A stretch of DNA of 64,000 nucleotides, taken from Candidatus Faecalibacterium faecigallinarum. Lineage in GTDB: Bacteria > Bacillota > Clostridia > Oscillospirales > Ruminococcaceae. The stretch spans positions 1-64,000 of the forward strand of contig DWWN01000032.1 of the NCBI GenBank assembly GCA_019119685.1, in the 5' to 3' direction. The notes under the pieces were generated by a model that saw nothing but the letters and a program-made list of their open reading frames with translations, had not been told where the DNA came from and ran no database searches. This document shows positions 1 to 64,000 of this stretch, in pieces. A program made the position numbers and the translations under genes. Positions within the stretch are counted from its first letter, which is position 1, and each line of letters opens with the position of its first letter.

Positions 1-1401
1 TTTGAAGTTGAAGTTCAGCACCACCCGGTCCTCAAAGACATAGACCGAGTTGACGAAGTTGTCGATGATCTGCCGCTGGTACATAGGGCTGTTTGCATCT
101 CCCTGACGGAACCGCTCAAACCAGAACAGGATCTGTTCCCGGCTCAGAGCCGGCCTCTGCAGCTCTTCTTCCAGGATGTTGGCCTTGAGGGCGTCCCTGC
201 GGGCTTCCAGCTCGTCCAGGCGCTGCTTGGTGGTGGAGGTCAAGATGCCCTGTTCAATGGCCTCCAGCAGGTTGGCCAGGCGCTTTTCTGTGTCCCGAAG
301 CTGCTCCTTCAGCACTGGTAAGCGGGTGTTTTCCAGGCTCTGGGCTTCTAAAATCAAATCGGTCAGGTGTTCGATGACCGGATCGTTCAAAACCAATTTG
401 ACCGCCGTATCCACCACAAAGCGCTCCAAAGGTTCCTTGCGGATCGCTTTAAGGCTGCAATGTGCCTGCCCCTTGCGTTTGGCCTTTCCGCACTTATAGT
501 AGTGATAAGTGGTTCCCATGTGGCTTGTGCCGCTCTCGCCGCCCATCAGGGTGCCGCATTTGCCGCAGAATATCTTGGTGGTCAGGAGGTAGTTGACCTC
601 CTCTTTGGCCGGGCGGCCATGGGTGATCTTGTTCTTTGTGAAACGTTCCTGCACCCGGTCGAACAGAGCCTGGTCCACAATGGCGGGCACACCACCGGGG
701 ATCACAATGTCCTTGTAGCTGTACTCCCCAATGTAGCGGCGGTTCTTGAAGATCTGAAAGAAGCTGTTCTTGACAAAGGGCTTCCCGGTGCGGGTGCGCA
801 GGCCCCGTTCGTTCAGGGAGGCCGCGATCTTTTCGGCTGGTTCACCGTCGGCATAGCGGGTGAAAATCTCCTGCACAATGGGGGCCATCTCGGGGTCGAT
901 GTGATAGAGCCGGTCCTCTTTGCCGATGACATAGCCCAATGGCACTACCCCACCATTATACTTGCACTTAAGGGCGTTCTCTCGTTCCCCGCGGGCCACC
1001 TTGATGGCCAGCTCCGCCGAATAATATTCGGCCATGCCAATGAGCAAGCTCTCGATCATGATGCCCTCAGGGCCGTCCGAGATCGGTTCCATGACCGAGA
1101 CGAGATGGACGCCATTCTTTTCAAGCTGGCGCTTATAATAGACTGCATCGTAGCGGTTGCGGGCAAAGCGGTCCAGTTTCCAGACCAGGACCGCATCGAA
1201 AATCTTTTTGGCGCTGTCCTGAATCATCCGCTGAAATTCGGGTCGGTCGTCGGTCTTGGCAGAGTAAGCCCGGTCGATGTAGGTGCCCACGATGGTGATA
1301 CCGTTGCGCTCGGCGTAGTCTTTGCAGTCCCGCAGCTGGCCTTCAATGGAGGCCTCGCGCTGGCTGTCCGAGGAGTAGCGGGCGTAGATGACGGCGGTCA
1401 T
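1..1401 (-). CDS. Large serine recombinase/resolvase-family site-specific recombinase (C-terminus beyond left edge)
   Basis: Reverse-strand reading from ATG at 1401 is open to base 1 (467 codons): MTAVIYARYSSDSQREASIEGQLRDCKDYAERNGITIVGTYIDRAYSAKTDDRPEFQRMI..., the serine recombinase N-terminal signature, followed by a Cys zinc-ribbon region (IFCGKCGTLMGG...YYKCGKAKRKGQAHC). Missing from the ORF track because it has no stop in the window. Confidence 0.93.
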   Translation of the reverse strand, partial: MTAVIYARYSSDSQREASIEGQLRDCKDYAERNGITIVGTYIDRAYSAKTDDRPEFQRMIQDSAKKIFDAVLVWKLDRFARNRYDAVYYKRQLEKNGVHLVSVMEPISDGPEGIMIESLLIGMAEYYSAELAIKVARGERENALKCKYNGGVVPLGYVIGKEDRLYHIDPEMAPIVQEIFTRYADGEPAEKIAASLNERGLRTRTGKPFVKNSFFQIFKNRRYIGEYSYKDIVIPGGVPAIVDQALFDRVQERFTKNKITHGRPAKEEVNYLLTTKIFCGKCGTLMGGESGTSHMGTTYHYYKCGKAKRKGQAHCSLKAIRKEPLERFVVDTAVKLVLNDPVIEHLTDLILEAQSLENTRLPVLKEQLRDTEKRLANLLEAIEQGILTSTTKQRLDELEARRDALKANILEEELQRPALSREQILFWFERFRQGDANSPMYQRQIIDNFVNSVYVFEDRVVLNFNFK

Positions 1402-1453
1402 GGCGGGGCCTCCCTTCGGTTGAACGTGAAGCGTCAAACTTTCGTATAACGTG

Positions 1454-1506
1454 TATACCATATTTTGCGAGACAAGGCAAGCGTTTTGCCGCAAATAGTT
1501 GGTATA
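1454..1506. repeat. Imperfect inverted repeat upstream of the recombinase (candidate att core or recombinase operator)
   Basis: TATACCATATTTTGCG ... CGCAAATAGTTGGTATA arms flanking about 20 nt; 53 nt from the recombinase start codon. Confidence 0.5.
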
Positions 1507-1754
1507 TCAGAAAAAGCCGCGGCGCTTTTTGAAAGCCAGAAAGGAAAAGTTTTGAAAAAAGCGATAAGCAAGTATCGACCTGTGGCCACAATTTCAAAAT
1601 TTGAAATCGCAGCACACTTGCCGGTCGTACTTGTTGGGGAGTGCCTTCCCCAAACCCTGCTTCCTTATAGGGCTGTACAGCACACCCCAGAACGTACAAA
1701 CTGCCCGCGGCAAGTCCGTGCGGCTTTCCTGCGGGCAAGTTATGTGTCTGTATT

Positions 1755-2687
1755 TCAGCCTTCGACCTCCGCCAGGGTGGGCATGGCGGGGATCGCTCCG
1801 TGCCGGCTGGTGGTGAGGCTGGCGGCTTTGTTGGCAAAGGCCAGGATGGCTTCCAGTTTTTCAGGGGTCAGGGCGTCAAGGTCCTCTTTGCAGAGTTTGG
1901 AGAGGGCTGCGCCGAAGAAAGTGTCGCCCGCGCCGTTGGTATCCCCGACGGAGCAGGGGACGCCAGAAACACGTCCGGTCCGGCTGCCCATGCGGTAAAA
2001 TACGCCATCTGGGCCAAGGGTGACAAAGATCAGCCGGATGCCCTGTTCGGCCAAAAGGGCGGTGCCGGTCTCGTAGTCGGTGGTGCCCGTCAGCAAAGGC
2101 AGCTCCTCATCCGAGACTTTGAGGATGTCCACAAGTTTCAGCGGGGCTTTCATCTGTGCGACGGCGGCAGCCGCATCCGGCCAGAGGTTGGCGCGGTAAT
2201 TGGGATCATAGGTGATGACCTTGCCCATTGCCCTGGCACGGCGCACCGCATCCAGAGTGGCGCTGCGGGACGGGTCGGCGGTCAGGCTGACCGAGCCGAA
2301 ATGGACAAACCTGGCGCGCTGCAGAGCGCTGTCGGGGATATCGCCGGCAGTGAGCTTGACGTCGGCGTTCGCTTTGCGGTAAAAGCTAAAGCTCCGCTCG
2401 CCGGAGGCGTCCACCGAAACCACCGCTATGGTAGTGGGGTCCTCGGGGTCAACTGCCACGTGGGAAGTGTCCACCCCGTTCTGCTTCAGCACGCTGGTTA
2501 GGTAACTGCCAAAGCCGTCGGCACCTACTTTGCCGATAAAGGCGGTCTGTGCGCCCAGCTTGGCGGCTGCCACCGCCAGATTGGCGGGCGCGCCGCCGGG
2601 GTTGGCCGCAAACTGAGGGATCCCGTTTTCGTCGGTACCGGTCTGGGTCAGGTCGATCAAAATTTCACCGATTGCCAAAATATCCAT
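1755..2687 (-). CDS. scrK: PfkB-family carbohydrate kinase, probable fructokinase
   Basis: MDILAIGEILIDLTQTG...FAANPGGAPANLAVAAAKLGAQTAFIGKVG...GDTNGAGDTFFGAAL: PfkB signatures; beside GH32 and sugar ABC genes. Internal ATG at 2687 preferred over the track start (2840). Confidence 0.9.
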   Translation of the reverse strand: MDILAIGEILIDLTQTGTDENGIPQFAANPGGAPANLAVAAAKLGAQTAFIGKVGADGFGSYLTSVLKQNGVDTSHVAVDPEDPTTIAVVSVDASGERSFSFYRKANADVKLTAGDIPDSALQRARFVHFGSVSLTADPSRSATLDAVRRARAMGKVITYDPNYRANLWPDAAAAVAQMKAPLKLVDILKVSDEELPLLTGTTDYETGTALLAEQGIRLIFVTLGPDGVFYRMGSRTGRVSGVPCSVGDTNGAGDTFFGAALSKLCKEDLDALTPEKLEAILAFANKAASLTTSRHGAIPAMPTLAEVEG

Positions 2688-2704
2688 GGACGGTCCTTCC
2701 TTTC

Positions 2705-3313
2705 TTATGTGAGCAGATAGTCGATATAGGCGGCGGCGCGTTCGGGGTGGGGCGCGTTGGCCAGCACCCCTAGATAGACTGCCTCGGGAAAGCCGGCCTG
2801 ACGGATCAGCGGCGTTTGGGAGACGTCCAGCCATTGGCACGTAAGGCCGGGTATCAGGCTGCTCAGGTCCGCAAGATAGCCCTGGGCGGCAAAAGCGTCC
2901 CGCGCTTCGGCGTCCATCAGGACAACGTCCAGCCGCTGGGCTGTGACGGCCGACACAATCCGCATTTCAGAGGCATAAACATATTCTTCATCCGCGCCCT
3001 CGCTCTCCGAGAGCAGCAGGCCACTATAGAGATACACCTGTTGTTTGCCGGTCAGGCCCTGGTCCCTGGCAAAACCGGCGGTCATCTGTTCGGTCAGAGT
3101 GTCGCCCGGCGCGATATTGACCAGCGCCAGATAAAGCACGTCCTCCTTTTTAGTAGCCTGCCGGTAGACGGCATAACCTGCCATATAAAACAGGATCAGC
3201 ACAATGATGATGGGCAGCTTATAGTAGCTCCAGATATGCTCCAGCCTCTTTTTGCCATGGAGGCTGCGCAGGGTGGCCCAGTCCTGCCGGGCCCGCTCAT
3301 TCATCCGCGGCAT
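2705..3313 (-). CDS. Hypothetical membrane-anchored protein with an extracytoplasmic domain
   Basis: N-terminal cytoplasmic stretch, one TM segment (YYKLPIIIVLILFYMAGYAVY), then a soluble domain; start MPRMNERARQDW (or ATG at 3328). Sits between the DUF624 gene and fructokinase on the same strand. Confidence 0.7.
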   Translation of the reverse strand: MPRMNERARQDWATLRSLHGKKRLEHIWSYYKLPIIIVLILFYMAGYAVYRQATKKEDVLYLALVNIAPGDTLTEQMTAGFARDQGLTGKQQVYLYSGLLLSESEGADEEYVYASEMRIVSAVTAQRLDVVLMDAEARDAFAAQGYLADLSSLIPGLTCQWLDVSQTPLIRQAGFPEAVYLGVLANAPHPERAAAYIDYLLT

Positions 3314-3959
3314 GTTGGTTTTCTCCATCCTCTTTGTTCTCAGCGTCCGGGTCGCCGCCAATGGCGTGAATGATGTTGACCAGCAGGAAAGAACAGAGCA
3401 TCGCGCAGCAGCCAAACCCCAGCAGGAAGGCGGGGGTAAAGAGGTTGACCACCACCCAGCCCATCAAAAAATAGATACCGGCCATCAGCAGCGTGCAGAC
3501 AAGGTAGCGCAGCCCCACCAGCAGGGCAGTTTTGAGAATGCCGAAGGTCGTGTTCTCGAACCGCGCCAGCAGTGGGAACGCATACAGCAGAACCACCGCG
3601 TAGACAATGGCCGCCACGATGAGCAAAGCGGCGACGAGCGTCCAGAATATGCTCTGGCTCCAGATATGCCAGACAATATAGCCGTCCATTGCCAGAAACG
3701 CCCCTGCGCCCAACAAAACCAGCCAGAGTTTGGTGGCTGGCAGGAAGTTTTGCCGGAAAGCCCGGAAAAACATCCCGGTCAAGCCGTCGTCCCGGTCCTC
3801 TGCCATCTTTAAGGTGACGTAGAACAGGGCGGTGGTGGATGCGCCGATGGTCACGACGGGCAGGCAGCAGATCAGCCATAAAATGTTCAGGTAGGCGCTG
3901 TAGGCCATTTTGGTGATAAAGGCCATCAGCGGGCGGTCAGGATCGATCAGGTTGCTCAT
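3297..3959 (-). CDS. DUF624 (YesL-like) integral membrane protein
   Basis: MSNLIDPDRPLMAFITKMAYSAYLNILWLICCLPVVTIGASTTALFYVTLKMAEDRDDGLTGMFFRAFRQNF: typical YesL/DUF624 N-terminus; several TM segments. Confidence 0.85.
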   Translation of the reverse strand: MSNLIDPDRPLMAFITKMAYSAYLNILWLICCLPVVTIGASTTALFYVTLKMAEDRDDGLTGMFFRAFRQNFLPATKLWLVLLGAGAFLAMDGYIVWHIWSQSIFWTLVAALLIVAAIVYAVVLLYAFPLLARFENTTFGILKTALLVGLRYLVCTLLMAGIYFLMGWVVVNLFTPAFLLGFGCCAMLCSFLLVNIIHAIGGDPDAENKEDGENQHAADE

Positions 3960-5053
3960 ACTTTTGCCTCATAGTCTCCCGTGGATTCCCGCAGGATCAG
4001 ATTGGTCTCGGTGTAGACGGTCCGGTAATTCAGCGAGGGTTCCTTGATGCGGGTCATCAGCAGGTCGGCGGCAGTAAAGCCCATGATTTGCCCGTGGATA
4101 TGGATGGAAGTCAGCCGCGGCGTCATGACCGAAGCCTCCTGGCTGTCGTCAAAGCCACAAATCCAGACGTCTTCTGGTACCGAAACGCCCAGATTGTGCA
4201 GGGTACGGATGGCATCGATGGCTACAAAGTCATTGGCACAGATAAAAACATCCGGTAATCCGTTGGTTTTCAGCATGGCTCGCAGCGCATCTTCAAAATA
4301 TGCAGGAGAAAGGCCCTCCAGCGCGCAGTATTTCAAGCTGTCAGCCAACCCCAACTGGGTCATGGCACTGGCATAGGCGGCATACCGCTCAAAAAAGGAC
4401 TGGCAGTGCTGGATCTCTCCAATAAAGCCGATCCGGTCCTTGCCGCGCTGGTGCATGATCTGGATGAAATGCTGGATCTCGACATGGTTATCCATGTATA
4501 AAAGGTCCGCTTTCAGGGGCGCTTTCAGTTCCGTCACCGGTGAATCTGCAAACAGAATGGGAATGCCCTGCTCGCAGAGCATCTGGGCGTAGTCATAATC
4601 AAATACCTCAAAACAGATGATGCCGGCAGTGCGCTCCGGATCAAAAGCTGAGGGCAGGCGGCGCTGGTGCAGCTCCTCCGGGGAGATGCGGTAGATGGTC
4701 ATGCAGTAGTGCAGGTGGTGGATCTCGGACTGGAAGCGGTCCAGCATCATGGAAGAAAAATGGGAGCTGCTGAGGAAACAGGTGGTCAGCATGGCGATCT
4801 CCCGCTTGCCGCCAGGCTGGGCTTCCGCCTCGGCCGGCGCATTTGTTGGGGCGTCCGCCGGGGACGCTGCGCTTTCCGGCTGGAACAGGGGCAGGTAGGC
4901 AAACTGCTTGTAGCCCATTTCGGCCGCCTTGCGCAGGATCTTTTCACGGGTGGCGTCAGCCAGAACGCCGGTGTTGTTGATAGCCTTTGATACTGTGTTG
5001 CGTGAGAGCTGCAGCTCATTGGCGATGTCTTGAATGGTAACTCGGGTTGCCAT
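3956..5053 (-). CDS. LacI-family transcriptional regulator
   Basis: MATRVTIQDIANELQLSRNTVSKAINNTGVLADATREKILRKAAEMGY LacI HTH; periplasmic-binding-like C-terminal domain. Start at 5053. Confidence 0.93.
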   Translation of the reverse strand: MATRVTIQDIANELQLSRNTVSKAINNTGVLADATREKILRKAAEMGYKQFAYLPLFQPESAASPADAPTNAPAEAEAQPGGKREIAMLTTCFLSSSHFSSMMLDRFQSEIHHLHYCMTIYRISPEELHQRRLPSAFDPERTAGIICFEVFDYDYAQMLCEQGIPILFADSPVTELKAPLKADLLYMDNHVEIQHFIQIMHQRGKDRIGFIGEIQHCQSFFERYAAYASAMTQLGLADSLKYCALEGLSPAYFEDALRAMLKTNGLPDVFICANDFVAIDAIRTLHNLGVSVPEDVWICGFDDSQEASVMTPRLTSIHIHGQIMGFTAADLLMTRIKEPSLNYRTVYTETNLILRESTGDYEAKV

Positions 5054-5074
5054 CGGAATCCCTCCTTTGACTCT

Positions 5075-5103
5075 AGTATAGTGCAAATGCACACACGTGT
5101 CAA
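5075..5103 (-). promoter_or_regulatory. Promoter of the LacI regulator gene with an operator inside the spacer
   Basis: Minus strand TTGACA-17 nt-TATACT; the spacer contains GTGCATTTGCAC (5081-5092). Confidence 0.7.
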
Positions 5104-5260
5104 ATCAAAAAGTGCAAAAACGTGGATTTGCACATTTGCACCATCTTAATTTGTGCAATCATACAAATTCACAGAAAGAGTACCGTATTCCAGAAAAACA
5201 CTGTTGACTTTTGCCACATAGCGTGGTATAAAAATGACTGTAAGCATTTTACATTTGCAC
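5081..5260. promoter_or_regulatory. Cluster of ATTTGCAC/GTGCAAAT operator half-sites
   Basis: GTGCAAAT 5081-5088; GTGCAAAA 5112-5119; ATTTGCAC 5126-5133 and 5134-5141 (tandem); GTGCAATC 5153-5160; ATTTGCAC 5253-5260, in the divergent intergenic region of a LacI gene. Confidence 0.65.
5204..5232 (+). promoter_or_regulatory. Promoter of the ABC transporter/GH32 operon
   Basis: TTGACT-17 nt-TATAAA upstream of the 5347 start. Confidence 0.7.
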
Positions 5261-5346
5261 ACGACGCAGGAACGGTTACCCCTGTGATGTATGCAAACGC
5301 AAAATGAACACCCATCCATTATAACAAAAAAGGAGGAATCGAACAC

Positions 5347-6294
5347 ATGAAAGCGAAAGCGTCTTCCTCGGGGGCGGTGGCGGTGTCGGCCAGCCAGCGT
5401 GTGCACAATACGGGCGTCTATATTGCGCGGCACTGGCAGCTGTATCTGATCTTCATTCTGCCGGCTGTGGTGCTGACCCTGATTTTCAAGTACATGCCTA
5501 TGGGCGGCATCCTGATCGCTTTCCAGGATTATAACCCCTTCAAGGGCATCCTGGGCAGCGAGTGGGTCGGTCTCGAGCACTTCCAGCGCTTCATGTCCTC
5601 GCCGGATTTCCAGCGCTACCTTGTCAACACCCTCAAGCTGAGCGTCTACGGCCTGCTGTGGGGCTTCCCCATCCCCATCATTCTGGCTTTCCTGCTCAAC
5701 CGCATCGAGAGCAAAAAAATCAAGCAGAAGATCCAGCTGGTGCTGTATATGCCCAACTTCATCTCGGTCATCGTCCTCTGCGGTATGGTCCGCGTCCTGC
5801 TGTCGGTCACCGGCCCGCTGAACGGGCTGCTGCACACCAGCATCAACTTTATGACCATCCCCGAGGCCTTCCGCCCCATCTACATCATCAGCGGCATCTG
5901 GCAAGGTGCAGGCTGGGCCTCCATTATGTACACAGCTTCTCTCTCCAACGCCAGCAAAGACCTGAAGGAAGCGGCCATGATCGACGGTGCAAACCTGCTC
6001 CAGCAGATTATGACAGTCGAGTGGCCCGCTATCAAGGATATGGTGGTCATTCAGTTCATCCTCCAGGCCGGCAACATCATGAGCATCGGCTTTGAAAAGG
6101 CCTACGCCCTCCAGACCGACCTGAACCTGCAGACCTCCGAGATCATTGCTACCTATGTGTACAAGCGCGGCCTGATCGACGGCGACTACAGTTTCTCGAC
6201 GGCAGTCGGCCTATTCAACACGGTGGTCAACGTCATCCTGCTGGTAGCCGTGAACAAGATCGTCGCCAAGATGAACGACGGCAAGGGATTGTAA
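5347..6294 (+). CDS. Sugar ABC transporter permease (CUT1, LplB-like)
   Basis: YLIFILPAVVLTLIFKYMPMGGILIAFQDYNPFKGI; EAAMIDGANLLQQI EAA loop; SD AAGGAGG upstream. Confidence 0.92.
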   Translation: MKAKASSSGAVAVSASQRVHNTGVYIARHWQLYLIFILPAVVLTLIFKYMPMGGILIAFQDYNPFKGILGSEWVGLEHFQRFMSSPDFQRYLVNTLKLSVYGLLWGFPIPIILAFLLNRIESKKIKQKIQLVLYMPNFISVIVLCGMVRVLLSVTGPLNGLLHTSINFMTIPEAFRPIYIISGIWQGAGWASIMYTASLSNASKDLKEAAMIDGANLLQQIMTVEWPAIKDMVVIQFILQAGNIMSIGFEKAYALQTDLNLQTSEIIATYVYKRGLIDGDYSFSTAVGLFNTVVNVILLVAVNKIVAKMNDGKGL

Positions 6295-6306
6295 GGAGGC
6301 ACAGTC

Positions 6307-7218
6307 ATGGCAGCGAAAGCTAAAAAGAGCGGCCGGCTCGCGATCTATACCCGGCAGGATAAAGCAATCCTGTTCGTCGGCTATGTCCTGCTGGCCCTGT
6401 TCGTGGTCGCTATCGTGGTCCCGGTGGTGTACATCGTCATTGCATCGTTTATGGACCCCGTCACCCTTCAAAACCAGGGCATCACCTTTGATTTCAGCAA
6501 ATGGACCCTGACCGCCTACGAGCGCGTGGCCACCGATGCCCAGATCTGGACCGGCTTCAAAAACGCCGTTCTTTATTCCGTACTTTTCACCGTCATTTCG
6601 GTGGTGGTTACCATGCTGGCGGCCTACCCCATGTCCCTGCCCGACTTCCGGGGCAAGAAGATCTTCAACACCCTCTTTGTCATCACCATGTTCTTTGGCG
6701 GTGGTCTGATCCCCACCTACCTGCTCATCAACAACCTGGGCCTGCTGGATTCGATGTGGGCCGTCATCCTGCCCGGCGCGTTCAGCGTCTGGAACATGAT
6801 CATTGCGCGCACCTACTACCAGGGCGTTCCCCGCGAGCTGCGGGAGGCCTCCGATGTGGACGGCGCCAGCGAGATGACTTTCTTCTTCAAGATCCTGGTG
6901 CCCATCTGTATGCCTCTGGTCGCGGTGCTGGCCCTGTGGCAGTTCGTCGCCATGTGGAACAGCTACTTTGACGCCATGATCTACCTGAATGACACCACCA
7001 AGCAGCCCCTGCAGCTGGTGCTGCGCTCCATCCTGATCCAGAGCCAGCCCGAGTCCGGCATGGTTGCGGACATCCAGAGCACCGCCGAGCGCGCCCAGCT
7101 GGCCGAGCTGCTCAAATACGCCACCATCATCATCTCCAGCCTGCCCCTGATCGTGATGTATCCGTTCTTCCAGAAGTATTTCGACGCCGGCATCATGGCC
7201 GGTTCCATCAAGGGCTGA
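6307..7218 (+). CDS. Carbohydrate ABC transporter permease (CUT1, LplC-like)
   Basis: EASDVDGASEMTFFFKILVPICMPLVAVLALW EAA loop; FFGGGLIPTYLLINNLGLLDS. Confidence 0.92.
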   Translation: MAAKAKKSGRLAIYTRQDKAILFVGYVLLALFVVAIVVPVVYIVIASFMDPVTLQNQGITFDFSKWTLTAYERVATDAQIWTGFKNAVLYSVLFTVISVVVTMLAAYPMSLPDFRGKKIFNTLFVITMFFGGGLIPTYLLINNLGLLDSMWAVILPGAFSVWNMIIARTYYQGVPRELREASDVDGASEMTFFFKILVPICMPLVAVLALWQFVAMWNSYFDAMIYLNDTTKQPLQLVLRSILIQSQPESGMVADIQSTAERAQLAELLKYATIIISSLPLIVMYPFFQKYFDAGIMAGSIKG

Positions 7219-7282
7219 CCGCTGCGCCTGCGCCCGATAGCCCGACACGAGAAAACCAACACGAAAACAAGGAGAAAAAGCT

Positions 7283-8950
7283 ATGAAAAAGATGATTTCC
7301 CGCCGCAATTTCCTCAAGGCAGCCGCCCTGGCCGGCTCCGCCATGGCCCTGAGCGCCTGCGGCGGCAAGAGCTCCGCCAATGATAAAGCAGCCGCAGCCA
7401 TCGTGGTGGACGGCCCCGTCGAGTTCCCGCTGGCTGAGACCATCACCCTGACCGGCACCACCAGCTACCCCGCCGGCAGCGAATCGGAACCCAACAACCG
7501 CACCATCTTCAAGCGGCTGGAAGAGTCCACCAACGTCCACATCGAGTGGACTGCCATCCAGTCCGACCAGTGGGGCGACAAGATCAGCCTGAATATGTCC
7601 AACCCCAACACCCTGACCGACTTCATCTTCACCGCCGATTTCTCGGACAGCAACCTGCTGCGCTACGCCAGCCAGGGCGTGGTGATCCCTCTGGAGGAGT
7701 ACATCGACACCTGTATGCCCAACCTGCAGGCCGTCTTTGAAAAGTACCCCGAGTACCGCACCATGTGCACCGACACCGAGGGCCACATCTGGGCCCTGCC
7801 CTGGATCGAGCAGCTGGGCGTGGACAAGACCGCCATCCAGACGGTGGGCAGCATGCCCTTCATCAACACCAAATGGCTCAACTTCCTGGGCCTGGAAATG
7901 CCCCACAATGTGGACGATTTTGAGCAGGTGCTGATCGCCTTCCGGGACAACGCCGACCGCATCAAGAGCGAGTTCGGCATCGAGGGCGACATCATCCCCA
8001 TGTCCTGCATCGTCAACGACGGCGACCAGGACCCCGCCATCCTGATCAACGGCTTCGGCGAGGGCTACGGCGACCAGGACAAGAGCCGCCACATCGCTGT
8101 CACCAACGACCGCAAGGTCATCTGCGCCGCCGCCCAGCCCGGCTACCGCGCCGGCATCGAGTGGCTGCACAAGCTGTACACCGAGAACCTCATTGACCTG
8201 GAAGCCTTCACCCAGGAGTGGTCCACCTACGTTTCCAAGGGCAAGGCCGGCCGGTACGGCGTCTGCTTCACCTGGGACGTGGCCAACATCGACAACCTCA
8301 CCGACTGGGAGCCCCTGCCCCCGCTGACCGCCGACACCACCAACATCACCCCCTACAACGGCTCGTTCACCAGCGGCTTCAACCGCGGCCGCTGCGTGGT
8401 CACCGCCAAGGCGGCCAACCCCGCCCTGGTCTGCGCCTGGCTGGATCAGATGTACATCCCCATCCAGTCCGCCCAGAACAACTGGGGCACCTACGGCGAG
8501 GACGACGGCTTCGACATCTTTGAAATGTCCACCAACGCCGACGGCGAGCCGATGCTCAAGCACGCGCCCCTGGGCGACGAGTCCCCCGTGGAAGTCCGCG
8601 AGGCCGAGAGCGTCAACGGTCCTCTGGCCGTCCTGAACGACTACTACGACGTCTACGTCACCTGCCCCGACGACGCCCAGTATCGTCTGGACTGGATCGA
8701 GCAGATCTACACCCCCGAGATGCACAACGACTACGTCTTCCCCAATGTGTTCATGAGCAACGAGGACACCGAGACCGTTTCCGAGCTGGAGACCGACCTG
8801 TCCACCTACATGAACACCTGCAAGGCTGACTGGATCATGAACGGCATGGCCGACGGCGCCTGGGAGGAATACCTGGGCATGCTGGAGGAGTACCGCCTGT
8901 CCGACTACCTGGCCATCATGCAGAAGTATCTGGACGCCTACTACGCCTGA
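7283..8950 (+). CDS. Extracellular solute-binding protein (lipoprotein, Tat-like signal)
   Basis: MKKMISRRNFLKAAALAGSAMALSACGGKSS: SRRNFLK twin-arginine motif plus LSAC lipobox; follows the two permeases. Confidence 0.9.
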   Translation: MKKMISRRNFLKAAALAGSAMALSACGGKSSANDKAAAAIVVDGPVEFPLAETITLTGTTSYPAGSESEPNNRTIFKRLEESTNVHIEWTAIQSDQWGDKISLNMSNPNTLTDFIFTADFSDSNLLRYASQGVVIPLEEYIDTCMPNLQAVFEKYPEYRTMCTDTEGHIWALPWIEQLGVDKTAIQTVGSMPFINTKWLNFLGLEMPHNVDDFEQVLIAFRDNADRIKSEFGIEGDIIPMSCIVNDGDQDPAILINGFGEGYGDQDKSRHIAVTNDRKVICAAAQPGYRAGIEWLHKLYTENLIDLEAFTQEWSTYVSKGKAGRYGVCFTWDVANIDNLTDWEPLPPLTADTTNITPYNGSFTSGFNRGRCVVTAKAANPALVCAWLDQMYIPIQSAQNNWGTYGEDDGFDIFEMSTNADGEPMLKHAPLGDESPVEVREAESVNGPLAVLNDYYDVYVTCPDDAQYRLDWIEQIYTPEMHNDYVFPNVFMSNEDTETVSELETDLSTYMNTCKADWIMNGMADGAWEEYLGMLEEYRLSDYLAIMQKYLDAYYA

Positions 8951-9013
8951 TTTTGCCCCCGCACCTCCGGGTGATCTGCCCCGGCCCGGAGCATCTTTTT
9001 ACAGGAGGCTGCT

Positions 9014-10492
9014 ATGGACAGCACGACCTTACAAAAAGCCCGCGCCTATGAGGCGCAGCACGGCGCGGCCATCCCCGCCGCCGAACGTCCCGCCTATCAC
9101 CTGACCCCCTACATTGGCTGGATGAACGACCCCAACGGCTTTTCGTTCTATCAGGGAAAATACCATCTGTTTTATCAATACTACCCCTACGGCACCTTTT
9201 GGGGGCCCATGCACTGGGGACACGCCGTCAGCACCGACCTGCTGCACTGGGACTATCTGCCCGCAGCCCTGGCCCCCGACAGCCCCAGCGACAAGGACGG
9301 CTGCTTCTCGGGGTCGGCGGCCGAGCTGCCCGACGGCCGGCAGCTGCTGCTTTACACCAGCGTCCGCAGGGAAGAGCAGCCGGACGGCAAGACCCGGGAC
9401 GTGCAGACCCAGAGCGTCGCTGTAGGGGACGGCATCCACTATGAAAAGCCTTTCCAGACCCCTGTGCTGGATGAACGCCACCTGCCCGACGGGTTCAGCC
9501 GGTTCGATTTCCGTGACCCCAAGATCTGGCAGGAGCCGGACGGCAGCTATTCCGCCGTGCTTGTCGGGCAGGGCAAAACAGAGGGCGGCGCGGCCCTGCT
9601 GTTCCACAGCGCCGACGGTTTCCGCTGGGAATACGTCACCATCCTGGACGCCAGCCGCGGCGAATACGGCGTCATGTGGGAGTGCCCCGATTTCTTTGAG
9701 CTGGACGGCAAGCAGGTGCTGATGGTCGGCCCCATGGAGATGCAGGCCCGGGACGAATTCCACAACGGGCACTGCGTGATCGCCCTGATTGGCAGCTATG
9801 ACCCTGTGAACCATCGCTTTGTCCGCGAAAACGTCCAGCTGATGGACGAAGGCATTGATTTCTACGCTACCCAGACCATGCAGGCCCCCGATGGCCGCCG
9901 GATCATGACCGCCTGGATGCAGGCCTGGGCCGGCATCAGCGATCAGCCCCATGGGGCCAAGTGGTTCGGGCAGACCATCTGCCCGCGGGAGCTGCACATT
10001 CGGGACGGCCGTCTGATCCAGACCCCCGTTCGGGAGCTGGACGCCGCCCACGGCGCGCGTGTCCTGCACGAGAATGTCCTCATGGAAGGCGAGACAGCTC
10101 TGGAAGGCATTGGCGGCCGGGTGGCTGACCTCCGCGTGACCATCACTCCCGAGGGCAAGGAGTGCCGTGCTTTTACCATCAAGCTGGCCGCCGACGGCGC
10201 CCACTCAACCACCCTTACCTATGAGCCGCGCACCCGACGGCTCATCCTTGACCGGAGCCAGGCAGGGTTCCATCAGGATATCGTACACCTTCGCAGCTGT
10301 ACCGTGCACAGCCAGAGCGATACGCTCAGTCTCCGCATCCTTCTGGACCGCAACAGCATCGAGGTGTTCCTCAACGGCGGCGAGCAGACCATGACGGCCT
10401 GCATCTACACTCCGCCCGAAGCCGAACGCATCACCTTTGCCGCCGACGGCGCGGCCCGCGTCACCGTGGAGCAGTACGCGCTGCATCTGTAA
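9014..10492 (+). CDS. Glycoside hydrolase family 32 (sucrose-6-phosphate hydrolase/beta-fructosidase)
   Basis: YHLTPYIGWMNDPNGFSFYQGKYHLFYQYYPYGTFWGPMHWGHAVSTDLLHW; FRDPKIW; MWECPDFFEL: GH32 catalytic motifs. No signal peptide. Confidence 0.95.
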   Translation: MDSTTLQKARAYEAQHGAAIPAAERPAYHLTPYIGWMNDPNGFSFYQGKYHLFYQYYPYGTFWGPMHWGHAVSTDLLHWDYLPAALAPDSPSDKDGCFSGSAAELPDGRQLLLYTSVRREEQPDGKTRDVQTQSVAVGDGIHYEKPFQTPVLDERHLPDGFSRFDFRDPKIWQEPDGSYSAVLVGQGKTEGGAALLFHSADGFRWEYVTILDASRGEYGVMWECPDFFELDGKQVLMVGPMEMQARDEFHNGHCVIALIGSYDPVNHRFVRENVQLMDEGIDFYATQTMQAPDGRRIMTAWMQAWAGISDQPHGAKWFGQTICPRELHIRDGRLIQTPVRELDAAHGARVLHENVLMEGETALEGIGGRVADLRVTITPEGKECRAFTIKLAADGAHSTTLTYEPRTRRLILDRSQAGFHQDIVHLRSCTVHSQSDTLSLRILLDRNSIEVFLNGGEQTMTACIYTPPEAERITFAADGAARVTVEQYALHL

Positions 10493-10586
10493 TTCCCTGA
10501 AATCTTCTTCTCCTTCATCTTCTTTGGACACGGCCCCGCCCTGCTTTCGCACCAGGACGGGGCTGTGCCCTGTCAGGAGCACTGTC

Positions 10587-11582
10587 ATGATGAAAAAAAC
10601 CACCGCCCCCACCATGAAAGATGTGGCGGCCGAAGCCGGCGTCTCGCTGGGCACGGTCTCCAAGGTGTTCAATCACATCCCGGTAGGGGATGTATACCGC
10701 CAAAAAGTCGAACAGGCCGCCAGCAAGCTGGGCTATCAGGTCAACAGCTACGCCCGCGGCTTCAAAACCAACCGGACCCAGACGGTGGCCCTGGTCTGGC
10801 CTACGCTGCGCAATCCCTTTTACTGCTATCTGGCCGACGCCCTTGTGGGCACCCTGATGAGCCGCGGCTACCGGGCCATCGTCACCATCACCAACTACGA
10901 CAGCCAGGCCGAACAGGAATGTCTGAACATGGTCCGGCAAAACAAAGTGGACGGGGTCATCGCCCTGACCTACAATCCCAACCTGGAAGTAGACCCCGCC
11001 CTGCCCTTTATCAGCATCGACCGGCATTTCCGGGCCGGGGTGCCCTGCGTGGCCTCCGATAACTTTGGCGGCGGCCAGCTGGCCGCCCAGAAGCTGATCG
11101 AGCTGGGCTGCCAAAGGCTACTGTTTCTGGGGCAGGGCTCGGGCCTTGCCAACGAGACCGATAAGCGCCGCACCGGCTTTGAAGCCGCCTGTCAGGCCAA
11201 GGGTGTCCCGTTCGACGCCCTGTTCCTGGAAAACGAGACCGGGTTCGCGCCCTTTGAGCCCTTTCTGGTCGAGCACACCCGAAACGGCGCTTTTGCCTAC
11301 GATGGCATTTTCTGCAGCACCGACCGCCTGTGCTACGAGATCCGCAAGCGGCTGTATGCCCTGGGGGTGCGCGTCCCTGACGATGTGCAAATGATCGGCT
11401 TTGACGGCATCTACCGATTTGACAGCGAGGATCTGCACTGTTCCACCATCGTCCAGCCGGTACAGGACATTGCCCGCACCGCAGTGGACCTGCTGCTGAA
11501 CGAGAACGGCGCCTCTCTGCCCGCCCTGGTCTGCCTGCCGGTGCGCTACCAGTCCGGCGGGACCACCCGGGAGGCCCTCTGA
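10587..11582 (+). CDS. LacI-family transcriptional regulator (second)
   Basis: MMKKTTAPTMKDVAAEAGVSLGTVSKVFNHIPVGDVYRQKVEQAASKLGYQVN LacI HTH. Start at 10587 rather than 10437. Confidence 0.92.
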   Translation: MMKKTTAPTMKDVAAEAGVSLGTVSKVFNHIPVGDVYRQKVEQAASKLGYQVNSYARGFKTNRTQTVALVWPTLRNPFYCYLADALVGTLMSRGYRAIVTITNYDSQAEQECLNMVRQNKVDGVIALTYNPNLEVDPALPFISIDRHFRAGVPCVASDNFGGGQLAAQKLIELGCQRLLFLGQGSGLANETDKRRTGFEAACQAKGVPFDALFLENETGFAPFEPFLVEHTRNGAFAYDGIFCSTDRLCYEIRKRLYALGVRVPDDVQMIGFDGIYRFDSEDLHCSTIVQPVQDIARTAVDLLLNENGASLPALVCLPVRYQSGGTTREAL

Positions 11583-11631
11583 GTGTTTCCAGGCAAAACG
11601 GCACATAAAACCATATAAACGAATATAAACG

Positions 11632-11664
11632 AAAAACCCGGGGCCTGCGGCCTCGGGCTTTTTG
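11632..11664 (+). terminator. Rho-independent terminator of the fructan-type operon
   Basis: AAAAACCCGGGGCCTGCGGCCTCGGGCTTTTT hairpin. Confidence 0.7.
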
Positions 11665-11681
11665 GGTTGGTGGGTCGGGTT

Positions 11682-11736
11682 GCGCTTGCTGATTTTTCCT
11701 GCGCCCGTCACGGCGGGCTTGCAAAAATCAGAGCGC
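11682..11736. repeat. Long intergenic hairpin
   Basis: GCGCTtgCTGATTTTT ... GCCCG tcac GGCGGGC ... AAAAATCAGAGCGC. Confidence 0.6.
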
Positions 11737-11831
11737 GGCCCCTGCTCCGCCTCGCCTGTTTCGTCCGCTGGACGCGGCTCGGCTGCGCAGCAGTACAGGA
11801 CTCGAACGGGTCCGCGTCTGCTATGTCATGC

Positions 11832-11868
11832 AATAAAAAACCGAAGCCCTAGGCTCCGGTTTTTTATT
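11832..11868 (-). terminator. Terminator downstream of tRNA-Val
   Basis: AATAAAAAACCGAAGCCCTAGGCTCCGGTTTTTTATT hairpin with U-tract in either direction. Confidence 0.75.
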
Positions 11869-11943
11869 GGTGGACGGTACAGGACTCGAACCTGTGACCT
11901 CCTGCACGTCAAGCAGATGCTCTACCAGCTGAGCTAACCGTCC
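11868..11943 (-). tRNA. tRNA-Val (anticodon GAC), CCA encoded
   Basis: Minus strand GGACGGTTAGCTCAGCTGGTAGAGCATCTGCTTGACGTGCAGGAGGTCACAGGTTCGAGTCCTGTACCGTCCACCA folds as a cloverleaf; 76 nt; anticodon loop TTGACGT. Confidence 0.95.
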
Positions 11944-11980
11944 AGATATTCTGTTGTGCGCCGCGTCCTGCGGCCCGATT

Positions 11981-12009
11981 ATGATACCATATTCCGCGGC
12001 AAAATGCAA
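11981..12009 (-). promoter_or_regulatory. tRNA-Val promoter
   Basis: Minus strand TTGCAT-17 nt-TATCAT upstream of the tRNA. Confidence 0.55.
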
Positions 12010-12056
12010 GAGGGAAACGACAGAAAAGAAAAAATTTCTGCGCGGGGGCGGGTGAA

Positions 12057-12085
12057 TTGCCATTCCCGCGCCGCTGTGCTATACT
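12057..12085 (+). promoter_or_regulatory. ruvC promoter
   Basis: TTGCCA-17 nt-TATACT. Confidence 0.6.
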
Positions 12086-12132
12086 ATAACAGTATATCTT
12101 TTTTGCGTGGAAAGGCAGGTCTGAGGCAGCAG

Positions 12133-12645
12133 GTGAGAGTGTTGGGCATTGACCCCGGCTATGCGATCGTGGGCTGGGGCGTTGTGGAGTATGTGGGCAA
12201 CCGGTTCGCGCCGGTGGATTTCGGCGCAGTGACGACCGACGCCGGCCAGCCTTTTGAAGAACGGCTCAGCGCCGTTTACGACGGGGTCTGCGAGGTGATC
12301 CACCGCACCCGGCCCGAGGTGCTGGCCATCGAAAAGCTGTTTTACCAACACAACCAGACCACCGTCATCGGGGTGGCCGAGGCCCGCGGGGTCATCCTGC
12401 TGGCGGCGGCCCAGGCCGGCCTGCCGGTGTACGAGTACACCCCCATGCAGGTCAAACAGGCGGTGACAGGGTATGGCAAGGCCGTCAAAAAGCAGGTGCA
12501 GGAGATGACCCGCATCCTGCTGCACCTGCCCGCCGTCCCCAAGCCCGACGACACCGCCGACGCGCTGGCCATGGCCATCACGTTCTGCCACACCAGCGCC
12601 AACCAGCTCACCCGGCTGACGTCGCGCAGCATCGGGCCCATTTAA
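12133..12645 (+). CDS. ruvC: Crossover junction endodeoxyribonuclease RuvC
   Basis: VRVLGIDPGYAIVGWGVVEY...AIEKLFYQHNQTTVIGVAEARGVILLAAAQAGLPVYEYTPMQVKQAVTGYGKA...KPDDTADALAMAI. GTG start; followed by ruvA and ruvB. Confidence 0.95.
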   Translation: MRVLGIDPGYAIVGWGVVEYVGNRFAPVDFGAVTTDAGQPFEERLSAVYDGVCEVIHRTRPEVLAIEKLFYQHNQTTVIGVAEARGVILLAAAQAGLPVYEYTPMQVKQAVTGYGKAVKKQVQEMTRILLHLPAVPKPDDTADALAMAITFCHTSANQLTRLTSRSIGPI

Positions 12646-12665
12646 TGTAGAACCGAGGATACGCT

Positions 12666-13274
12666 ATGATTTATTGCCTGAGCGGTAAGATCATCAAAAA
12701 GACGATGGACAGCGTGGTCATCTCCTGCGGGGGGGTGGGCTACTGCGCCCAGTGCCCCGCCAGCGTGGCCGCGGCCATGCCCGGCGCGGGGGCGGAGGGC
12801 ACCCTCTACACCGTGCTCAACGTGACCGAGAACGACATCAGCCTCTACGGCTTTGCCACCGAGGAGCAGCAGACCTGCTTCAAGCTGCTGACCGGTGTGT
12901 CCGGCGTGGGGCCCAAGGTGGGGCTGGCCATCCTCAGCGTGATGGAGCCGGACCGGGTCTATCTGGCGGTGTCGGCAGGGGACCACAAGGCCTTCAAGGC
13001 CGCCAGCGGTGTGGGGCCCAAGCTGGCCCAGCGCATCGTGCTGGAACTGAAAGACAAGGTGGCCAAGGGCGCCGCCGGCGCAGCCGCCCTCGAGGACCTG
13101 TCCGGGGTGTCGGCGGCAGCCAGCGGGGCCGGCAGCAGCCAGGCCATCGCGGCGCTGGTGTCCCTGGGGTACAGCCAGAGCGAGGCCGCCGTGGCCATCT
13201 CGAAGATCGACCCTGCGCTGCCGGTGGAGGAGATCATCCGGCTGGCGCTGCGCGGAATGGCAGGGGGGAGATAA
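12666..13274 (+). CDS. ruvA: Holliday junction branch migration protein RuvA
   Basis: MIYCLSGKIIKKTMDSVVISCGGVGYC...LLTGVSGVGPKVGLAILS; precedes ruvB. Confidence 0.95.
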   Translation: MIYCLSGKIIKKTMDSVVISCGGVGYCAQCPASVAAAMPGAGAEGTLYTVLNVTENDISLYGFATEEQQTCFKLLTGVSGVGPKVGLAILSVMEPDRVYLAVSAGDHKAFKAASGVGPKLAQRIVLELKDKVAKGAAGAAALEDLSGVSAAASGAGSSQAIAALVSLGYSQSEAAVAISKIDPALPVEEIIRLALRGMAGGR

Positions 13275-13277
13275 ACC

Positions 13278-14330
13278 ATGCAGGAACAGGCGCTTTACGG
13301 TGCAAAAATGATGCAGCCGGGGCTGACGGCGGCGGACAGCGAGGAAAACAGCCTCCGCCCCCAGCACCTGGAGGACTATATCGGCCAGGAAAAGGTCAAG
13401 CAGAATTTGAAGATCTACCTCGAGGCGGCACGCCGCCGGGGCGAGGCCATGGACCATGTGCTGCTCTACGGCCCGCCCGGCCTGGGCAAGACCACCCTGG
13501 CCGGCATCATCGCCAACGAGATGGGGGTGCAGATCCGCATCACCAGCGGCCCCGCCATCGAAAAGCCGGGGGACCTGGCCGCCCTGCTGACCAACCTCCA
13601 GGAAGGGGACGTCTTGTTCATCGACGAGATCCACCGGCTGTCCCGTCAGGTGGAGGAAGTGCTCTACCCGGCGCTGGAAGATTACGCGCTGGATATCATC
13701 ATCGGCAAGGGGCCCAGCGCCCAGAGCATCCGCATCAACCTGCCCCGCTTCACCCTGGTGGGGGCCACCACCCGCGCCGGCCAGCTGACCGGCCCGCTGC
13801 GGGACCGGTTCGGCGTGCTGCTCAAACTGGAACTGTACAGCCCCGACGAGCTGGCCCAGATCATCCGGCGCTCGGCCGGCATCCTGGACCAGCCCATCAC
13901 CCCCGAGGGGGCCTATGAGCTGGCCAAGCGCAGCCGGGGCACCCCCCGTGTGGCCAACCGCTTCCTCAAGCGGGTGCGGGACTTTGCCACCGTGCTGGGG
14001 GACGGCGTCATCGACCGGGACGTCTGCCTGATGGCCCTGCGCCGGATGGACGTGGACGAGCTGGGCCTGGACGAGCTGGACCGCAGCCTGCTGCGGGCCA
14101 TCATCGAGATGTACGGCGGCGGGCCGGTGGGCCTGGAGACCCTGGCCGCCGCCCTGGGCGAGGAGGCCGTCACCCTCGAGGACCTGTGCGAGCCCTATCT
14201 GATGCAGATGGGCTTTTTGACCCGCACCCCCCGGGGCCGCTGTGTCACCCACCTGGCCTACGAGCATCTGGGGATGCGCCCGCCCGAGCACCTCGAACCC
14301 GAGGACAGCGGGCAGCAGACCATGTTTTGA
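13278..14330 (+). CDS. ruvB: Holliday junction branch migration helicase RuvB
   Basis: [83 protein letters not shown]. Confidence 0.97.
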
Positions 14331-14393
14331 TAGAGGGGCCCGCAGCCTTTGGCGGGCATAGAATGATAAAAACAGAGAGGGGATTGGATCTTT

Positions 14394-15749
14394 ATGGGAA
14401 AGTATTTTGGCACCGACGGCGTCCGCGGCATTGCGGGCGCGGACCTGACCTGTGAGCTGGCGATGAAGCTGGGCCGCGGCGTGGCCGCCGTCCTGACCGA
14501 CAGCACCGGCCGCAGGCCCCGCATCCTGATCGGCAAGGACACCCGCCAGTCGGGGGATATGCTGGAAGCCGCCCTGACCGCCGGCCTGTGCAGCGTGGGG
14601 GCCGACGTGGAGGCGCTGGGCGTTTTGCCCACCCCCGCGGTGGCCTACCTTGTCACCAAGTACAAGGCTGACGCGGGCGTCGTCATCTCGGCGTCCCACA
14701 ACCCGATGGAGTTCAACGGCATCAAGGTGTTCGCCTCCACCGGCTACAAGCTGCCCGACGAGGTGGAAGCCCGCATCGAGGCCCACATCGACAACGACTG
14801 CCGGGACATCCCTCTGGCCACCGGGGCCGCGGTGGGGCAGGTGTCCTGCCGGGCTGACGGCCTGCGGGACTATGTGGACTACCTGTACGAGGCCATCGAC
14901 GGGGATCTGTCGGGGCTGAACATCTGCATCGACTGCGCCAACGGCGCGGCCGCCGCGGTGGCCCAGAAGCTGTTCCCCCGGCTGGGGGCCAAATGCACCT
15001 TCTTCGGGGTGACGCCGGACGGCAAAAACATCAACGACGGGGTGGGCAGCACCCACCTGGAAAAGCTGGAAAAAGAGGTGGTGGCCGGCGGCTACGACTG
15101 CGGCATCGCCTTTGACGGGGACGCCGACCGGTGCCTGGCCTGCGACGAAAAGGGCCAGGAGATCGACGGCGACAAGATCATCGCCCTGCTGGCCATGATG
15201 ATGAAGGCAAAGGGCGCGCTGGACGCCGACACCGCCGTGGTGACGGTGATGTCCAACCTGGGCTTCATCAAGTTCATGGAGCGCCAGGGCATCCACACCG
15301 AAAAGACCGCCGTGGGCGACCGGTATGTGCTGGAGAATATGCGGGAGAACGGCTACGCCATCGGCGGTGAGCAGAGCGGCCATGTCATCCTGCTGCACCA
15401 CGCCACCACCGGCGACGGCGAGCTGACCGCCGGCAAGCTGCTCAAGCTGCTGGCCGCCAGCGGCAAAAAGATGAGCGAGCTGAACGGCATCTACGCACAG
15501 TTCCCCCAGGTGCTCATCAACGTGGAGGCCAACGCCGCCCAGAAGGCCGCCTACAAGGAGGACGAGGTGCTGGCCGGCTTTATCGAGAACGAGCAGCAGA
15601 AACTGATGGGGATGGGCCGGGTGCTGGTCCGGGTATCGGGCACCGAGCCCAAGATCCGCGTCATGGTGGAAGGCGAGGACCTGGACGCCATCCAGTCCTG
15701 TGCCGGCCGCATCGTGGAGCGGATCCGCAAGCGCATCCTCAGCAAGTGA
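14394..15749 (+). CDS. glmM: Phosphoglucosamine mutase
   Basis: MGKYFGTDGVRGIAGADLTCELAMKLGRG...VVISASHNPMEFNGIKVF...IAFDGDADRCLACDEKG. Confidence 0.96.
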   Translation: MGKYFGTDGVRGIAGADLTCELAMKLGRGVAAVLTDSTGRRPRILIGKDTRQSGDMLEAALTAGLCSVGADVEALGVLPTPAVAYLVTKYKADAGVVISASHNPMEFNGIKVFASTGYKLPDEVEARIEAHIDNDCRDIPLATGAAVGQVSCRADGLRDYVDYLYEAIDGDLSGLNICIDCANGAAAAVAQKLFPRLGAKCTFFGVTPDGKNINDGVGSTHLEKLEKEVVAGGYDCGIAFDGDADRCLACDEKGQEIDGDKIIALLAMMMKAKGALDADTAVVTVMSNLGFIKFMERQGIHTEKTAVGDRYVLENMRENGYAIGGEQSGHVILLHHATTGDGELTAGKLLKLLAASGKKMSELNGIYAQFPQVLINVEANAAQKAAYKEDEVLAGFIENEQQKLMGMGRVLVRVSGTEPKIRVMVEGEDLDAIQSCAGRIVERIRKRILSK

Positions 15750-15773
15750 CAAAAAGAACGGAAAGGGCAGACC

Positions 15774-16655
15774 ATGAGAGCAGCTGACAGCTGGAAGGAT
15801 TACGAATTACTGGACGCCACCGGGGGCAACCGGCTGGAACGGTGGGGGACGGCCCTGTTGGTCCGGCCCGACCCCCAGGTTGTCTGGAAGAGCGAGCCCC
15901 AGAGCCCCCTCTGGGCCCGGGCCGACGCCGTGTACCACCGCTCCCACCAGGGCGGGGGCAGCTGGGAGTACCGCCGCCCCCTGCCCGAGCGCTGGCAGAT
16001 CCACTGCGGCGAAGGGGAGGACCGGCTGACGCTGATCGTCAGCCCCACCGGCTTCAAGCACACCGGCGTGTTCCCCGAGCAGGCGGTGAACTGGGCCTGG
16101 TACGGGCGCAAGATCCGGGCCGCGGGCCGGCCCATCCGGGTGCTGAACCTGTTCGGCTACACCGGCGGGGCCACCCTGGCCTGCGCCGCGGCCGGGGCAT
16201 CGGTCTGCCATGTGGACGCCTCCAAGGGGATGGTCCAGTGGGGCAAGGAGAACGCCGCCGCCAGCGGTCTGGCCGGCCGGCCCATCCGCTGGCTGGTGGA
16301 TGACTGCGCCAAGTTCGTGGCGCGGGAAAAGCGCCGCGGCAACACCTACGACGCCATCATCATGGACCCGCCCAGCTACGGCCGGGGCCCCGGCGGCGAA
16401 GTGTGGAAGCTGGAGGACTGCATCTACGACCTGATCTGCCAGTGCGCCGACGTGCTGAGCCCGGAGCCGCTCTTTTTTGCGGTCAACAGCTATACGGCGG
16501 GGCTGTCCCCGGCGGTGATGGAGTACATCCTCCGCACCACCCTCGTGCCCCGCTTTGGGGGCAGCACGAGCTGCGATGAGATCGGCCTGCCGGTGACGGC
16601 CACCGGCGGGGTGGTGCCCTGCGGTTCCACGGCGATCTGGGAAAACGCCAAATAA
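15774..16655 (+). CDS. Class I SAM-dependent rRNA methyltransferase (RlmI-like)
   Basis: VLNLFGYTGGATLACAAAGASVCHVDASKGMVQWGKENAAASGL...YDAIIMDPPSYGRGPGGEVWKLED. Confidence 0.88.
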   Translation: MRAADSWKDYELLDATGGNRLERWGTALLVRPDPQVVWKSEPQSPLWARADAVYHRSHQGGGSWEYRRPLPERWQIHCGEGEDRLTLIVSPTGFKHTGVFPEQAVNWAWYGRKIRAAGRPIRVLNLFGYTGGATLACAAAGASVCHVDASKGMVQWGKENAAASGLAGRPIRWLVDDCAKFVAREKRRGNTYDAIIMDPPSYGRGPGGEVWKLEDCIYDLICQCADVLSPEPLFFAVNSYTAGLSPAVMEYILRTTLVPRFGGSTSCDEIGLPVTATGGVVPCGSTAIWENAK

Positions 16656-16722
16656 AAACAAGCATTGTGTATGGGGTGCAGCCCGGTTTGGAGACGGGCG
16701 TGCCACCGGAAAGAGACTGAAC

Positions 16723-17562
16723 ATGAAGGAAACGATTTTGCAGGCCGAAAACCTGCGCTTCCGGTATGACCCGGACGCCGCCGGCTACGCGCTGGACGGC
16801 GTGACGGCCGGGGTCAAACGGGGGGAGTTCGTGGCGGTGCTGGGGGCCAACGGGTGCGGCAAGTCCACCCTGGCCAAGCATTTCAACGCCATCCTCCTGC
16901 CTGAGTCGGGCACCGTCACCGTGGAAGGGATGGACACCGCCGACGACAGCAAACTCTACCAGATCCGTCAGAAGGTGGGCATGGTCTTTCAGAACCCCGA
17001 CAACCAGATCGTCGCCACCGTGGTGGAGGAAGATGTGGCCTTCGCCCTGGAAAACCTGGGTGTGCCCAGCGACGAGATGCGCCGGCGGATCGACGACGCC
17101 ATGAAGATGACCGGCATCTACGAGCTGCGCCAGCGCCCGCCCCACAACCTGTCGGGCGGGCAGAAGCAGCGGGTGGCCATCGCCGGCGTGGTGGCCATGA
17201 GCCCCGACTGCATCGTGCTGGACGAGGCCACCGCCATGCTGGACCCCCGCGGCCGCGAGCAGGTGATGCAGACCATCCACCGGCTCAACCGGGACCGAGG
17301 GATCACGGTGGTGGCCATCACCCACTATATGGAGGAGGCCGCCCAGGCCGACCGGGTCATCGTCATGAGCCGGGGCCGCATCGTCATGGAGGGGACGCCC
17401 ACCGAGGTGTTCAGCCAGACCGAAAAGGTGCGCGGGCTGCATCTGGACGTGCCCCAGGCCGCCGAGCTGCGGGACGAGCTGGTCAAGGCCGGCATCCCCA
17501 TGCCGGAGGGAATCATCGACCCCGGCGCCTGCGCACAGGCTCTCTACGAGCTGCTGAAGTGA
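16723..17562 (+). CDS. ecfA1: ECF transporter ATPase A1
   Basis: Walker A GANGCGKSTLAKHFN; signature LSGGQKQRVAIAGVVAM; followed by a paralogue and EcfT. Confidence 0.93.
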   Translation: MKETILQAENLRFRYDPDAAGYALDGVTAGVKRGEFVAVLGANGCGKSTLAKHFNAILLPESGTVTVEGMDTADDSKLYQIRQKVGMVFQNPDNQIVATVVEEDVAFALENLGVPSDEMRRRIDDAMKMTGIYELRQRPPHNLSGGQKQRVAIAGVVAMSPDCIVLDEATAMLDPRGREQVMQTIHRLNRDRGITVVAITHYMEEAAQADRVIVMSRGRIVMEGTPTEVFSQTEKVRGLHLDVPQAAELRDELVKAGIPMPEGIIDPGACAQALYELLK

Positions 17563-17573
17563 GGGAGGGCAGT

Positions 17574-18497
17574 ATGGCAAGCATCATCAAGGTAGAACAT
17601 CTTTCCTATGTGTATAACCCCGGGATGCCCGGCGAAGTGACCGCTCTGGACGACGTCAGCTTCGAGGTGGAAGAAGGGGATTTCGTGGGCATCATCGGGG
17701 CCACCGGCTCGGGCAAGAGCACCCTGATCGGCCACATGAACGGCCTGAACAAGCCCACCAGCGGCCGCATCTTCATCGACGGCCGGGACGTCTGGGAGGA
17801 CCCGTCCAAGATCCGGGATTTCCGGTTTTTGACGGGGCTGGTGTTCCAGTACCCCGAGTACCAGCTGTTCGAGGAGACCTGCTATAAGGACATTGCCTTC
17901 GGCCCCAAAAACATGGGCCTGGAGGAAAAGGAGATCGACCGCCGGGTCCGGGAGGCCGCCCGCTTCGTGGGCCTGGACGGCGCCCTGCTGGACCGCAGCC
18001 CCTTCGAGCTGTCGGGCGGCCAAAAGCGCCGGGTGGCGGTGGCCGGCGTCATGGCGATGGAGCCCCGCATCCTGGTGCTGGACGAGCCCGCCGCCGGCCT
18101 CGACCCCGAGGGCCGGGACAGCATCCTGTCGGCCATCAAGCGCTACCACAAGGACACCGGCACCACCGTGCTGCTGGTGAGCCACAGCATGGAGGATATT
18201 GCCCGCTATGCCGACAAGGTGCTGGTGATGGCCCAAAAGCACGTGGCCATGTACGACACGGTAGAGAATGTCTTTGCCCGCGCCGAAGAACTGCTGGCCC
18301 TGGGCCTGTCGGTGCCGCAGGTGACCAAGATCTTCCTCAAACTGCGGGAAATGGGCATCGACGTCCCGGCGGACGTCTACACCATCCCCTACGCGGTGAA
18401 AAAGATCGTGGAGGCCAAGGCCCGCCGCGACGCCGGGGGGAGCCTCGTTTTGCCCCGCGCAGAGGAACAAAAGGAGAAAGGGGGCGCCGGCGCATGA
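17574..18497 (+). CDS. ecfA2: ECF transporter ATPase A2
   Basis: GATGSGKSTLIGHMNGLNKPTSG; LSGGQKRRVAVAGVMAMEPRILVLDEPAAGLDPEG. Confidence 0.94.
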   Translation: MASIIKVEHLSYVYNPGMPGEVTALDDVSFEVEEGDFVGIIGATGSGKSTLIGHMNGLNKPTSGRIFIDGRDVWEDPSKIRDFRFLTGLVFQYPEYQLFEETCYKDIAFGPKNMGLEEKEIDRRVREAARFVGLDGALLDRSPFELSGGQKRRVAVAGVMAMEPRILVLDEPAAGLDPEGRDSILSAIKRYHKDTGTTVLLVSHSMEDIARYADKVLVMAQKHVAMYDTVENVFARAEELLALGLSVPQVTKIFLKLREMGIDVPADVYTIPYAVKKIVEAKARRDAGGSLVLPRAEEQKEKGGAGA

Positions 18498-19309
18498 TCC
18501 GTGACATTACCATCGGCCAGCACTTTCCGGGCAACAGCCTGGTGCACCGCTTTGACCCGCGGCTCAAGCTGGTCTTGACCATCGCGTATATCGCGGTGCT
18601 GTTCGCCGCCTCCAACCCGCTGGGGCTGGCGCTGTCCATCCTCTTTCTGGGCGGGATGTACCTGGTGGCGCAGATCCCCCTCAAGATGATCGGGCGCAGC
18701 CTCAAGCCGATTTTGCCCATCATCCTGTTCACCGCGGTGCTGAACGTGTTCTTTGTCAGCGGCGAGGGGGAGCCGCTGTTCCACTGGAGTTTCATCTCCA
18801 TTTACGCCGAGGGCGTCCGCTATGCCATCATCATGGGCGTGCGGGTGGCCGCCCTCATCGCGGGGACGAGCCTGCTCACCTACACCACCAGCCCCATCGT
18901 CCTGACCGACGCCATCGAGGCGCTGCTCAAACCGCTGAACAAGCTGCACTTCCCGGTGCACGAGCTTGCCATGATGATGAGCATCGCCCTGCGGTTCATC
19001 CCCACCCTGATCGAGGAGACCGACAAGATCATGAACGCCCAGAAGGCCCGCGGCGCCATGCTGGACACCGGCAAGCTGACCGAGCGGGTCAAGGCGCTGG
19101 TGCCGGTGCTGATCCCGCTGTTCATCTCGGCGTTCCGCCGGGCGGACGAGCTGGCCATGGCCATGGAGTGCCGCTGCTACCGGGGCGGCGAAGGCCGCAC
19201 CCGCCTGAAGGTGCTGCGCTGCTGCCGGCAGGACTATATCGACCTGGCCTTCTGCATCGTATGCTTTGGGGTGATCCTGGCTTCGCGGCTGGTGTTCCCC
19301 AACTACTGA
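18494..19309 (+). CDS. ecfT: ECF transporter transmembrane protein T
   Basis: MIRDITIGQHFPGNSLVHRFDPRLKLVLTIAYI...ARGAMLDTGKLTERVKALVPVLIPLFISAFRRADELAMAMECRCYRG: EcfT coupling motifs. Confidence 0.95.
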   Translation: MIRDITIGQHFPGNSLVHRFDPRLKLVLTIAYIAVLFAASNPLGLALSILFLGGMYLVAQIPLKMIGRSLKPILPIILFTAVLNVFFVSGEGEPLFHWSFISIYAEGVRYAIIMGVRVAALIAGTSLLTYTTSPIVLTDAIEALLKPLNKLHFPVHELAMMMSIALRFIPTLIEETDKIMNAQKARGAMLDTGKLTERVKALVPVLIPLFISAFRRADELAMAMECRCYRGGEGRTRLKVLRCCRQDYIDLAFCIVCFGVILASRLVFPNY

Positions 19310-19464
19310 GTTTTTTGGATAGAGGGGCGGAGTTTTTGGCGCGCTGTGCGCTTGCCGCAAACCTGCCCCGTACGTGTCCCGACCGTCCGCGCATGTCGGC
19401 CGGCCGGGACTTTTTCTGTCGATGCCTTTTTTCACATTTTCGCCCTATTTGTATGCTATTTTGA

Positions 19465-20238
19465 ATGGAGGTGCAGCCTGTGACCTGGCTGTTGACCCTG
19501 GCTTTTGACGGCACCGAATACTGCGGCTTCCAGGTGCAGCCCAACGGGCGGAGCGTGGCCGCCGCATTCCAGGACGCTTTGGAGGCGGTGATCGGCTTCC
19601 GGCCCGACATCAAGGGGTGCAGCCGCACCGACGCGGGGGTCCATGCGCTGGGCTTTGCCCTCAGCTTTGAGGCGGACCTGCGCATCCCGCCCGAAAAACT
19701 GCCCCTGGCCCTGAACACCAAACTGCCCCGGGATATCCGGGTGCTGAAAGCGCGGGTGGTGCCCGACGGGTTCCACGCCCGGTATGCCGCCCACACCAAG
19801 ACCTACCTCTACCGCATCCACAACAGCGCCATCGACTCCCCCTTTGAGGAGCGGTATTACTGCCGCATCCCCGGCCGTCTGGACGTGGCGCGGATGCAGC
19901 AGGCGGCGGCCGGCTTTGTGGGCACCCACGACTTTCTGGCCCTGTGCGCGGCCCACAGCTCGGCGGCGGCCCACGGCGACACCGTCCGCACCATCACGGC
20001 CTGCGGGGTGGAGCGCCATGGGGACACGGTGGAGATCACGGTGACGGCGGACGGGTACCTGTACAATATGGTGCGCATCCTGGCGGGCACCCTGTGCGAG
20101 GCGGGGGCCGGCCGTCTGGACCCCGCGGCGGTGCCGGCCATCCTGGCCAGCCGGGACCGGAAGAACGCCGGCCCCACCCTGCCCGCCAAGGGCCTGTTTT
20201 TGCACCATGTAGATTATGGAAAGGAAGCAGAGGGATGA
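19465..20238 (+). CDS. truA: tRNA pseudouridine(38-40) synthase TruA
   Basis: LLTLAFDGTEYCGFQVQPNGRSVAAAFQDALEAVIGFRPDIKGCSRTDAGVHALG. Confidence 0.95.
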   Translation: MEVQPVTWLLTLAFDGTEYCGFQVQPNGRSVAAAFQDALEAVIGFRPDIKGCSRTDAGVHALGFALSFEADLRIPPEKLPLALNTKLPRDIRVLKARVVPDGFHARYAAHTKTYLYRIHNSAIDSPFEERYYCRIPGRLDVARMQQAAAGFVGTHDFLALCAAHSSAAAHGDTVRTITACGVERHGDTVEITVTADGYLYNMVRILAGTLCEAGAGRLDPAAVPAILASRDRKNAGPTLPAKGLFLHHVDYGKEAEG

Positions 20239-21461
20239 GAAAGACCGGTCGCAGGGCCCGCAGGGAGGAAATGTCCGCGGGCCGGATCGAATACATCGAG
20301 GCGGCGCGGCAGCGTCTGCGCAGCCGCCGGCTGCGGCGCACCATTTTGCTGGTGGCGCTGGTGGCGGCGGCAGTCATCTACCTGACCGGCCTGGTGAACA
20401 CCTCGGTCATGCTGCTGGAAGATATGGCCGACAGCGTCCGCATCGCCCTGATGCCGGAGCAGGGGTTCCCCCAGCAGACCGGCGCGGGGGAGGTCTACCA
20501 GGCTGAGAGCCTGGGGGACAGTTTCGTGGTGCTGGGCTCGGAGGGCTGCACCGTCTTTTCGGACGGGGGCGGCCGGCTGAACGCCATCGGCACCGGCTAC
20601 GCCCGGCCGGCCCTGGCGGCGGGGAAAAACAGCTTTGTGCTGTACAACCGCTCGGGCAGCGAGCTGCGGGTGGAGAGCCGCACCCGGGAGCTGTATACCC
20701 GCCAGACCGACGGGCATATCTATCTGTGCGCCCTCAGCGACAGGGGCGAGCTGGCCGTCGTCACCGACGACGTGCGCAAGCTGGCCCTGCTGACCGTCTA
20801 CGACTCCAGCCGCAACGAACTGCTGACCTGGAGCACCACCACCGCCGAGGGCGTCCCCATGCGGATGGCGTTTTCGCCCGACGGCACCCAGCTGGCCATT
20901 GCCGCTGTCACCGCCCAAAACGGGCAGATGCTGACCAACCTCTACCTGCTCAACCTGCGGGCCGGGGAGCCCCAGCTGCTGTCCAGCGAGCCGGGCAGCA
21001 CCCCGCTGGCCCTGACCTGGCCGTCCAACGACCGGCTGCTGGCCGTCTGCGACACCCACGCCGCCCTCTACGGCTCGGACGGCAGCGCCAAGGGCCGCTA
21101 TGACTTTGGCGGCCAGACGGTGGCCGCCCTCTCGGCGGAACACGGGGGGCTGGCGGTCCTGTTCGGCAGCGGCCCGTCCAGCACTGCCCTGCTGCTGGAC
21201 GGCGGGCTGGGGGTGCAGTACCAGGGACCGGTGCCCACAGCGCACGGCATCGTGCGGGGCGCCGACGCCATTTACCTGCTGTGCGAAAGCTCGGTAGAGT
21301 GCTACGGCCTGGACGGGACCTATCAATGGAGCTTTGCCCTGGATGCCCGCCCCCAGGCCATGCTGGCCGGCGGGGACGGGGACCTGTTCGTCTTTGCGGG
21401 CAACCTGGTCCAGCGGGTCACGCCGCCTTCGCCGGAGGCAGAGAGCAGCCCGGAGGCATAA
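20235..21461 (+). CDS. Membrane-anchored beta-propeller-like protein (DUF5711-like)
   Basis: Start at MRKTGRRARREEMSAGRIEY (ATGA overlap with truA stop); single TM then repetitive beta-rich sequence. Confidence 0.7.
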   Translation: MRKTGRRARREEMSAGRIEYIEAARQRLRSRRLRRTILLVALVAAAVIYLTGLVNTSVMLLEDMADSVRIALMPEQGFPQQTGAGEVYQAESLGDSFVVLGSEGCTVFSDGGGRLNAIGTGYARPALAAGKNSFVLYNRSGSELRVESRTRELYTRQTDGHIYLCALSDRGELAVVTDDVRKLALLTVYDSSRNELLTWSTTTAEGVPMRMAFSPDGTQLAIAAVTAQNGQMLTNLYLLNLRAGEPQLLSSEPGSTPLALTWPSNDRLLAVCDTHAALYGSDGSAKGRYDFGGQTVAALSAEHGGLAVLFGSGPSSTALLLDGGLGVQYQGPVPTAHGIVRGADAIYLLCESSVECYGLDGTYQWSFALDARPQAMLAGGDGDLFVFAGNLVQRVTPPSPEAESSPEA

Positions 21462-21491
21462 AAAATCCCCGCCCGGAGGCGGGGAGAAGGA

Positions 21492-21788
21492 TCAGCCGGC
21501 GTTTGGGGAACCTTTGGGGACAAATTCGATCTTGAGGTGCATCCCCAACCCGTCGGCCAGGCGCAGAAGGGTGCGCACCGAGGGATTAGCTGACCCGTTT
21601 TCCATTTTGCTGATGTCGCTTTGGGCAATGCCCGTCCGCTCCGACAGCTGTTTTTGGGTCAGCCCGGACTGCTTGCGGGCGTCGATCATGGCCTGCATGA
21701 TGGCCAGCTCGGGCTGGAGGGCGTCCCATTCGGCCTTAAAGGCGGGGTCCTTCAGCTGCTGGTTGAGATAATTGCGAAAATCGCTCAT
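21492..21788 (-). CDS. XRE-family HTH antitoxin (HigA-like)
   Basis: ARKQSGLTQKQLSERTGIAQSDISKMENGSANPSVRTLLRLADGLGMHLKIEF. Confidence 0.88.
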   Translation of the reverse strand: MSDFRNYLNQQLKDPAFKAEWDALQPELAIMQAMIDARKQSGLTQKQLSERTGIAQSDISKMENGSANPSVRTLLRLADGLGMHLKIEFVPKGSPNAG

Positions 21789-22143
21789 CAGAGAGCCCCC
21801 TTTCGTTTGAGATATGCGGCGCGGTACTTTTGGAGGTGGCCAGTTCGGCGGGTGGCGTTTTCTGTGTCTTTTTGGTGAAGCCGTTGGTCAGCACGATTTG
21901 GCGGCCCACAAAGAAGAAGTAGAGCACCCGCGTGATGTTGCTGCCCTGCTTGGCCCGGATCTCGAAGATGCCGTCCCCGATGTGTTTGGAATAGGGCTCG
22001 CGGAGCTGGGGGCCGTTTGCTTCCAGCAGCGCGAACCCCACCAGGAGTTTGGCCCGCATCTTGCTGTCGAGGGAATCGAGAAAATCCTGGACCGGGCATT
22101 CGCCGTTTTCTTTTTTGTAAAAGTCTACCTCGAAGTTTGGCAT
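21736..22143 (-). CDS. RelE/HigB (Gp49-like) toxin, C-terminus apparently frameshifted
   Basis: MPNFEVDFYKKENGECPVQDFLDSLDSKMRAKLLVGFALLEANGPQLREPYSKHIGDGIFEIRAKQGSNITRVLYFFFVGRQIVLTNGFTKKTQKTPPAELATSK matches the Gp49 family; the expected tail KYRAAYLKRKGAL* is in the adjacent frame. Confidence 0.85.
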   Translation of the reverse strand: MPNFEVDFYKKENGECPVQDFLDSLDSKMRAKLLVGFALLEANGPQLREPYSKHIGDGIFEIRAKQGSNITRVLYFFFVGRQIVLTNGFTKKTQKTPPAELATSKSTAPHISNERGLSDERFSQLSQPAAEGPRL

Positions 22144-22269
22144 GGAATGCACCCTGGGTTGGCGTGATAGTATATATCCTATATTTATTATAGAGGACGC
22201 GGGCCGGAATGTCAAGGAGAAGAAAAAGCTCTAGCACTCTGACGCTGTGTCTGATAAAAAGTTTTGTGT

Positions 22270-22983
22270 ATGTTCATGAATCCGTCATTTCTTTTTGATA
22301 TTATTTGTACTGCGGTCTGGCTGGGCCTGACCGTGCACTATGCCCGCAAGGGGCTTTTGGCGGCGCTGGTCCAGATCGTGGGCAACCTGTTCAGCCTGAT
22401 CGGGGCCCAGCAGCTGGCCGCCTGGGGCTCCGGGGCTTTGTTCGACCGGTTCTTTGCCGGCAGTTTCCGGGAGCGGATCGCCGCCGGGCTGTCGGCGGGG
22501 GGCGCGGCCGATCTGAGCCTGATCGCCCAGCGGTACGCGGGTTTCCTGCCCGAGAGCGTGCGCCGTCCGGTGGTGGAAGCCTGCGAGCGCGCCCTGGACG
22601 GCCTTTTGACCGACAACGTCCTGGTGATGGCCGACACCATCGTGCAGGACGTGATCCGGCCGCTGCTGACGCCGGTGTTTTCGCTGGTGCTGTTCTTTCT
22701 CTGCTTTGCAGGGCTGCGCATGCTCATCAGCTTGCTGGTCACGGTGCTGGGACTGGTCAACCACCTGCCCCTGGTGGGCACGGTCAACCACCTGCTGGGG
22801 GTCCCCATGGGGGCGCTGGCGGGGCTGGCGGACGTGTTCCTGCTGCTGTGCGTGGTCTGGGCGCTGATGGTCATCACCGGCGGCAACCTGCCCTATTTGA
22901 ATGAGGCGGCCCTGGGCGGCAGCGTGTATTATAAGATATTCAGTCAGCTGAACCCGTTTATGGGAACGGGGGCTGTGGGATAG
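22270..22983 (+). CDS. CvpA-family-like membrane protein
   Basis: Multi-TM protein, MFMNPSFLFDIICTAVWLGLTVHYARKGLLAALVQIVGNLFSLIGAQQLA resembles a CvpA N-terminus. Start ATG 22270 or 22276. Confidence 0.7.
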   Translation: MFMNPSFLFDIICTAVWLGLTVHYARKGLLAALVQIVGNLFSLIGAQQLAAWGSGALFDRFFAGSFRERIAAGLSAGGAADLSLIAQRYAGFLPESVRRPVVEACERALDGLLTDNVLVMADTIVQDVIRPLLTPVFSLVLFFLCFAGLRMLISLLVTVLGLVNHLPLVGTVNHLLGVPMGALAGLADVFLLLCVVWALMVITGGNLPYLNEAALGGSVYYKIFSQLNPFMGTGAVG

Positions 22984-22997
22984 ACAGGAGGAATTGT

Positions 22998-25307
22998 ATG
23001 GTCTGTGCTCGATGCAAGAAAAGACCGGCCATTATCTTCATCCAGCGGATGGAGAACGGCCAGATGAAGCAGGAGGGCTACTGCCTGCACTGCGCCCGCG
23101 AGCTGCACATCAAGCCGGTGGACGATTTGATGAAGCAGTTCGGTATGTCCGAACAGGACATGGACAATATGGAAGACCGGATGGACAGCATGATGGAGGA
23201 GATGGGCGAGGGGGGCAACCCCTTTGCCGCCCTGATGAAGATGCAGGACGACAGCGACGGCGGGGATGAGGACGGCTTCACCCCCGGCGGCAACGCCACC
23301 TTCCCCCTGAGCATCGCCGGGCAGGAGGGGGGCCAGAACAGCAGCCAGGCGGCCCCCAAGAACGGCAAGAACGGCAAAAAGCCGCCCCGCCGCAAGTACC
23401 TGGATACCTACTGCGAAAACCTGACCGGCAAGGCCCGGGACGGCAAGCTGGACGACATCATCGGGCGGGACCGGGAGATCTACCGGACCATCCAGATTTT
23501 GTCCCGGCGGCAGAAGAACAACCCCTGCCTGATCGGCGAGGCCGGCGTGGGCAAGACCGCCATCGCCGAGGGCATCGCCGAGCGGATCGCCCGCGGACAG
23601 GTGCCGGCCCAGCTCAAGGACAAGGAAATCTATCTGCTGGACCTGACCGCCCTGGTGGCGGGCACCCAGTTCCGCGGCCAGTTCGAGCAGCGGGTCAAGG
23701 GCCTGCTGAACGAGGTGAAACAGGCCGGCAACGTGATCTTGTTCATCGACGAGATCCACACCATCACCGCCGCCGGCGAGAGCGAGGGCGCCATGAACGC
23801 GGGCAACATCTTAAAGCCCGCCCTCTCCCGCGGGGAGATCCAGGTCATCGGCGCGACCACTTTCTCGGAGTACCGCAAGTATATCGAGAAGGACCAGGCG
23901 CTGGAGCGCCGGTTCCAGCCGGTGCGGGTGGAGGAGCCCAGCATCGCCGACACCATCGCCGTGATGAACGGCATCAAGCGTTACTATGAGGACTACCACC
24001 ACGTCCAGGTGCCCGCCGACGTGGTCCAGATGGCAGTGACGCTGTCCGAGCGGTATATCACCGACCGCTATCTGCCCGACAAGGCCATCGACCTGTTGGA
24101 CGAGGCCTGCGCCAGCTGCAACCTGGCCCACCCCGAGATCTCGGCGTTCCTGGAGGCACAGAAGGAACTGGACGCCCTCAAACAGGAGGAGTCCGAGATG
24201 GAGTCCACTCCCACCAACGAGGCCATCGACTACGAGGCGGTGGCCGAGCGCAAGACCCGCATCGCCCAGCTGGAAGCCGAGCTGCCCGCCAAGCAGGCGG
24301 CCGCCAGCGAGATCAAGGTCTCGATGGACGACCTGGCCCGGGTGATCGAGCTGTGGACCGGCATCCCCGCCGTCAAGATCCGGGAGACGGAATATGTCCG
24401 CCTGGCCTCCCTGGAGGACGAACTGAAAAAGAAGATCGTCGGCCAGGACGAGGCTGTCCACCTGGTGGCCCAGGCGGTCAAGCGCAGCCGCGCCGATCTG
24501 GCCGGCCGCCGCCGTCCCGCCAGCTTCATCTTTGTGGGCCCCACCGGCGTGGGCAAGACCGAGCTGGTCAAGCAGCTGGCAAGCCAGCTGTTCAGCGGGC
24601 CCGACCCGCTCATCCGCCTGGACATGAGCGAGTATATGGAAAAGTACGCCGTCAGCCGGATGATCGGCTCGCCCCCGGGCTATGTGGGCTATGAGGAGGC
24701 CGGCCAGCTGACCGAGAAGGTCCGCCGCCGCCCCTACAGCGTGGTGCTGTTCGACGAGATCGAAAAGGCCCACCCCGACGTGCTGAACATCCTGCTGCAG
24801 ATTTTGGACGAGGGCAAGATCAACGACGCCCAGGGCCGGACGGTGGACTTTTCCAACACGGTCATCTGCATGACCTCCAACGCCGGCTCGTCCGAGCAGG
24901 GCGCCGGGGGCCTGGGCTTCAACAAGAGCGCCGGGGAGATGACCGCCGACAAGACCATGAAGGCCCTACGCCAGTTCCTGCGGCCCGAGTTCCTGGGCCG
25001 TGTGGACGAGATCGTGGTCTTCCAGCCCCTCAGCGGCGAGACGCTGGAGAAGATCGCGGCCCTCATGCTGGAGGAGTACCGCCCCGGCATGGAGGCCAAG
25101 GGCATCGCCTACAGCTACACCCCCGCGGCCCTCAAGGCCCTGGTGGCCCAGTGCGAGGGCGGCAAGTTCGGCGCGCGCGACCTGCGCCGCACCATCCGCA
25201 AAGCGGTGGAGGACGAAGCCGCCACCCGCATCATCGATGGCCAGCTCACCGCCGGCGGCAGCCTGACGGTAGACGCCGAGGACGGCAAGGTCGTTCTGCG
25301 AACCTGA
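22998..25307 (+). CDS. AAA+ ATP-dependent Clp protease ATP-binding subunit with N-terminal zinc finger (ClpE-like)
   Basis: MVCARCKKRPAIIFIQRMENGQMKQEGYCLHCAREL (CxxC...CxxC); two AAA+ modules (GEAGVGKTAIAEGIAERI; GPTGVGKTELVKQLASQLF); no classical Clp-N repeat. Confidence 0.92.
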   Translation: MVCARCKKRPAIIFIQRMENGQMKQEGYCLHCARELHIKPVDDLMKQFGMSEQDMDNMEDRMDSMMEEMGEGGNPFAALMKMQDDSDGGDEDGFTPGGNATFPLSIAGQEGGQNSSQAAPKNGKNGKKPPRRKYLDTYCENLTGKARDGKLDDIIGRDREIYRTIQILSRRQKNNPCLIGEAGVGKTAIAEGIAERIARGQVPAQLKDKEIYLLDLTALVAGTQFRGQFEQRVKGLLNEVKQAGNVILFIDEIHTITAAGESEGAMNAGNILKPALSRGEIQVIGATTFSEYRKYIEKDQALERRFQPVRVEEPSIADTIAVMNGIKRYYEDYHHVQVPADVVQMAVTLSERYITDRYLPDKAIDLLDEACASCNLAHPEISAFLEAQKELDALKQEESEMESTPTNEAIDYEAVAERKTRIAQLEAELPAKQAAASEIKVSMDDLARVIELWTGIPAVKIRETEYVRLASLEDELKKKIVGQDEAVHLVAQAVKRSRADLAGRRRPASFIFVGPTGVGKTELVKQLASQLFSGPDPLIRLDMSEYMEKYAVSRMIGSPPGYVGYEEAGQLTEKVRRRPYSVVLFDEIEKAHPDVLNILLQILDEGKINDAQGRTVDFSNTVICMTSNAGSSEQGAGGLGFNKSAGEMTADKTMKALRQFLRPEFLGRVDEIVVFQPLSGETLEKIAALMLEEYRPGMEAKGIAYSYTPAALKALVAQCEGGKFGARDLRRTIRKAVEDEAATRIIDGQLTAGGSLTVDAEDGKVVLRT

Positions 25308-25331
25308 AAACAAACCCAAACCTCAACCAAG

Positions 25332-25358
25332 AGCGCCCGCGCAAGCGGGCGCTTTTTT
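25332..25358 (+). terminator. Rho-independent terminator of the clp gene
   Basis: AGCGCCCGC GCAA GCGGGCGCT TTTTT. Confidence 0.85.
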
Positions 25359-25543
25359 GTTGCTTTTTTGGCCCTCTCCGGCCCTGCGGGCCACCTCCCC
25401 CGTAAACGTGGGAGGCCGAGCCTAAAGGTTACGTTTTCGCTCTCCCGCGTGCGTGGGAACCTCCCCTCTCCGTCACAGCGCAAAGCGCTGTGCCACCTCC
25501 CCCGCGGGGGGAGGCAAGCGTACCTGCGTCAATTTTGGCAAAG

Positions 25544-25584
25544 TTTGTGGTAAGGAAAAGCTAAAAACTTCGCCTTACCACAAA
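25544..25584. repeat. Inverted repeat with 12-bp perfect stem
   Basis: TTTGTGGTAAGG (25544-25555) / CCTTACCACAAA (25573-25584), 17-nt loop. Confidence 0.8.
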
Positions 25585-25672
25585 GTTTTCCTTTACCCAC
25601 GGGCGTAAACTTGGCTCTCCCTCCGGGAGAGCTGGCGAGACGCCCATAAGGGCGGCGAGACTGAGAGGGGAG
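25572..25672 (+). repeat. Left copy of imperfect direct repeat flanking the AT-rich islet
   Basis: GCCTTACCAC...CACGGGCGTAAACTTGGCTC...GGCGGCGAGACTGAGAGGGGAG; the last 22 nt are identical to 26923-26944. Confidence 0.75.
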
Positions 25673-25790
25673 CCTCCCACGCGTGCGGGGGAGGTGCCGC
25701 CGCAGGCGGCAGAGAGGGCCAGTGCGCTTTTTGCTCCCCTCTCAGGCGCTTCGTCCTTGCCGCTTTATGCAGTGACAAAGAAGGTTACAG

Positions 25791-25820
25791 AAAAAGCCCG
25801 CAGGGGGACACCCTGCGGGC
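25791..25820 (-). terminator. Terminator of the 25835 gene
   Basis: Minus strand GCCCGCAGGG TGTCC CCCTGCGGGC TTTTT. Confidence 0.8.
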
Positions 25821-25834
25821 GATATGGATAAGCG

Positions 25835-26224
25835 TTATGCCAGGAAGGTAAACCAGACAAAGGAGGCGGCTACGGCCAGCATCATCACAATCAGTGCGCC
25901 ATTGGCAAAGCCTTTGCTGACCGGATAGTCCGAGTTCTCAAACAGGATCATCCGGCGCAGATCGTCCCGGGTCTCTTGGCTGACCGGGCCGTAGAGGTAC
26001 TGCCAGGCCCCGTCAAAGCCATTCAAAAGCAGCAGGTCGTGAGCCATGCGGGCTATGATGAAAGCTGAAAAGCCAAAAACAAAAATCCAAACATCGAACC
26101 ATAACCCCAGCGGCTCCAGGGCCACCCGCAATTTGTGAACTGGTGAAGAAGAGAGGATGCTGATACAGACCAATGTCGCTATAAAATGATTAAACAACGG
26201 GCCTCTCTGCTTGAAAAATTCCAC
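25835..26224 (-). CDS. Hypothetical small membrane protein
   Basis: 129 aa, GTG start, hydrophobic segments (LFNHFIATLVCISILSSS; FDVWIFVFGFSAFIIARM; GALIVMMLAVAASFVWFTFLA); followed by a terminator. Confidence 0.6.
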   Translation of the reverse strand: MEFFKQRGPLFNHFIATLVCISILSSSPVHKLRVALEPLGLWFDVWIFVFGFSAFIIARMAHDLLLLNGFDGAWQYLYGPVSQETRDDLRRMILFENSDYPVSKGFANGALIVMMLAVAASFVWFTFLA

Positions 26225-26244
26225 TTTATCTGCCTCTCTTTTGC

Positions 26245-26550
26245 TTAACCACCTACAGATTGAAAATAGTCAACATCTCGTGCTATTTGATCACGGAACC
26301 TGTCATATTGTTCAAAATACTGATGGTAGCAATGTGTATAATAGCGGTTATCAAACGAAAACCATACTTCATATGTGACAATATTTATTTTTATGTACTC
26401 GCAACCAAACACAAGATTGTTGAGACCAACTGTGGTTATATAATCGACTACGGACGAGAGCAGAGCTGCTGGTTGACTCCAAAATACCGTTGCAAGAATC
26501 TCACCGAGTTGAGCTGTACTCTGTAATTTTCTTATTTCTTCTACGGGCAT
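26245..26550 (-). CDS. Hypothetical protein
   Basis: 101 aa, same strand and immediately upstream of the 25835 gene; no clear SD; overlapping plus-strand ORF considered less likely. Confidence 0.45.
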   Translation of the reverse strand: MPVEEIRKLQSTAQLGEILATVFWSQPAALLSSVVDYITTVGLNNLVFGCEYIKINIVTYEVWFSFDNRYYTHCYHQYFEQYDRFRDQIARDVDYFQSVGG

Positions 26551-26614
26551 AAAGTCTGTTGATTGTGAACCAACATATATATGTTTATCCTGTCAAACGT
26601 GAAGAACTAAGAGC

Positions 26615-26634
26615 CATTCAGCGGCCGCTGAATG
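26615..26634. repeat. Perfect 20-bp palindrome
   Basis: CATTCAGCGGCCGCTGAATG, about 65 nt upstream of the 26550 start. Confidence 0.85.
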
Positions 26635-26770
26635 TATACCTACATTATATTATACTACATTGTTGCTTCCTTGTATATGCACGGTTTTCACATTTTTTTC
26701 ACACGGTTGTGCGCCATATGCACAAAACACCCCATCCGGGCGCGCCCCCCGGGGGGCTTCAAATGGAAAA

Positions 26771-26814
26771 CGGCTCCTTCTGCTGAAAGCATCCAGCAAG
26801 AGGAGCCGCTTTTT
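26771..26814 (+). terminator. Hairpin followed by U-tract (orphan terminator-like)
   Basis: CGGCTCCTTCTGCTG ... CAGCAAGAGGAGCCGCTTTTT. Confidence 0.55.
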
Positions 26815-26820
26815 GAGTTT

Positions 26821-26944
26821 GCCTTACCACTCACTTTGCCGCCACTGACGGGCGTGCACTTGGCTCCCCCGCGTGCGGGGGAGCTGTCATGCCGCTGTGC
26901 GGCATGACTGAGAGGGCTATTAGGCGGCGAGACTGAGAGGGGAG
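26821..26944 (+). repeat. Right copy of imperfect direct repeat flanking the AT-rich islet
   Basis: GCCTTACCAC...GACGGGCGTGCACTTGGCTC...GGCGGCGAGACTGAGAGGGGAG; has an extra palindrome module (GTCATGCCGCTGTGCGGCATGAC). Confidence 0.75.
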
Positions 26945-27002
26945 AGCCTAAACGCAAAAGCCCCCGTCCATGGACGGGGGCCTTTGCTATGTGCAATGTT
27001 GG

Positions 27003-27167
27003 TCAGGAGGCGGCGCTGTCCGCGTCGCGGTAGATGCCGAAGGTGTTGTCGGGTTCGGGCATATCCACCCGGGAGGCGCGGCGGTCCACCGCCAGCACCA
27101 TCACCGCCAGGACGGCGAACACCACGGCCACCACCAGCCATTTGAGCCAGTTCGGGAGACGGTCCAT
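27003..27167 (-). CDS. 54-aa single-TM small protein (below ORF-track length cutoff)
   Basis: MDRLPNWLKWLVVAVVFAVLAVMVLAVDRRASRVDMPEPDNTFGIYRDADSAAS*; upstream GGAAGC; just downstream of the pectinesterase gene. Confidence 0.6.
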   Translation of the reverse strand: MDRLPNWLKWLVVAVVFAVLAVMVLAVDRRASRVDMPEPDNTFGIYRDADSAAS

Positions 27168-27185
27168 GGGGGCAGCTTCCTTTCT

Positions 27186-28145
27186 TTATTCGGGGCGGCA
27201 GGCGCGCCGGGCGCGGACCAGCAGCTCGCCGGCCTGGGCGGTGTCCAGGCTGCGGGACAGCGGGCCGGTGCGGTCTCCGGCGCCGGGGCCGGTGTTGCCC
27301 TCCTCCAGGAAGGTGGCCTTGTCCCAGTCGGCGCGGTTGTTCCAGGGGGAGAAGCCCGCCGGGGCAATGTGGGCCCCGAGCCGGCATTCCAGCACAGCGG
27401 TCTTGGCGTGGGGCCGCCAGGGCCGGCCCAGGTAGACCGTGCCGGCGGGGCAGTCCGAGACAAAGTCGCAGTCCCAGAACACAAAGCCTAACCCGTCGGG
27501 CGGGGTGCAGGGGGCGGTCACATAGCCGCGGGCCTCGCCGTGGGCGGTGGGGTTGTCCGCCGAGCGGAGGACGCACTGCTCAAACAGGGCGTCCGCCCCG
27601 CCGAAGATGAAGTCGATGTCGCCGGTGATCTCGCAGCCCTGGTAGTATTGGACGCTGGGCCGCCGGGGGGCAAACACCCGCGGGCCCAGAAAGCCGTCCT
27701 TCTCCCGCTCCTGCTCGGGCAGGGGGGCGCAGAACAGCGTGTCCTGGCTGCCCAGCAGACGCACCCGCCGGAACACCGCCCGCTCGCTGTCCACATAGGC
27801 GGCGATGCCCTGGCCCACGCGCGCGCCGGGGCCGGCGTCGTTCTCGATGGTCATGTCCTCCACCGTCAGGCGCTGGCCGCTGAAAAAGGCGGTCCAGCTG
27901 CGGAAGGTGTGGGTGGGCCGCCCGTCCGGGTGGGGCAGCTTGCCGCCGTCGTTCCAGACCAGGCGGGTCTCGGCCATGCCGGCGCCCCGCAGGGTGATGT
28001 CCCGCTTTTCGCAGGCCAGCTTTTCCCGGTAGGTGCCGGGGCCGATCAGGATCTCGGCGGGGGTGTCGTAGGGGACGGCCAGCACCGCTTCGCCGATGGT
28101 GGCAAAGTCGCCGCTGCCGTTCTGTGCAACTGTGATGGTAAGCAT
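27186..28145 (-). CDS. Pectinesterase-family protein without signal peptide
   Basis: MLTITVAQNGSGDFATIGEAVLAVP...GSQDTLF...GCEITGDIDFIFGGADALFEQC...VYLGRPWRPHAKTAVLEC: pectin methylesterase (CE8) motifs. Confidence 0.93.
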   Translation of the reverse strand: MLTITVAQNGSGDFATIGEAVLAVPYDTPAEILIGPGTYREKLACEKRDITLRGAGMAETRLVWNDGGKLPHPDGRPTHTFRSWTAFFSGQRLTVEDMTIENDAGPGARVGQGIAAYVDSERAVFRRVRLLGSQDTLFCAPLPEQEREKDGFLGPRVFAPRRPSVQYYQGCEITGDIDFIFGGADALFEQCVLRSADNPTAHGEARGYVTAPCTPPDGLGFVFWDCDFVSDCPAGTVYLGRPWRPHAKTAVLECRLGAHIAPAGFSPWNNRADWDKATFLEEGNTGPGAGDRTGPLSRSLDTAQAGELLVRARRACRPE

Positions 28146-28169
28146 GATGTGCCTCCGTTTCAGGTCGGT

Positions 28170-29681
28170 TTATTCTTCAGGCGGCGGGGCCTTCATGGTG
28201 AACCAGAACACCGAACCCTGGCCGGGGGTGCTCTGGACGCCGAACCGGAACCCGTGCTGCTGGAAGATCGCTTTGGTGATGGACAGCCCCAGCCCCGTGC
28301 CCGCCTTGCCGGCGTCGGAGCGGGAGCGGTAATACCGCTCGAAGATATAGGGCAGGTCCTCGGCGGCGATGCCGGGGCCGTGGTCCTCCACTTCCACCCG
28401 CACCCCCTCGCCGCAGGGCTCGGCCCGCAGGATGAACACCCCGTCGGGGCCGATGTGGTGCATGGCGTTGCCCAAGAGGTTGTGCAGGGCGCGCTCGATC
28501 ATGGCGGGGTCGGCGTAGACTTCCAGGGGCTGGTCGGGGATCTCCAGCTTGAGGGTCCAGCCGTTCTGGGCGCAGACGGCGTCGTACCGCTCGCTGACCT
28601 CGTCGCACAGCTGGCCCATGTCGAAGCGGACCGGCTCGCACTTGTCCGCGCCGCTGGTCACTTTGCTCAGCTCCATCACGCTGGACACAAGGGCGGTCAG
28701 GCGGTCGGCCTCGTCCACGATGATGTTCAGCTGTTCGTCCCGGTGGGCCTTGTCGTCCCCGGTGATGTCCCGCACCGTCTCGGCGTACCCCTTGATAAGG
28801 GTGAGGGGGGTGCGCAGGTCGTGGGAGACGTTGGCCAGCAGGTCCCGCTGCATCTGGGCCGAGCGCTGGACCTCCTTGGCCATCTGGTTGAAATCTTCGG
28901 CCAGGGCGCCCAGCTCGTCCCGGCGGTTGGCATCGACCCGGACGGCGTAGTTGCCCCGCGCCATCTGGCGGGCCGCCGCCGACATATCCCGCAGCGGCCG
29001 GGTGAACCACTGGCTGAACAGCCAGGCCGCCGCCAGCGCAAAGGCGAACACCAGCACCGCGGCCATGGGCAGCATATCGCTCAGCACCTGGCCGGCCTCG
29101 GCCACATGGACCAGGCTGGTGGACACCAGCACCGAGTAGGCCCCGTCCCGGCTCATCCGGCCCACCACCACCTGGGAGGAGCCGCCGCTGGTGTTCAGCA
29201 CCTGCATCCAGCTGCCGTTGGCCCGGCAGGCCCGGCGCATCTCGATGACGGTGGACTTGTCCCACGAAAACCCGCTGTCCGACCGGGCCGAAAGGGTGCT
29301 GTTGTGCAGCAGGCAGGGATAGAGGTTTTCAATGGTGATGATGCTGCGCAGGGTGGAGTCGGAGATGTCCACGCAGAAGTTGGTCAGCTGGGTGTTGGCC
29401 GAAAGGTTCTCGTACAGCCTGGTGCGGAAGGTGCTGTCCACCACCAGCACCCCGAAATTCCAGCTGGAAATGACGATGCCCTCGTCCTGGCTCTTGGCGA
29501 TCAGGTCCACGATCTGGTCGGCCTGGCCGGCCAGCTGGGCCTCGATGCGCTGGTTGTACAGCGGCTCCAGCAGCTGGGTGGACAAAAACCAGTACATACC
29601 CAGCAAAAGCAGGCAGATGGACGCCAGGAACAGCATCAGCTGGGCGCGGATGCCCGGCGAAGGGCGGCCTTGCAGCTTCAT
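28170..29681 (-). CDS. Sensor histidine kinase
   Basis: LLANVSHDLRTPLTLIKGYAETVRD H-box; LLGNAMHHI N-box; DHGPGIAAEDLPYIFERYYR; two TM segments and HAMP-like region. Confidence 0.94.
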   Translation of the reverse strand: MKLQGRPSPGIRAQLMLFLASICLLLLGMYWFLSTQLLEPLYNQRIEAQLAGQADQIVDLIAKSQDEGIVISSWNFGVLVVDSTFRTRLYENLSANTQLTNFCVDISDSTLRSIITIENLYPCLLHNSTLSARSDSGFSWDKSTVIEMRRACRANGSWMQVLNTSGGSSQVVVGRMSRDGAYSVLVSTSLVHVAEAGQVLSDMLPMAAVLVFAFALAAAWLFSQWFTRPLRDMSAAARQMARGNYAVRVDANRRDELGALAEDFNQMAKEVQRSAQMQRDLLANVSHDLRTPLTLIKGYAETVRDITGDDKAHRDEQLNIIVDEADRLTALVSSVMELSKVTSGADKCEPVRFDMGQLCDEVSERYDAVCAQNGWTLKLEIPDQPLEVYADPAMIERALHNLLGNAMHHIGPDGVFILRAEPCGEGVRVEVEDHGPGIAAEDLPYIFERYYRSRSDAGKAGTGLGLSITKAIFQQHGFRFGVQSTPGQGSVFWFTMKAPPPEE

Positions 29682-29693
29682 ACCGCGCCCCCG

Positions 29694-30380
29694 TTACCGG
29701 CGGGCGTCGGGGTCGAACTTGTAGCCGATGCCCCACACCGTGACGATGTAGCTGCGGCAGGCGCCCAGGTGGCCCCGCAGCATCTTGACGTGGGTGTCCA
29801 CCGTGCGGTCCTCGCCGAAGTAGTCGTAGTTCCACACCTTCTGCAGGATCTTTTCCCGCGACAGGGCGATGCCCTTGTTGGACGCCAGGAACACCAGCAG
29901 GTCGAACTCCTTGGGGGTGAGGCTGACTTCCTCGCCGCTGACCTTGACGGTGTGGCTGGCCGTGTCGATGGACAGTTCCCCGAACGTCATCACCGAGGCG
30001 GCGGTGTCGGTGCGGGCCAGGGTGCGGTTGAGCACCGCCTTGACCCGGGCCACCAGCTCCCGGGGGGAGAAGGGCTTGACCACATAGTCGTCGGCGCCGG
30101 CTTCCAGGCCGGCCAGCTTGTCGTATTCCTCGCCGCGGGCGGTCAGGATGATGACCGGGGTGTTGATGTGGCGGCTGCGCATCTCCCGCAGGCAGGTCAT
30201 GCCGTCCATAAAGGGCATCATCAGGTCCAGGATGACCAGATCGAAGCCGGCGCTTGTCACCTGCGCCAGCGCCGCCGAGCCGTCGGCGGCTTCCTCACAG
30301 GTATAGCCCGCATACTGCAGATGTTCCCGGATCAGCTCCCGGATGCGGGGTTCGTCATCGACGATCAATATCTTTGCCAT
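29694..30380 (-). CDS. OmpR/PhoB-family response regulator
   Basis: MAKILIVDDEPRIRELIREHLQYAGY...DLVILDLMMPFMDG...ILTARGEEYDKLAGLEAGADDYVVKPFSPRELVARVKAVLNR plus winged-helix C-terminus. Confidence 0.95.
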   Translation of the reverse strand: MAKILIVDDEPRIRELIREHLQYAGYTCEEAADGSAALAQVTSAGFDLVILDLMMPFMDGMTCLREMRSRHINTPVIILTARGEEYDKLAGLEAGADDYVVKPFSPRELVARVKAVLNRTLARTDTAASVMTFGELSIDTASHTVKVSGEEVSLTPKEFDLLVFLASNKGIALSREKILQKVWNYDYFGEDRTVDTHVKMLRGHLGACRSYIVTVWGIGYKFDPDARR

Positions 30381-30473
30381 AGGGCGGGGGTCCTCCATTT
30401 CTTCTATTCAAAAGGCTGACGGTGCAGCCATACTGCCACCAAATACAGGATACCTCTATAATAATACGGAAAA

Positions 30474-30489
30474 TGTGAAGAAGTGTGAA
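30474..30489. promoter_or_regulatory. TGTGAA direct repeat, candidate response-regulator site
   Basis: TGTGAA at 30474 and 30484, 10-bp period, beside an AT-rich minus-strand -10-like TATTAT. Confidence 0.45.
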
Positions 30490-30524
30490 CAATGGGTGAA
30501 TCCTTTGGAAAAGATGCCTCCATC

Positions 30525-30553
30525 TTGCATCTGGGGGACCAGATGTGTATACT
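30525..30553 (+). promoter_or_regulatory. Promoter of the 30619 gene
   Basis: TTGCAT-17 nt-TATACT. Confidence 0.6.
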
Positions 30554-30618
30554 GGGAACTGCAAGGCGCCGCCGCGCGGCGCTTCCACAACCCCACAAAC
30601 CAGAAAGGATATCTGCCC

Positions 30619-31905
30619 ATGCGTTTGGGATTGACAGAACTGCTCTTGATCGTTATCATCGCCCTGCTGGCCCTGGGGCCGGGAGTGTCCCGGTGGCTGA
30701 ACCGGTGGTCCCGGCAGGCCAAAGCCAGCCGTGCCGCCGAGGCCCGCCGCCGTGCCGCCTGGGAGGCCGAGCGCAAAGCCCGGCGGGACTTCATCCTCCA
30801 CCGCTTCCAGATCGTGGCGGCGGTGTTCGCCGCAGCGACGGCGGCGGCCCTGGTCTACACCCTGGGCCTGCGCCCCATCGAGGCCGCGCCCCAGAGCTAC
30901 ACCGTCCCCGCCGCGGCCAGCCAGACCGCGGCCCAGACCATCGAGGGCACGGCGGCTTTGCCCCTCGAAGGGTACCAGCCGCCCGACTGCATCGTGGTGC
31001 GGGACGGCTGGATCTACATGGCCGCCCGCCCGGCAGGCGGCAGCGGCAGCGCCCTGCTGCGGATGCGGGAGGACGGCAGCGCCCAGATGACGGTGCTGGC
31101 CGAGGAGGGGGTCATCACCTCCTTTGCGTTTGACCCGGCGGGGGATATCTGGTACACCCTGCTGACCGGCACGGGCGGGGCGCTGTGCCGTTTGTCCCAC
31201 GACGATTGGGGGGCGTCGGCCCAGCAGGTGGTCACCCAGATCGACGGGCGGCCCCTGGCCTACCCGGCGGCGGTGGCGGCCGGTGCCGGCGGCGAGATCT
31301 ATTTCACCGAGGCGGCGGACTTCACCTCCGGGGCCGGCAGCCTAGAGGACGCCCTCCGGGCCGAGCTGGTGGGCCACACCGCCACCGGCTGGGTCTATGT
31401 GTACGACCCGGCGGGCCGCAGCGTCCAGCGGGTGCTGGGCGGCCTGGCGGGCGCGCCGGCGCTGGCGCTCTCCCCGGACGGGGCGACCCTCTATGCCGCC
31501 GACCTGGGCAGCCGCTGCATCTGGGCGGTGGAAACTTCGGCCCGGGAGCTGACTGCCGGGGGCAAGGGCTGCACCCTGTTTGCGGGGGCGCTGCCCGGCT
31601 ACCCCGGCGCGCTGGCTGCGGACGGGGAGGGGACGGTGTATGTGGCCTACCGCTGGACGGAAGCCGGCTGGCTGGAAAGCCGCGCCCAGGACCCCGGCCT
31701 GCGCGGCGTCGCGGCCCGCCTGCCCCGCAGCGTCCAGCAGGGGCTGTTCCGCGCCGGGGAGCCTCTGGCCCAGAGTTACGCACCGGACGGCCGTCTGGAC
31801 GAGGACTATCGTTCGGCGGAGGCCGGCGGCTGGGCCCTGGCGGCCAGCGGCAACCGGCTGTACCTGCCCGGCGCCCAGGACGGGGTGAGCTACTTCGTAT
31901 TTTGA
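30619..31905 (+). CDS. TatA-like N-terminal segment fused to membrane-anchored beta-propeller/NHL-like protein
   Basis: MRLGLTELLLIVIIALLALGPGVSRWLNRWSRQAK resembles TatA; second TM (FQIVAAVFAAATAAALVYTLGL); remainder repetitive propeller-like. Internal start at 30619. Confidence 0.65.
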   Translation: MRLGLTELLLIVIIALLALGPGVSRWLNRWSRQAKASRAAEARRRAAWEAERKARRDFILHRFQIVAAVFAAATAAALVYTLGLRPIEAAPQSYTVPAAASQTAAQTIEGTAALPLEGYQPPDCIVVRDGWIYMAARPAGGSGSALLRMREDGSAQMTVLAEEGVITSFAFDPAGDIWYTLLTGTGGALCRLSHDDWGASAQQVVTQIDGRPLAYPAAVAAGAGGEIYFTEAADFTSGAGSLEDALRAELVGHTATGWVYVYDPAGRSVQRVLGGLAGAPALALSPDGATLYAADLGSRCIWAVETSARELTAGGKGCTLFAGALPGYPGALAADGEGTVYVAYRWTEAGWLESRAQDPGLRGVAARLPRSVQQGLFRAGEPLAQSYAPDGRLDEDYRSAEAGGWALAASGNRLYLPGAQDGVSYFVF

Positions 31906-31924
31906 TGGAAAAGAAACGAGGCGT

Positions 31925-32491
31925 ATGGATATGACCGAAGAAGAAAAGAAACAGATCGCCCGGCAGGCCCGGCAGGCAGCGGTGGAGCTGCTGGCAGTGG
32001 CGAACCTGCACAAGGGGGATGTGTTCGTGGTGGGGTGCTCGTCCAGCGAGATCGTGGGCGGGCACATTGGCCACGACAGCAGCCTGGAAGCGGCCCAGGC
32101 GGTGTACGAGGGGATCGCGCCGGTGCTGGCCGAGCGGGGCATCTGGCTGGCGGCCCAGTGCTGCGAGCACCTGAACCGCGCCCTGATCCTCGAGCGGGAG
32201 GCCGCCCGCGCCTACGGCTGGGAGGAAGTCTGCGTCGTGCCCCGGCCCCACGCCGGGGGCAGCTGGGCCACCACCTGCTGGAAGCAGTTTGCCGACCCCG
32301 TGGCCGTGGAGGAGATCCGGGCCCATGCCGGGCTGGACATCGGCGGCACCCTGATCGGGATGCACCTGCGGCGGGTGGCGGTGCCGGTGCGGCTGTCGCT
32401 GGACCACATCGGCAAGGCCATCCTGCTGTGCGCCCGCACCCGCCCCAAACTGATCGGCGGCGAGCGGGCAAAATACACAGAGGAGGATTGA
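31925..32491 (+). CDS. UPF0340/YwlG-family (TIGR01440) protein
   Basis: GDVFVVGCSSSEIVGGHIGHDSS...GIWLAAQCCEHLNRALILER...PHAGGSWATTCW...DIGGTLIGMHLRRVAVPVR. Confidence 0.9.
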   Translation: MDMTEEEKKQIARQARQAAVELLAVANLHKGDVFVVGCSSSEIVGGHIGHDSSLEAAQAVYEGIAPVLAERGIWLAAQCCEHLNRALILEREAARAYGWEEVCVVPRPHAGGSWATTCWKQFADPVAVEEIRAHAGLDIGGTLIGMHLRRVAVPVRLSLDHIGKAILLCARTRPKLIGGERAKYTEED

Positions 32492-32499
32492 AAAGACGT

Positions 32500-33222
32500 A
32501 TGCCTGAACGGAATTCGGAACAAATGGCCGAGGCGGTGGCGGAAATCCGCCGCCGGATGGATGCGGCCGCCCGCGAGGCCGGGCGGGACCCCGCCAGCGT
32601 CCAGCTGTGCGCCGCCTGCAAGACTCACACCCCCGAGACCATCGCCCTGAGCGCCCGGCTGCCCATCGACCTGTTTGGGGAGAACCATGTGCAGGAACTG
32701 TGCGCCAATTTTGACGCCGGGGCCTACTGCAGTAAGCCGGTGCACTTCATCGGCCATCTGCAGACCAACAAGATCAAAAAGGTGCTGGGGAAGGTGAGTT
32801 TGATCCAGAGCGTGGACAGCGCCCATCTGCTGGCCGCCCTCGAAAAGGAAGCTGCCAAACTGGACATCACACAGGATATTCTACTGGAAGTAAACATTGG
32901 CGGGGAGGCCAGCAAGACCGGCGTCTCCCCCGATGAGCTGTGGGCCCTGCTGGACACGGCCGCGGCCCAGCCCCACCTGCGGGTCAAGGGCCTGATGGCC
33001 ATCCCGCCCGTCAACGACGACGACGCGGAGAACCGCGCGCTGCTGCGGCAGGTGTACAAGCTGTTCGTCCAGGCGGGGGAGCGCGGCTATGAGAACGTCC
33101 AGATGGAAACGCTGTCCATGGGGATGAGCGGCGACTTTGAAAACGCCATCCGGGAGGGGGCCACCCTGGTCCGCATCGGCACCGCCATCTACGGCGCCCG
33201 AGACTACGGCCCCAAAGTGTGA
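32500..33222 (+). CDS. YggS-family PLP homeostasis protein
   Basis: VQLCAACKTHTPETI...LFGENHVQEL...HFIGHLQTNKIKKVLGKVSLIQSVDS...METLSMGMSGDFENAIREGATLVRIGTAIYG. Confidence 0.94.
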   Translation: MPERNSEQMAEAVAEIRRRMDAAAREAGRDPASVQLCAACKTHTPETIALSARLPIDLFGENHVQELCANFDAGAYCSKPVHFIGHLQTNKIKKVLGKVSLIQSVDSAHLLAALEKEAAKLDITQDILLEVNIGGEASKTGVSPDELWALLDTAAAQPHLRVKGLMAIPPVNDDDAENRALLRQVYKLFVQAGERGYENVQMETLSMGMSGDFENAIREGATLVRIGTAIYGARDYGPKV

Positions 33223-33252
33223 ACAAAAAGGAGAAAACGGGAGAAAAACAAC

Positions 33253-35064
33253 ATGGTGGATTTGAACGACGTGGAAAAACCGAAGTATGGCGACCCCAAC
33301 CAGCGCCACACTTCGGCGGTCCAGCTGCTGCGGCGGTTCTGGCCGTATGAAAAGAAATACTGGCGGACCATGGTCTTTGACCTGTTCTGCGCGGCGCTGA
33401 CCTGCCTGTGCGACCTGGTGCTGCCGCTGATCCTGCGCTACATCACCAACACCGCCGTGAATGACCTCGCGGCGCTGACGGTGGGCATCGTGGTCAAGCT
33501 GGCGCTGCTGTACTTCGTGCTGCGGATCATCGACGGGCTGGCGGCCTATTATATGGCCGACATGGGCCACGTCATGGGCGTGTACATCGAGACGGATATG
33601 CGCCGGGACGCCTTTGCCCACCTGCAGCGGCTGAGCGTCGCCTATTATTCCAACAACAAGATCGGCCAGATCATGGGCCGGATCACCAACGACCTGTTCG
33701 ACGTGACCGAGTTTGCCCACCACTGCCCCGAGGAATTTTTCATCGCGGCGGTCAAGATCGTGGCCAGCTTTTTGATCCTGAGCCGGTACAGCCTGGGGCT
33801 GACCGCCCTGCTGTTCCTCTGCGTGCCGCTGATGATGGTGGTATCAGTCAAGCTGAACACCAAGCTGCGGGCCACCCAGCGGGCCCAGCGCGTGCAGGTG
33901 GGCGAGCTGAACGCCCAGATCGAGGAGAGCCTGCTGGGCGAGCGGGTGGTCAAAGCCTTCTGCGCCGAAAAGACCGAGAACGAAAAGTTCGAGGCGGGCA
34001 ACGGCACCTTCCAGCGGCTGAAAAAGAACAGCTACAAGGTGATGGCGGCCTTCCAGACTTCCACCCGGCTGTTCGACGGCCTGATGTACCTGGTCACCAT
34101 CCTGGGCGGCGGCATCTTCGTGGTCAAGGGCTGGATCACTCCCGGCGACCTGGTGGCGTACTCCCTGTACGTTTCCACCCTGATCGCCACCATCCGGCGC
34201 ATCGTCGAGTTTGCCGAGCAGTTCCAGCGGGGCATGACCGGCATCGAGCGCTTCTTTGAGATTTTGGACACCCCCATCGACATCGAGGACGCGCCCGGTG
34301 CGGTGCCCCTCAAACCGGGCCCCGGCGCCATCCGGTTCGACCATGTCAGCTTCGAGTACCCGGACGACCACAACAAGGTGCTGCGCAATGTGAGCATCGA
34401 CATCCCGGCCGGCCAGCGGCTGGCCCTGGTGGGCCCGTCGGGCGGTGGCAAGACCACCCTGTGCAACCTGATCCCCCGCTTTTACGATGTGACGGCGGGC
34501 CGCATCTTCATCGACGGGCAGGACATCCGCAAGGTGACGCTGGAAAGCCTGCGCGCCGCCATCGGCGTGGTGCAGCAGGACGTCTACCTGTTCAGCGGCA
34601 CGGTGGCCGAGAACATCGCCTACGGCAAGCCGGGGGCCACCCGGGAGGAGATCGCCGCGGCGGCCCGTCTGGCCGGGGCCGAAAAGTTCATCCTGGCTCT
34701 GAAGGACGGCTACGACACCTATGTGGGCGAGCGGGGCGTCAAGCTGTCCGGCGGCCAGAAGCAGCGGCTGAGCATTGCCCGCGTCTTTTTGAAGAACCCG
34801 CCCATCCTCATCCTGGACGAGGCCACCAGCGCCCTGGACAACGAGAGCGAGATTTTGGTGGGCCAGAGCCTGGAAAAGCTGGCCCACGGCCGCACCACCC
34901 TGACCATCGCCCACCGCCTGACCACCATCAAGGACTACGACCGCATCCTGGTCCTTGGGGAGGAGGGCATCCTCGAGGACGGCACCCACGAGCAGCTGCT
35001 GGAAAAGCACGGCGTCTACTACCGCCTGTGGAACCAGCTGCCCAGCTCGGAACTGGTGCTGTAA
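33253..35064 (+). CDS. ABC transporter, fused permease and ATP-binding (exporter type)
   Basis: Six-TM domain then GPSGGGKTTLCNLIPRFYD, LSGGQKQRLSIARVFLKNPPILILDEATSALD. Confidence 0.93.
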   Translation: MVDLNDVEKPKYGDPNQRHTSAVQLLRRFWPYEKKYWRTMVFDLFCAALTCLCDLVLPLILRYITNTAVNDLAALTVGIVVKLALLYFVLRIIDGLAAYYMADMGHVMGVYIETDMRRDAFAHLQRLSVAYYSNNKIGQIMGRITNDLFDVTEFAHHCPEEFFIAAVKIVASFLILSRYSLGLTALLFLCVPLMMVVSVKLNTKLRATQRAQRVQVGELNAQIEESLLGERVVKAFCAEKTENEKFEAGNGTFQRLKKNSYKVMAAFQTSTRLFDGLMYLVTILGGGIFVVKGWITPGDLVAYSLYVSTLIATIRRIVEFAEQFQRGMTGIERFFEILDTPIDIEDAPGAVPLKPGPGAIRFDHVSFEYPDDHNKVLRNVSIDIPAGQRLALVGPSGGGKTTLCNLIPRFYDVTAGRIFIDGQDIRKVTLESLRAAIGVVQQDVYLFSGTVAENIAYGKPGATREEIAAAARLAGAEKFILALKDGYDTYVGERGVKLSGGQKQRLSIARVFLKNPPILILDEATSALDNESEILVGQSLEKLAHGRTTLTIAHRLTTIKDYDRILVLGEEGILEDGTHEQLLEKHGVYYRLWNQLPSSELVL

Positions 35065-35073
35065 AACACAAAG

Positions 35074-35129
35074 GCTCCCCCTTTTGCATAGGATGGCATG
35101 ACGACCATTCCATGCAAGGGGGAGCTTTT
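35074..35129 (+). promoter_or_regulatory. Hairpin overlapping the SD of the next gene (terminator and/or translational control)
   Basis: GCTCCCCCTTTTGCAT / ATGCAAGGGGGAGC then TTTTATG; the 3' arm contains the GGGGGAG SD. Confidence 0.7.
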
Positions 35130-35837
35130 ATGTTTCAGACCAAGATCGCTTCGCTGGCGCTGTGCGCCCTGACGGCGGCGGGCTGCTGTCTTTGCCCGTG
35201 GCCGTGGCTGCCCGGGGGCGGGGCAGGCAGTTCCAGCAGTTCCAGCTCGAGCAGCGCCGGCAGTGTGCCGGACATCAACTTTTCCGGCATTTTGGAGGGC
35301 GACCTGCCCGACGCGGCCAAAAAGGACTTTATCACCTTTGAGGACAACAGCGCCGACGAGGCCGCTTTGCAGAACGCCCTGAACAGCCTTTCGGCCCAGG
35401 CCACCGGTTCGGTGCAGGAGGGGCAGGTCACGCCCATCTACAACACCTCGCCGGGGTACGGCCAGATGGTGGCGGACTTCGTTTCCGCCTGCGGCATCAA
35501 GAACACCACCCTCAAGCGGGGCAACAGCCCGGACGGGATGTACTATTATTTTGTCAACAATCCCAGCCTGGACGCCGCCCAGCAGACCCGGTGCGCCGTC
35601 CTCTACGCCGCGCCGGGCTCGCTCGGGCTGGAAGAAGCCCTGCAGAAGGTGGCCGACCAGATGGACCCGGTGCTGGAAAAGCTGCCCGCCACCAACGCGC
35701 CGGGCACGCCGGCCTATAACTACCGGTACGTCGTTTCCACCAGCGCGGCCGGCCGCAGCCTGACGGGGGAGGACGGCTCAGCCGTCCCCGTCTACTACGT
35801 CGCCGTGACCGTCACCCGCATCCCCACCGCGGCGTAA
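35130..35837 (+). CDS. Putative lipoprotein with Ser-rich linker
   Basis: MFQTKIASLALCALTAAGCCLCPWPWLPGGGAGSSSSSSSSSAGS: lipobox-like LTAAGC and serine tract. Confidence 0.75.
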   Translation: MFQTKIASLALCALTAAGCCLCPWPWLPGGGAGSSSSSSSSSAGSVPDINFSGILEGDLPDAAKKDFITFEDNSADEAALQNALNSLSAQATGSVQEGQVTPIYNTSPGYGQMVADFVSACGIKNTTLKRGNSPDGMYYYFVNNPSLDAAQQTRCAVLYAAPGSLGLEEALQKVADQMDPVLEKLPATNAPGTPAYNYRYVVSTSAAGRSLTGEDGSAVPVYYVAVTVTRIPTAA

Positions 35838-35838
35838 C

Positions 35839-35875
35839 AAAAAGCTCTGCTTCTGTAAGGGAAGCAGAGCTTTTT
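35839..35875. terminator. Bidirectional terminator
   Basis: AAAAAGCTCTGCTTC TGTAAGG GAAGCAGAGCTTTTT. Confidence 0.85.
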
Positions 35876-35890
35876 CAGTGCATCGTTTTA

Positions 35891-36070
35891 TCAGCTGGTC
35901 ACGACGGCCTCGATGACGGCCAGCACCACCAGCCCGCCCAGCAAAAGGAAAAAGCAGCCGCCATTCCCGCCGCCCCCGTGCCCGCCGCCTTTCCGGCTGC
36001 GGCGGAAGGCGGTCATGTACTGGGCATAGCCGGCGGGGCCTTTGCCAAAATATCCATAATCGCGCGGCAT
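35891..36070 (-). CDS. 59-aa Gly-rich small membrane protein
   Basis: MPRDYGYFGKGPAGYAQYMTAFRRSRKGGGHGGGGNGGCFFLLLGGLVVLAVIEAVVTS*; AGGAGG-like SD (minus strand CTAAGGAGGTCCCCT). Confidence 0.65.
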   Translation of the reverse strand: MPRDYGYFGKGPAGYAQYMTAFRRSRKGGGHGGGGNGGCFFLLLGGLVVLAVIEAVVTS

Positions 36071-36081
36071 AGGGGACCTCC

Positions 36082-37290
36082 TTAGAGCTTGGTGAAGGGT
36101 ACGGTGTAAGCCGTGCCCATGGGCTGGGGCGTCCGGCGGCAGAGGGCTGCCAGGTCGGAGGCGGCGGTCTGGGCCCGGGCGGTGCGGGCGCAGGCATCGT
36201 TTTCGCGGGCCAGCCTGGCCAGGGAGGGGGAGACGGGCAGGCTTGCCGCTGCCAGCAGGGGCATGGCCTCCCTGCGGGCGGCCAACAGGTGGAGGTAGGG
36301 CGGCAGCGCAGGCAGGGTCAGCCAGCCCGGCCCAGCACCGGGGCTGCCGTAGCCCAGGGCGGCGTCCATGGCCAGACGGCGCATCCGGGCGCGGGGGTAG
36401 CGGACGGTGGTCAGCGCGTCGCAGAGGCCCTCCAGAGTGACGGCCTGCCGGACGCAGCTGTCCAGCCGGTGCTCCAGCCCTTCGGCGGCGCCGCGCACCC
36501 CCGCAAAGCCGCCCATGTCCGCGCGGGCCCGTAGCCGGGAAAGGACGGCCAAACTGACCGCCTGGGGGTCGGTGTCGTCTCCGGCGGCCCGGGCCGCCTG
36601 GTAGCGGGGCAGGGCCCCGGCCGGGACATAGGGGGCCAGGGCGTCGGGGCCTTCCTGCCGCCAGAGGGCGCGCAGGGCGCTGGCGCTGGCGTAGCGTCCG
36701 GCGGTGCGGGCGTCCCCGTGGTTCGCGCCCTGGCGGGGCAGGGGGACGGGTTCCAGCGGCGCGCCCAGCTCGAGGATGGCCTTGCAGTATTCCACCGCAA
36801 GGTTGTTGTTGGGCTTGTCCAGCAGGGCGGCAAGGCCCGCGCCGGGGGCGGCCTGCTCCACAGCGGCCTGCCGGGCGGCGGCAAAGTTCCGGGCCCCGGC
36901 GGCCAGCTGGCTTTTCAGGGCGGCGCGGTAGGCCGGGGAGGCCAGCACCCTGGCCGCGGCGGTCAGGCGGGCGGGGTCGGGGTCCTCCGCGCCAAAGACC
37001 AGCGCGTCGCAGCCCGCCGCCGCCAGCAGGGCCACCCCCGCCCGGGCAAAGCTCTCGGCCCCCGACATGGCCCAGGGGGCGGGCAGGGCAAAGACCAGCC
37101 CAGCCCCGGCGTCCAGGGCGGCGGCGGCCCGCACCCCCTCGGGCAGAAGGGGCGGCGCGCCCCGCTGGGTCAGCCCGCAGCTGAGGGCCACCGCGACGGT
37201 CTGGGCGCCCAGCGCGCGGGCAGCTTGCAGCTGCCAGGCGTGGCCGTTGTGAAAGGGGTCGTATTCGGCGATGATACCGGCAAATTTCAT
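36082..37290 (-). CDS. tmcAL: tRNA(Met) cytidine acetate ligase-like (nucleotidyltransferase)
   Basis: MKFAGIIAEYDPFHNGHAWQLQAAR...ALSCGLTQRGAPPLL: TmcAL/YlbM motifs. Confidence 0.85.
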   Translation of the reverse strand: MKFAGIIAEYDPFHNGHAWQLQAARALGAQTVAVALSCGLTQRGAPPLLPEGVRAAAALDAGAGLVFALPAPWAMSGAESFARAGVALLAAAGCDALVFGAEDPDPARLTAAARVLASPAYRAALKSQLAAGARNFAAARQAAVEQAAPGAGLAALLDKPNNNLAVEYCKAILELGAPLEPVPLPRQGANHGDARTAGRYASASALRALWRQEGPDALAPYVPAGALPRYQAARAAGDDTDPQAVSLAVLSRLRARADMGGFAGVRGAAEGLEHRLDSCVRQAVTLEGLCDALTTVRYPRARMRRLAMDAALGYGSPGAGPGWLTLPALPPYLHLLAARREAMPLLAAASLPVSPSLARLARENDACARTARAQTAASDLAALCRRTPQPMGTAYTVPFTKL

Positions 37291-37351
37291 GGCTTCTCCT
37301 GCTTCGGTCTGTATGTTGTACACAAGTTTTTGTCTTTTTGCCCATTTTCTC

Positions 37352-37380
37352 TTGAAAAGGGGCCGACTCTATTATATAAT
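37352..37380 (+). promoter_or_regulatory. ackA promoter
   Basis: TTGAAA-17 nt-TATAAT. Confidence 0.75.
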
Positions 37381-37536
37381 GTAAATGAATAGGACGCAAC
37401 TGTTTGCAGGGGGACAGCTTTCAGACCTGTGTGCTGAATTTTGTGCGACCGTACAAACGCTGGGCGTTTCCTTTGTAAAAACTCCACAGGGCGGGCCACC
37501 GCCGGTGGATCGAATCAAACAGGAGGCAACGAGAAG

Positions 37537-38745
37537 ATGAAAGTTCTGGTTATCAACTGCGGTTCTTCTTCCCTGAAATATCAGCTGATCGATATGGACG
37601 GCGAGAAGGTGCTCTGCAAGGGCCTGTGCGAGCGCATTGGCATGGAGAGCAGCACCATCACCCACGAGGCCAACGGCAGCAAGGCGACCACCCCCGCGAT
37701 TTTCCCCACCCACACCGAGGCATTCCATGAGCTGATCAAGAAGATGACCACCGGCTCGGGCAAGTGCATCGAGAACGTCGGCGAGATCGACGCCATCGGC
37801 CACCGGATCGTCCACGGCGGCGAGAAGTTCCAGTCCAGCTGCATCATCACCGACGACGTCATCGCCGCCCTGCGGGAGCTGAGCCCGCTGGCCCCCCTGC
37901 ACAACCCCGCCGGCATCCTGGGCATCGAGACCGCCCGCAAGGTCTTTGGCCCCGACGTGCCCCAGGTGGCTGTCTTTGACACTGCCTTCCACAGCACCAT
38001 GCCCCCCAAGGCTTACATGTACGCCATCCCCTACGAGTACTATGAGAAGTACGGCGTCCGCCGCTACGGCTTCCACGGCACCAGCCATAAGTACGTCAGC
38101 CGCAAGGCGGCCGAGTACCTGGAGGAGCCCATCGCCCGCCTGAAGCTGATCACCTGCCACCTGGGCAACGGCTCGTCCATCACCGCCGTGGACCAGGGCC
38201 GCGTGGTGGATACCTCGATGGGCATGACCCCGCTGGCCGGCCTGATGATGGGCACCCGCTGCGGCGACCTGGACCCCTCGGTGGTCAACTACCTGAAGTA
38301 CAATCTGGACATCACCGGCCACGAGCTGGACCAGATCCTGAACAAGAAGTCGGGCCTGCTGGGCATCTCGGGCGTCTCCAGCGATATGCGCGACGTCGAG
38401 AAGGCCGCCCGCGAGGGCAACAGCCGCGCACAGCTGGCCATTGATATGCTGACCTACCAGATCAAAAAGGTGGTGGGCAGCTACATCGCCGCGATGGGCG
38501 GCGTGGACGCCATCGTCTTTACCGGCGGCATCGGCGAGCATGACGACATCATCCGCGCCAAGATCTGCCACCACATGGACTGGCTGGGCGTGCGCATCGA
38601 CACCGACAAGAACCGCGCGCCCAAGGGCGACGTGTGCGAGATCACCGCATGGGGCGCCAAGGTCCGCACCCTGATCATCGCCACCAACGAGGAGCTGATG
38701 ATCGCCCGCGACACCGAGGAAGTGCTGAACAAGGACAAGGCGTAA
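37537..38745 (+). CDS. ackA: Acetate kinase
   Basis: MKVLVINCGSSSLKYQLIDMDGEKVLCKGLCERIG...GHRIVHGGEKF...FDTAFHSTMPPKAYMYAIPYEYYEKYGVRRYGFHGTSHKYVS. Confidence 0.97.
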   Translation: MKVLVINCGSSSLKYQLIDMDGEKVLCKGLCERIGMESSTITHEANGSKATTPAIFPTHTEAFHELIKKMTTGSGKCIENVGEIDAIGHRIVHGGEKFQSSCIITDDVIAALRELSPLAPLHNPAGILGIETARKVFGPDVPQVAVFDTAFHSTMPPKAYMYAIPYEYYEKYGVRRYGFHGTSHKYVSRKAAEYLEEPIARLKLITCHLGNGSSITAVDQGRVVDTSMGMTPLAGLMMGTRCGDLDPSVVNYLKYNLDITGHELDQILNKKSGLLGISGVSSDMRDVEKAAREGNSRAQLAIDMLTYQIKKVVGSYIAAMGGVDAIVFTGGIGEHDDIIRAKICHHMDWLGVRIDTDKNRAPKGDVCEITAWGAKVRTLIIATNEELMIARDTEEVLNKDKA

Positions 38746-38774
38746 GGGCTTTTTGCCATAAAACGGCAGGACAG

Positions 38775-38809
38775 GGGCCGCGCATCCACACCGGGTGCGC
38801 GGCCCTTTT
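38775..38809 (+). terminator. Terminator of ackA
   Basis: GGGCCGCGCATCC ACA CCGGGTGCGCGGCCCTTTT. Confidence 0.8.
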
Positions 38810-38915
38810 GGCCCTTTGGCGGGGCGGCGGACATGGATGCGCGTTTTTTCGACGGGGAAAAGTACGCCTTATCCGGCTGGAAATGGAATTTGCGCGCCCT
38901 GCCTCTGTTTTTCAG

Positions 38916-38944
38916 TTGACAAAACAGCCAAACCGGGGTACAAT
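38916..38944 (+). promoter_or_regulatory. Near-consensus promoter of the zinc-ribbon gene
   Basis: TTGACA-17 nt-TACAAT. Confidence 0.8.
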
Positions 38945-39073
38945 AAGGAAGTCCTCGGCTCTGAGGATGACATCATGCTTCAAGCCCCTGGCAGCTTACG
39001 ATCGGCGCCCCAAAACCAAGGTGTAGTTCTTAATCCTTCCGCGGGCAAGAACAAAACAAGAGGAGATACCACA

Positions 39074-39361
39074 ATGTTCGAAGACAAGACTTTAGTTTGC
39101 AAGGACTGCGGCAAGGAGTTTGTTTGGACTGCCGGCGAGCAGGAGTTCTACGCATCCCGCGGCTTTGAGAACCAGCCCCAGCGCTGCAAGGCTTGCCGTG
39201 ACGCCCGCAAGAACGGCGCCCGTCCCGCCTCTACCGGCGAGCGCAAGATGTACGACGCTGTCTGCGCATCCTGCGGCAAGGCCTGCAAGGTTCCCTTCCA
39301 GCCCCGTGAGGACCGCCCCGTCTACTGCTCCGACTGCTTCGCTCGGATCAAGCAGAACTAA
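39074..39361 (+). CDS. Small zinc-ribbon domain protein
   Basis: MFEDKTLVCKDCGKEFVWTAGEQEFYASRGFENQPQRCKACRDARKN...DAVCASCGKACKVPFQPREDRPVYCSDCFARIKQN: two CxxC pairs sets. Confidence 0.88.
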   Translation: MFEDKTLVCKDCGKEFVWTAGEQEFYASRGFENQPQRCKACRDARKNGARPASTGERKMYDAVCASCGKACKVPFQPREDRPVYCSDCFARIKQN

Positions 39362-39378
39362 GTTGTAACCGAGAAGGG

Positions 39379-39411
39379 CTCCTGCCGCTTTGGGCGGCGG
39401 GGGCTCTTTTT
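39379..39411 (+). terminator. Terminator of the zinc-ribbon gene
   Basis: CTCCTGCCGC TTTGG GCGGCGGGGG CTCTTTTT. Confidence 0.7.
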
Positions 39412-39424
39412 GTGACCGGCTCAC

Positions 39425-39454
39425 TTGCAAAAGGGCCGGGGTTTGGGGTATGAT
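39425..39454 (+). promoter_or_regulatory. Promoter of the DUF1858-trmK cluster
   Basis: TTGCAA-18 nt-TATGAT. Confidence 0.55.
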
Positions 39455-39496
39455 AAAGGCAGTACGCAACACGATACAATGGAGAGGATAAACGCC

Positions 39497-39754
39497 ATGT
39501 TTGATATTTTCAATTCCATCCGCAAGAACCACGACAGCGAGCCCTTCCAGGTCACCCGCCAGACCGTCATCGGCGACATTCTGGACCTGGACAGCACCAC
39601 CGCCCCCTACTTTATGGAGATCGGGATGCACTGCCTGGGCTGCCCCGCCTCCCGCGGGGAGAGCATCGAGGAGGCCTGCGCCGTCCACGGCGTGGACTGC
39701 GACGCTCTGATCCAGAAGCTGAACGCCCACCTGGCGAAAAAGGCCCAGGCCTGA
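39497..39754 (+). CDS. DUF1858 domain-containing protein
   Basis: VTRQTVIGDILDLDSTTAPYFMEIGMHCLGCPASRGESIEEACAVHGVDCDALIQKLNAHL. Confidence 0.85.
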   Translation: MFDIFNSIRKNHDSEPFQVTRQTVIGDILDLDSTTAPYFMEIGMHCLGCPASRGESIEEACAVHGVDCDALIQKLNAHLAKKAQA

Positions 39755-39755
39755 T

Positions 39756-40412
39756 ATGGGCCCCACCCTGGACGCACGGCTGGCGGCCGCGGCGGCGCTG
39801 GTCCGGCCGGGGCTGCCGGTGGCGGACGTGGGCTGTGACCACGGCAAGCTGACCGCCGCCCTGGCCTGCTCGGGGCTGTACCCGAAGGTGATCGGCTCCG
39901 ACCTGCGCCCCGGCCCGCTGGTCAAGGCCCGCCAGACCATCGAAGCAGCGCACTGTCAAGACCGCGTCGAGCTGAGGCTCGGCGACGGTCTTTCAGTGCT
40001 GTCTGCGGGGGAGGTGGGCACCGTGGTCATCGCGGGGGTGTCGGCCCGGACCGCCTGGGAAATGGTGGAGGCCGCTCCCTGGGTGTCTGCGCCCGGCGGG
40101 CCGCGGCTGGTGCTGATCCCCGCCACCCGCCACGACGAGCTGCGCCGCTGGCTGGCGGGGCACGGCTTCCGGCTGGTCTGCGACCGGCCGGTGGAGGCGG
40201 CGGGCCGCTGGTACGCGGTGATGGCCGCCGAGTATGACGGGCACTGCCATGCCCTGACCTGGGCCGAGGCCCTCTACGGCCGGACGGGGGAGTGGCCGGA
40301 GGCCGCCGGCTACGCCGCCAAACAGCGGGAAAAGCTGGCAAAGCTCCGCCTGGGCATCCCGGACGGCGCCCCCGACGCCCGGGAGATCGACGCACTGCTG
40401 CAAGGAGGCTGA
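39756..40412 (+). CDS. trmK: tRNA (adenine(22)-N(1))-methyltransferase TrmK
   Basis: LDARLAAAAALVRPGLPVADVGCDHGKLTAALACSGLYPKVIGSDLRPGPLVKARQTIE; followed by a Nif3-like gene. Confidence 0.88.
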   Translation: MGPTLDARLAAAAALVRPGLPVADVGCDHGKLTAALACSGLYPKVIGSDLRPGPLVKARQTIEAAHCQDRVELRLGDGLSVLSAGEVGTVVIAGVSARTAWEMVEAAPWVSAPGGPRLVLIPATRHDELRRWLAGHGFRLVCDRPVEAAGRWYAVMAAEYDGHCHALTWAEALYGRTGEWPEAAGYAAKQREKLAKLRLGIPDGAPDAREIDALLQGG

Positions 40413-40416
40413 CTGT

Positions 40417-41199
40417 ATGGAACCCATTGCCATCCAAACCATTTACGAGGCCATGACCCGCATCGCCCCGCCTGAGCTGGCCGAAAGCTGGGACAACCCC
40501 GGCCTGCTGGTGGACTGCGGCCGCCCGGCCGTCCGGGCCCTCACCGCGCTGGACATCACCCCCGCGGTGGTGGACGAGGCAAAGCGGCTGGGCTGTGAGG
40601 TGATCGTCGCCCACCACCCGGTGATCTTTTCCCCGCTCAAGCGGCTGGACCGGCAGGACGTGCCCTTCCTGCTGGTGGAAGCGGGCATTTCGGCCATCTG
40701 TATGCACACCAACTTTGACGCCGCCGAAGGGGGCGTCAACGACACGCTGGCCGGCATCTTCGGGATGCGGCAGGCCCAGCCCTTTGCAAACGGCTGCGGC
40801 CGGGTCGGGGAGATCGACCCGGTCACGGTGCCCGCGCTGGCCGCTCTGGCCCGGGAGCGCCTGGGCGCCCTCTGCGTGCCGCCCCTGGAAGGGCCCGCCG
40901 TGCAGGTCAAATACACCGACAACGGTCGCCCGGTGAAGCGGCTGGCCGTCATCAGCGGATCGGGCGGCAGCCTCTTTGCCGAGGCGCTGGCTGTGGGGGC
41001 GGACTGCCTGCTGACCGGCGAGGCAAGCCACCACGCCGCCATCGACGCGGCCCGGCTGGGCCTGGGGCTGATCGCCGCCGGCCATTACGCCACCGAATAC
41101 CCGGCCGCGGCCGCCCTGGCCGCCCGCCTGCAGGAGGCGGTGCCGGGCCTTGCCGTGATCGCCAGCCGGGAAAACCGGGACCCCTTTACTTATTTATAA
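40417..41199 (+). CDS. Nif3-like dinuclear metal center protein
   Basis: AESWDNPGLLVDCGRPAVRALTALDITPAVVDEAKRLGCEVIVAHHPVIFSPLKRL...MHTNFDAAEGGVNDTLA. Confidence 0.93.
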   Translation: MEPIAIQTIYEAMTRIAPPELAESWDNPGLLVDCGRPAVRALTALDITPAVVDEAKRLGCEVIVAHHPVIFSPLKRLDRQDVPFLLVEAGISAICMHTNFDAAEGGVNDTLAGIFGMRQAQPFANGCGRVGEIDPVTVPALAALARERLGALCVPPLEGPAVQVKYTDNGRPVKRLAVISGSGGSLFAEALAVGADCLLTGEASHHAAIDAARLGLGLIAAGHYATEYPAAAALAARLQEAVPGLAVIASRENRDPFTYL

Positions 41200-41247
41200 T
41201 GCAGCCCCCTCCGCCGTCCGCGCGGAAGGGGCGGAAAGGACCTTACT

Positions 41248-42993
41248 ATGGCACTGGACGCCGCTACCCTGGCGCTGACGGCAGCCGAACTGGGCCGCAT
41301 CGTGACCGACGCCAAGATCGCCAAAATCTTTGAACCCACACGGGACGAGCTGGTCATCACCCTGCGCACCCGCACCGACACCTACAGCCTGCTGCTGTCG
41401 GCCCGCAGCGGGTCGGCCCGGGTCTGTCTGACCAGCGAGACCTTTGAAAACCCCGAGACCCCGCCCTCCTTCTGTATGCTGATGCGCAAGCACCTGACCG
41501 GCGGCCGCCTGACCGCTGTTCGGATGGAGCCGGGGGACCGGATCGTCTACTTCGATTTCCTGTGCACCAACGAGATGGGGGACCTTGTCACCAACACCCT
41601 CTGCGCCGAGCTGATGGGCCGCTATTCCAACCTGGTGCTGGTCCAGAGCGGGCGGATCATCGACGCGCTCAAGCGGGTGGATTTTGAGGACAGCGAGATC
41701 CGGCAGCTGCTGCCGGGGCTGGCCTACACCGTGCCGCCCAAGCCCGCCCGGCCCGACTTCCTGGCCGCCAGCGCCGCCTCCATCGTGGCGGCCGCCTGCC
41801 AGAAAGACCTGCCGGTGGCCGCCGCCCTCAGCCGGACGGTGGCGGGGGTGGGGCCGGTGGTCTGCCGGGAAGCCGCCTGGCGCGCCTTCGGCCCCGCGGA
41901 GCAGACCGCCTGCGAGCTGGACGAGGCCGGCAAGCGCCGCCTGCTGGACGCCATCGAGGGGCTGAAAGCGGAGCACGCCGCGGGCGGCTGCCCGTGCAGC
42001 GTGGCCACCCCCGAGGGCAAGCCGGTGGAGTTCACCTTCTTCAAGCCGCAGCAGTACGGCGGCAGCTACGAGATCCGGCAGTGGCCCTCCTTCTGCGAGA
42101 TGCTGGAAGGCTACTACGCCGAAAAGGACCGCGCCGAGCGGCTGCGCACCAAGAGCAAGGAACTGCACAAAGCGGTGCACAATATGTACGAGCGTGCCGT
42201 CCGCAAGCAGGCCGCCCGTAAGGAAGAGCTGGCCGCCAGCGAAAAGAGCGAGCAGCTGCGGCTGTACGGCGAACTTTTGTCGGCCAACCTCTACCAGGCC
42301 CAAAAGGGGATGAAGAGCATCACCGTCCCCAACTGGTACGACGAGGGAAAGGAAGTGACCATCCCCCTCGACGTCCGCTACACCCCCAGCCAGAACGCGC
42401 AAAACTATTTCAAGAGCTACAAGAAAAAGCAGACCGCCGCCCGGATGCTGGTGGACCTGCTGGCCGAAGGGGAAAAGGAGATCGCCTACCTGGAAACGGT
42501 CCTCTACGAGGTGGAGAGCGCCCCCGGCGAGGCCGCCCTGAACGAGATCCGCGCCGAGCTGAAAAGCCAGGGGTACTTAAAATACTACAAGCCCCGGGAC
42601 CGCAAGCAGAAGCCCGCCGATTTTTACCGCTATGTATCTTCGGACGGGTTCGAGATTCTGGTAGGGCGCAACAACCTCCAGAACGAGCGACTGACCCTGC
42701 ACACCGCCCGCGGCAAGGACCTTTGGTTCCACACCAAGAACGCCCCCGGCAGCCACACCGTGGTGATGAGCGGGGGCCGGGACATCCCCGACCGCACCCG
42801 GGAGGAGGCCGCCCAGCTGGCGGTGCTCCATTCCAGCCAGGCCAAGGGGGTCAAGGTGGCGGTGGACTACACCGAGGTGAAGAACATCCGCAAGACCGCC
42901 GGCCTCAAGCCCGGCATGGTGCTGTACGACAAATACGAGACAGCCTACATCACCCCCGACCCCGCCCTGGCCGAAAAACTAAAAAAGAAATGA
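41248..42993 (+). CDS. rqcH: NFACT-family Rqc2/RqcH homologue
   Basis: SEDGFEILVGRNNLQNERLTLHTARGKDLWFHTKNAPGSHTVV NFACT-R motif; MLMRKHLTGGRL N-terminal domain. Confidence 0.92.
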   Translation: MALDAATLALTAAELGRIVTDAKIAKIFEPTRDELVITLRTRTDTYSLLLSARSGSARVCLTSETFENPETPPSFCMLMRKHLTGGRLTAVRMEPGDRIVYFDFLCTNEMGDLVTNTLCAELMGRYSNLVLVQSGRIIDALKRVDFEDSEIRQLLPGLAYTVPPKPARPDFLAASAASIVAAACQKDLPVAAALSRTVAGVGPVVCREAAWRAFGPAEQTACELDEAGKRRLLDAIEGLKAEHAAGGCPCSVATPEGKPVEFTFFKPQQYGGSYEIRQWPSFCEMLEGYYAEKDRAERLRTKSKELHKAVHNMYERAVRKQAARKEELAASEKSEQLRLYGELLSANLYQAQKGMKSITVPNWYDEGKEVTIPLDVRYTPSQNAQNYFKSYKKKQTAARMLVDLLAEGEKEIAYLETVLYEVESAPGEAALNEIRAELKSQGYLKYYKPRDRKQKPADFYRYVSSDGFEILVGRNNLQNERLTLHTARGKDLWFHTKNAPGSHTVVMSGGRDIPDRTREEAAQLAVLHSSQAKGVKVAVDYTEVKNIRKTAGLKPGMVLYDKYETAYITPDPALAEKLKKK

Positions 42994-43155
42994 CTTTTGT
43001 GCCGTCCGTCAAAAAATGGACGGTATTTTTGTGGATTTCGTGGAATTGCCCTCTTGCACGCGGGCCAGACTTATAGTATTATAAGGAGGCAGCCGGGCGG
43101 TGCGGAGCATCGGCGTCGCTGCGCAAAAAAAGTTTGATTTTTTTCAAAAAAGGGC

Positions 43156-43184
43156 TTGCAAAAAAGGGCCGGATATGGTAAAAT
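43156..43184 (+). promoter_or_regulatory. Promoter of the S10 operon
   Basis: TTGCAA-17 nt-TAAAAT, about 340 nt upstream of rpsJ. Confidence 0.7.
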
Positions 43185-43190
43185 ATCTGA

Positions 43191-43521
43191 CGGCTGCAAA
43201 GGGCTTGTGCGATACAAGTCGTGCAGGCCACGATATGCGTTGATGCGGGAGGTTGTCGCACGGCTCGGCCGATGCGGGTTATTTCCGCGGAGTATGTCCG
43301 ATCTAAGAACCGGGCGAAAGAATTACTGACAGTGAAGGGATATGTCCCCGCGCTCACGGCGCGATGAGGACCAATGTCCGCTTGTCTTTGCTAGATTTCT
43401 TTCCGGGAAAACTGCGTGGCGGTTTACCGGCTTTTCTAATGCGAAGATGTGAGACACCCGGAACAGTGTGCAGTGATTGATCGAGTTGCCCATACACAAC
43501 ATTTTGAGGAGGCACAGCCAC
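43191..43521 (+). promoter_or_regulatory. Long 5' leader of the S10 operon
   Basis: About 330 nt non-coding leader between the promoter and rpsJ, with several complementary segments; specific RNA family not established. Confidence 0.5.
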
Positions 43522-43833
43522 ATGGCAGTCAAAGAGAAAATCAGAATCCGTCTTCAGAGCTACGACGTCCAGCTGATCGATGCTGCGGCAGAGAAGATCG
43601 TCGAGACCGCAAAGCGCACCGGCGCCCGCGTGTCCGGCCCCATCCCCCTGCCCACCGACCGTGAGGTGGTCACCGTCCTGCGTGCGACCCACAAGTACAA
43701 GGACAGCCGCGAGCAGTTCGAGAGCCGCACCCACAAGCGCCTGATCGACATTCTGAAGCCGTCCAATAAGACGGTGGAGGCCCTGATGAGCCTCCAGCTC
43801 CCCGCTGGCGTGGACATCGAGATCAAGCTGTAA
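43522..43833 (+). CDS. rpsJ: 30S ribosomal protein S10
   Basis: [40 protein letters not shown]. Confidence 0.98.
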
Positions 43834-43921
43834 CAGCTTGCAGGATGCCCTCGTTTCCCGAGGGGTCACGTTGGCGGTGACGTGCGCCGCCAACCAATAA
43901 CCTTTACAGGAGGAAAAGAAA

Positions 43922-44554
43922 ATGGTTAAAGGCATTATCGGCAAAAAGGTCGGTATGACCCAGCTGTTTGACGAAAACGGCAAGGTCATCCCTGTGACCG
44001 TCATCGAGGCAGGCCCCTGCACCGTCGTGCAGAAAAAGACTGTCGAGAGCGACGGCTATCAGGCTGTTCAGCTGGGCTTCGGCGAGGTTTCCGCCAAGAA
44101 GGTCAACAAGGCAGCCGCGGGCCACTTCAAGAAGGCGAACGTGGCCCCCAAGAAGACCCTCCGCGAGTTCCGTCTCGAGGATGTCTCCGGCCTGAATGTG
44201 GGCGATGTCATCAAGGCTGACGTCTTCGCCGCTGGCGACAAGGTGGATGTGGCCGGCATCTCCAAGGGCAAGGGCTACCAGGGCGTCATCAAGCGCTACG
44301 GCCAGCACCGCCTGCGTGAGAGCCACGGCACCGGCCCCGTCGCACGGCATGCCGGCTCCAACGGCTCGACTTCGACCCCGAGCCGCGTTTATCCCGGCAA
44401 GCGCCTGCCCGGCCACATGGGCTTTGTGCGGGTCACCGTGCAGAACCTGACGGTCGTCAAGGTGGACACCGAGAACAATCTGATCGCTGTCAAGGGTGCG
44501 GTCCCCGGTACCAAGGGCACCATCATCACCCTGGCCAACAGCGTGAAGGCCTAA
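43922..44554 (+). CDS. rplC: 50S ribosomal protein L3
   Basis: [33 protein letters not shown]...GKRLPGHMG. Confidence 0.98.
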
Positions 44555-44568
44555 GGAGGAAAGCTACA

Positions 44569-45192
44569 ATGGCAAAATTTGACGTAGTCGATCGGAACGG
44601 CAAAAAGGTCAGCGAGATCGAGCTTTCCGACGCCGTGTTCGGCATCACCCCGAACGAAAAGGCTGTTCACATCGCAGTCGTGAACTTCCTGGCCAACCAG
44701 CGCCAGGGCACCCAGAACACCAAGATCCGCAAGGAAGTCTCGGGCGGCGGCAAGAAGCCCTGGCGCCAGAAGGGCACCGGCCACGCCCGCCAGGGCTCCA
44801 TCCGCGCTCCCCAGTGGACCCACGGCGGCGTCGCCCTGGGCCCCAAGCCCCGCAGCTACAGCTACCACATCAACAATAAGGTGCGCCGCCTGGCCCTGCT
44901 CAGCGTGCTGAGCGACAAGGCTGCCAACGGCAACATGATCGTGGTGGATAACCTGGCTGTGGAGGCCTACAAGACCAAGGCTGTGGTCGAGATGCTGAAC
45001 GCCATCGGCGCCGGCAAGAAGAACCTGGTGGTCAACGAGACCGTCGATCCCATGTTCGTCAAGAGCGCCGCCAACATCCAGGGCGTCAAGACCACCTTCG
45101 CCGGCAGCGTGAACACCTATGACGTGCTGAACGCCGACAAGCTGATCATCAGCCAGGGCGCAGCGAAGAAGCTCGAGGAGGTGCTTGGCTAA
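44569..45192 (+). CDS. rplD: 50S ribosomal protein L4
   Basis: [36 protein letters not shown]. Confidence 0.98.
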
Positions 45193-45488
45193 TGAAAACC
45201 GCACATGACATCATCCTGAAGCCGGTCATCACCGAGAACTCCATGGCTGGCATCGCTGACAAGAAGTACACCTTCAAGGTCGCCACCGACGCCACCAAGA
45301 TCGAGATCGCCCAGGCGGTCGAGACCCTGTTCCCCGGCGCCAAGGTCGCCAAGGTGAACACCATTTCGGTCCGCGGCCGTTTCCGCCGCCAGGGCCTGCA
45401 CGGCGGCTACACCGCCGCTGCCAAGAAGGCCATCGTGACCCTGACCAAGGACTCCAAGGAGATCGAGTTCTTCAACAGCATGGTCTGA
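45192..45488 (+). CDS. rplW: 50S ribosomal protein L23
   Basis: DIILKPVITENSMAGIADKKYTFKVATDATKIEIAQAVETLF. Confidence 0.97.
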   Translation: MKTAHDIILKPVITENSMAGIADKKYTFKVATDATKIEIAQAVETLFPGAKVAKVNTISVRGRFRRQGLHGGYTAAAKKAIVTLTKDSKEIEFFNSMV

Positions 45489-45570
45489 TGACCCACCGGC
45501 CCGCCGAGGGCCGCCCTATGGGGATATGACCCCGATAATAATTCATGAGATAAGTTAAAGGAGAATAGCA

Positions 45571-46401
45571 ATGGCTATCAAGAAATACGGCCCCACTACC
45601 CCGGGCCGCCGCGGCATGACCGTCACGGACTACAGTGTCCTGTCCAAGGTCGCCCCTGAGCGCAGCCTGCTGGAGCCCATGAAGAAGCACAGCGGCCGCA
45701 ACAACACCGGCAAGATCACCGTCCGCCACCACGGCGGCGGCAACCGGACCAAGTACCGCATCATCGACTTCAAGCGCCAGAAGGTGGATATGCCCGCCAC
45801 GGTCAAGACCATCGAGTATGATCCCAACCGCAGCGCGTTCATCTGCCTGGTGGAGTACACCGACGGCGTCAAGAGCTATATCATCTGCCCCGAGGGCCTG
45901 AAGGTGGGCGACACCATCATCAGCAGCGCCAGCGCCGACATCAAGCCCGGCAACTGCCTGCCCTTCGAGAACATCCCCGTCGGTACCATCCTGCACAACA
46001 TCGAGCTGTACCCCGGCCGCGGCGCCCAGCTGGTCCGCTCCGCCGGCAACATGGCTCAGCTGATGGCTAAGGAGAATGGCTACGCCCTGATCCGTCTGCC
46101 CTCCGGCGAGATGCGCAACGTTCCCCTGAACTGCACCGCAGTCGTGGGCCAGGTCTCCAACATCGACCACGAGAACGTCAACCTGGGCAAGGCCGGCCGC
46201 AAGCGCCACATGGGCGTCCGTCCCGGCAGCCGCGGTTCTGTCATGAACCCCAACGACCACCCGCACGGCGGCGGCGAGGGCCGCGCCCCGATCGGCCACT
46301 CCGGGCCTATGACCCCCTGGGGCAAGCCCGCACTGGGCCTCAAGACCCGCAAGCACCACAAGCGCTCCGACAAGCTGATCGTGAAGCGTGCCGGCAAGTA
46401 A
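45571..46401 (+). CDS. rplB: 50S ribosomal protein L2
   Basis: [21 protein letters not shown]...[13 protein letters not shown]. Confidence 0.99.
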
Positions 46402-46417
46402 GAGAGGAGTGTAGACC

Positions 46418-46684
46418 ATGGGTAGAAGTATTAAGAAGGGACCTTTCGTCCAGCCTGCTCTTATGAAGCGCGTGGAAGCAATGAACGCTTCCGGCAAAAA
46501 GCAGGTCATCAAGACCTGGAGCCGGGCCTCCACCATCTTCCCCGAGTTCGTGGGCCACACCTTCGCCGTCCATGACGGCCGCAAGCACGTGCCCGTGTAC
46601 GTCACCGAGGATATGGTTGGCCACAAGCTGGGTGAGTTCGTGCCCACCCGCACCTTCAAGGGCCACACCGGCAATTCTAAGTAA
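46418..46684 (+). CDS. rpsS: 30S ribosomal protein S19
   Basis: [23 protein letters not shown]...[14 protein letters not shown]. Confidence 0.98.
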
Positions 46685-46703
46685 GTGAAGGAGGAACACA
46701 AAC

Positions 46704-47039
46704 ATGGAAGCTCGGGCAATTCTTCGTTATGCCCGCATTAGTCCGCGCAAGGTTTCGATCGTGATGGACCTCATCCGTAACAAGCCCCTGGACGAAGCGA
46801 TGGCGATCCTGCAGTACACCCCGAAGGCCGCTTGTGAGCCCCTTCTGAAGCTGGTGAAGTCTGCGGCTGCAAATGCAGAAAACAACTTCAATATGGATAA
46901 GAACAACCTCTATGTGGCCGAGTGCTACGTCTGCCCCGGCCCCACGCTGAAGCGGATGATGCCCCGCGCCCAGGGCCGCGGCTACCGCATCCTGAAGCGC
47001 ACCAGCCACATGACCGTCGTTCTGAAAGAGAAAGAGTAA
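46704..47039 (+). CDS. rplV: 50S ribosomal protein L22
   Basis: [43 protein letters not shown]. Confidence 0.98.
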
Positions 47040-47055
47040 GCGAGGAGGTAAACAA

Positions 47056-47769
47056 ATGGGCCAGAAAGTTAATCCGCACGGACTTCGTGTCGGCGTTATT
47101 AAAGACTGGGACAGCCGCTGGTTTGCTTCCAAGAAGGACTTCAGCGATAACCTGGTGGAGGATCACAAGATCCGCACTGAGCTGAAGGCTCTGCTCAAGG
47201 ACGCCGGCGTCCCCAAGATCGAGATCGAGCGCACCGTGGATTCTTCCACCAGCGCCCCCCGCGTTACCGTGAACATCTACTGCGCCAAGCCCGGCATGGT
47301 CATTGGTAAGGGCGGCGAGGAGCGCATCGCGCTCCAGTCCAAGCTCTCCAAGGAGTACGGCAAGAACATCGTGGTCAACGTCATCGAGGTGAAGAGCCCC
47401 TCCACCAACGCACAGCTGGTGGCTGAGGACATCGCCCGTCAGCTGGAGAACCGCGTCACCTTCCGCCGCGCCATGAAGCAGTGCATCCGCAACGCCATGA
47501 GCCCCCGCGACCGCAGCACCGTCCCCGCGAAGGGCATCAAGGCCATGGTCTCGGGCCGTCTGGCTGGCGCCGACATCGCCCGTACCGAGAGCTACCACGA
47601 GGGCACCATCCCCCTGCAGACCCTGCGCGCCGACATCGACTACGGCTTTGCAGAGGCTGCCACCACCTACGGCCGCATCGGCGTCAAGGTGTGGATCTAC
47701 AAGGGCGAGGTCCTCAAGAGCGCAAAGACTGCCAAGACCGCGCCTAAGAAGGAAGGAGGCAACAAGTAA
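47056..47769 (+). CDS. rpsC: 30S ribosomal protein S3
   Basis: [44 protein letters not shown]. Confidence 0.98.
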
Positions 47770-48209
47770 TGTTACTGCCTAAGCGTGTTAAGTACCGCCG
47801 CGTCCAGCGCGGCCGCATGACCGGCAAGGCCACCCGCGGCAACGTGGTGTGCCAGGGCCAGTACGGCCTTGTTGCCCTGGAGCCGGCCTGGATCACCTCC
47901 GCACAGATCGAGGCCGCCCGTGTCGCCATGACCCGTTATATCAAGCGTGGCGGCAAGGTCTGGATCAAGATCTTCCCCGACAAGCCCGTCACCGAAAAGC
48001 CGGCCGAGACCCGCATGGGTTCCGGTAAGGGCTCGCCCGAGTACTGGGTGGCTGTGGTCAAGCCCGGCCGCGTCCTGTTTGAGCTGGCGGACGTGGATGA
48101 GGCGACCGCCCGCGAGGCCCTGCGCCTGGCGATGCACAAGCTGCCCATCAAGTGCAAATTTGTTGTCCGCGAGGACTCCGTGAAGGAGGATGGCACCAAT
48201 GAAGGCTAA
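47769..48209 (+). CDS. rplP: 50S ribosomal protein L16
   Basis: [25 protein letters not shown]...[24 protein letters not shown]. Confidence 0.98.
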
Positions 48210-48384
48210 TGAACTCCGCGAAATGCAGCCCGCAGAGCTGACCAGCAAGCTGGCAGACCTGAAGGCCGAGCTGTTTAACCTGCGTTTCCAGCATGCCATC
48301 AACCAGCTGGAGAACCCCGGCCGCATCGAAGCAGTCAAGCGCGACATCGCCCGTGTGATGACCGTGCTGGCAGAGAAGCAGTAA
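48199..48384 (+). CDS. rpmC: 50S ribosomal protein L29
   Basis: [43 protein letters not shown]. Confidence 0.97.
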
Positions 48385-48396
48385 GGAGGTTAAACG

Positions 48397-48654
48397 ATGG
48401 AAGAACGTAATCTGCGCAAGACCCGCGTCGGCGTGGTCGTATCCGACAAGATGGACAAGACCATCGTGGTTGCCGTCAAGGACAGCGTGCAGCACCCCCT
48501 GTACAAGAAGATCCTGAAGCGTACCGCCAAGTTCAAGGCTCGTGATGAGAAGAACGAGTGCGGCATCGGCGACCGTGTTGAGATCATGGAGTGCCGCCCC
48601 CTGAGCAAGGATGTCCGCTGGCGCCTGGTCCGTATCGTCGAGAAGGCGAAGTAA
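48397..48654 (+). CDS. rpsQ: 30S ribosomal protein S17
   Basis: [48 protein letters not shown]. Confidence 0.98.
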
Positions 48655-48703
48655 GCCTTTTCGGCCCACGCTGCTTTGAACAGTTTGAAAGGAGAAGTCT
48701 GAT

Positions 48704-49072
48704 ATGATTCAGATGCAAACTTATCTCAAAGTTGCCGACAACACCGGTGCCAAAGAGCTGATGTGCTTCCGCGTGCTGGGCGGTACCCGCAAGAGATATG
48801 CAAATATTGGCGACGTCGTGGTCTGCTCGGTCAAGAAGGCAGCCCCCGGCGGCACCGTGAAGAAGGGCGACGTTGTGAAGGCTGTCATCGTGCGCAGCAA
48901 GCACGGCGTCCGCCGCGACGACGGGTCCTACATCCGTTTCGATGAGAACGCCGCCGTCATCGTCATGGCTGACAAGAGCCCCAAGGGCACCCGTATCTTT
49001 GGACCGGTGGCCCGCGAGCTGCGTGATGCCGGCTACACCAAGATCCTGAGCCTGGCTCCGGAATCGCTGTAA
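48704..49072 (+). CDS. rplN: 50S ribosomal protein L14
   Basis: [28 protein letters not shown]. Confidence 0.98.
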
Positions 49073-49087
49073 GGAGGTATTCAGACT

Positions 49088-49402
49088 ATGAATCATCTTC
49101 ATGTTAAGTCCGGCGACAACGTCATGATCATCAGCGGCAAGGACAAGGGCCACACCGGCAAGGTGCTGCAGGTCAGCCCCTCGGAAGGCAAGGTCATTGT
49201 GGAAGGCCAGAACATGGTCACCAAGCACGTCAAGCCCCGCCGTCAGGGCGAGCAGGGCGGCATCGTCAAGGCTGAGGGCGCTCTGTATGCGTCCAAGGTG
49301 ATGCCCATCTGCCCCAAGTGCGGCAAGGCTGTCCGCGTCGGCCATGTGGAAAAGGACGGCAAGATGGTCCGCGTCTGCAAGAAGTGCGGCGCTGAGCTGT
49401 AA
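49088..49402 (+). CDS. rplX: 50S ribosomal protein L24
   Basis: LHVKSGDNVMIISGKDKGHTGKVLQVSP (KOW). Confidence 0.98.
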   Translation: MNHLHVKSGDNVMIISGKDKGHTGKVLQVSPSEGKVIVEGQNMVTKHVKPRRQGEQGGIVKAEGALYASKVMPICPKCGKAVRVGHVEKDGKMVRVCKKCGAEL

Positions 49403-49420
49403 GGAAAGGAGTAAGGAACA

Positions 49421-49963
49421 ATGGCTCGTCTGAAAGACCAGTATATCAATGAGATTGCTCCTGCTCTGAACAAGAAGTTCGGCTACAAGAGCGTCATGCA
49501 GATCCCCAAGCTCGACAAGGTGGTCATCAACGTCGCCTGCGGCGAGGCCAAGGAGAACGAGAAGATCCTGGAGTCGGTCATGAAGGACCTGGCCCAGATC
49601 ACCGGCCAGAAGGCAGTCATCTGCCGCGCCAAGAAGAGCGTTGCTAACTTCAAGCTGCGCGCCGGCACCCCCATTGGCTGCAAGGTCACCCTGCGCGGCG
49701 ACCGTATGTACGAGTTCGTCGACCGTTTCTTCAACGTCGCGCTGCCCCGTGTCCGTGACTTCCGCGGCATCAACGGCAACGCTTTCGACGGCCGCGGCAA
49801 CTTTGCCTGCGGCATCAAGGAGCAGATCATCTTCCCCGAGATCGACTTCGACAAGGTCGACGCCGTCCGCGGCATGGACGTCTGCTTTGTTACCACCGCC
49901 AAGACCGACGAAGAGGGCAAGGAGTTGCTGAAGGCTCTGGGCGCTCCGTTCGAGAACAACTAA
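49421..49963 (+). CDS. rplE: 50S ribosomal protein L5
   Basis: [43 protein letters not shown]. Confidence 0.98.
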
Positions 49964-49980
49964 GGGAGGAGATTACCAAA

Positions 49981-50166
49981 ATGGCAAAGCTGTCTATGAA
50001 GCTCAAGCAGGCCCGTCCTGCAAAGTTCTCCACCCGCGCATACACCCGCTGCCGCATCTGCGGCCGGCCCCACTCTGTGCTGCGCAAGTACGGCATCTGC
50101 CGTGTGTGCTTCCGTGAGCTGGCCTACAAGGGCGAGATCCCGGGCGTCAAGAAGGCTTCCTGGTAA
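49981..50166 (+). CDS. rpsZ: 30S ribosomal protein S14 type Z (zinc-binding)
   Basis: 61 aa; [39 protein letters not shown] (two CxxC). Confidence 0.97.
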
Positions 50167-50281
50167 TTGGACCGGGTCGCTTTGAGGTAAGTGGATACCC
50201 GCCCCGGGGCCAAGGTTTCGGGGCGGTATCATTATAAAGACAAACACAAACAAAACAAGCTAATCTAAGGAGGTTAGTGGC

Positions 50282-50680
50282 ATGCAAATCACCGATCCTA
50301 TCGCGGACCTGCTCACCCGCATCCGCAACGCCAGCACTGCCAAACACCCTTCTGTGGAGATCCCGGCTTCTAACATGAAGAAGGCTATCTGCCAGATCCT
50401 GGTCGACGAAGGGTACGTCAAGAGCATGCAGGTCAAGAACGATACCGTTCAGGGCACCATCGTGCTGAACCTGAAGTACCAGGCCAACGGCGAGCCGGTC
50501 CTGGCCGGGCTGAAGCGCATTTCCAAGCCGGGCCTGCGCATCTACACCGACTTCGAGAATATGCCCCGCGTCATGAAGGGCCTGGGCATCGCAATTATTT
50601 CCACCTCCAAGGGCATCATGACCGATAAGGCCGCCCGTGCTGCGCACGTCGGCGGCGAGGTTCTGGCCTACGTGTGGTAA
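50282..50680 (+). CDS. rpsH: 30S ribosomal protein S8
   Basis: [34 protein letters not shown]. Confidence 0.98.
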
Positions 50681-50697
50681 GAAAGGGGTAAAAGACA

Positions 50698-51249
50698 ATG
50701 TCGAGAATTGGAAGAAAACCCATCGTCATTCCTGCCGGCGTCACTGTCACTGTCGATGAGGCAGCACACACCGTCGCCGTCAAGGGCCCCAAGGGCAGCC
50801 TGAATTCCAACTATCATCCCCTGATGACCGTCAAGGTCGAGGGCAATGAAGTTTTGGTTACCCGCCCCAATGACGAGAACCTGGCCAAGAGCCTGCACGG
50901 CCTGACCCGCACCAACATCGCCAACATGGTCAACGGCGTGGTCAACGGCTACTCCAAGGATATGGAGATCGTGGGCGTCGGCCTGCGCTGCCAGAAGCAG
51001 GGCTCCAACCTGGTCATGAACCTGGGCTTCTCGCACCAGGTGATCATTTCGGACACCGACGACATCAAGATCGAGTGGAAGGATCCGAACAACTTCACCA
51101 TTACCGGCATCGACAAGCAGAAGGTCGGCCAGTTTGCCGCCGAAGTCCGCGCCAAGAAGCCGCCCGAGCCGTACAAGGGCAAGGGCATCCGCTACAAGGG
51201 CGAGGTCGTCAAGCACAAGGAAGGCAAAGCCGGCAAGGGCAAGAAATAA
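50698..51249 (+). CDS. rplF: 50S ribosomal protein L6
   Basis: MSRIGRKPIVIPAGVTVTV...EPYKGKGIRYKGE. Confidence 0.98.
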   Translation: MSRIGRKPIVIPAGVTVTVDEAAHTVAVKGPKGSLNSNYHPLMTVKVEGNEVLVTRPNDENLAKSLHGLTRTNIANMVNGVVNGYSKDMEIVGVGLRCQKQGSNLVMNLGFSHQVIISDTDDIKIEWKDPNNFTITGIDKQKVGQFAAEVRAKKPPEPYKGKGIRYKGEVVKHKEGKAGKGKK

Positions 51250-51267
51250 GGTAAGGAGTGAAAGACA

Positions 51268-51627
51268 ATGGTTAAGCAGATCGACAAGAACGAAGCCCGT
51301 CTTCGTCGTCATCGCCGCGTTCGCGGCAAGATCAGCGGCACCGCCGCACGTCCTCGCCTGGATGTTTTCCGCTCCGCCAAGCACATTTACGCTCAGATCA
51401 TTGACGATGAGAAGGGCGTGACTCTGGTGTCGGCGTCCTCCATGGACAAGGACTTTGAAGGCGCAGGCGGCAACGTTGAGGCCGCTGCCAAGGTTGGCAA
51501 AAAGGTCGCCGAGCGTGCTCTGGAGAAGGGCATCACTGAGGTCGTGTTCGACCGCGGCGGTTTCGTGTATCATGGCCGTGTCAAGGCCCTGGCTGACGGC
51601 GCCCGCGAGGGCGGCCTGAAGCTGTAA
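51268..51627 (+). CDS. rplR: 50S ribosomal protein L18
   Basis: [37 protein letters not shown]. Confidence 0.98.
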
Positions 51628-51646
51628 CGAGAGGAGGAAGACAGTT

Positions 51647-52147
51647 ATGGCTATGAGAAACCGTGAAGACGACGGCATGATTACCAAGGTGGTCTCCATC
51701 AACCGCGTTTCCAAGACCGTCAAGGGCGGCCGCATCATGAAGTTTGCGGCTCTGGTGGTCGTCGGCGACGGCAAGGGCACCATCGGCTACGGCATCGGCA
51801 AGGCGGGCGAAGTGCCCGAGGCCATCCGCAAGGGCGAGGCCGCTGCCAAGAAGAATATGCACAAGATCGCCACCAAGGGCACCACCATCCCGCACGAGAT
51901 CGTGGGCAAGTACGGCGCTGGCGCCGTCCTGCTCAAGCCGGCTGCCCCTGGTACCGGCATGATCGCCGGCGGCCCTGTCCGCGCTGTCATCGAGGCAGCC
52001 GGCATCAAGGACATCCGTGCAAAGTCGATGCGTTCCAACAACCCCATCAACGTTGTGTCTGCTACCTTCGCAGGCCTGTGCGGCCTGGTCAGCGCCGAGT
52101 CGGTCGCTGAGAAGCGCGGCAAGACCGTGAAAGAAATTCTGGGCTGA
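51647..52147 (+). CDS. rpsE: 30S ribosomal protein S5
   Basis: [46 protein letters not shown]. Confidence 0.98.
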
Positions 52148-52162
52148 GGGAGGTAACACACC

Positions 52163-52348
52163 ATGGCAGATAAGATGCTCAAGATCGAGCTGAAGAAGAG
52201 CCTGATCGGCCGCGGCAAAAAGCAGATCGCAACTGCCGAGGCCCTGGGCCTGAAAAAGCCGGGCGACGTCACCGTTCAGCCTGACAATGCCGCTACGCAG
52301 GGCAAGATCGCCAAGATCGGCTTCATGCTCAGCGTCACCGAAGCGTAA
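52163..52348 (+). CDS. rpmD: 50S ribosomal protein L30
   Basis: MLKIELKKSLIGRGKKQIATAEALGLKKPGD. Confidence 0.97.
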   Translation: MADKMLKIELKKSLIGRGKKQIATAEALGLKKPGDVTVQPDNAATQGKIAKIGFMLSVTEA

Positions 52349-52366
52349 CAGCAGGGGGTACACGCA

Positions 52367-52807
52367 ATGAATCTTCATGAATTACACGCGATTCCCGGCG
52401 CCAACAAGCCCCGCACCCGCAAGGGCCGCGGCATTGGCTCGGGCAATGGCAAGACTGCCGGCTACGGCAGCAAGGGCCAGAAGGCCCGTTCCGGCGTCAA
52501 GCGCGCCGGTTTCGAAGGCGGCCAGATGCCGCTGCAGCGCCGTCTGCCTAAGGTCGGCTTCAACAACATCTTCGCCACCCGTTATGCCATCGTGAACGTG
52601 GCTGACCTGGAGAAGCTGTTCGAGGCTGGCGCAGTGGTGGACACCGAGGCTCTGAAGGCCAAGGGTCTGGTCAAGAAGACCCTGGACGGCGTCAAGATCC
52701 TGGGCAACGGCGAGCTGACCAAGGCCCTGACCGTCAAGGCCGCAGCCTTTTCTGCTTCTGCCAAAGAAAAAATCGAGAAGGCAGGCGGGAAGGCTGAGGT
52801 GATGTAA
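52367..52807 (+). CDS. rplO: 50S ribosomal protein L15
   Basis: [43 protein letters not shown]. Confidence 0.98.
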
Positions 52808-52808
52808 G

Positions 52809-54104
52809 GTGTTTCAGACTTTCCGAAACGCATGGAAAATCCCTGAACTGAAGAGCCGTCTGCTCTTCACGCTGGGCATTCTGATCGTCTACCGTCTTGG
52901 CAGCGCGATCCCGGTGCCCTTTGTGTCGGGCGACGCGCTCACGGCGATGTTCGCAAACGGCAGTATGCTGACTTATCTGGACATGATGAGCGGCGGCGCG
53001 CTGTCCCGGTGCACGATTTTCGCGTTAGGCGTCACACCCTATATCAATGCCTCTATTATCGTGCAGCTGCTGACGGTTGCCATCCCGTATCTCGAGAACC
53101 TGGCCAAGGAATCCGACGGCCAGAACAAGATCCGGCAGATCACCCGCTATGTGGGTGCAGGCATCGCCCTGGTGCTGAGCATCGGCTACTACTTCCTGGT
53201 GCGCAATATGGGCGCCTTGAAGTACACCGCCGGCGCGGCAGGCGTCTTTACTGCGGTCGTGGTGATCCTCACCTTTACCGCGGGCGCGCAGCTGACCACC
53301 TGGTGCGGCGAGCAGATCGATGACAAGGGCATCGGCAACGGCGTCTCCCTCATCATCTTCGCGTCCATCGTCTCCAACTGGTCGTCGGTCACCACCATGG
53401 TCGCCGATATGCTCACCCGCGCATCCAGCGGGCAGCCTCTGTACTATGTGCTGCTGCCCCTGCTGGTGGTCATGGCCCTGGCGGTCGTGGTGTTCATCGT
53501 CATCATGACCAACGCCGAGCGCCGCATCACCATCCAGTATGCGCGGCGTGTGGTGGGCCGCAAGCAGATCGGCGGGCAGAACAGCTATCTGCCCCTGAAG
53601 CTGAATATGAGCGGCGTCATGCCCATCATCTTCGCCAGCACCTTCTGCTCCATCCCCGGCACCATCGGCAGCTTCATCAATGTCGACCCGGTGGCCCACC
53701 CCATCCTGTACGCGCTGTTCAGCACCTTCAACTACACCTCGTGGCTGTACGTTGTCATCTATGTGCTGCTGATCGTTGCGTTCAACTATTTCTACGTTTC
53801 TATCCAGTACAACCCGATCGAGATCGCGAACAATCTGCGCCGCAACAACGGCTCGATCCCCGGCTTCCGTCCCGGCAAGCCGACCAGCGATTTCATCATC
53901 AAGACGCTGAGCAAGATCACCATGATCGGCGGCATCTTCCTGGCGCTCGTGGCTGTACTGCCCATCATCCTGGGCAATGTGACCGGCGTGGCCATCCAGC
54001 TGGGCGGCACCAGTATGCTGATCGTCGTTGGCGTCGCGCTGGATACCACCCGCAGCCTGGACAGCTATATGACCATGCGCAACCACAAGGGTTTCCTGGG
54101 CTGA
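52809..54104 (+). CDS. secY: Preprotein translocase subunit SecY
   Basis: [35 protein letters not shown]...[37 protein letters not shown]-type signature. Confidence 0.97.
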
Positions 54105-54240
54105 TGATTTCCTGACGGGAGTTTTTCCCAAACAGAATATACACCGTCGTCAAAGGCACTGGAAAAGAGAGGCACCCTCGATTTTTCAGTGCCTTTGTGT
54201 ATATGGTAAGACAGGTAACTGGCAAGAAAGGAGCATGGAA

Positions 54241-54873
54241 ATGAATTTGATCCTGTTAGGCGCCCCGGGTGCGGGCAAGGGCACCCAGGCCGAGATCCTC
54301 ACCGCCAAGCTGGGCATCCCGGCCATCTCCACCGGCAACATCCTGCGCGCCGCCGTCAAGGAGGGCACCGAGATGGGCCTGAAGGCCAAGAGCTACATGG
54401 ACGCCGGCGGCCTTGTGCCGGACGATGTCATCATCGGCATCCTGAAAGAGCGGCTGGCCCAGCCGGACTGCGCAAAGGGCTTCATCCTGGACGGCGTGCC
54501 CCGCACCATCGCCCAGGCCGAGGCCATTGAGAAGATGGGCATCCGCATCGACAAGGTGCTGGACCTGGCAGTGGACGAGAACGTCATCTTTGACCGGATG
54601 AGCGGCCGCCGCGTGTGCGAAAAGTGCGGCGCGAGCTACCATGTCCGCACCAAGCCCAGCAAGGTGGAAGGGGTCTGCGACGCCTGCGGCGGCAAGCTGG
54701 TCATCCGCAAGGACGACGAGCCCGACACCGTCCGCGACCGGCTGAAGGCGTACCACGCGCAGACCGAGCCCCTGATCGAGTTTTACCGCAGCCGCGGCAA
54801 GCTGGCCGTGGTGGAGAGCGGCTCGACCGTGGAGGCTACCACCGTCGAAGTCCTGAAGGCTTTGGAGGCGTAA
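54241..54873 (+). CDS. adk: Adenylate kinase
   Basis: [46 protein letters not shown]; zinc-lid CEKCG...CDACGG. ATG 54241 better placed relative to AGGAG than 54235. Confidence 0.97.
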
Positions 54874-54879
54874 CAAGCA

Positions 54880-55653
54880 TTGATCCAGATCAAGAACGCA
54901 AAAGAACTGGAAGGGATGCGCCGGGCCAACGCCCTGAGCGCGGCCGCCCTCAAGTATGGCGGCGAACACATCGAGGCCGGCATGACCACCTGGGAGCTGG
55001 ACAAGCTCATCTATGAGTTCATCGTCAAGCACGGCGGCACTCCCAATTTCAAGGGGCTGTACGGCTTTCCCGGGACGGCGTGCATCAGCCTGAACGACAC
55101 CGTCATCCACGGCATCCCCTCCCACGACATCGTCATCCGCCCGGGCGACATCGTCAGCATCGACACCGGCGCCAAGGTGGACGGCTTCAACGGGGACAAC
55201 GCCTGCACCTACCCGGTGGGCAAGATCGACCTGGAAGCCCAGCGCCTGCTGGATGTGACCAAAGAGGCGCTGCACCTGGGCATCGCCCAGGCAAAGGCCG
55301 GCAACCGCATCGGCGACATCAGCTGCGCGGTGCAGACCTACTGTGAGGAGGCGGGCTTCTCGGTGGTGCGCGAATTTGTGGGCCACGGCACCGGCCGCGA
55401 GCTGCACGAGGACCCCGAGGTGCCCAACTTCGGCCACGCCGGCCGCGGGCCCCGCCTTGTGCCGGGCATGACCATCGCCATCGAGCCGATGATCTGCCAG
55501 TACGGCCCCAAGGTCAAGACCCTGGCCGACGGCTGGACGGTCAAGACCAAGGACGGCGGCCTGGCCGCCCACTTTGAGCATTCGGTGGCCATTTTGAAGG
55601 ACCGCACCGAGATCATGACCATCGGCTGGGAGGACCCGGACTTCACCCTGTGA
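54880..55653 (+). CDS. map: Type I methionine aminopeptidase
   Basis: [47 protein letters not shown]...[21 protein letters not shown] start. Confidence 0.96.
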
Positions 55654-55694
55654 GGCGGCGGCCGGCTTACCGGCGAAGTGCACAAAAACGAAAG

Positions 55695-55726
55695 ATTTCC
55701 GCCCCCTAAAAAGGGCGGAAATTTTT
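55695..55726 (+). terminator. Terminator after map
   Basis: ATTTCCGCCC CCTAAAAA GGGCGGAAAT TTTTA. Confidence 0.85.
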
Positions 55727-55748
55727 ATCGGAAAGACGAAAAAACCAC

Positions 55749-55777
55749 TTGCATTTCCTGCAAAAAAGGTGTATAAT
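55749..55777 (+). promoter_or_regulatory. Internal promoter for infA-rpmJ-rpsM operon
   Basis: TTGCAT-17 nt-TATAAT immediately after a terminator. Confidence 0.8.
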
Positions 55778-55930
55778 CCAATAATGGCTGTGGAGGCCAG
55801 ATGCTTTCTCGGCAGGCAGGCTCATTCTGTCTGTTGGCGGATTTCGTGCCGCGCAGAGGGAAGTATGTGGCGCTCACTGCCGCCCGTCCGTGCAAGACAA
55901 ACTGAGCAGATCCATAAGGAGGCAATTAGC

Positions 55931-56182
55931 TTGTCGAAAGAAGACGTTATCGAGATCGAAGGCATCGTGCGCGAGGCATTGCCCAACGCCATCTTCAAGG
56001 TGGAAATGCTGAGCGAGGATAAGGCCACCGGGAAGCTCACGCCCAGCGGCCACACCCTGCTCGCGCACATCTCCGGCAAGCTGCGGACCAACTTCATCCG
56101 CATCCTGCCCGGCGATAAGGTCACAGTCGAAATGTCGCCCTACGATCTGACGAAGGGCCGCATCACCTGGCGCTCGAAATAA
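55931..56182 (+). CDS. infA: Translation initiation factor IF-1 with internal insertion
   Basis: TTG start with SD AAGGAGG: (M)[82 protein letters not shown]. Confidence 0.94.
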
Positions 56183-56215
56183 GCGCCGGGACCAATCAAA
56201 AGGAGGTTCAACATC

Positions 56216-56329
56216 ATGAAGGTCAAGCCTTCCGTGAAGCCCATCTGCGAAAAGTGCAAGGTCATCCGCCGCAAAGGCCGCGTGATGGTCATCTGCCAGA
56301 ACCCCAAGCACAAGCAGCGCCAGGGCTGA
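56216..56329 (+). CDS. rpmJ: 50S ribosomal protein L36
   Basis: [37 protein letters not shown] (37 aa, below ORF-track cutoff). Confidence 0.98.
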
Positions 56330-56412
56330 GAGCCGGCGCTAGGGGGTCGAGTGCGTAGAGTCCCGGCGCAGACCCCGACACTGACATGGGATGATTTTTG
56401 GAGGAAACTATT

Positions 56413-56784
56413 ATGGCACGTATTGCCGGCGTTGACCTGCCCCGCGAGAAGCGGATCGAGATAGGTCTCACCTACGTTTACGGGATCGGCCGCACCACCG
56501 CGGACAAGATCCTGGCAGCCACTGGCATCAACCCCGATACCCGCGTCAAGGACCTGACCCGTGAAGAAGAGGCCAAGATCCGTGACTATATCGACGAGGC
56601 CAACATCATTGTGGAGGGCGACCTGCGCCGCAACGTCGCTCTGGACATCAAGCGCCTTGTTGAGATCCAGTCCTACCGCGGCATTCGCCATCGCAAGAAC
56701 CTGCCCTGCCATGGCCAGCGCACCAAGACCAACGCACGCACCTGCAAGGGTCCCAAGCGCACGGTCGCCAATAAGAAGAAGTAA
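56413..56784 (+). CDS. rpsM: 30S ribosomal protein S13
   Basis: [34 protein letters not shown]. Confidence 0.98.
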
Positions 56785-56799
56785 GGAGGATATTGAGAA

Positions 56800-57207
56800 A
56801 TGGCTAATGCTAATAACGCCAAAAAGGGCGCAGTCCGTACCAAGCGCAGAGAGCGCAAGAACGTTGCTGCCGGTCAGGCTCATATCCAGTCTACCTTCAA
56901 CAACACTGTGGTGACCATCACCGACCTGCAGGGCAACGCTATTTCCTGGTGCTCCTCCGGCAGCCTGAACTTCCGCGGCAGCCGCAAGAGCACCCCGTTT
57001 GCCGCACAGTCCGCAGCTGAGACTGCTGCCAAGACCGCAATCGAGCACGGCATGAAGACGGTCGAAGTCTACGTCAAGGGCCCTGGCGCCGGCCGCGAGT
57101 CCGCTATCCGCGCACTGCAGGCCACCGGCCTGGAGGTCACCATGATCAAGGACGTGACCCCCATCCCCCACAATGGCTGCCGGCCCCCCAAGCGCCGCCG
57201 TGTCTGA
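56800..57207 (+). CDS. rpsK: 30S ribosomal protein S11
   Basis: [46 protein letters not shown]...[15 protein letters not shown]. Confidence 0.98.
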
Positions 57208-57227
57208 TTGAAGGAGGAAACTGAATT

Positions 57228-57830
57228 ATGGCAAAGAATACGCAGCCTATCGCAAAGCGTTGCAAGGCCCTGGGCATTTCTCCTGCAGTCTTGGGCTACG
57301 CAAAGAAGAATACCACCCGCAACTCCAATGGCAATATGCGCAAAAAGCAGTCCGAGTATGCCATGCAGCTGAAGGAGAAGCAGAAGGTCAAGTTTATCTA
57401 CGGCGTGCTGGAAAAGCAGTTCCGCAACACCTTTGAGAAGGCGGCTGCCCGCCCCGGCCAGACCGGTGAGAACCTGCTCCAGATGATGGAGTGCCGCCTG
57501 GACAACGTCGTGTTCCGCCTGGGCTACGCCCAGACCCGCCGCGACGCCCGCCAGCTGGTCAGCCACGCCCACTTCACCGTCAACGGCAAGAAGGTCAACA
57601 TCCCCTCTTACCAGGTGAAGGCCGGCGACGTGGTGGAAGTCCGCGAGTCCAGCCGTTCTTCGGCTAAGTTTGCCAAGCTCACCGGCCCCGAGGCCCCCGT
57701 TGTGGCTCTGCCCGCCTGGCTGGAGCGCGAGGCCGGCACCCTGAAGGGCACCGTTACCCGTCTGCCTGAGCGCAGCGACATCGACTACGAGGTCGCCGAG
57801 CATCTCATCGTCGAGCTGTACTCCAAGTAA
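57228..57830 (+). CDS. rpsD: 30S ribosomal protein S4
   Basis: LQMMECRLDNVVFRLGYAQTRRDARQLVSHAHFTVNGKKVNIPSYQVKAGD. Confidence 0.98.
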   Translation: MAKNTQPIAKRCKALGISPAVLGYAKKNTTRNSNGNMRKKQSEYAMQLKEKQKVKFIYGVLEKQFRNTFEKAAARPGQTGENLLQMMECRLDNVVFRLGYAQTRRDARQLVSHAHFTVNGKKVNIPSYQVKAGDVVEVRESSRSSAKFAKLTGPEAPVVALPAWLEREAGTLKGTVTRLPERSDIDYEVAEHLIVELYSK

Positions 57831-57933
57831 AACCCATGCGAGGGGCGCGGCCCTGCGGGGCTGGCCTTTCGGATTCTTTTGAGAATTGCATATGGGCCGA
57901 TGGGGACATCGGTTTTACAAGGAGGACATTGAT

Positions 57934-58893
57934 ATGATGGAGATTGAACGTCCCAAAATCGAAACGGCGAGCCTCTCGCCCGACGGCCGCTACGGTAAAT
58001 TCGTAGCAGAACCTCTGGAGCGCGGTTTCGGCATCACGCTGGGCAACAGCCTGCGCAGAGTTCTTCTGTCGTCTCTGCCCGGCGTCGCCGTGACCAGTGT
58101 CAAGATCGACGGCGTAGTCCACGAGTTCTCCACCATTGAGGGCGTCAAGGAAGACGTTACCGAAATTGTCCTGAACCTGAAGGGTATCGCTGCAAAGCTG
58201 TACTCTGACGGGCCCAAAACGGTGCGCGTCGAGGCGGTGGGCCCCTGCGAGGTCACTGCCGACAGCATCAAGCAGGGCGACGAGATCGAGATCCTGAATC
58301 CTGAATGGCACATCGCCACCCTGGGCGAGGGCGGACGGCTCGTGATGGAGCTGACCTTCGACAAGGGCCGCGGCTATGTGCCCGCGGAGCGCAACAAGCA
58401 GACCATCGTCGAGAAGAACGATATCAACACTCTTCCCGTCGACAGCATTTACACCCCCGTGCTGAAGGTGAACTACAGCGTGGACAACACCCGCGTTGGG
58501 CAGATCACCGACTACGACCGGCTGACTCTGGAGGTCTGGACCGATGGCACGATCAACGCGCAGGAGGCTGTGAGCCTGGCTGCCCGCGTTCTGACCGAGC
58601 ACCTGAACCTCTTCGTGAACCTGTCGGATGAAGCCGCCGGCACCGAGATCATGGTGGAAAAGACCACCGACGACAAGGAAAAGGCCCTTGAGATGACCAT
58701 CGAGGAGCTGGACCTGAGCGTCCGGAGCTTTAACTGCCTGAAGCGTGCGGGCATCAACACGGTGGAGGACCTGGTCAGCAAGAGCGAGGACGAGATGATG
58801 AAAGTCCGCAACTTGGGCCGCAAGAGCCTGGAAGAGGTCATGGCCAAGTTGGATTCGCTCGGATTTAAGCTGAGCACAGACGATGATAACTAA
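57934..58893 (+). CDS. rpoA: DNA-directed RNA polymerase subunit alpha
   Basis: [78 protein letters not shown]. Confidence 0.98.
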
Positions 58894-58916
58894 AATTGTT
58901 TAAGGAGTGAAACGGG

Positions 58917-59258
58917 ATGCCCGGTACCAGAAAGCTCGGTAGGACCACCGACAGCCGCAAGGCCATGATGCGCGCGATGGTCACCTACCTGTTAGAGAAT
59001 GGCAAGATCGAGACCACTGTGACCCGCGCCAAGGACGTGCGTTCTATGGCCGAGAAGATGATCACCCTGGGTAAGAGCGGTGACCTGCACACCAAGCGTC
59101 AGGTCTACGGCTACATCACCAAGGAAGATGTGGCAAAGAAGCTGTTTGACGAGATCAGCCCCAAGTACGCTGACCGCAACGGCGGCTACACCCGCATCGT
59201 GAAGATCGGCGTCCGCCGCGGCGATGCCGCCGAGATGGCGATCCTCGAGCTGGTCTAA
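58917..59258 (+). CDS. rplQ: 50S ribosomal protein L17
   Basis: [51 protein letters not shown]. Confidence 0.98.
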
Positions 59259-59272
59259 TTAGATAAAGCCGA

Positions 59273-59303
59273 AGCCCCTGTCCGCAAGGACGGGGGCTTT
59301 TTT
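59273..59303 (+). terminator. Terminator of the alpha operon
   Basis: AGCCCCTGTCC GCAA GGACGGGGGCTTTTTT. Confidence 0.9.
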
Positions 59304-59379
59304 GTGCCTTACTATAGAATTTGTCACAAATCAATGATACAATAGAAAAGCAAATGCTGACGGAAGGGGGCGATGGCAG

Positions 59380-60675
59380 GTGAAAGGCTGGGTACGGCTG
59401 GCGGCGGCGGTGTGCGCCGCGGCTCTGTGCGCGGGGTGCGCGCTGCCGGGCGCAGAGCGGGCCTCGGTGGAAGAACTGCTGCGCGCGCCGCGGCTGGAAG
59501 GCGATTACGGCGAGATCCAGGCCGCACTGGACAGCTGGCTGGGCCAGAGCGCCCAGTTGCGCTACCCGCTGAACGGCGACCTGCTTTCCCCTTTCCTGAT
59601 GAGCGATTTTGACGGGGACGGCGTGCAGGACGCCGCCGTGTTGTACACCGCGGCGGATGTGCCCAACATTTGCCTGGCCGTGCTGCAAAAGGACGGGGAA
59701 GGTGCCTGGCAGGTGCAGGACGCCGTCGAGGGTCTGACCGATACGGTGGACGCGGTCCAGTTTGCACGGCTGCAGGAGGGCGGCGCCAACCAGATTTTGG
59801 TGGGGTACACCGCCCAGCAGGCCGACAGCTATCTGGCGGTCTACGCCTACCAGGACGGGGCGATCGAGGATATCCTGGCCGAGCCCTATGACCAGTACCT
59901 GATCGAGGACATCACCGGCACCGGCTATGAGGATCTGCTGGTGATGGACACCGACGCCGAAGGGGCTTCCCAGATCAAGCTGCTCACCTCCGACCGGGAG
60001 GGGGGCTTCCGGCAGGCGGCGGTGATGGGCCTGTCCGCCGACCGCTTTACCGGGTGCGCCTCCCTGGCGGCGGGCATGGGGGCTTACGGCGGGCAATACC
60101 TGGTGCTGGACGGCTGGACCGGCGTGTCGGGCACGAACCTGGCCTCGGTGCTGCTGCGCTACAACGAAAAGACCCAGCAGATGGAGCCGGCCCGTCAGAT
60201 CGGCGCGGACGCTTTGTACGAAGCCTCCCTGCGCAACGTGCCTGACCTGACCAGCCGCGATCTGGACCGGGACGGCGTGGTGGAGATCCCCACCCAGCCC
60301 GAAGGGGCCGGGCTCATCAACATGGACCAGGGCCGCCGGATGGACTTTATCCTCTGGATGGACTACACCAGCGCCCAGCCCCGCAAGAGCTTTGGCCTGC
60401 TGGACGAGGAGCTGGGGTTTTATCTCGAGCTGCCCATGGAATGGTATGGGACGCTGATGCTGACCGACGGCCCCGAGGAGGACTCGGTGGAGCTGCGCAG
60501 CCAGGACGGGGAACAGCTCTATCTGACGGTGCGGGTGACCAGCATCGCCGACCGGACGTCCGGCTGGACCCGCCTTGGGGTGGTGTCCAACCGGCTGGTG
60601 CAGGCCCAGTTCGGGCCCGGCGTCCAGCTGATGGACCAGCTGTACCGGCTGTCCCGCTCGCTGTATATCTTGTAA
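59380..60675 (+). CDS. Lipoprotein with FG-GAP/EF-hand-like Asp-rich repeats
   Basis: GTG start, VKGWVRLAAAVCAAALCAGCALPG lipobox; SDFDGDGVQDAAVLY and SRDLDRDGVVEI motifs; upstream of a two-component system. Confidence 0.75.
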   Translation: MKGWVRLAAAVCAAALCAGCALPGAERASVEELLRAPRLEGDYGEIQAALDSWLGQSAQLRYPLNGDLLSPFLMSDFDGDGVQDAAVLYTAADVPNICLAVLQKDGEGAWQVQDAVEGLTDTVDAVQFARLQEGGANQILVGYTAQQADSYLAVYAYQDGAIEDILAEPYDQYLIEDITGTGYEDLLVMDTDAEGASQIKLLTSDREGGFRQAAVMGLSADRFTGCASLAAGMGAYGGQYLVLDGWTGVSGTNLASVLLRYNEKTQQMEPARQIGADALYEASLRNVPDLTSRDLDRDGVVEIPTQPEGAGLINMDQGRRMDFILWMDYTSAQPRKSFGLLDEELGFYLELPMEWYGTLMLTDGPEEDSVELRSQDGEQLYLTVRVTSIADRTSGWTRLGVVSNRLVQAQFGPGVQLMDQLYRLSRSLYIL

Positions 60676-60687
60676 GGAGGGAAACCG

Positions 60688-61383
60688 ATGGTAAAAGTAC
60701 TGGTGGTAGAGGATGAGGCCAGCATCCGCGAAGTCATCGCGCTGAACCTGCGCCGCAACGGGATGGAGGTGCTCGAGGCCGGCAGCGCCGAGGAGGCGCT
60801 GACCTCGCTGGAGCAGGCCCCCGACTGCAGCGCCGCCATCCTGGATGTGATGCTGCCGGGGATGAACGGCTTCTCCCTCTGCGAGACCATCCGCCGTTCC
60901 AATCAGAAGATCGGCATCATCATCCTCAGCGCCAAGGGCCAGGAGCAGGACAAGATCCGCGGCCTGACCATCGGCGCCGACGACTATATGACCAAGCCCT
61001 TCTCGGTCAGCGAGCTGCTGGCCCGGGTCGAGGCGCTCTGCCGCCGGGTGGGCCGGGGCGGCGGCCAGGGGGAAAACGCCCCCACCGCCCTGGTGAGCGG
61101 GGAGTTCATCCTGGACGAGAACCGCCGCCTGCTGCTCAAGGCCGGCAAGCCCATCGAGCTGACCCAGGTGGAGTTCCAGATCATGGAGCTGTTTTTCCGC
61201 AGCCCCGGCACCGCCCTGAGCCGGGAAAAAATTTTGAAGGGCGTCTGGGGCGAGAACTACTTTGGGGACGTCAAGATCGTGGACGTCAACATCCGCCGCC
61301 TGCGGATGAAGATCGAGGACGAGCCCTCCCACCCCGCCCATATCCTGACGGTGTGGGGCTACGGCTACCGATGGGAAGAGTGA
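60688..61383 (+). CDS. OmpR/PhoB-family response regulator
   Basis: MVKVLVVEDEASIREVIALNLRRNGMEVLEAGSAEEALTSL...AAILDVMLPGMNG...GADDYMTKPFSVSELLARVEAL. Confidence 0.95.
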   Translation: MVKVLVVEDEASIREVIALNLRRNGMEVLEAGSAEEALTSLEQAPDCSAAILDVMLPGMNGFSLCETIRRSNQKIGIIILSAKGQEQDKIRGLTIGADDYMTKPFSVSELLARVEALCRRVGRGGGQGENAPTALVSGEFILDENRRLLLKAGKPIELTQVEFQIMELFFRSPGTALSREKILKGVWGENYFGDVKIVDVNIRRLRMKIEDEPSHPAHILTVWGYGYRWEE

Positions 61384-61389
61384 CGCCCC

Positions 61390-62877
61390 ATGAAGGAGAC
61401 GAAACAGCGCAAAGGACGCAAAAGCCGCTGGCGGGCCGGCCCCGGCGGAGGGCTGCACAGCGGCATCACCCGCCGGTGGGTGCGGGGCAGCCTGCTGGTC
61501 ATCGTGCTGCTGCTGGCGGTGATCGAGGGGATGTTCCTGTACAGCACCATCCAGGGCTATTACGACGGGGTGCAGCAGAGCATGTACCGCCGGTTTTCCT
61601 CCATCAACGGGCAGCTGAAGGTGTACAGCGGCGGCACCGCCCAGCGGACGGCCGCCAGCCGCAGCTTTGCGCTGCGCCGGATGGTGGAGCAGTTTGCCGA
61701 CAAGGACAAATATGAGTTCATGCTGCTGGACGGCAGCGGCCATGTGATCGCCAGCACCAGCGGCACCAACGCCGAGGGCATCATCGTCCCCGACGACTTT
61801 GAGCAGGCCCAGACCGCCCCGGACGGCTACGGCACCGCCATCTATACCACCTCCACCGGCGAGCCGGTCATGGCGGTGTGCTGCCTGGTGCCCTACGCCG
61901 CCGAGGAGATCGCGGCCATGCGGCTGGTGACCAGCCTCGCGCTGATCCGGCGGCAGATCTTCAACGCGGTGCTGCTGGGCCTGGCGGCGGGCGCGGTGGC
62001 GCTGTGCATCGCGGCGTCCTCGGGGCTGTATTTCGTGCGCAGCATCGTGGTGCCGCTGGGCCAGGTGGAGCGGGCCGCCGCCGACATCGCCCGGGGCGAG
62101 CTGGATATCCGCCTGCCCGAGACCGACCCGCCCCGGGACGAGCTGGACCGGCTGCGGGGCAGCATCAACCGGATGGCGCAGGGCCTGGCCGAGACCGAAA
62201 AGATGAAAAACGAGTTCATCTCCTCGGTGTCCCATGAGCTGCGCACCCCGCTCACCTCCATCCGGGGGTGGGTCGAGACACTGGAAGCCCTGGACGACCC
62301 CGAGGACGCAAACTACCGCAAGGGGCTGGAGATCATCCACAGCGAGACGGGCCGGCTGTACAGCATGGTGGAGGAACTGCTGGACTTCAGCCGGCTGCAG
62401 AATGGGGGCATCCATATGGAGTGCCGCCCCCTCGACCTGGTGGCCGAGCTGACCGACGCGCTGCTGTTCTGCGAGCCGCGTATGATGCAGGAGGGGCTGG
62501 TCCTCCACTACAGCGAGCCGGAGGAGATGATCCCCGTCTACGCCGACCCCGGCCGGCTGCGGCAGGTCTTTATCAACGTGCTGGACAACGCCATCAAGTA
62601 TTCGGCCTCCGGCGGGCGGATCACCGTCAAGCTGTGGGCAGGGGAGTACAAGGCCTTTGTCGAGATCATCGACCAGGGCCGGGGCATCCCGCCCGAGGAC
62701 CTGGGCAGCGTCAAGGGCAAGTTCTTCAAGGGCAGCAACGCGGTGCGGGGCAGCGGCATCGGGCTGGCGCTGGTGGATTCCATCATGAACGCCCTGGACG
62801 GCACCCTGGACCTGCGCAGCACCCTGGGCAAGGGCACCGTGGTCACGCTGGGGCTGCCGCTGTATAAAAAATTGTAA
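61390..62877 (+). CDS. Sensor histidine kinase
   Basis: FISSVSHELRTPLTSIRGWVETLEALDD; VLDNAIKYSASGGRITV; IDQGRGIPPEDLGSVKGKFFKGSNAVRGSGIGLALVDSIM. Confidence 0.95.
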   Translation: MKETKQRKGRKSRWRAGPGGGLHSGITRRWVRGSLLVIVLLLAVIEGMFLYSTIQGYYDGVQQSMYRRFSSINGQLKVYSGGTAQRTAASRSFALRRMVEQFADKDKYEFMLLDGSGHVIASTSGTNAEGIIVPDDFEQAQTAPDGYGTAIYTTSTGEPVMAVCCLVPYAAEEIAAMRLVTSLALIRRQIFNAVLLGLAAGAVALCIAASSGLYFVRSIVVPLGQVERAAADIARGELDIRLPETDPPRDELDRLRGSINRMAQGLAETEKMKNEFISSVSHELRTPLTSIRGWVETLEALDDPEDANYRKGLEIIHSETGRLYSMVEELLDFSRLQNGGIHMECRPLDLVAELTDALLFCEPRMMQEGLVLHYSEPEEMIPVYADPGRLRQVFINVLDNAIKYSASGGRITVKLWAGEYKAFVEIIDQGRGIPPEDLGSVKGKFFKGSNAVRGSGIGLALVDSIMNALDGTLDLRSTLGKGTVVTLGLPLYKKL

Positions 62878-62982
62878 CAGACCCCTTCCGGGCCGCGGCG
62901 CAAAAGGCCGCGGCGGCTTCTGCCCGGCTTTTCCCCGGGCAGGGCGGTGCCGGCAGGGGAGAACACAGGAGAAAACAGACCA

Positions 62983-63933
62983 ATGAACCATCAAACCAAA
63001 AAAGAATGTTTCAAGACCAGCGTGGGCGGGCAGGCCCTGATGGAGGGCATCATGATGCGGGGCCCCAAGCAGATCTGCTGCGCGGTGCGCCGCCCCGACG
63101 GGAGCATCGAGACCAAGCTCGACCCCATCCCCGCCCGCAAAAGCTGGATGAAGATCCCCATCGTGCGGGGGGCCGTCTCGATGATCGAGAGCCTTGTGGT
63201 GGGCTACCGCTACATGATGTACTCGGCCCAGGTCAGCATGGGGGAGGACTACGACGAGGAAGAAGAGGAGACCGCCTTTGAAAAGTGGGTGGGGGAGCAT
63301 CTGGGCGAAAAGGCCGAGAAGATCCTGCTCACCGGCGCGGCCGTCGTGGGCGGCCTGGGCGCGATTTTGCTGTTCACCATCCTGCCCACGCTGGTGACGG
63401 CGGGGGTGGGCCATTTCATCGAGCTGGGGCGCTGGCCCCGGGTCATCCTGGAAGGGGTGCTGAAAGTGGCCATCTTCCTGAGCTATATGTACCTGATCTC
63501 CCGGATGAAGGAGATCGAGCGGGTGTTCCGCTACCACGGGGCCGAGCACAAGACCATCGCCTGCTACGAGGCCGGGGACGAGCTGACGGTGGAAAACGTC
63601 CGCAAATACACCCGGTTCCACCCCCGGTGCGGCACCAGCTTTCTGATTTTGGTGGTCATCATCAGCGTGTTTTTGTACAGCGTCCTGCCCTGGAGCAGCA
63701 CGGGGCTGCGGGTGCTGCTCAAGCTGCTGCTGCTGCCGGTGGTCATGGGCATCAGCTACGAGGCCCTCAAGTGGTGCGGCCGGTCGGACAGCCTGCTCAG
63801 CCGCATCGTCCGGCAGCCGGGGCTGTGGGTCCAGCGGCTGACCGTCTTTGAGCCGGACGACAGCATGATCGAGGTGGCCATCGAGGCGGTCAAGCCGGTG
63901 CTGCCCGAGCGCCCCGAGGAGGGCCGGTGGTGA
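62983..63933 (+). CDS. DUF1385 domain-containing membrane protein
   Basis: SVGGQALMEGIMMRGPKQICCAVRRPDGSIETK...VFRYHGAEHKTIACYEAGDELTVENVRKYTRFHPRCGTSFL. Confidence 0.93.
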   Translation: MNHQTKKECFKTSVGGQALMEGIMMRGPKQICCAVRRPDGSIETKLDPIPARKSWMKIPIVRGAVSMIESLVVGYRYMMYSAQVSMGEDYDEEEEETAFEKWVGEHLGEKAEKILLTGAAVVGGLGAILLFTILPTLVTAGVGHFIELGRWPRVILEGVLKVAIFLSYMYLISRMKEIERVFRYHGAEHKTIACYEAGDELTVENVRKYTRFHPRCGTSFLILVVIISVFLYSVLPWSSTGLRVLLKLLLLPVVMGISYEALKWCGRSDSLLSRIVRQPGLWVQRLTVFEPDDSMIEVAIEAVKPVLPERPEEGRW

Positions 63934-64000
63934 CGGCCGGCCTGTCCCCCCGGCAGGCCCTGGCCGGGGTGGAAGCGCGCCTTGCGGCTGCCGGCTGCCT
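63930..64000 (+). CDS. prmC: Probable prmC (release factor glutamine methyltransferase) N-terminus, truncated by window edge
   Basis: GTG start VTAGLSPRQALAGVEARLAAAGC overlaps the DUF1385 stop; call rests mainly on the common DUF1385-prmC gene order. Confidence 0.45.
   Translation, partial: MTAGLSPRQALAGVEARLAAAGC

Follow-up and report, generated by a model that had tools for sequence, protein, structure and literature searches.

Why should a short islet with two small open reading frames lie between a Clp-type ATPase gene and a pectinesterase gene? In a first-pass annotation of the window (the whole 64-kb stretch of DNA analysed), it had been read as a cassette bracketed by direct repeats of about 100 bp, and, speculatively, as an acquired module of a soluble and a membrane protein serving in toxin/immunity or phage defence. 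A comparison of strains for its presence or absence, suggested at the same time, bears directly on acquisition. In six congeners (G270, G238, G252, G268, G266, G267) the flanking genes are conserved and only 74-97 bp apart, as against about 1,700 bp here, and the sole content of the gap is a terminator hairpin equivalent to the one on the pectinesterase side of the islet (Table 1). Relative to these six empty sites, the islet and its repeats are an insertion. Elsewhere in the window, the only Rfam matches are one tRNA and one S10 leader.

Table 1. Features of the islet and its flanks (positions in the window).
Feature	Position	Strand	Basis
Clp-type AAA+ ATPase, upstream neighbour	22998..25307	+	Pfam AAA_2, AAA_lid_9, ClpB_D2-small; synteny
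Terminator-like hairpin 3' of the Clp gene	25329..25356	+	
Full copy of ~205-bp palindromic dispersed repeat, CCCTCTC...CCTTACCAC...CTGAGAGGGG	25464..25671	.	Alignment of 20 copies
Intrinsic terminator of the P1 transcription unit, GCCCGCAGGG...CCCTGCGGGC TTTTT	25796..25820	-	
P1, 129 aa, 2-3 predicted transmembrane helices	25835..26224	-	ORF, homologs, hydropathy, AlphaFold helices
P2, 5'-truncated remnant of secreted protein T (T residues 134-248)	26245..26595	-	Sequence homology
Upstream region that also accompanies P1 in islets C65 and G254 (71-73% DNA identity)	26587..26733	-	
Right-half fragment of the dispersed repeat (26810-26916) and stray end piece (26920-26944)	26810..26944	.	
Terminator hairpin, pectinesterase side of islet	26954..26987	.	
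Pectinesterase, downstream neighbour	27186..28145	-	PF01095, E=7e-44

The imperfect direct repeats reported at 25572-25672 and 26821-26944 are indeed present: they have an exact 22-mer in common (25651-25672 and 26923-26944), and also a 53-nt stretch, 75% identical, at 25569/26818. One possibility is that they define the islet as a mobile cassette, which would be consistent with their flanking position, with the empty site in relatives and with the occurrence of P1 copies at other sites. However, they are not specific to it. Alignment of 20 copies from the genome with the two in the window gives a palindrome of ~205 bp, running from CCCTCTC to CTGAGAGGGG with its centre at GTGGTAAGG...CCTTACCAC; the left repeat is the right half of a full element, and the right one combines a separate half copy with an end fragment, so that the window holds one whole and one half element in place of two matching boundaries. 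In the same genome (G000) there are 19 occurrences of the exact core, GACTGAGAGGGGAG, and none of its backward reading. With 25430-25730 as query, 83 alignments were returned, including several that hit one place on both strands (40 of 95 candidates were scored), and the islet as query gave a similar list of genome copies for its right end; by these searches, which scored part of the candidates, the family occupies about 40 other places in G000. Related copies are present in G254, G258 and G270, and the P1 islet of G254 lacks the exact core in its 16.6-kb contig. The repeats are thus a dispersed intergenic family that does not define a cassette; because they are spread genome-wide, they do not establish the islet as a repeat-bounded mobile element, and that explanation is in our judgment extremely unlikely. 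The family is reminiscent of REP/MITE-like intergenic repeats in being short, dispersed, palindromic, non-coding, present in many copies and often at contig ends, but differs from them in that no transposase or target-site duplication has been demonstrated for it; literature searches on the repeat found no published description. Copies frequently stand at contig ends, and the family is likely to break the assembly.

Does the islet hold two genes? Both of the proposed same-strand ORFs are present on the minus strand, but only the 129-aa one (P1) is an intact gene; the 101-aa ORF (26245-26550) is, by its homology, a 5'-truncated remnant. It is the part from 26550 down of a longer frame, P2, which matches residues 134-248 of a 248-aa protein, T, with 41% identity over 115 aa (E about 1e-30). 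The homology extends 14 residues upstream of the only ATG in P2 (QDKHIYVGSQSTDF versus QFKHRYVGTSATDT), and P2 begins immediately after an in-frame TGA at 26593-26595 that bounds its frame: since the homology continues past the ATG to an in-frame stop, the coding frame of P2 is truncated. In G254, T has been cut to its last ten codons, joined at the same TTGACAGGAT sequence as P2, and P1 is intact, from which it follows that decay of T continued while P1 stayed whole. Could P2 and P1 nevertheless be a working unit, with T acting inside the cell as a short form (101-115 aa) that lacks the leader, for example in a toxin-antitoxin pair? The P2 frame is open for 115 codons, and both ORFs lie between a promoter-like site and a terminator; yet P2 starts within the homologous frame, its ATG has no ribosome-binding site (judged by eye), it has no signal peptide, its closest copy is the ten-codon one beside an intact P1, and the T matches include no comparable short T that has a start. 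We consider such a unit very unlikely.

P1 starts with a GTG preceded by AGAGAGG, and its homologs occur in 14 of the 31 genus members (E <= 1e-4), with none outside the genus in a search of 249 genomes of the same family. The closest copy, in G254, is also intact and has 95% amino acid identity, but lies at a different site between unrelated genes; the two are separated by 13 substitutions, 6 nonsynonymous and 7 synonymous, and the dN/dS of 0.25 comes from this single pair. A second copy in the same genome (G000:C65; 51%) is dead and carries a TAA. No usable match to P1 or P2 was found in Pfam, NCBIfam, PADLOC or PHROGs, no relatives of P1, P2 or the T profile were found in viral contigs, and neither T nor P1 was found in a plasmid collection; a weak resemblance of one P1 homolog to YmcE_antitoxin, below the cut-off at E=0.05, was set aside as chance. 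The suggestion of phage defence is left without backing, there being no PADLOC family at E up to 10 and no Pfam match. Structure prediction, also proposed earlier for both proteins, returned helices for P1, but the single-sequence AlphaFold models (mean pLDDT 64 for P1 and 51 for P2) were too poor for a fold search.

The nature of T may be judged from loci in which it is complete. In G262 and G273, a T of 248 aa with a signal peptide directly precedes a P1 homolog; G251, G255, G256 and G261 have a second type (29% identity), and full-length T also occurs in G167, a member of another genus, and in two faecal scaffolds, MT837433 (again with a P1 homolog directly 3') and MT839939. Both scaffolds were deposited as unverified phage; MT837433 holds an identical T with its agr locus, and so may be bacterial. 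The full-length proteins are 241-254 aa long and begin with a hydrophobic leader that ends in AFA/SAA (judged by eye), the leader of the L134 type being Tat-like (TIGR01409); at the C-terminal end there is a conserved YYxHCYH...GG motif. Searches of Pfam and NCBIfam gave no match naming a function for T, P1 or the other partners, and a sequence search of the PDB with T gave nothing significant; order-level matches to the T profile were signal-peptide matches and were ignored.

Behind every full-length T, no more than 30 nt away and in the same orientation, comes a small membrane protein, which is of the P1 type or of types with 93 aa or 264 aa; a further type, of 131 aa, is found after a third T stub. 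These four types have no mutual similarity, and the partner family goes with the T type; among the loci found, none has a full-length T but lacks the partner. At about 15 further loci, a 3' stub of T (about 26-161 residues) is left, always before an intact partner, and the cuts fall at eight or more different points, G000 and G254 counted; many of the Faecalibacterium stub loci are near-identical recent copies, and independent events are fewer than loci. In the Faecalibacterium full-length loci, T sits behind an agr quorum-sensing locus with all four components of the agr type: AgrB (PF04647, E=1e-32), AgrD (TIGR04223, scoring above cut-off), a kinase of the GHKL type that weakly resembles AgrC, and a response regulator of the LytTR type. 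By its position, T would be a candidate for agr control; the islet itself, unlike these loci, has no agr gene, and AgrB was not detectable in the genome that carries it (85% complete). Directly behind one complete agr-T-P1 locus (L133) is a 171-aa exported protein with no assigned family, at 5055-5570.

The explanation that we favour, and think fairly probable, is that the islet is a decayed two-gene antagonism module in which P1 most likely survives as the orphan immunity gene of a bacteriocin-like pair that is linked to agr and hitherto undescribed. The ancestral module would have consisted of T (~248 aa, exported via its signal peptide) followed by P1, a membrane protein protecting the producer. 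It would have landed between the Clp ATPase and pectinesterase genes in the lineage of the window, and the 5' half of T would then have been lost, with its last 115 codons left as P2 and the promoter region, P1 and the terminator retained; P1 most probably still protects the cell against T-secreting neighbours. That T kills competitors, and that P1 gives immunity, are suggested by the architecture: a secreted antibacterial protein with a membrane immunity protein, the toxin lost and the immunity kept, seems the most economical reading. The toxin gene expected for an orphan immunity gene is present at the locus as residues 134-248 only; since what is left of the soluble gene is dead and lacks its 5' part, the islet would hold an orphan immunity-like gene and no working two-gene system. 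The idea of an acquired, patchily distributed islet, toxin/immunity-like in kind, is thus partly supported: the empty site in six relatives and the secreted-plus-membrane pairs of the full-length loci agree with it, but the repeat-bounded cassette and the functioning pair of genes do not survive.

Another possibility is that T and its membrane partner are not antibacterial at all, but a secreted factor with a dedicated processing, anchoring or signalling partner under agr regulation, the stubs reflecting pseudogene decay. T matches no toxin family, agr loci control many non-toxin exoproteins, and a position directly behind T would also suit such a partner. What makes this unlikely, in our view, is that the partner repeatedly outlives T, although a processing factor would be useless alone, and that unrelated partners are swapped with T type, as would be expected of immunity proteins. 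Orphan immunity does leave unexplained the difference in composition within the islet. Its earlier description as AT-rich fits the upstream half, where GC falls to 36-37% (at about 26150-26600) against 63% for the window, but P1 is at 52% (GC3 65%); the P2 remnant has 37% (GC3 29%), and T-partner pairs together are at about 40% in the full-length loci.

How does the proposed orphan compare with known ones? In T6SS arrays, insertion displaces an effector, its immunity gene being kept and the 3' end of the effector pushed back (PMC5361080). Orphan immunity genes in Vibrio cholerae T6SS arrays (PMC5361080) and in acquired interbacterial defence of Bacteroidales (PMC10470768) are alike in that an intact partner outlives the toxin, with 3' remnants of the toxin before it. 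They differ in that the toxin proposed here would be no T6SS effector but a soluble protein, exported by Sec and encoded behind an agr locus, and in that protection is deduced from gene arrangement; the window, moreover, has one orphan gene. Arrays of orphan partners, as in those systems, are seen in Faecalibacterium loci L087, L088 and L090, which have two partner families together: P1 and the partner of 131 aa stand there with a protein of 179 aa, in some cases near recombinase genes; these look like orphan-immunity islands, and the 179-aa protein is possibly immunity-like.

If T acts as proposed, it would work in the manner of the class III bacteriocins geobacillin 26 and alicyclobacillin 24 (NF035925; PMC13176240), which, like the full-length T, are about 240 aa long with an N-terminal Sec signal peptide. 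The C-terminal YYxHCYH...GG motif of T is absent from alicyclobacillin 24 (Ali24). Membership of the geobacillin-26 family was rejected, three T proteins and P2 giving no NF035925 match at E up to 10 (cut-off 40 bits; Ali24 as control, 124 bits), as was a relationship with Ali24 itself (hhalign of the T profile against it, probability 0.1%).

Faecalibacterium is among the most abundant, health-associated gut genera, and no description of the T family was found in the papers searched on its agr systems and bacteriocins. A broader proposal, on which we are evenly divided, is that T founds an undescribed Sec-exported, agr-linked antibacterial family of this genus, characterized by its C-terminal motif and paired with several unrelated small membrane immunity proteins, and that orphan immunity genes, P1 included, record past T-mediated competition in the gut. 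If this is true, there is a quorum-sensing-linked weapon family in Faecalibacterium that is flagged by no protein family library searched, and the islet is an example of immunity genes outliving the weapon and persisting in strains without it. Annotation pipelines would then label truncated toxin stubs of this kind as hypothetical genes.

The signals around P1 have been kept with it. The strong terminator at 25820-25796 that had been attributed to the islet is there, and its counterpart is conserved 3' of P1 in C65 and G254. In the upstream region common to the three islets there is a promoter-like TATACA-17-TATAAT at 26677-26649 on the minus strand, and a pair of repeats, ACCGTGTGA/ACCGTGCAT, 22 nt apart. 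All three P1 islets (window 26650-26710, G000:C65 and G254:C62) have such a pair of 9-nt direct repeats with a spacing of 22 nt, and in two of them both copies have changed together (ACCGTG twice, ATTGTG twice); in sequence terms the spacing may be likened to that of LytTR/AgrA binding sites. A palindrome in the leader, CATTCAGCGGCCGCTGAATG at 26615-26634, is represented in the other islets by a changed but still largely palindromic version; possibilities for it include an operator or a leader hairpin.
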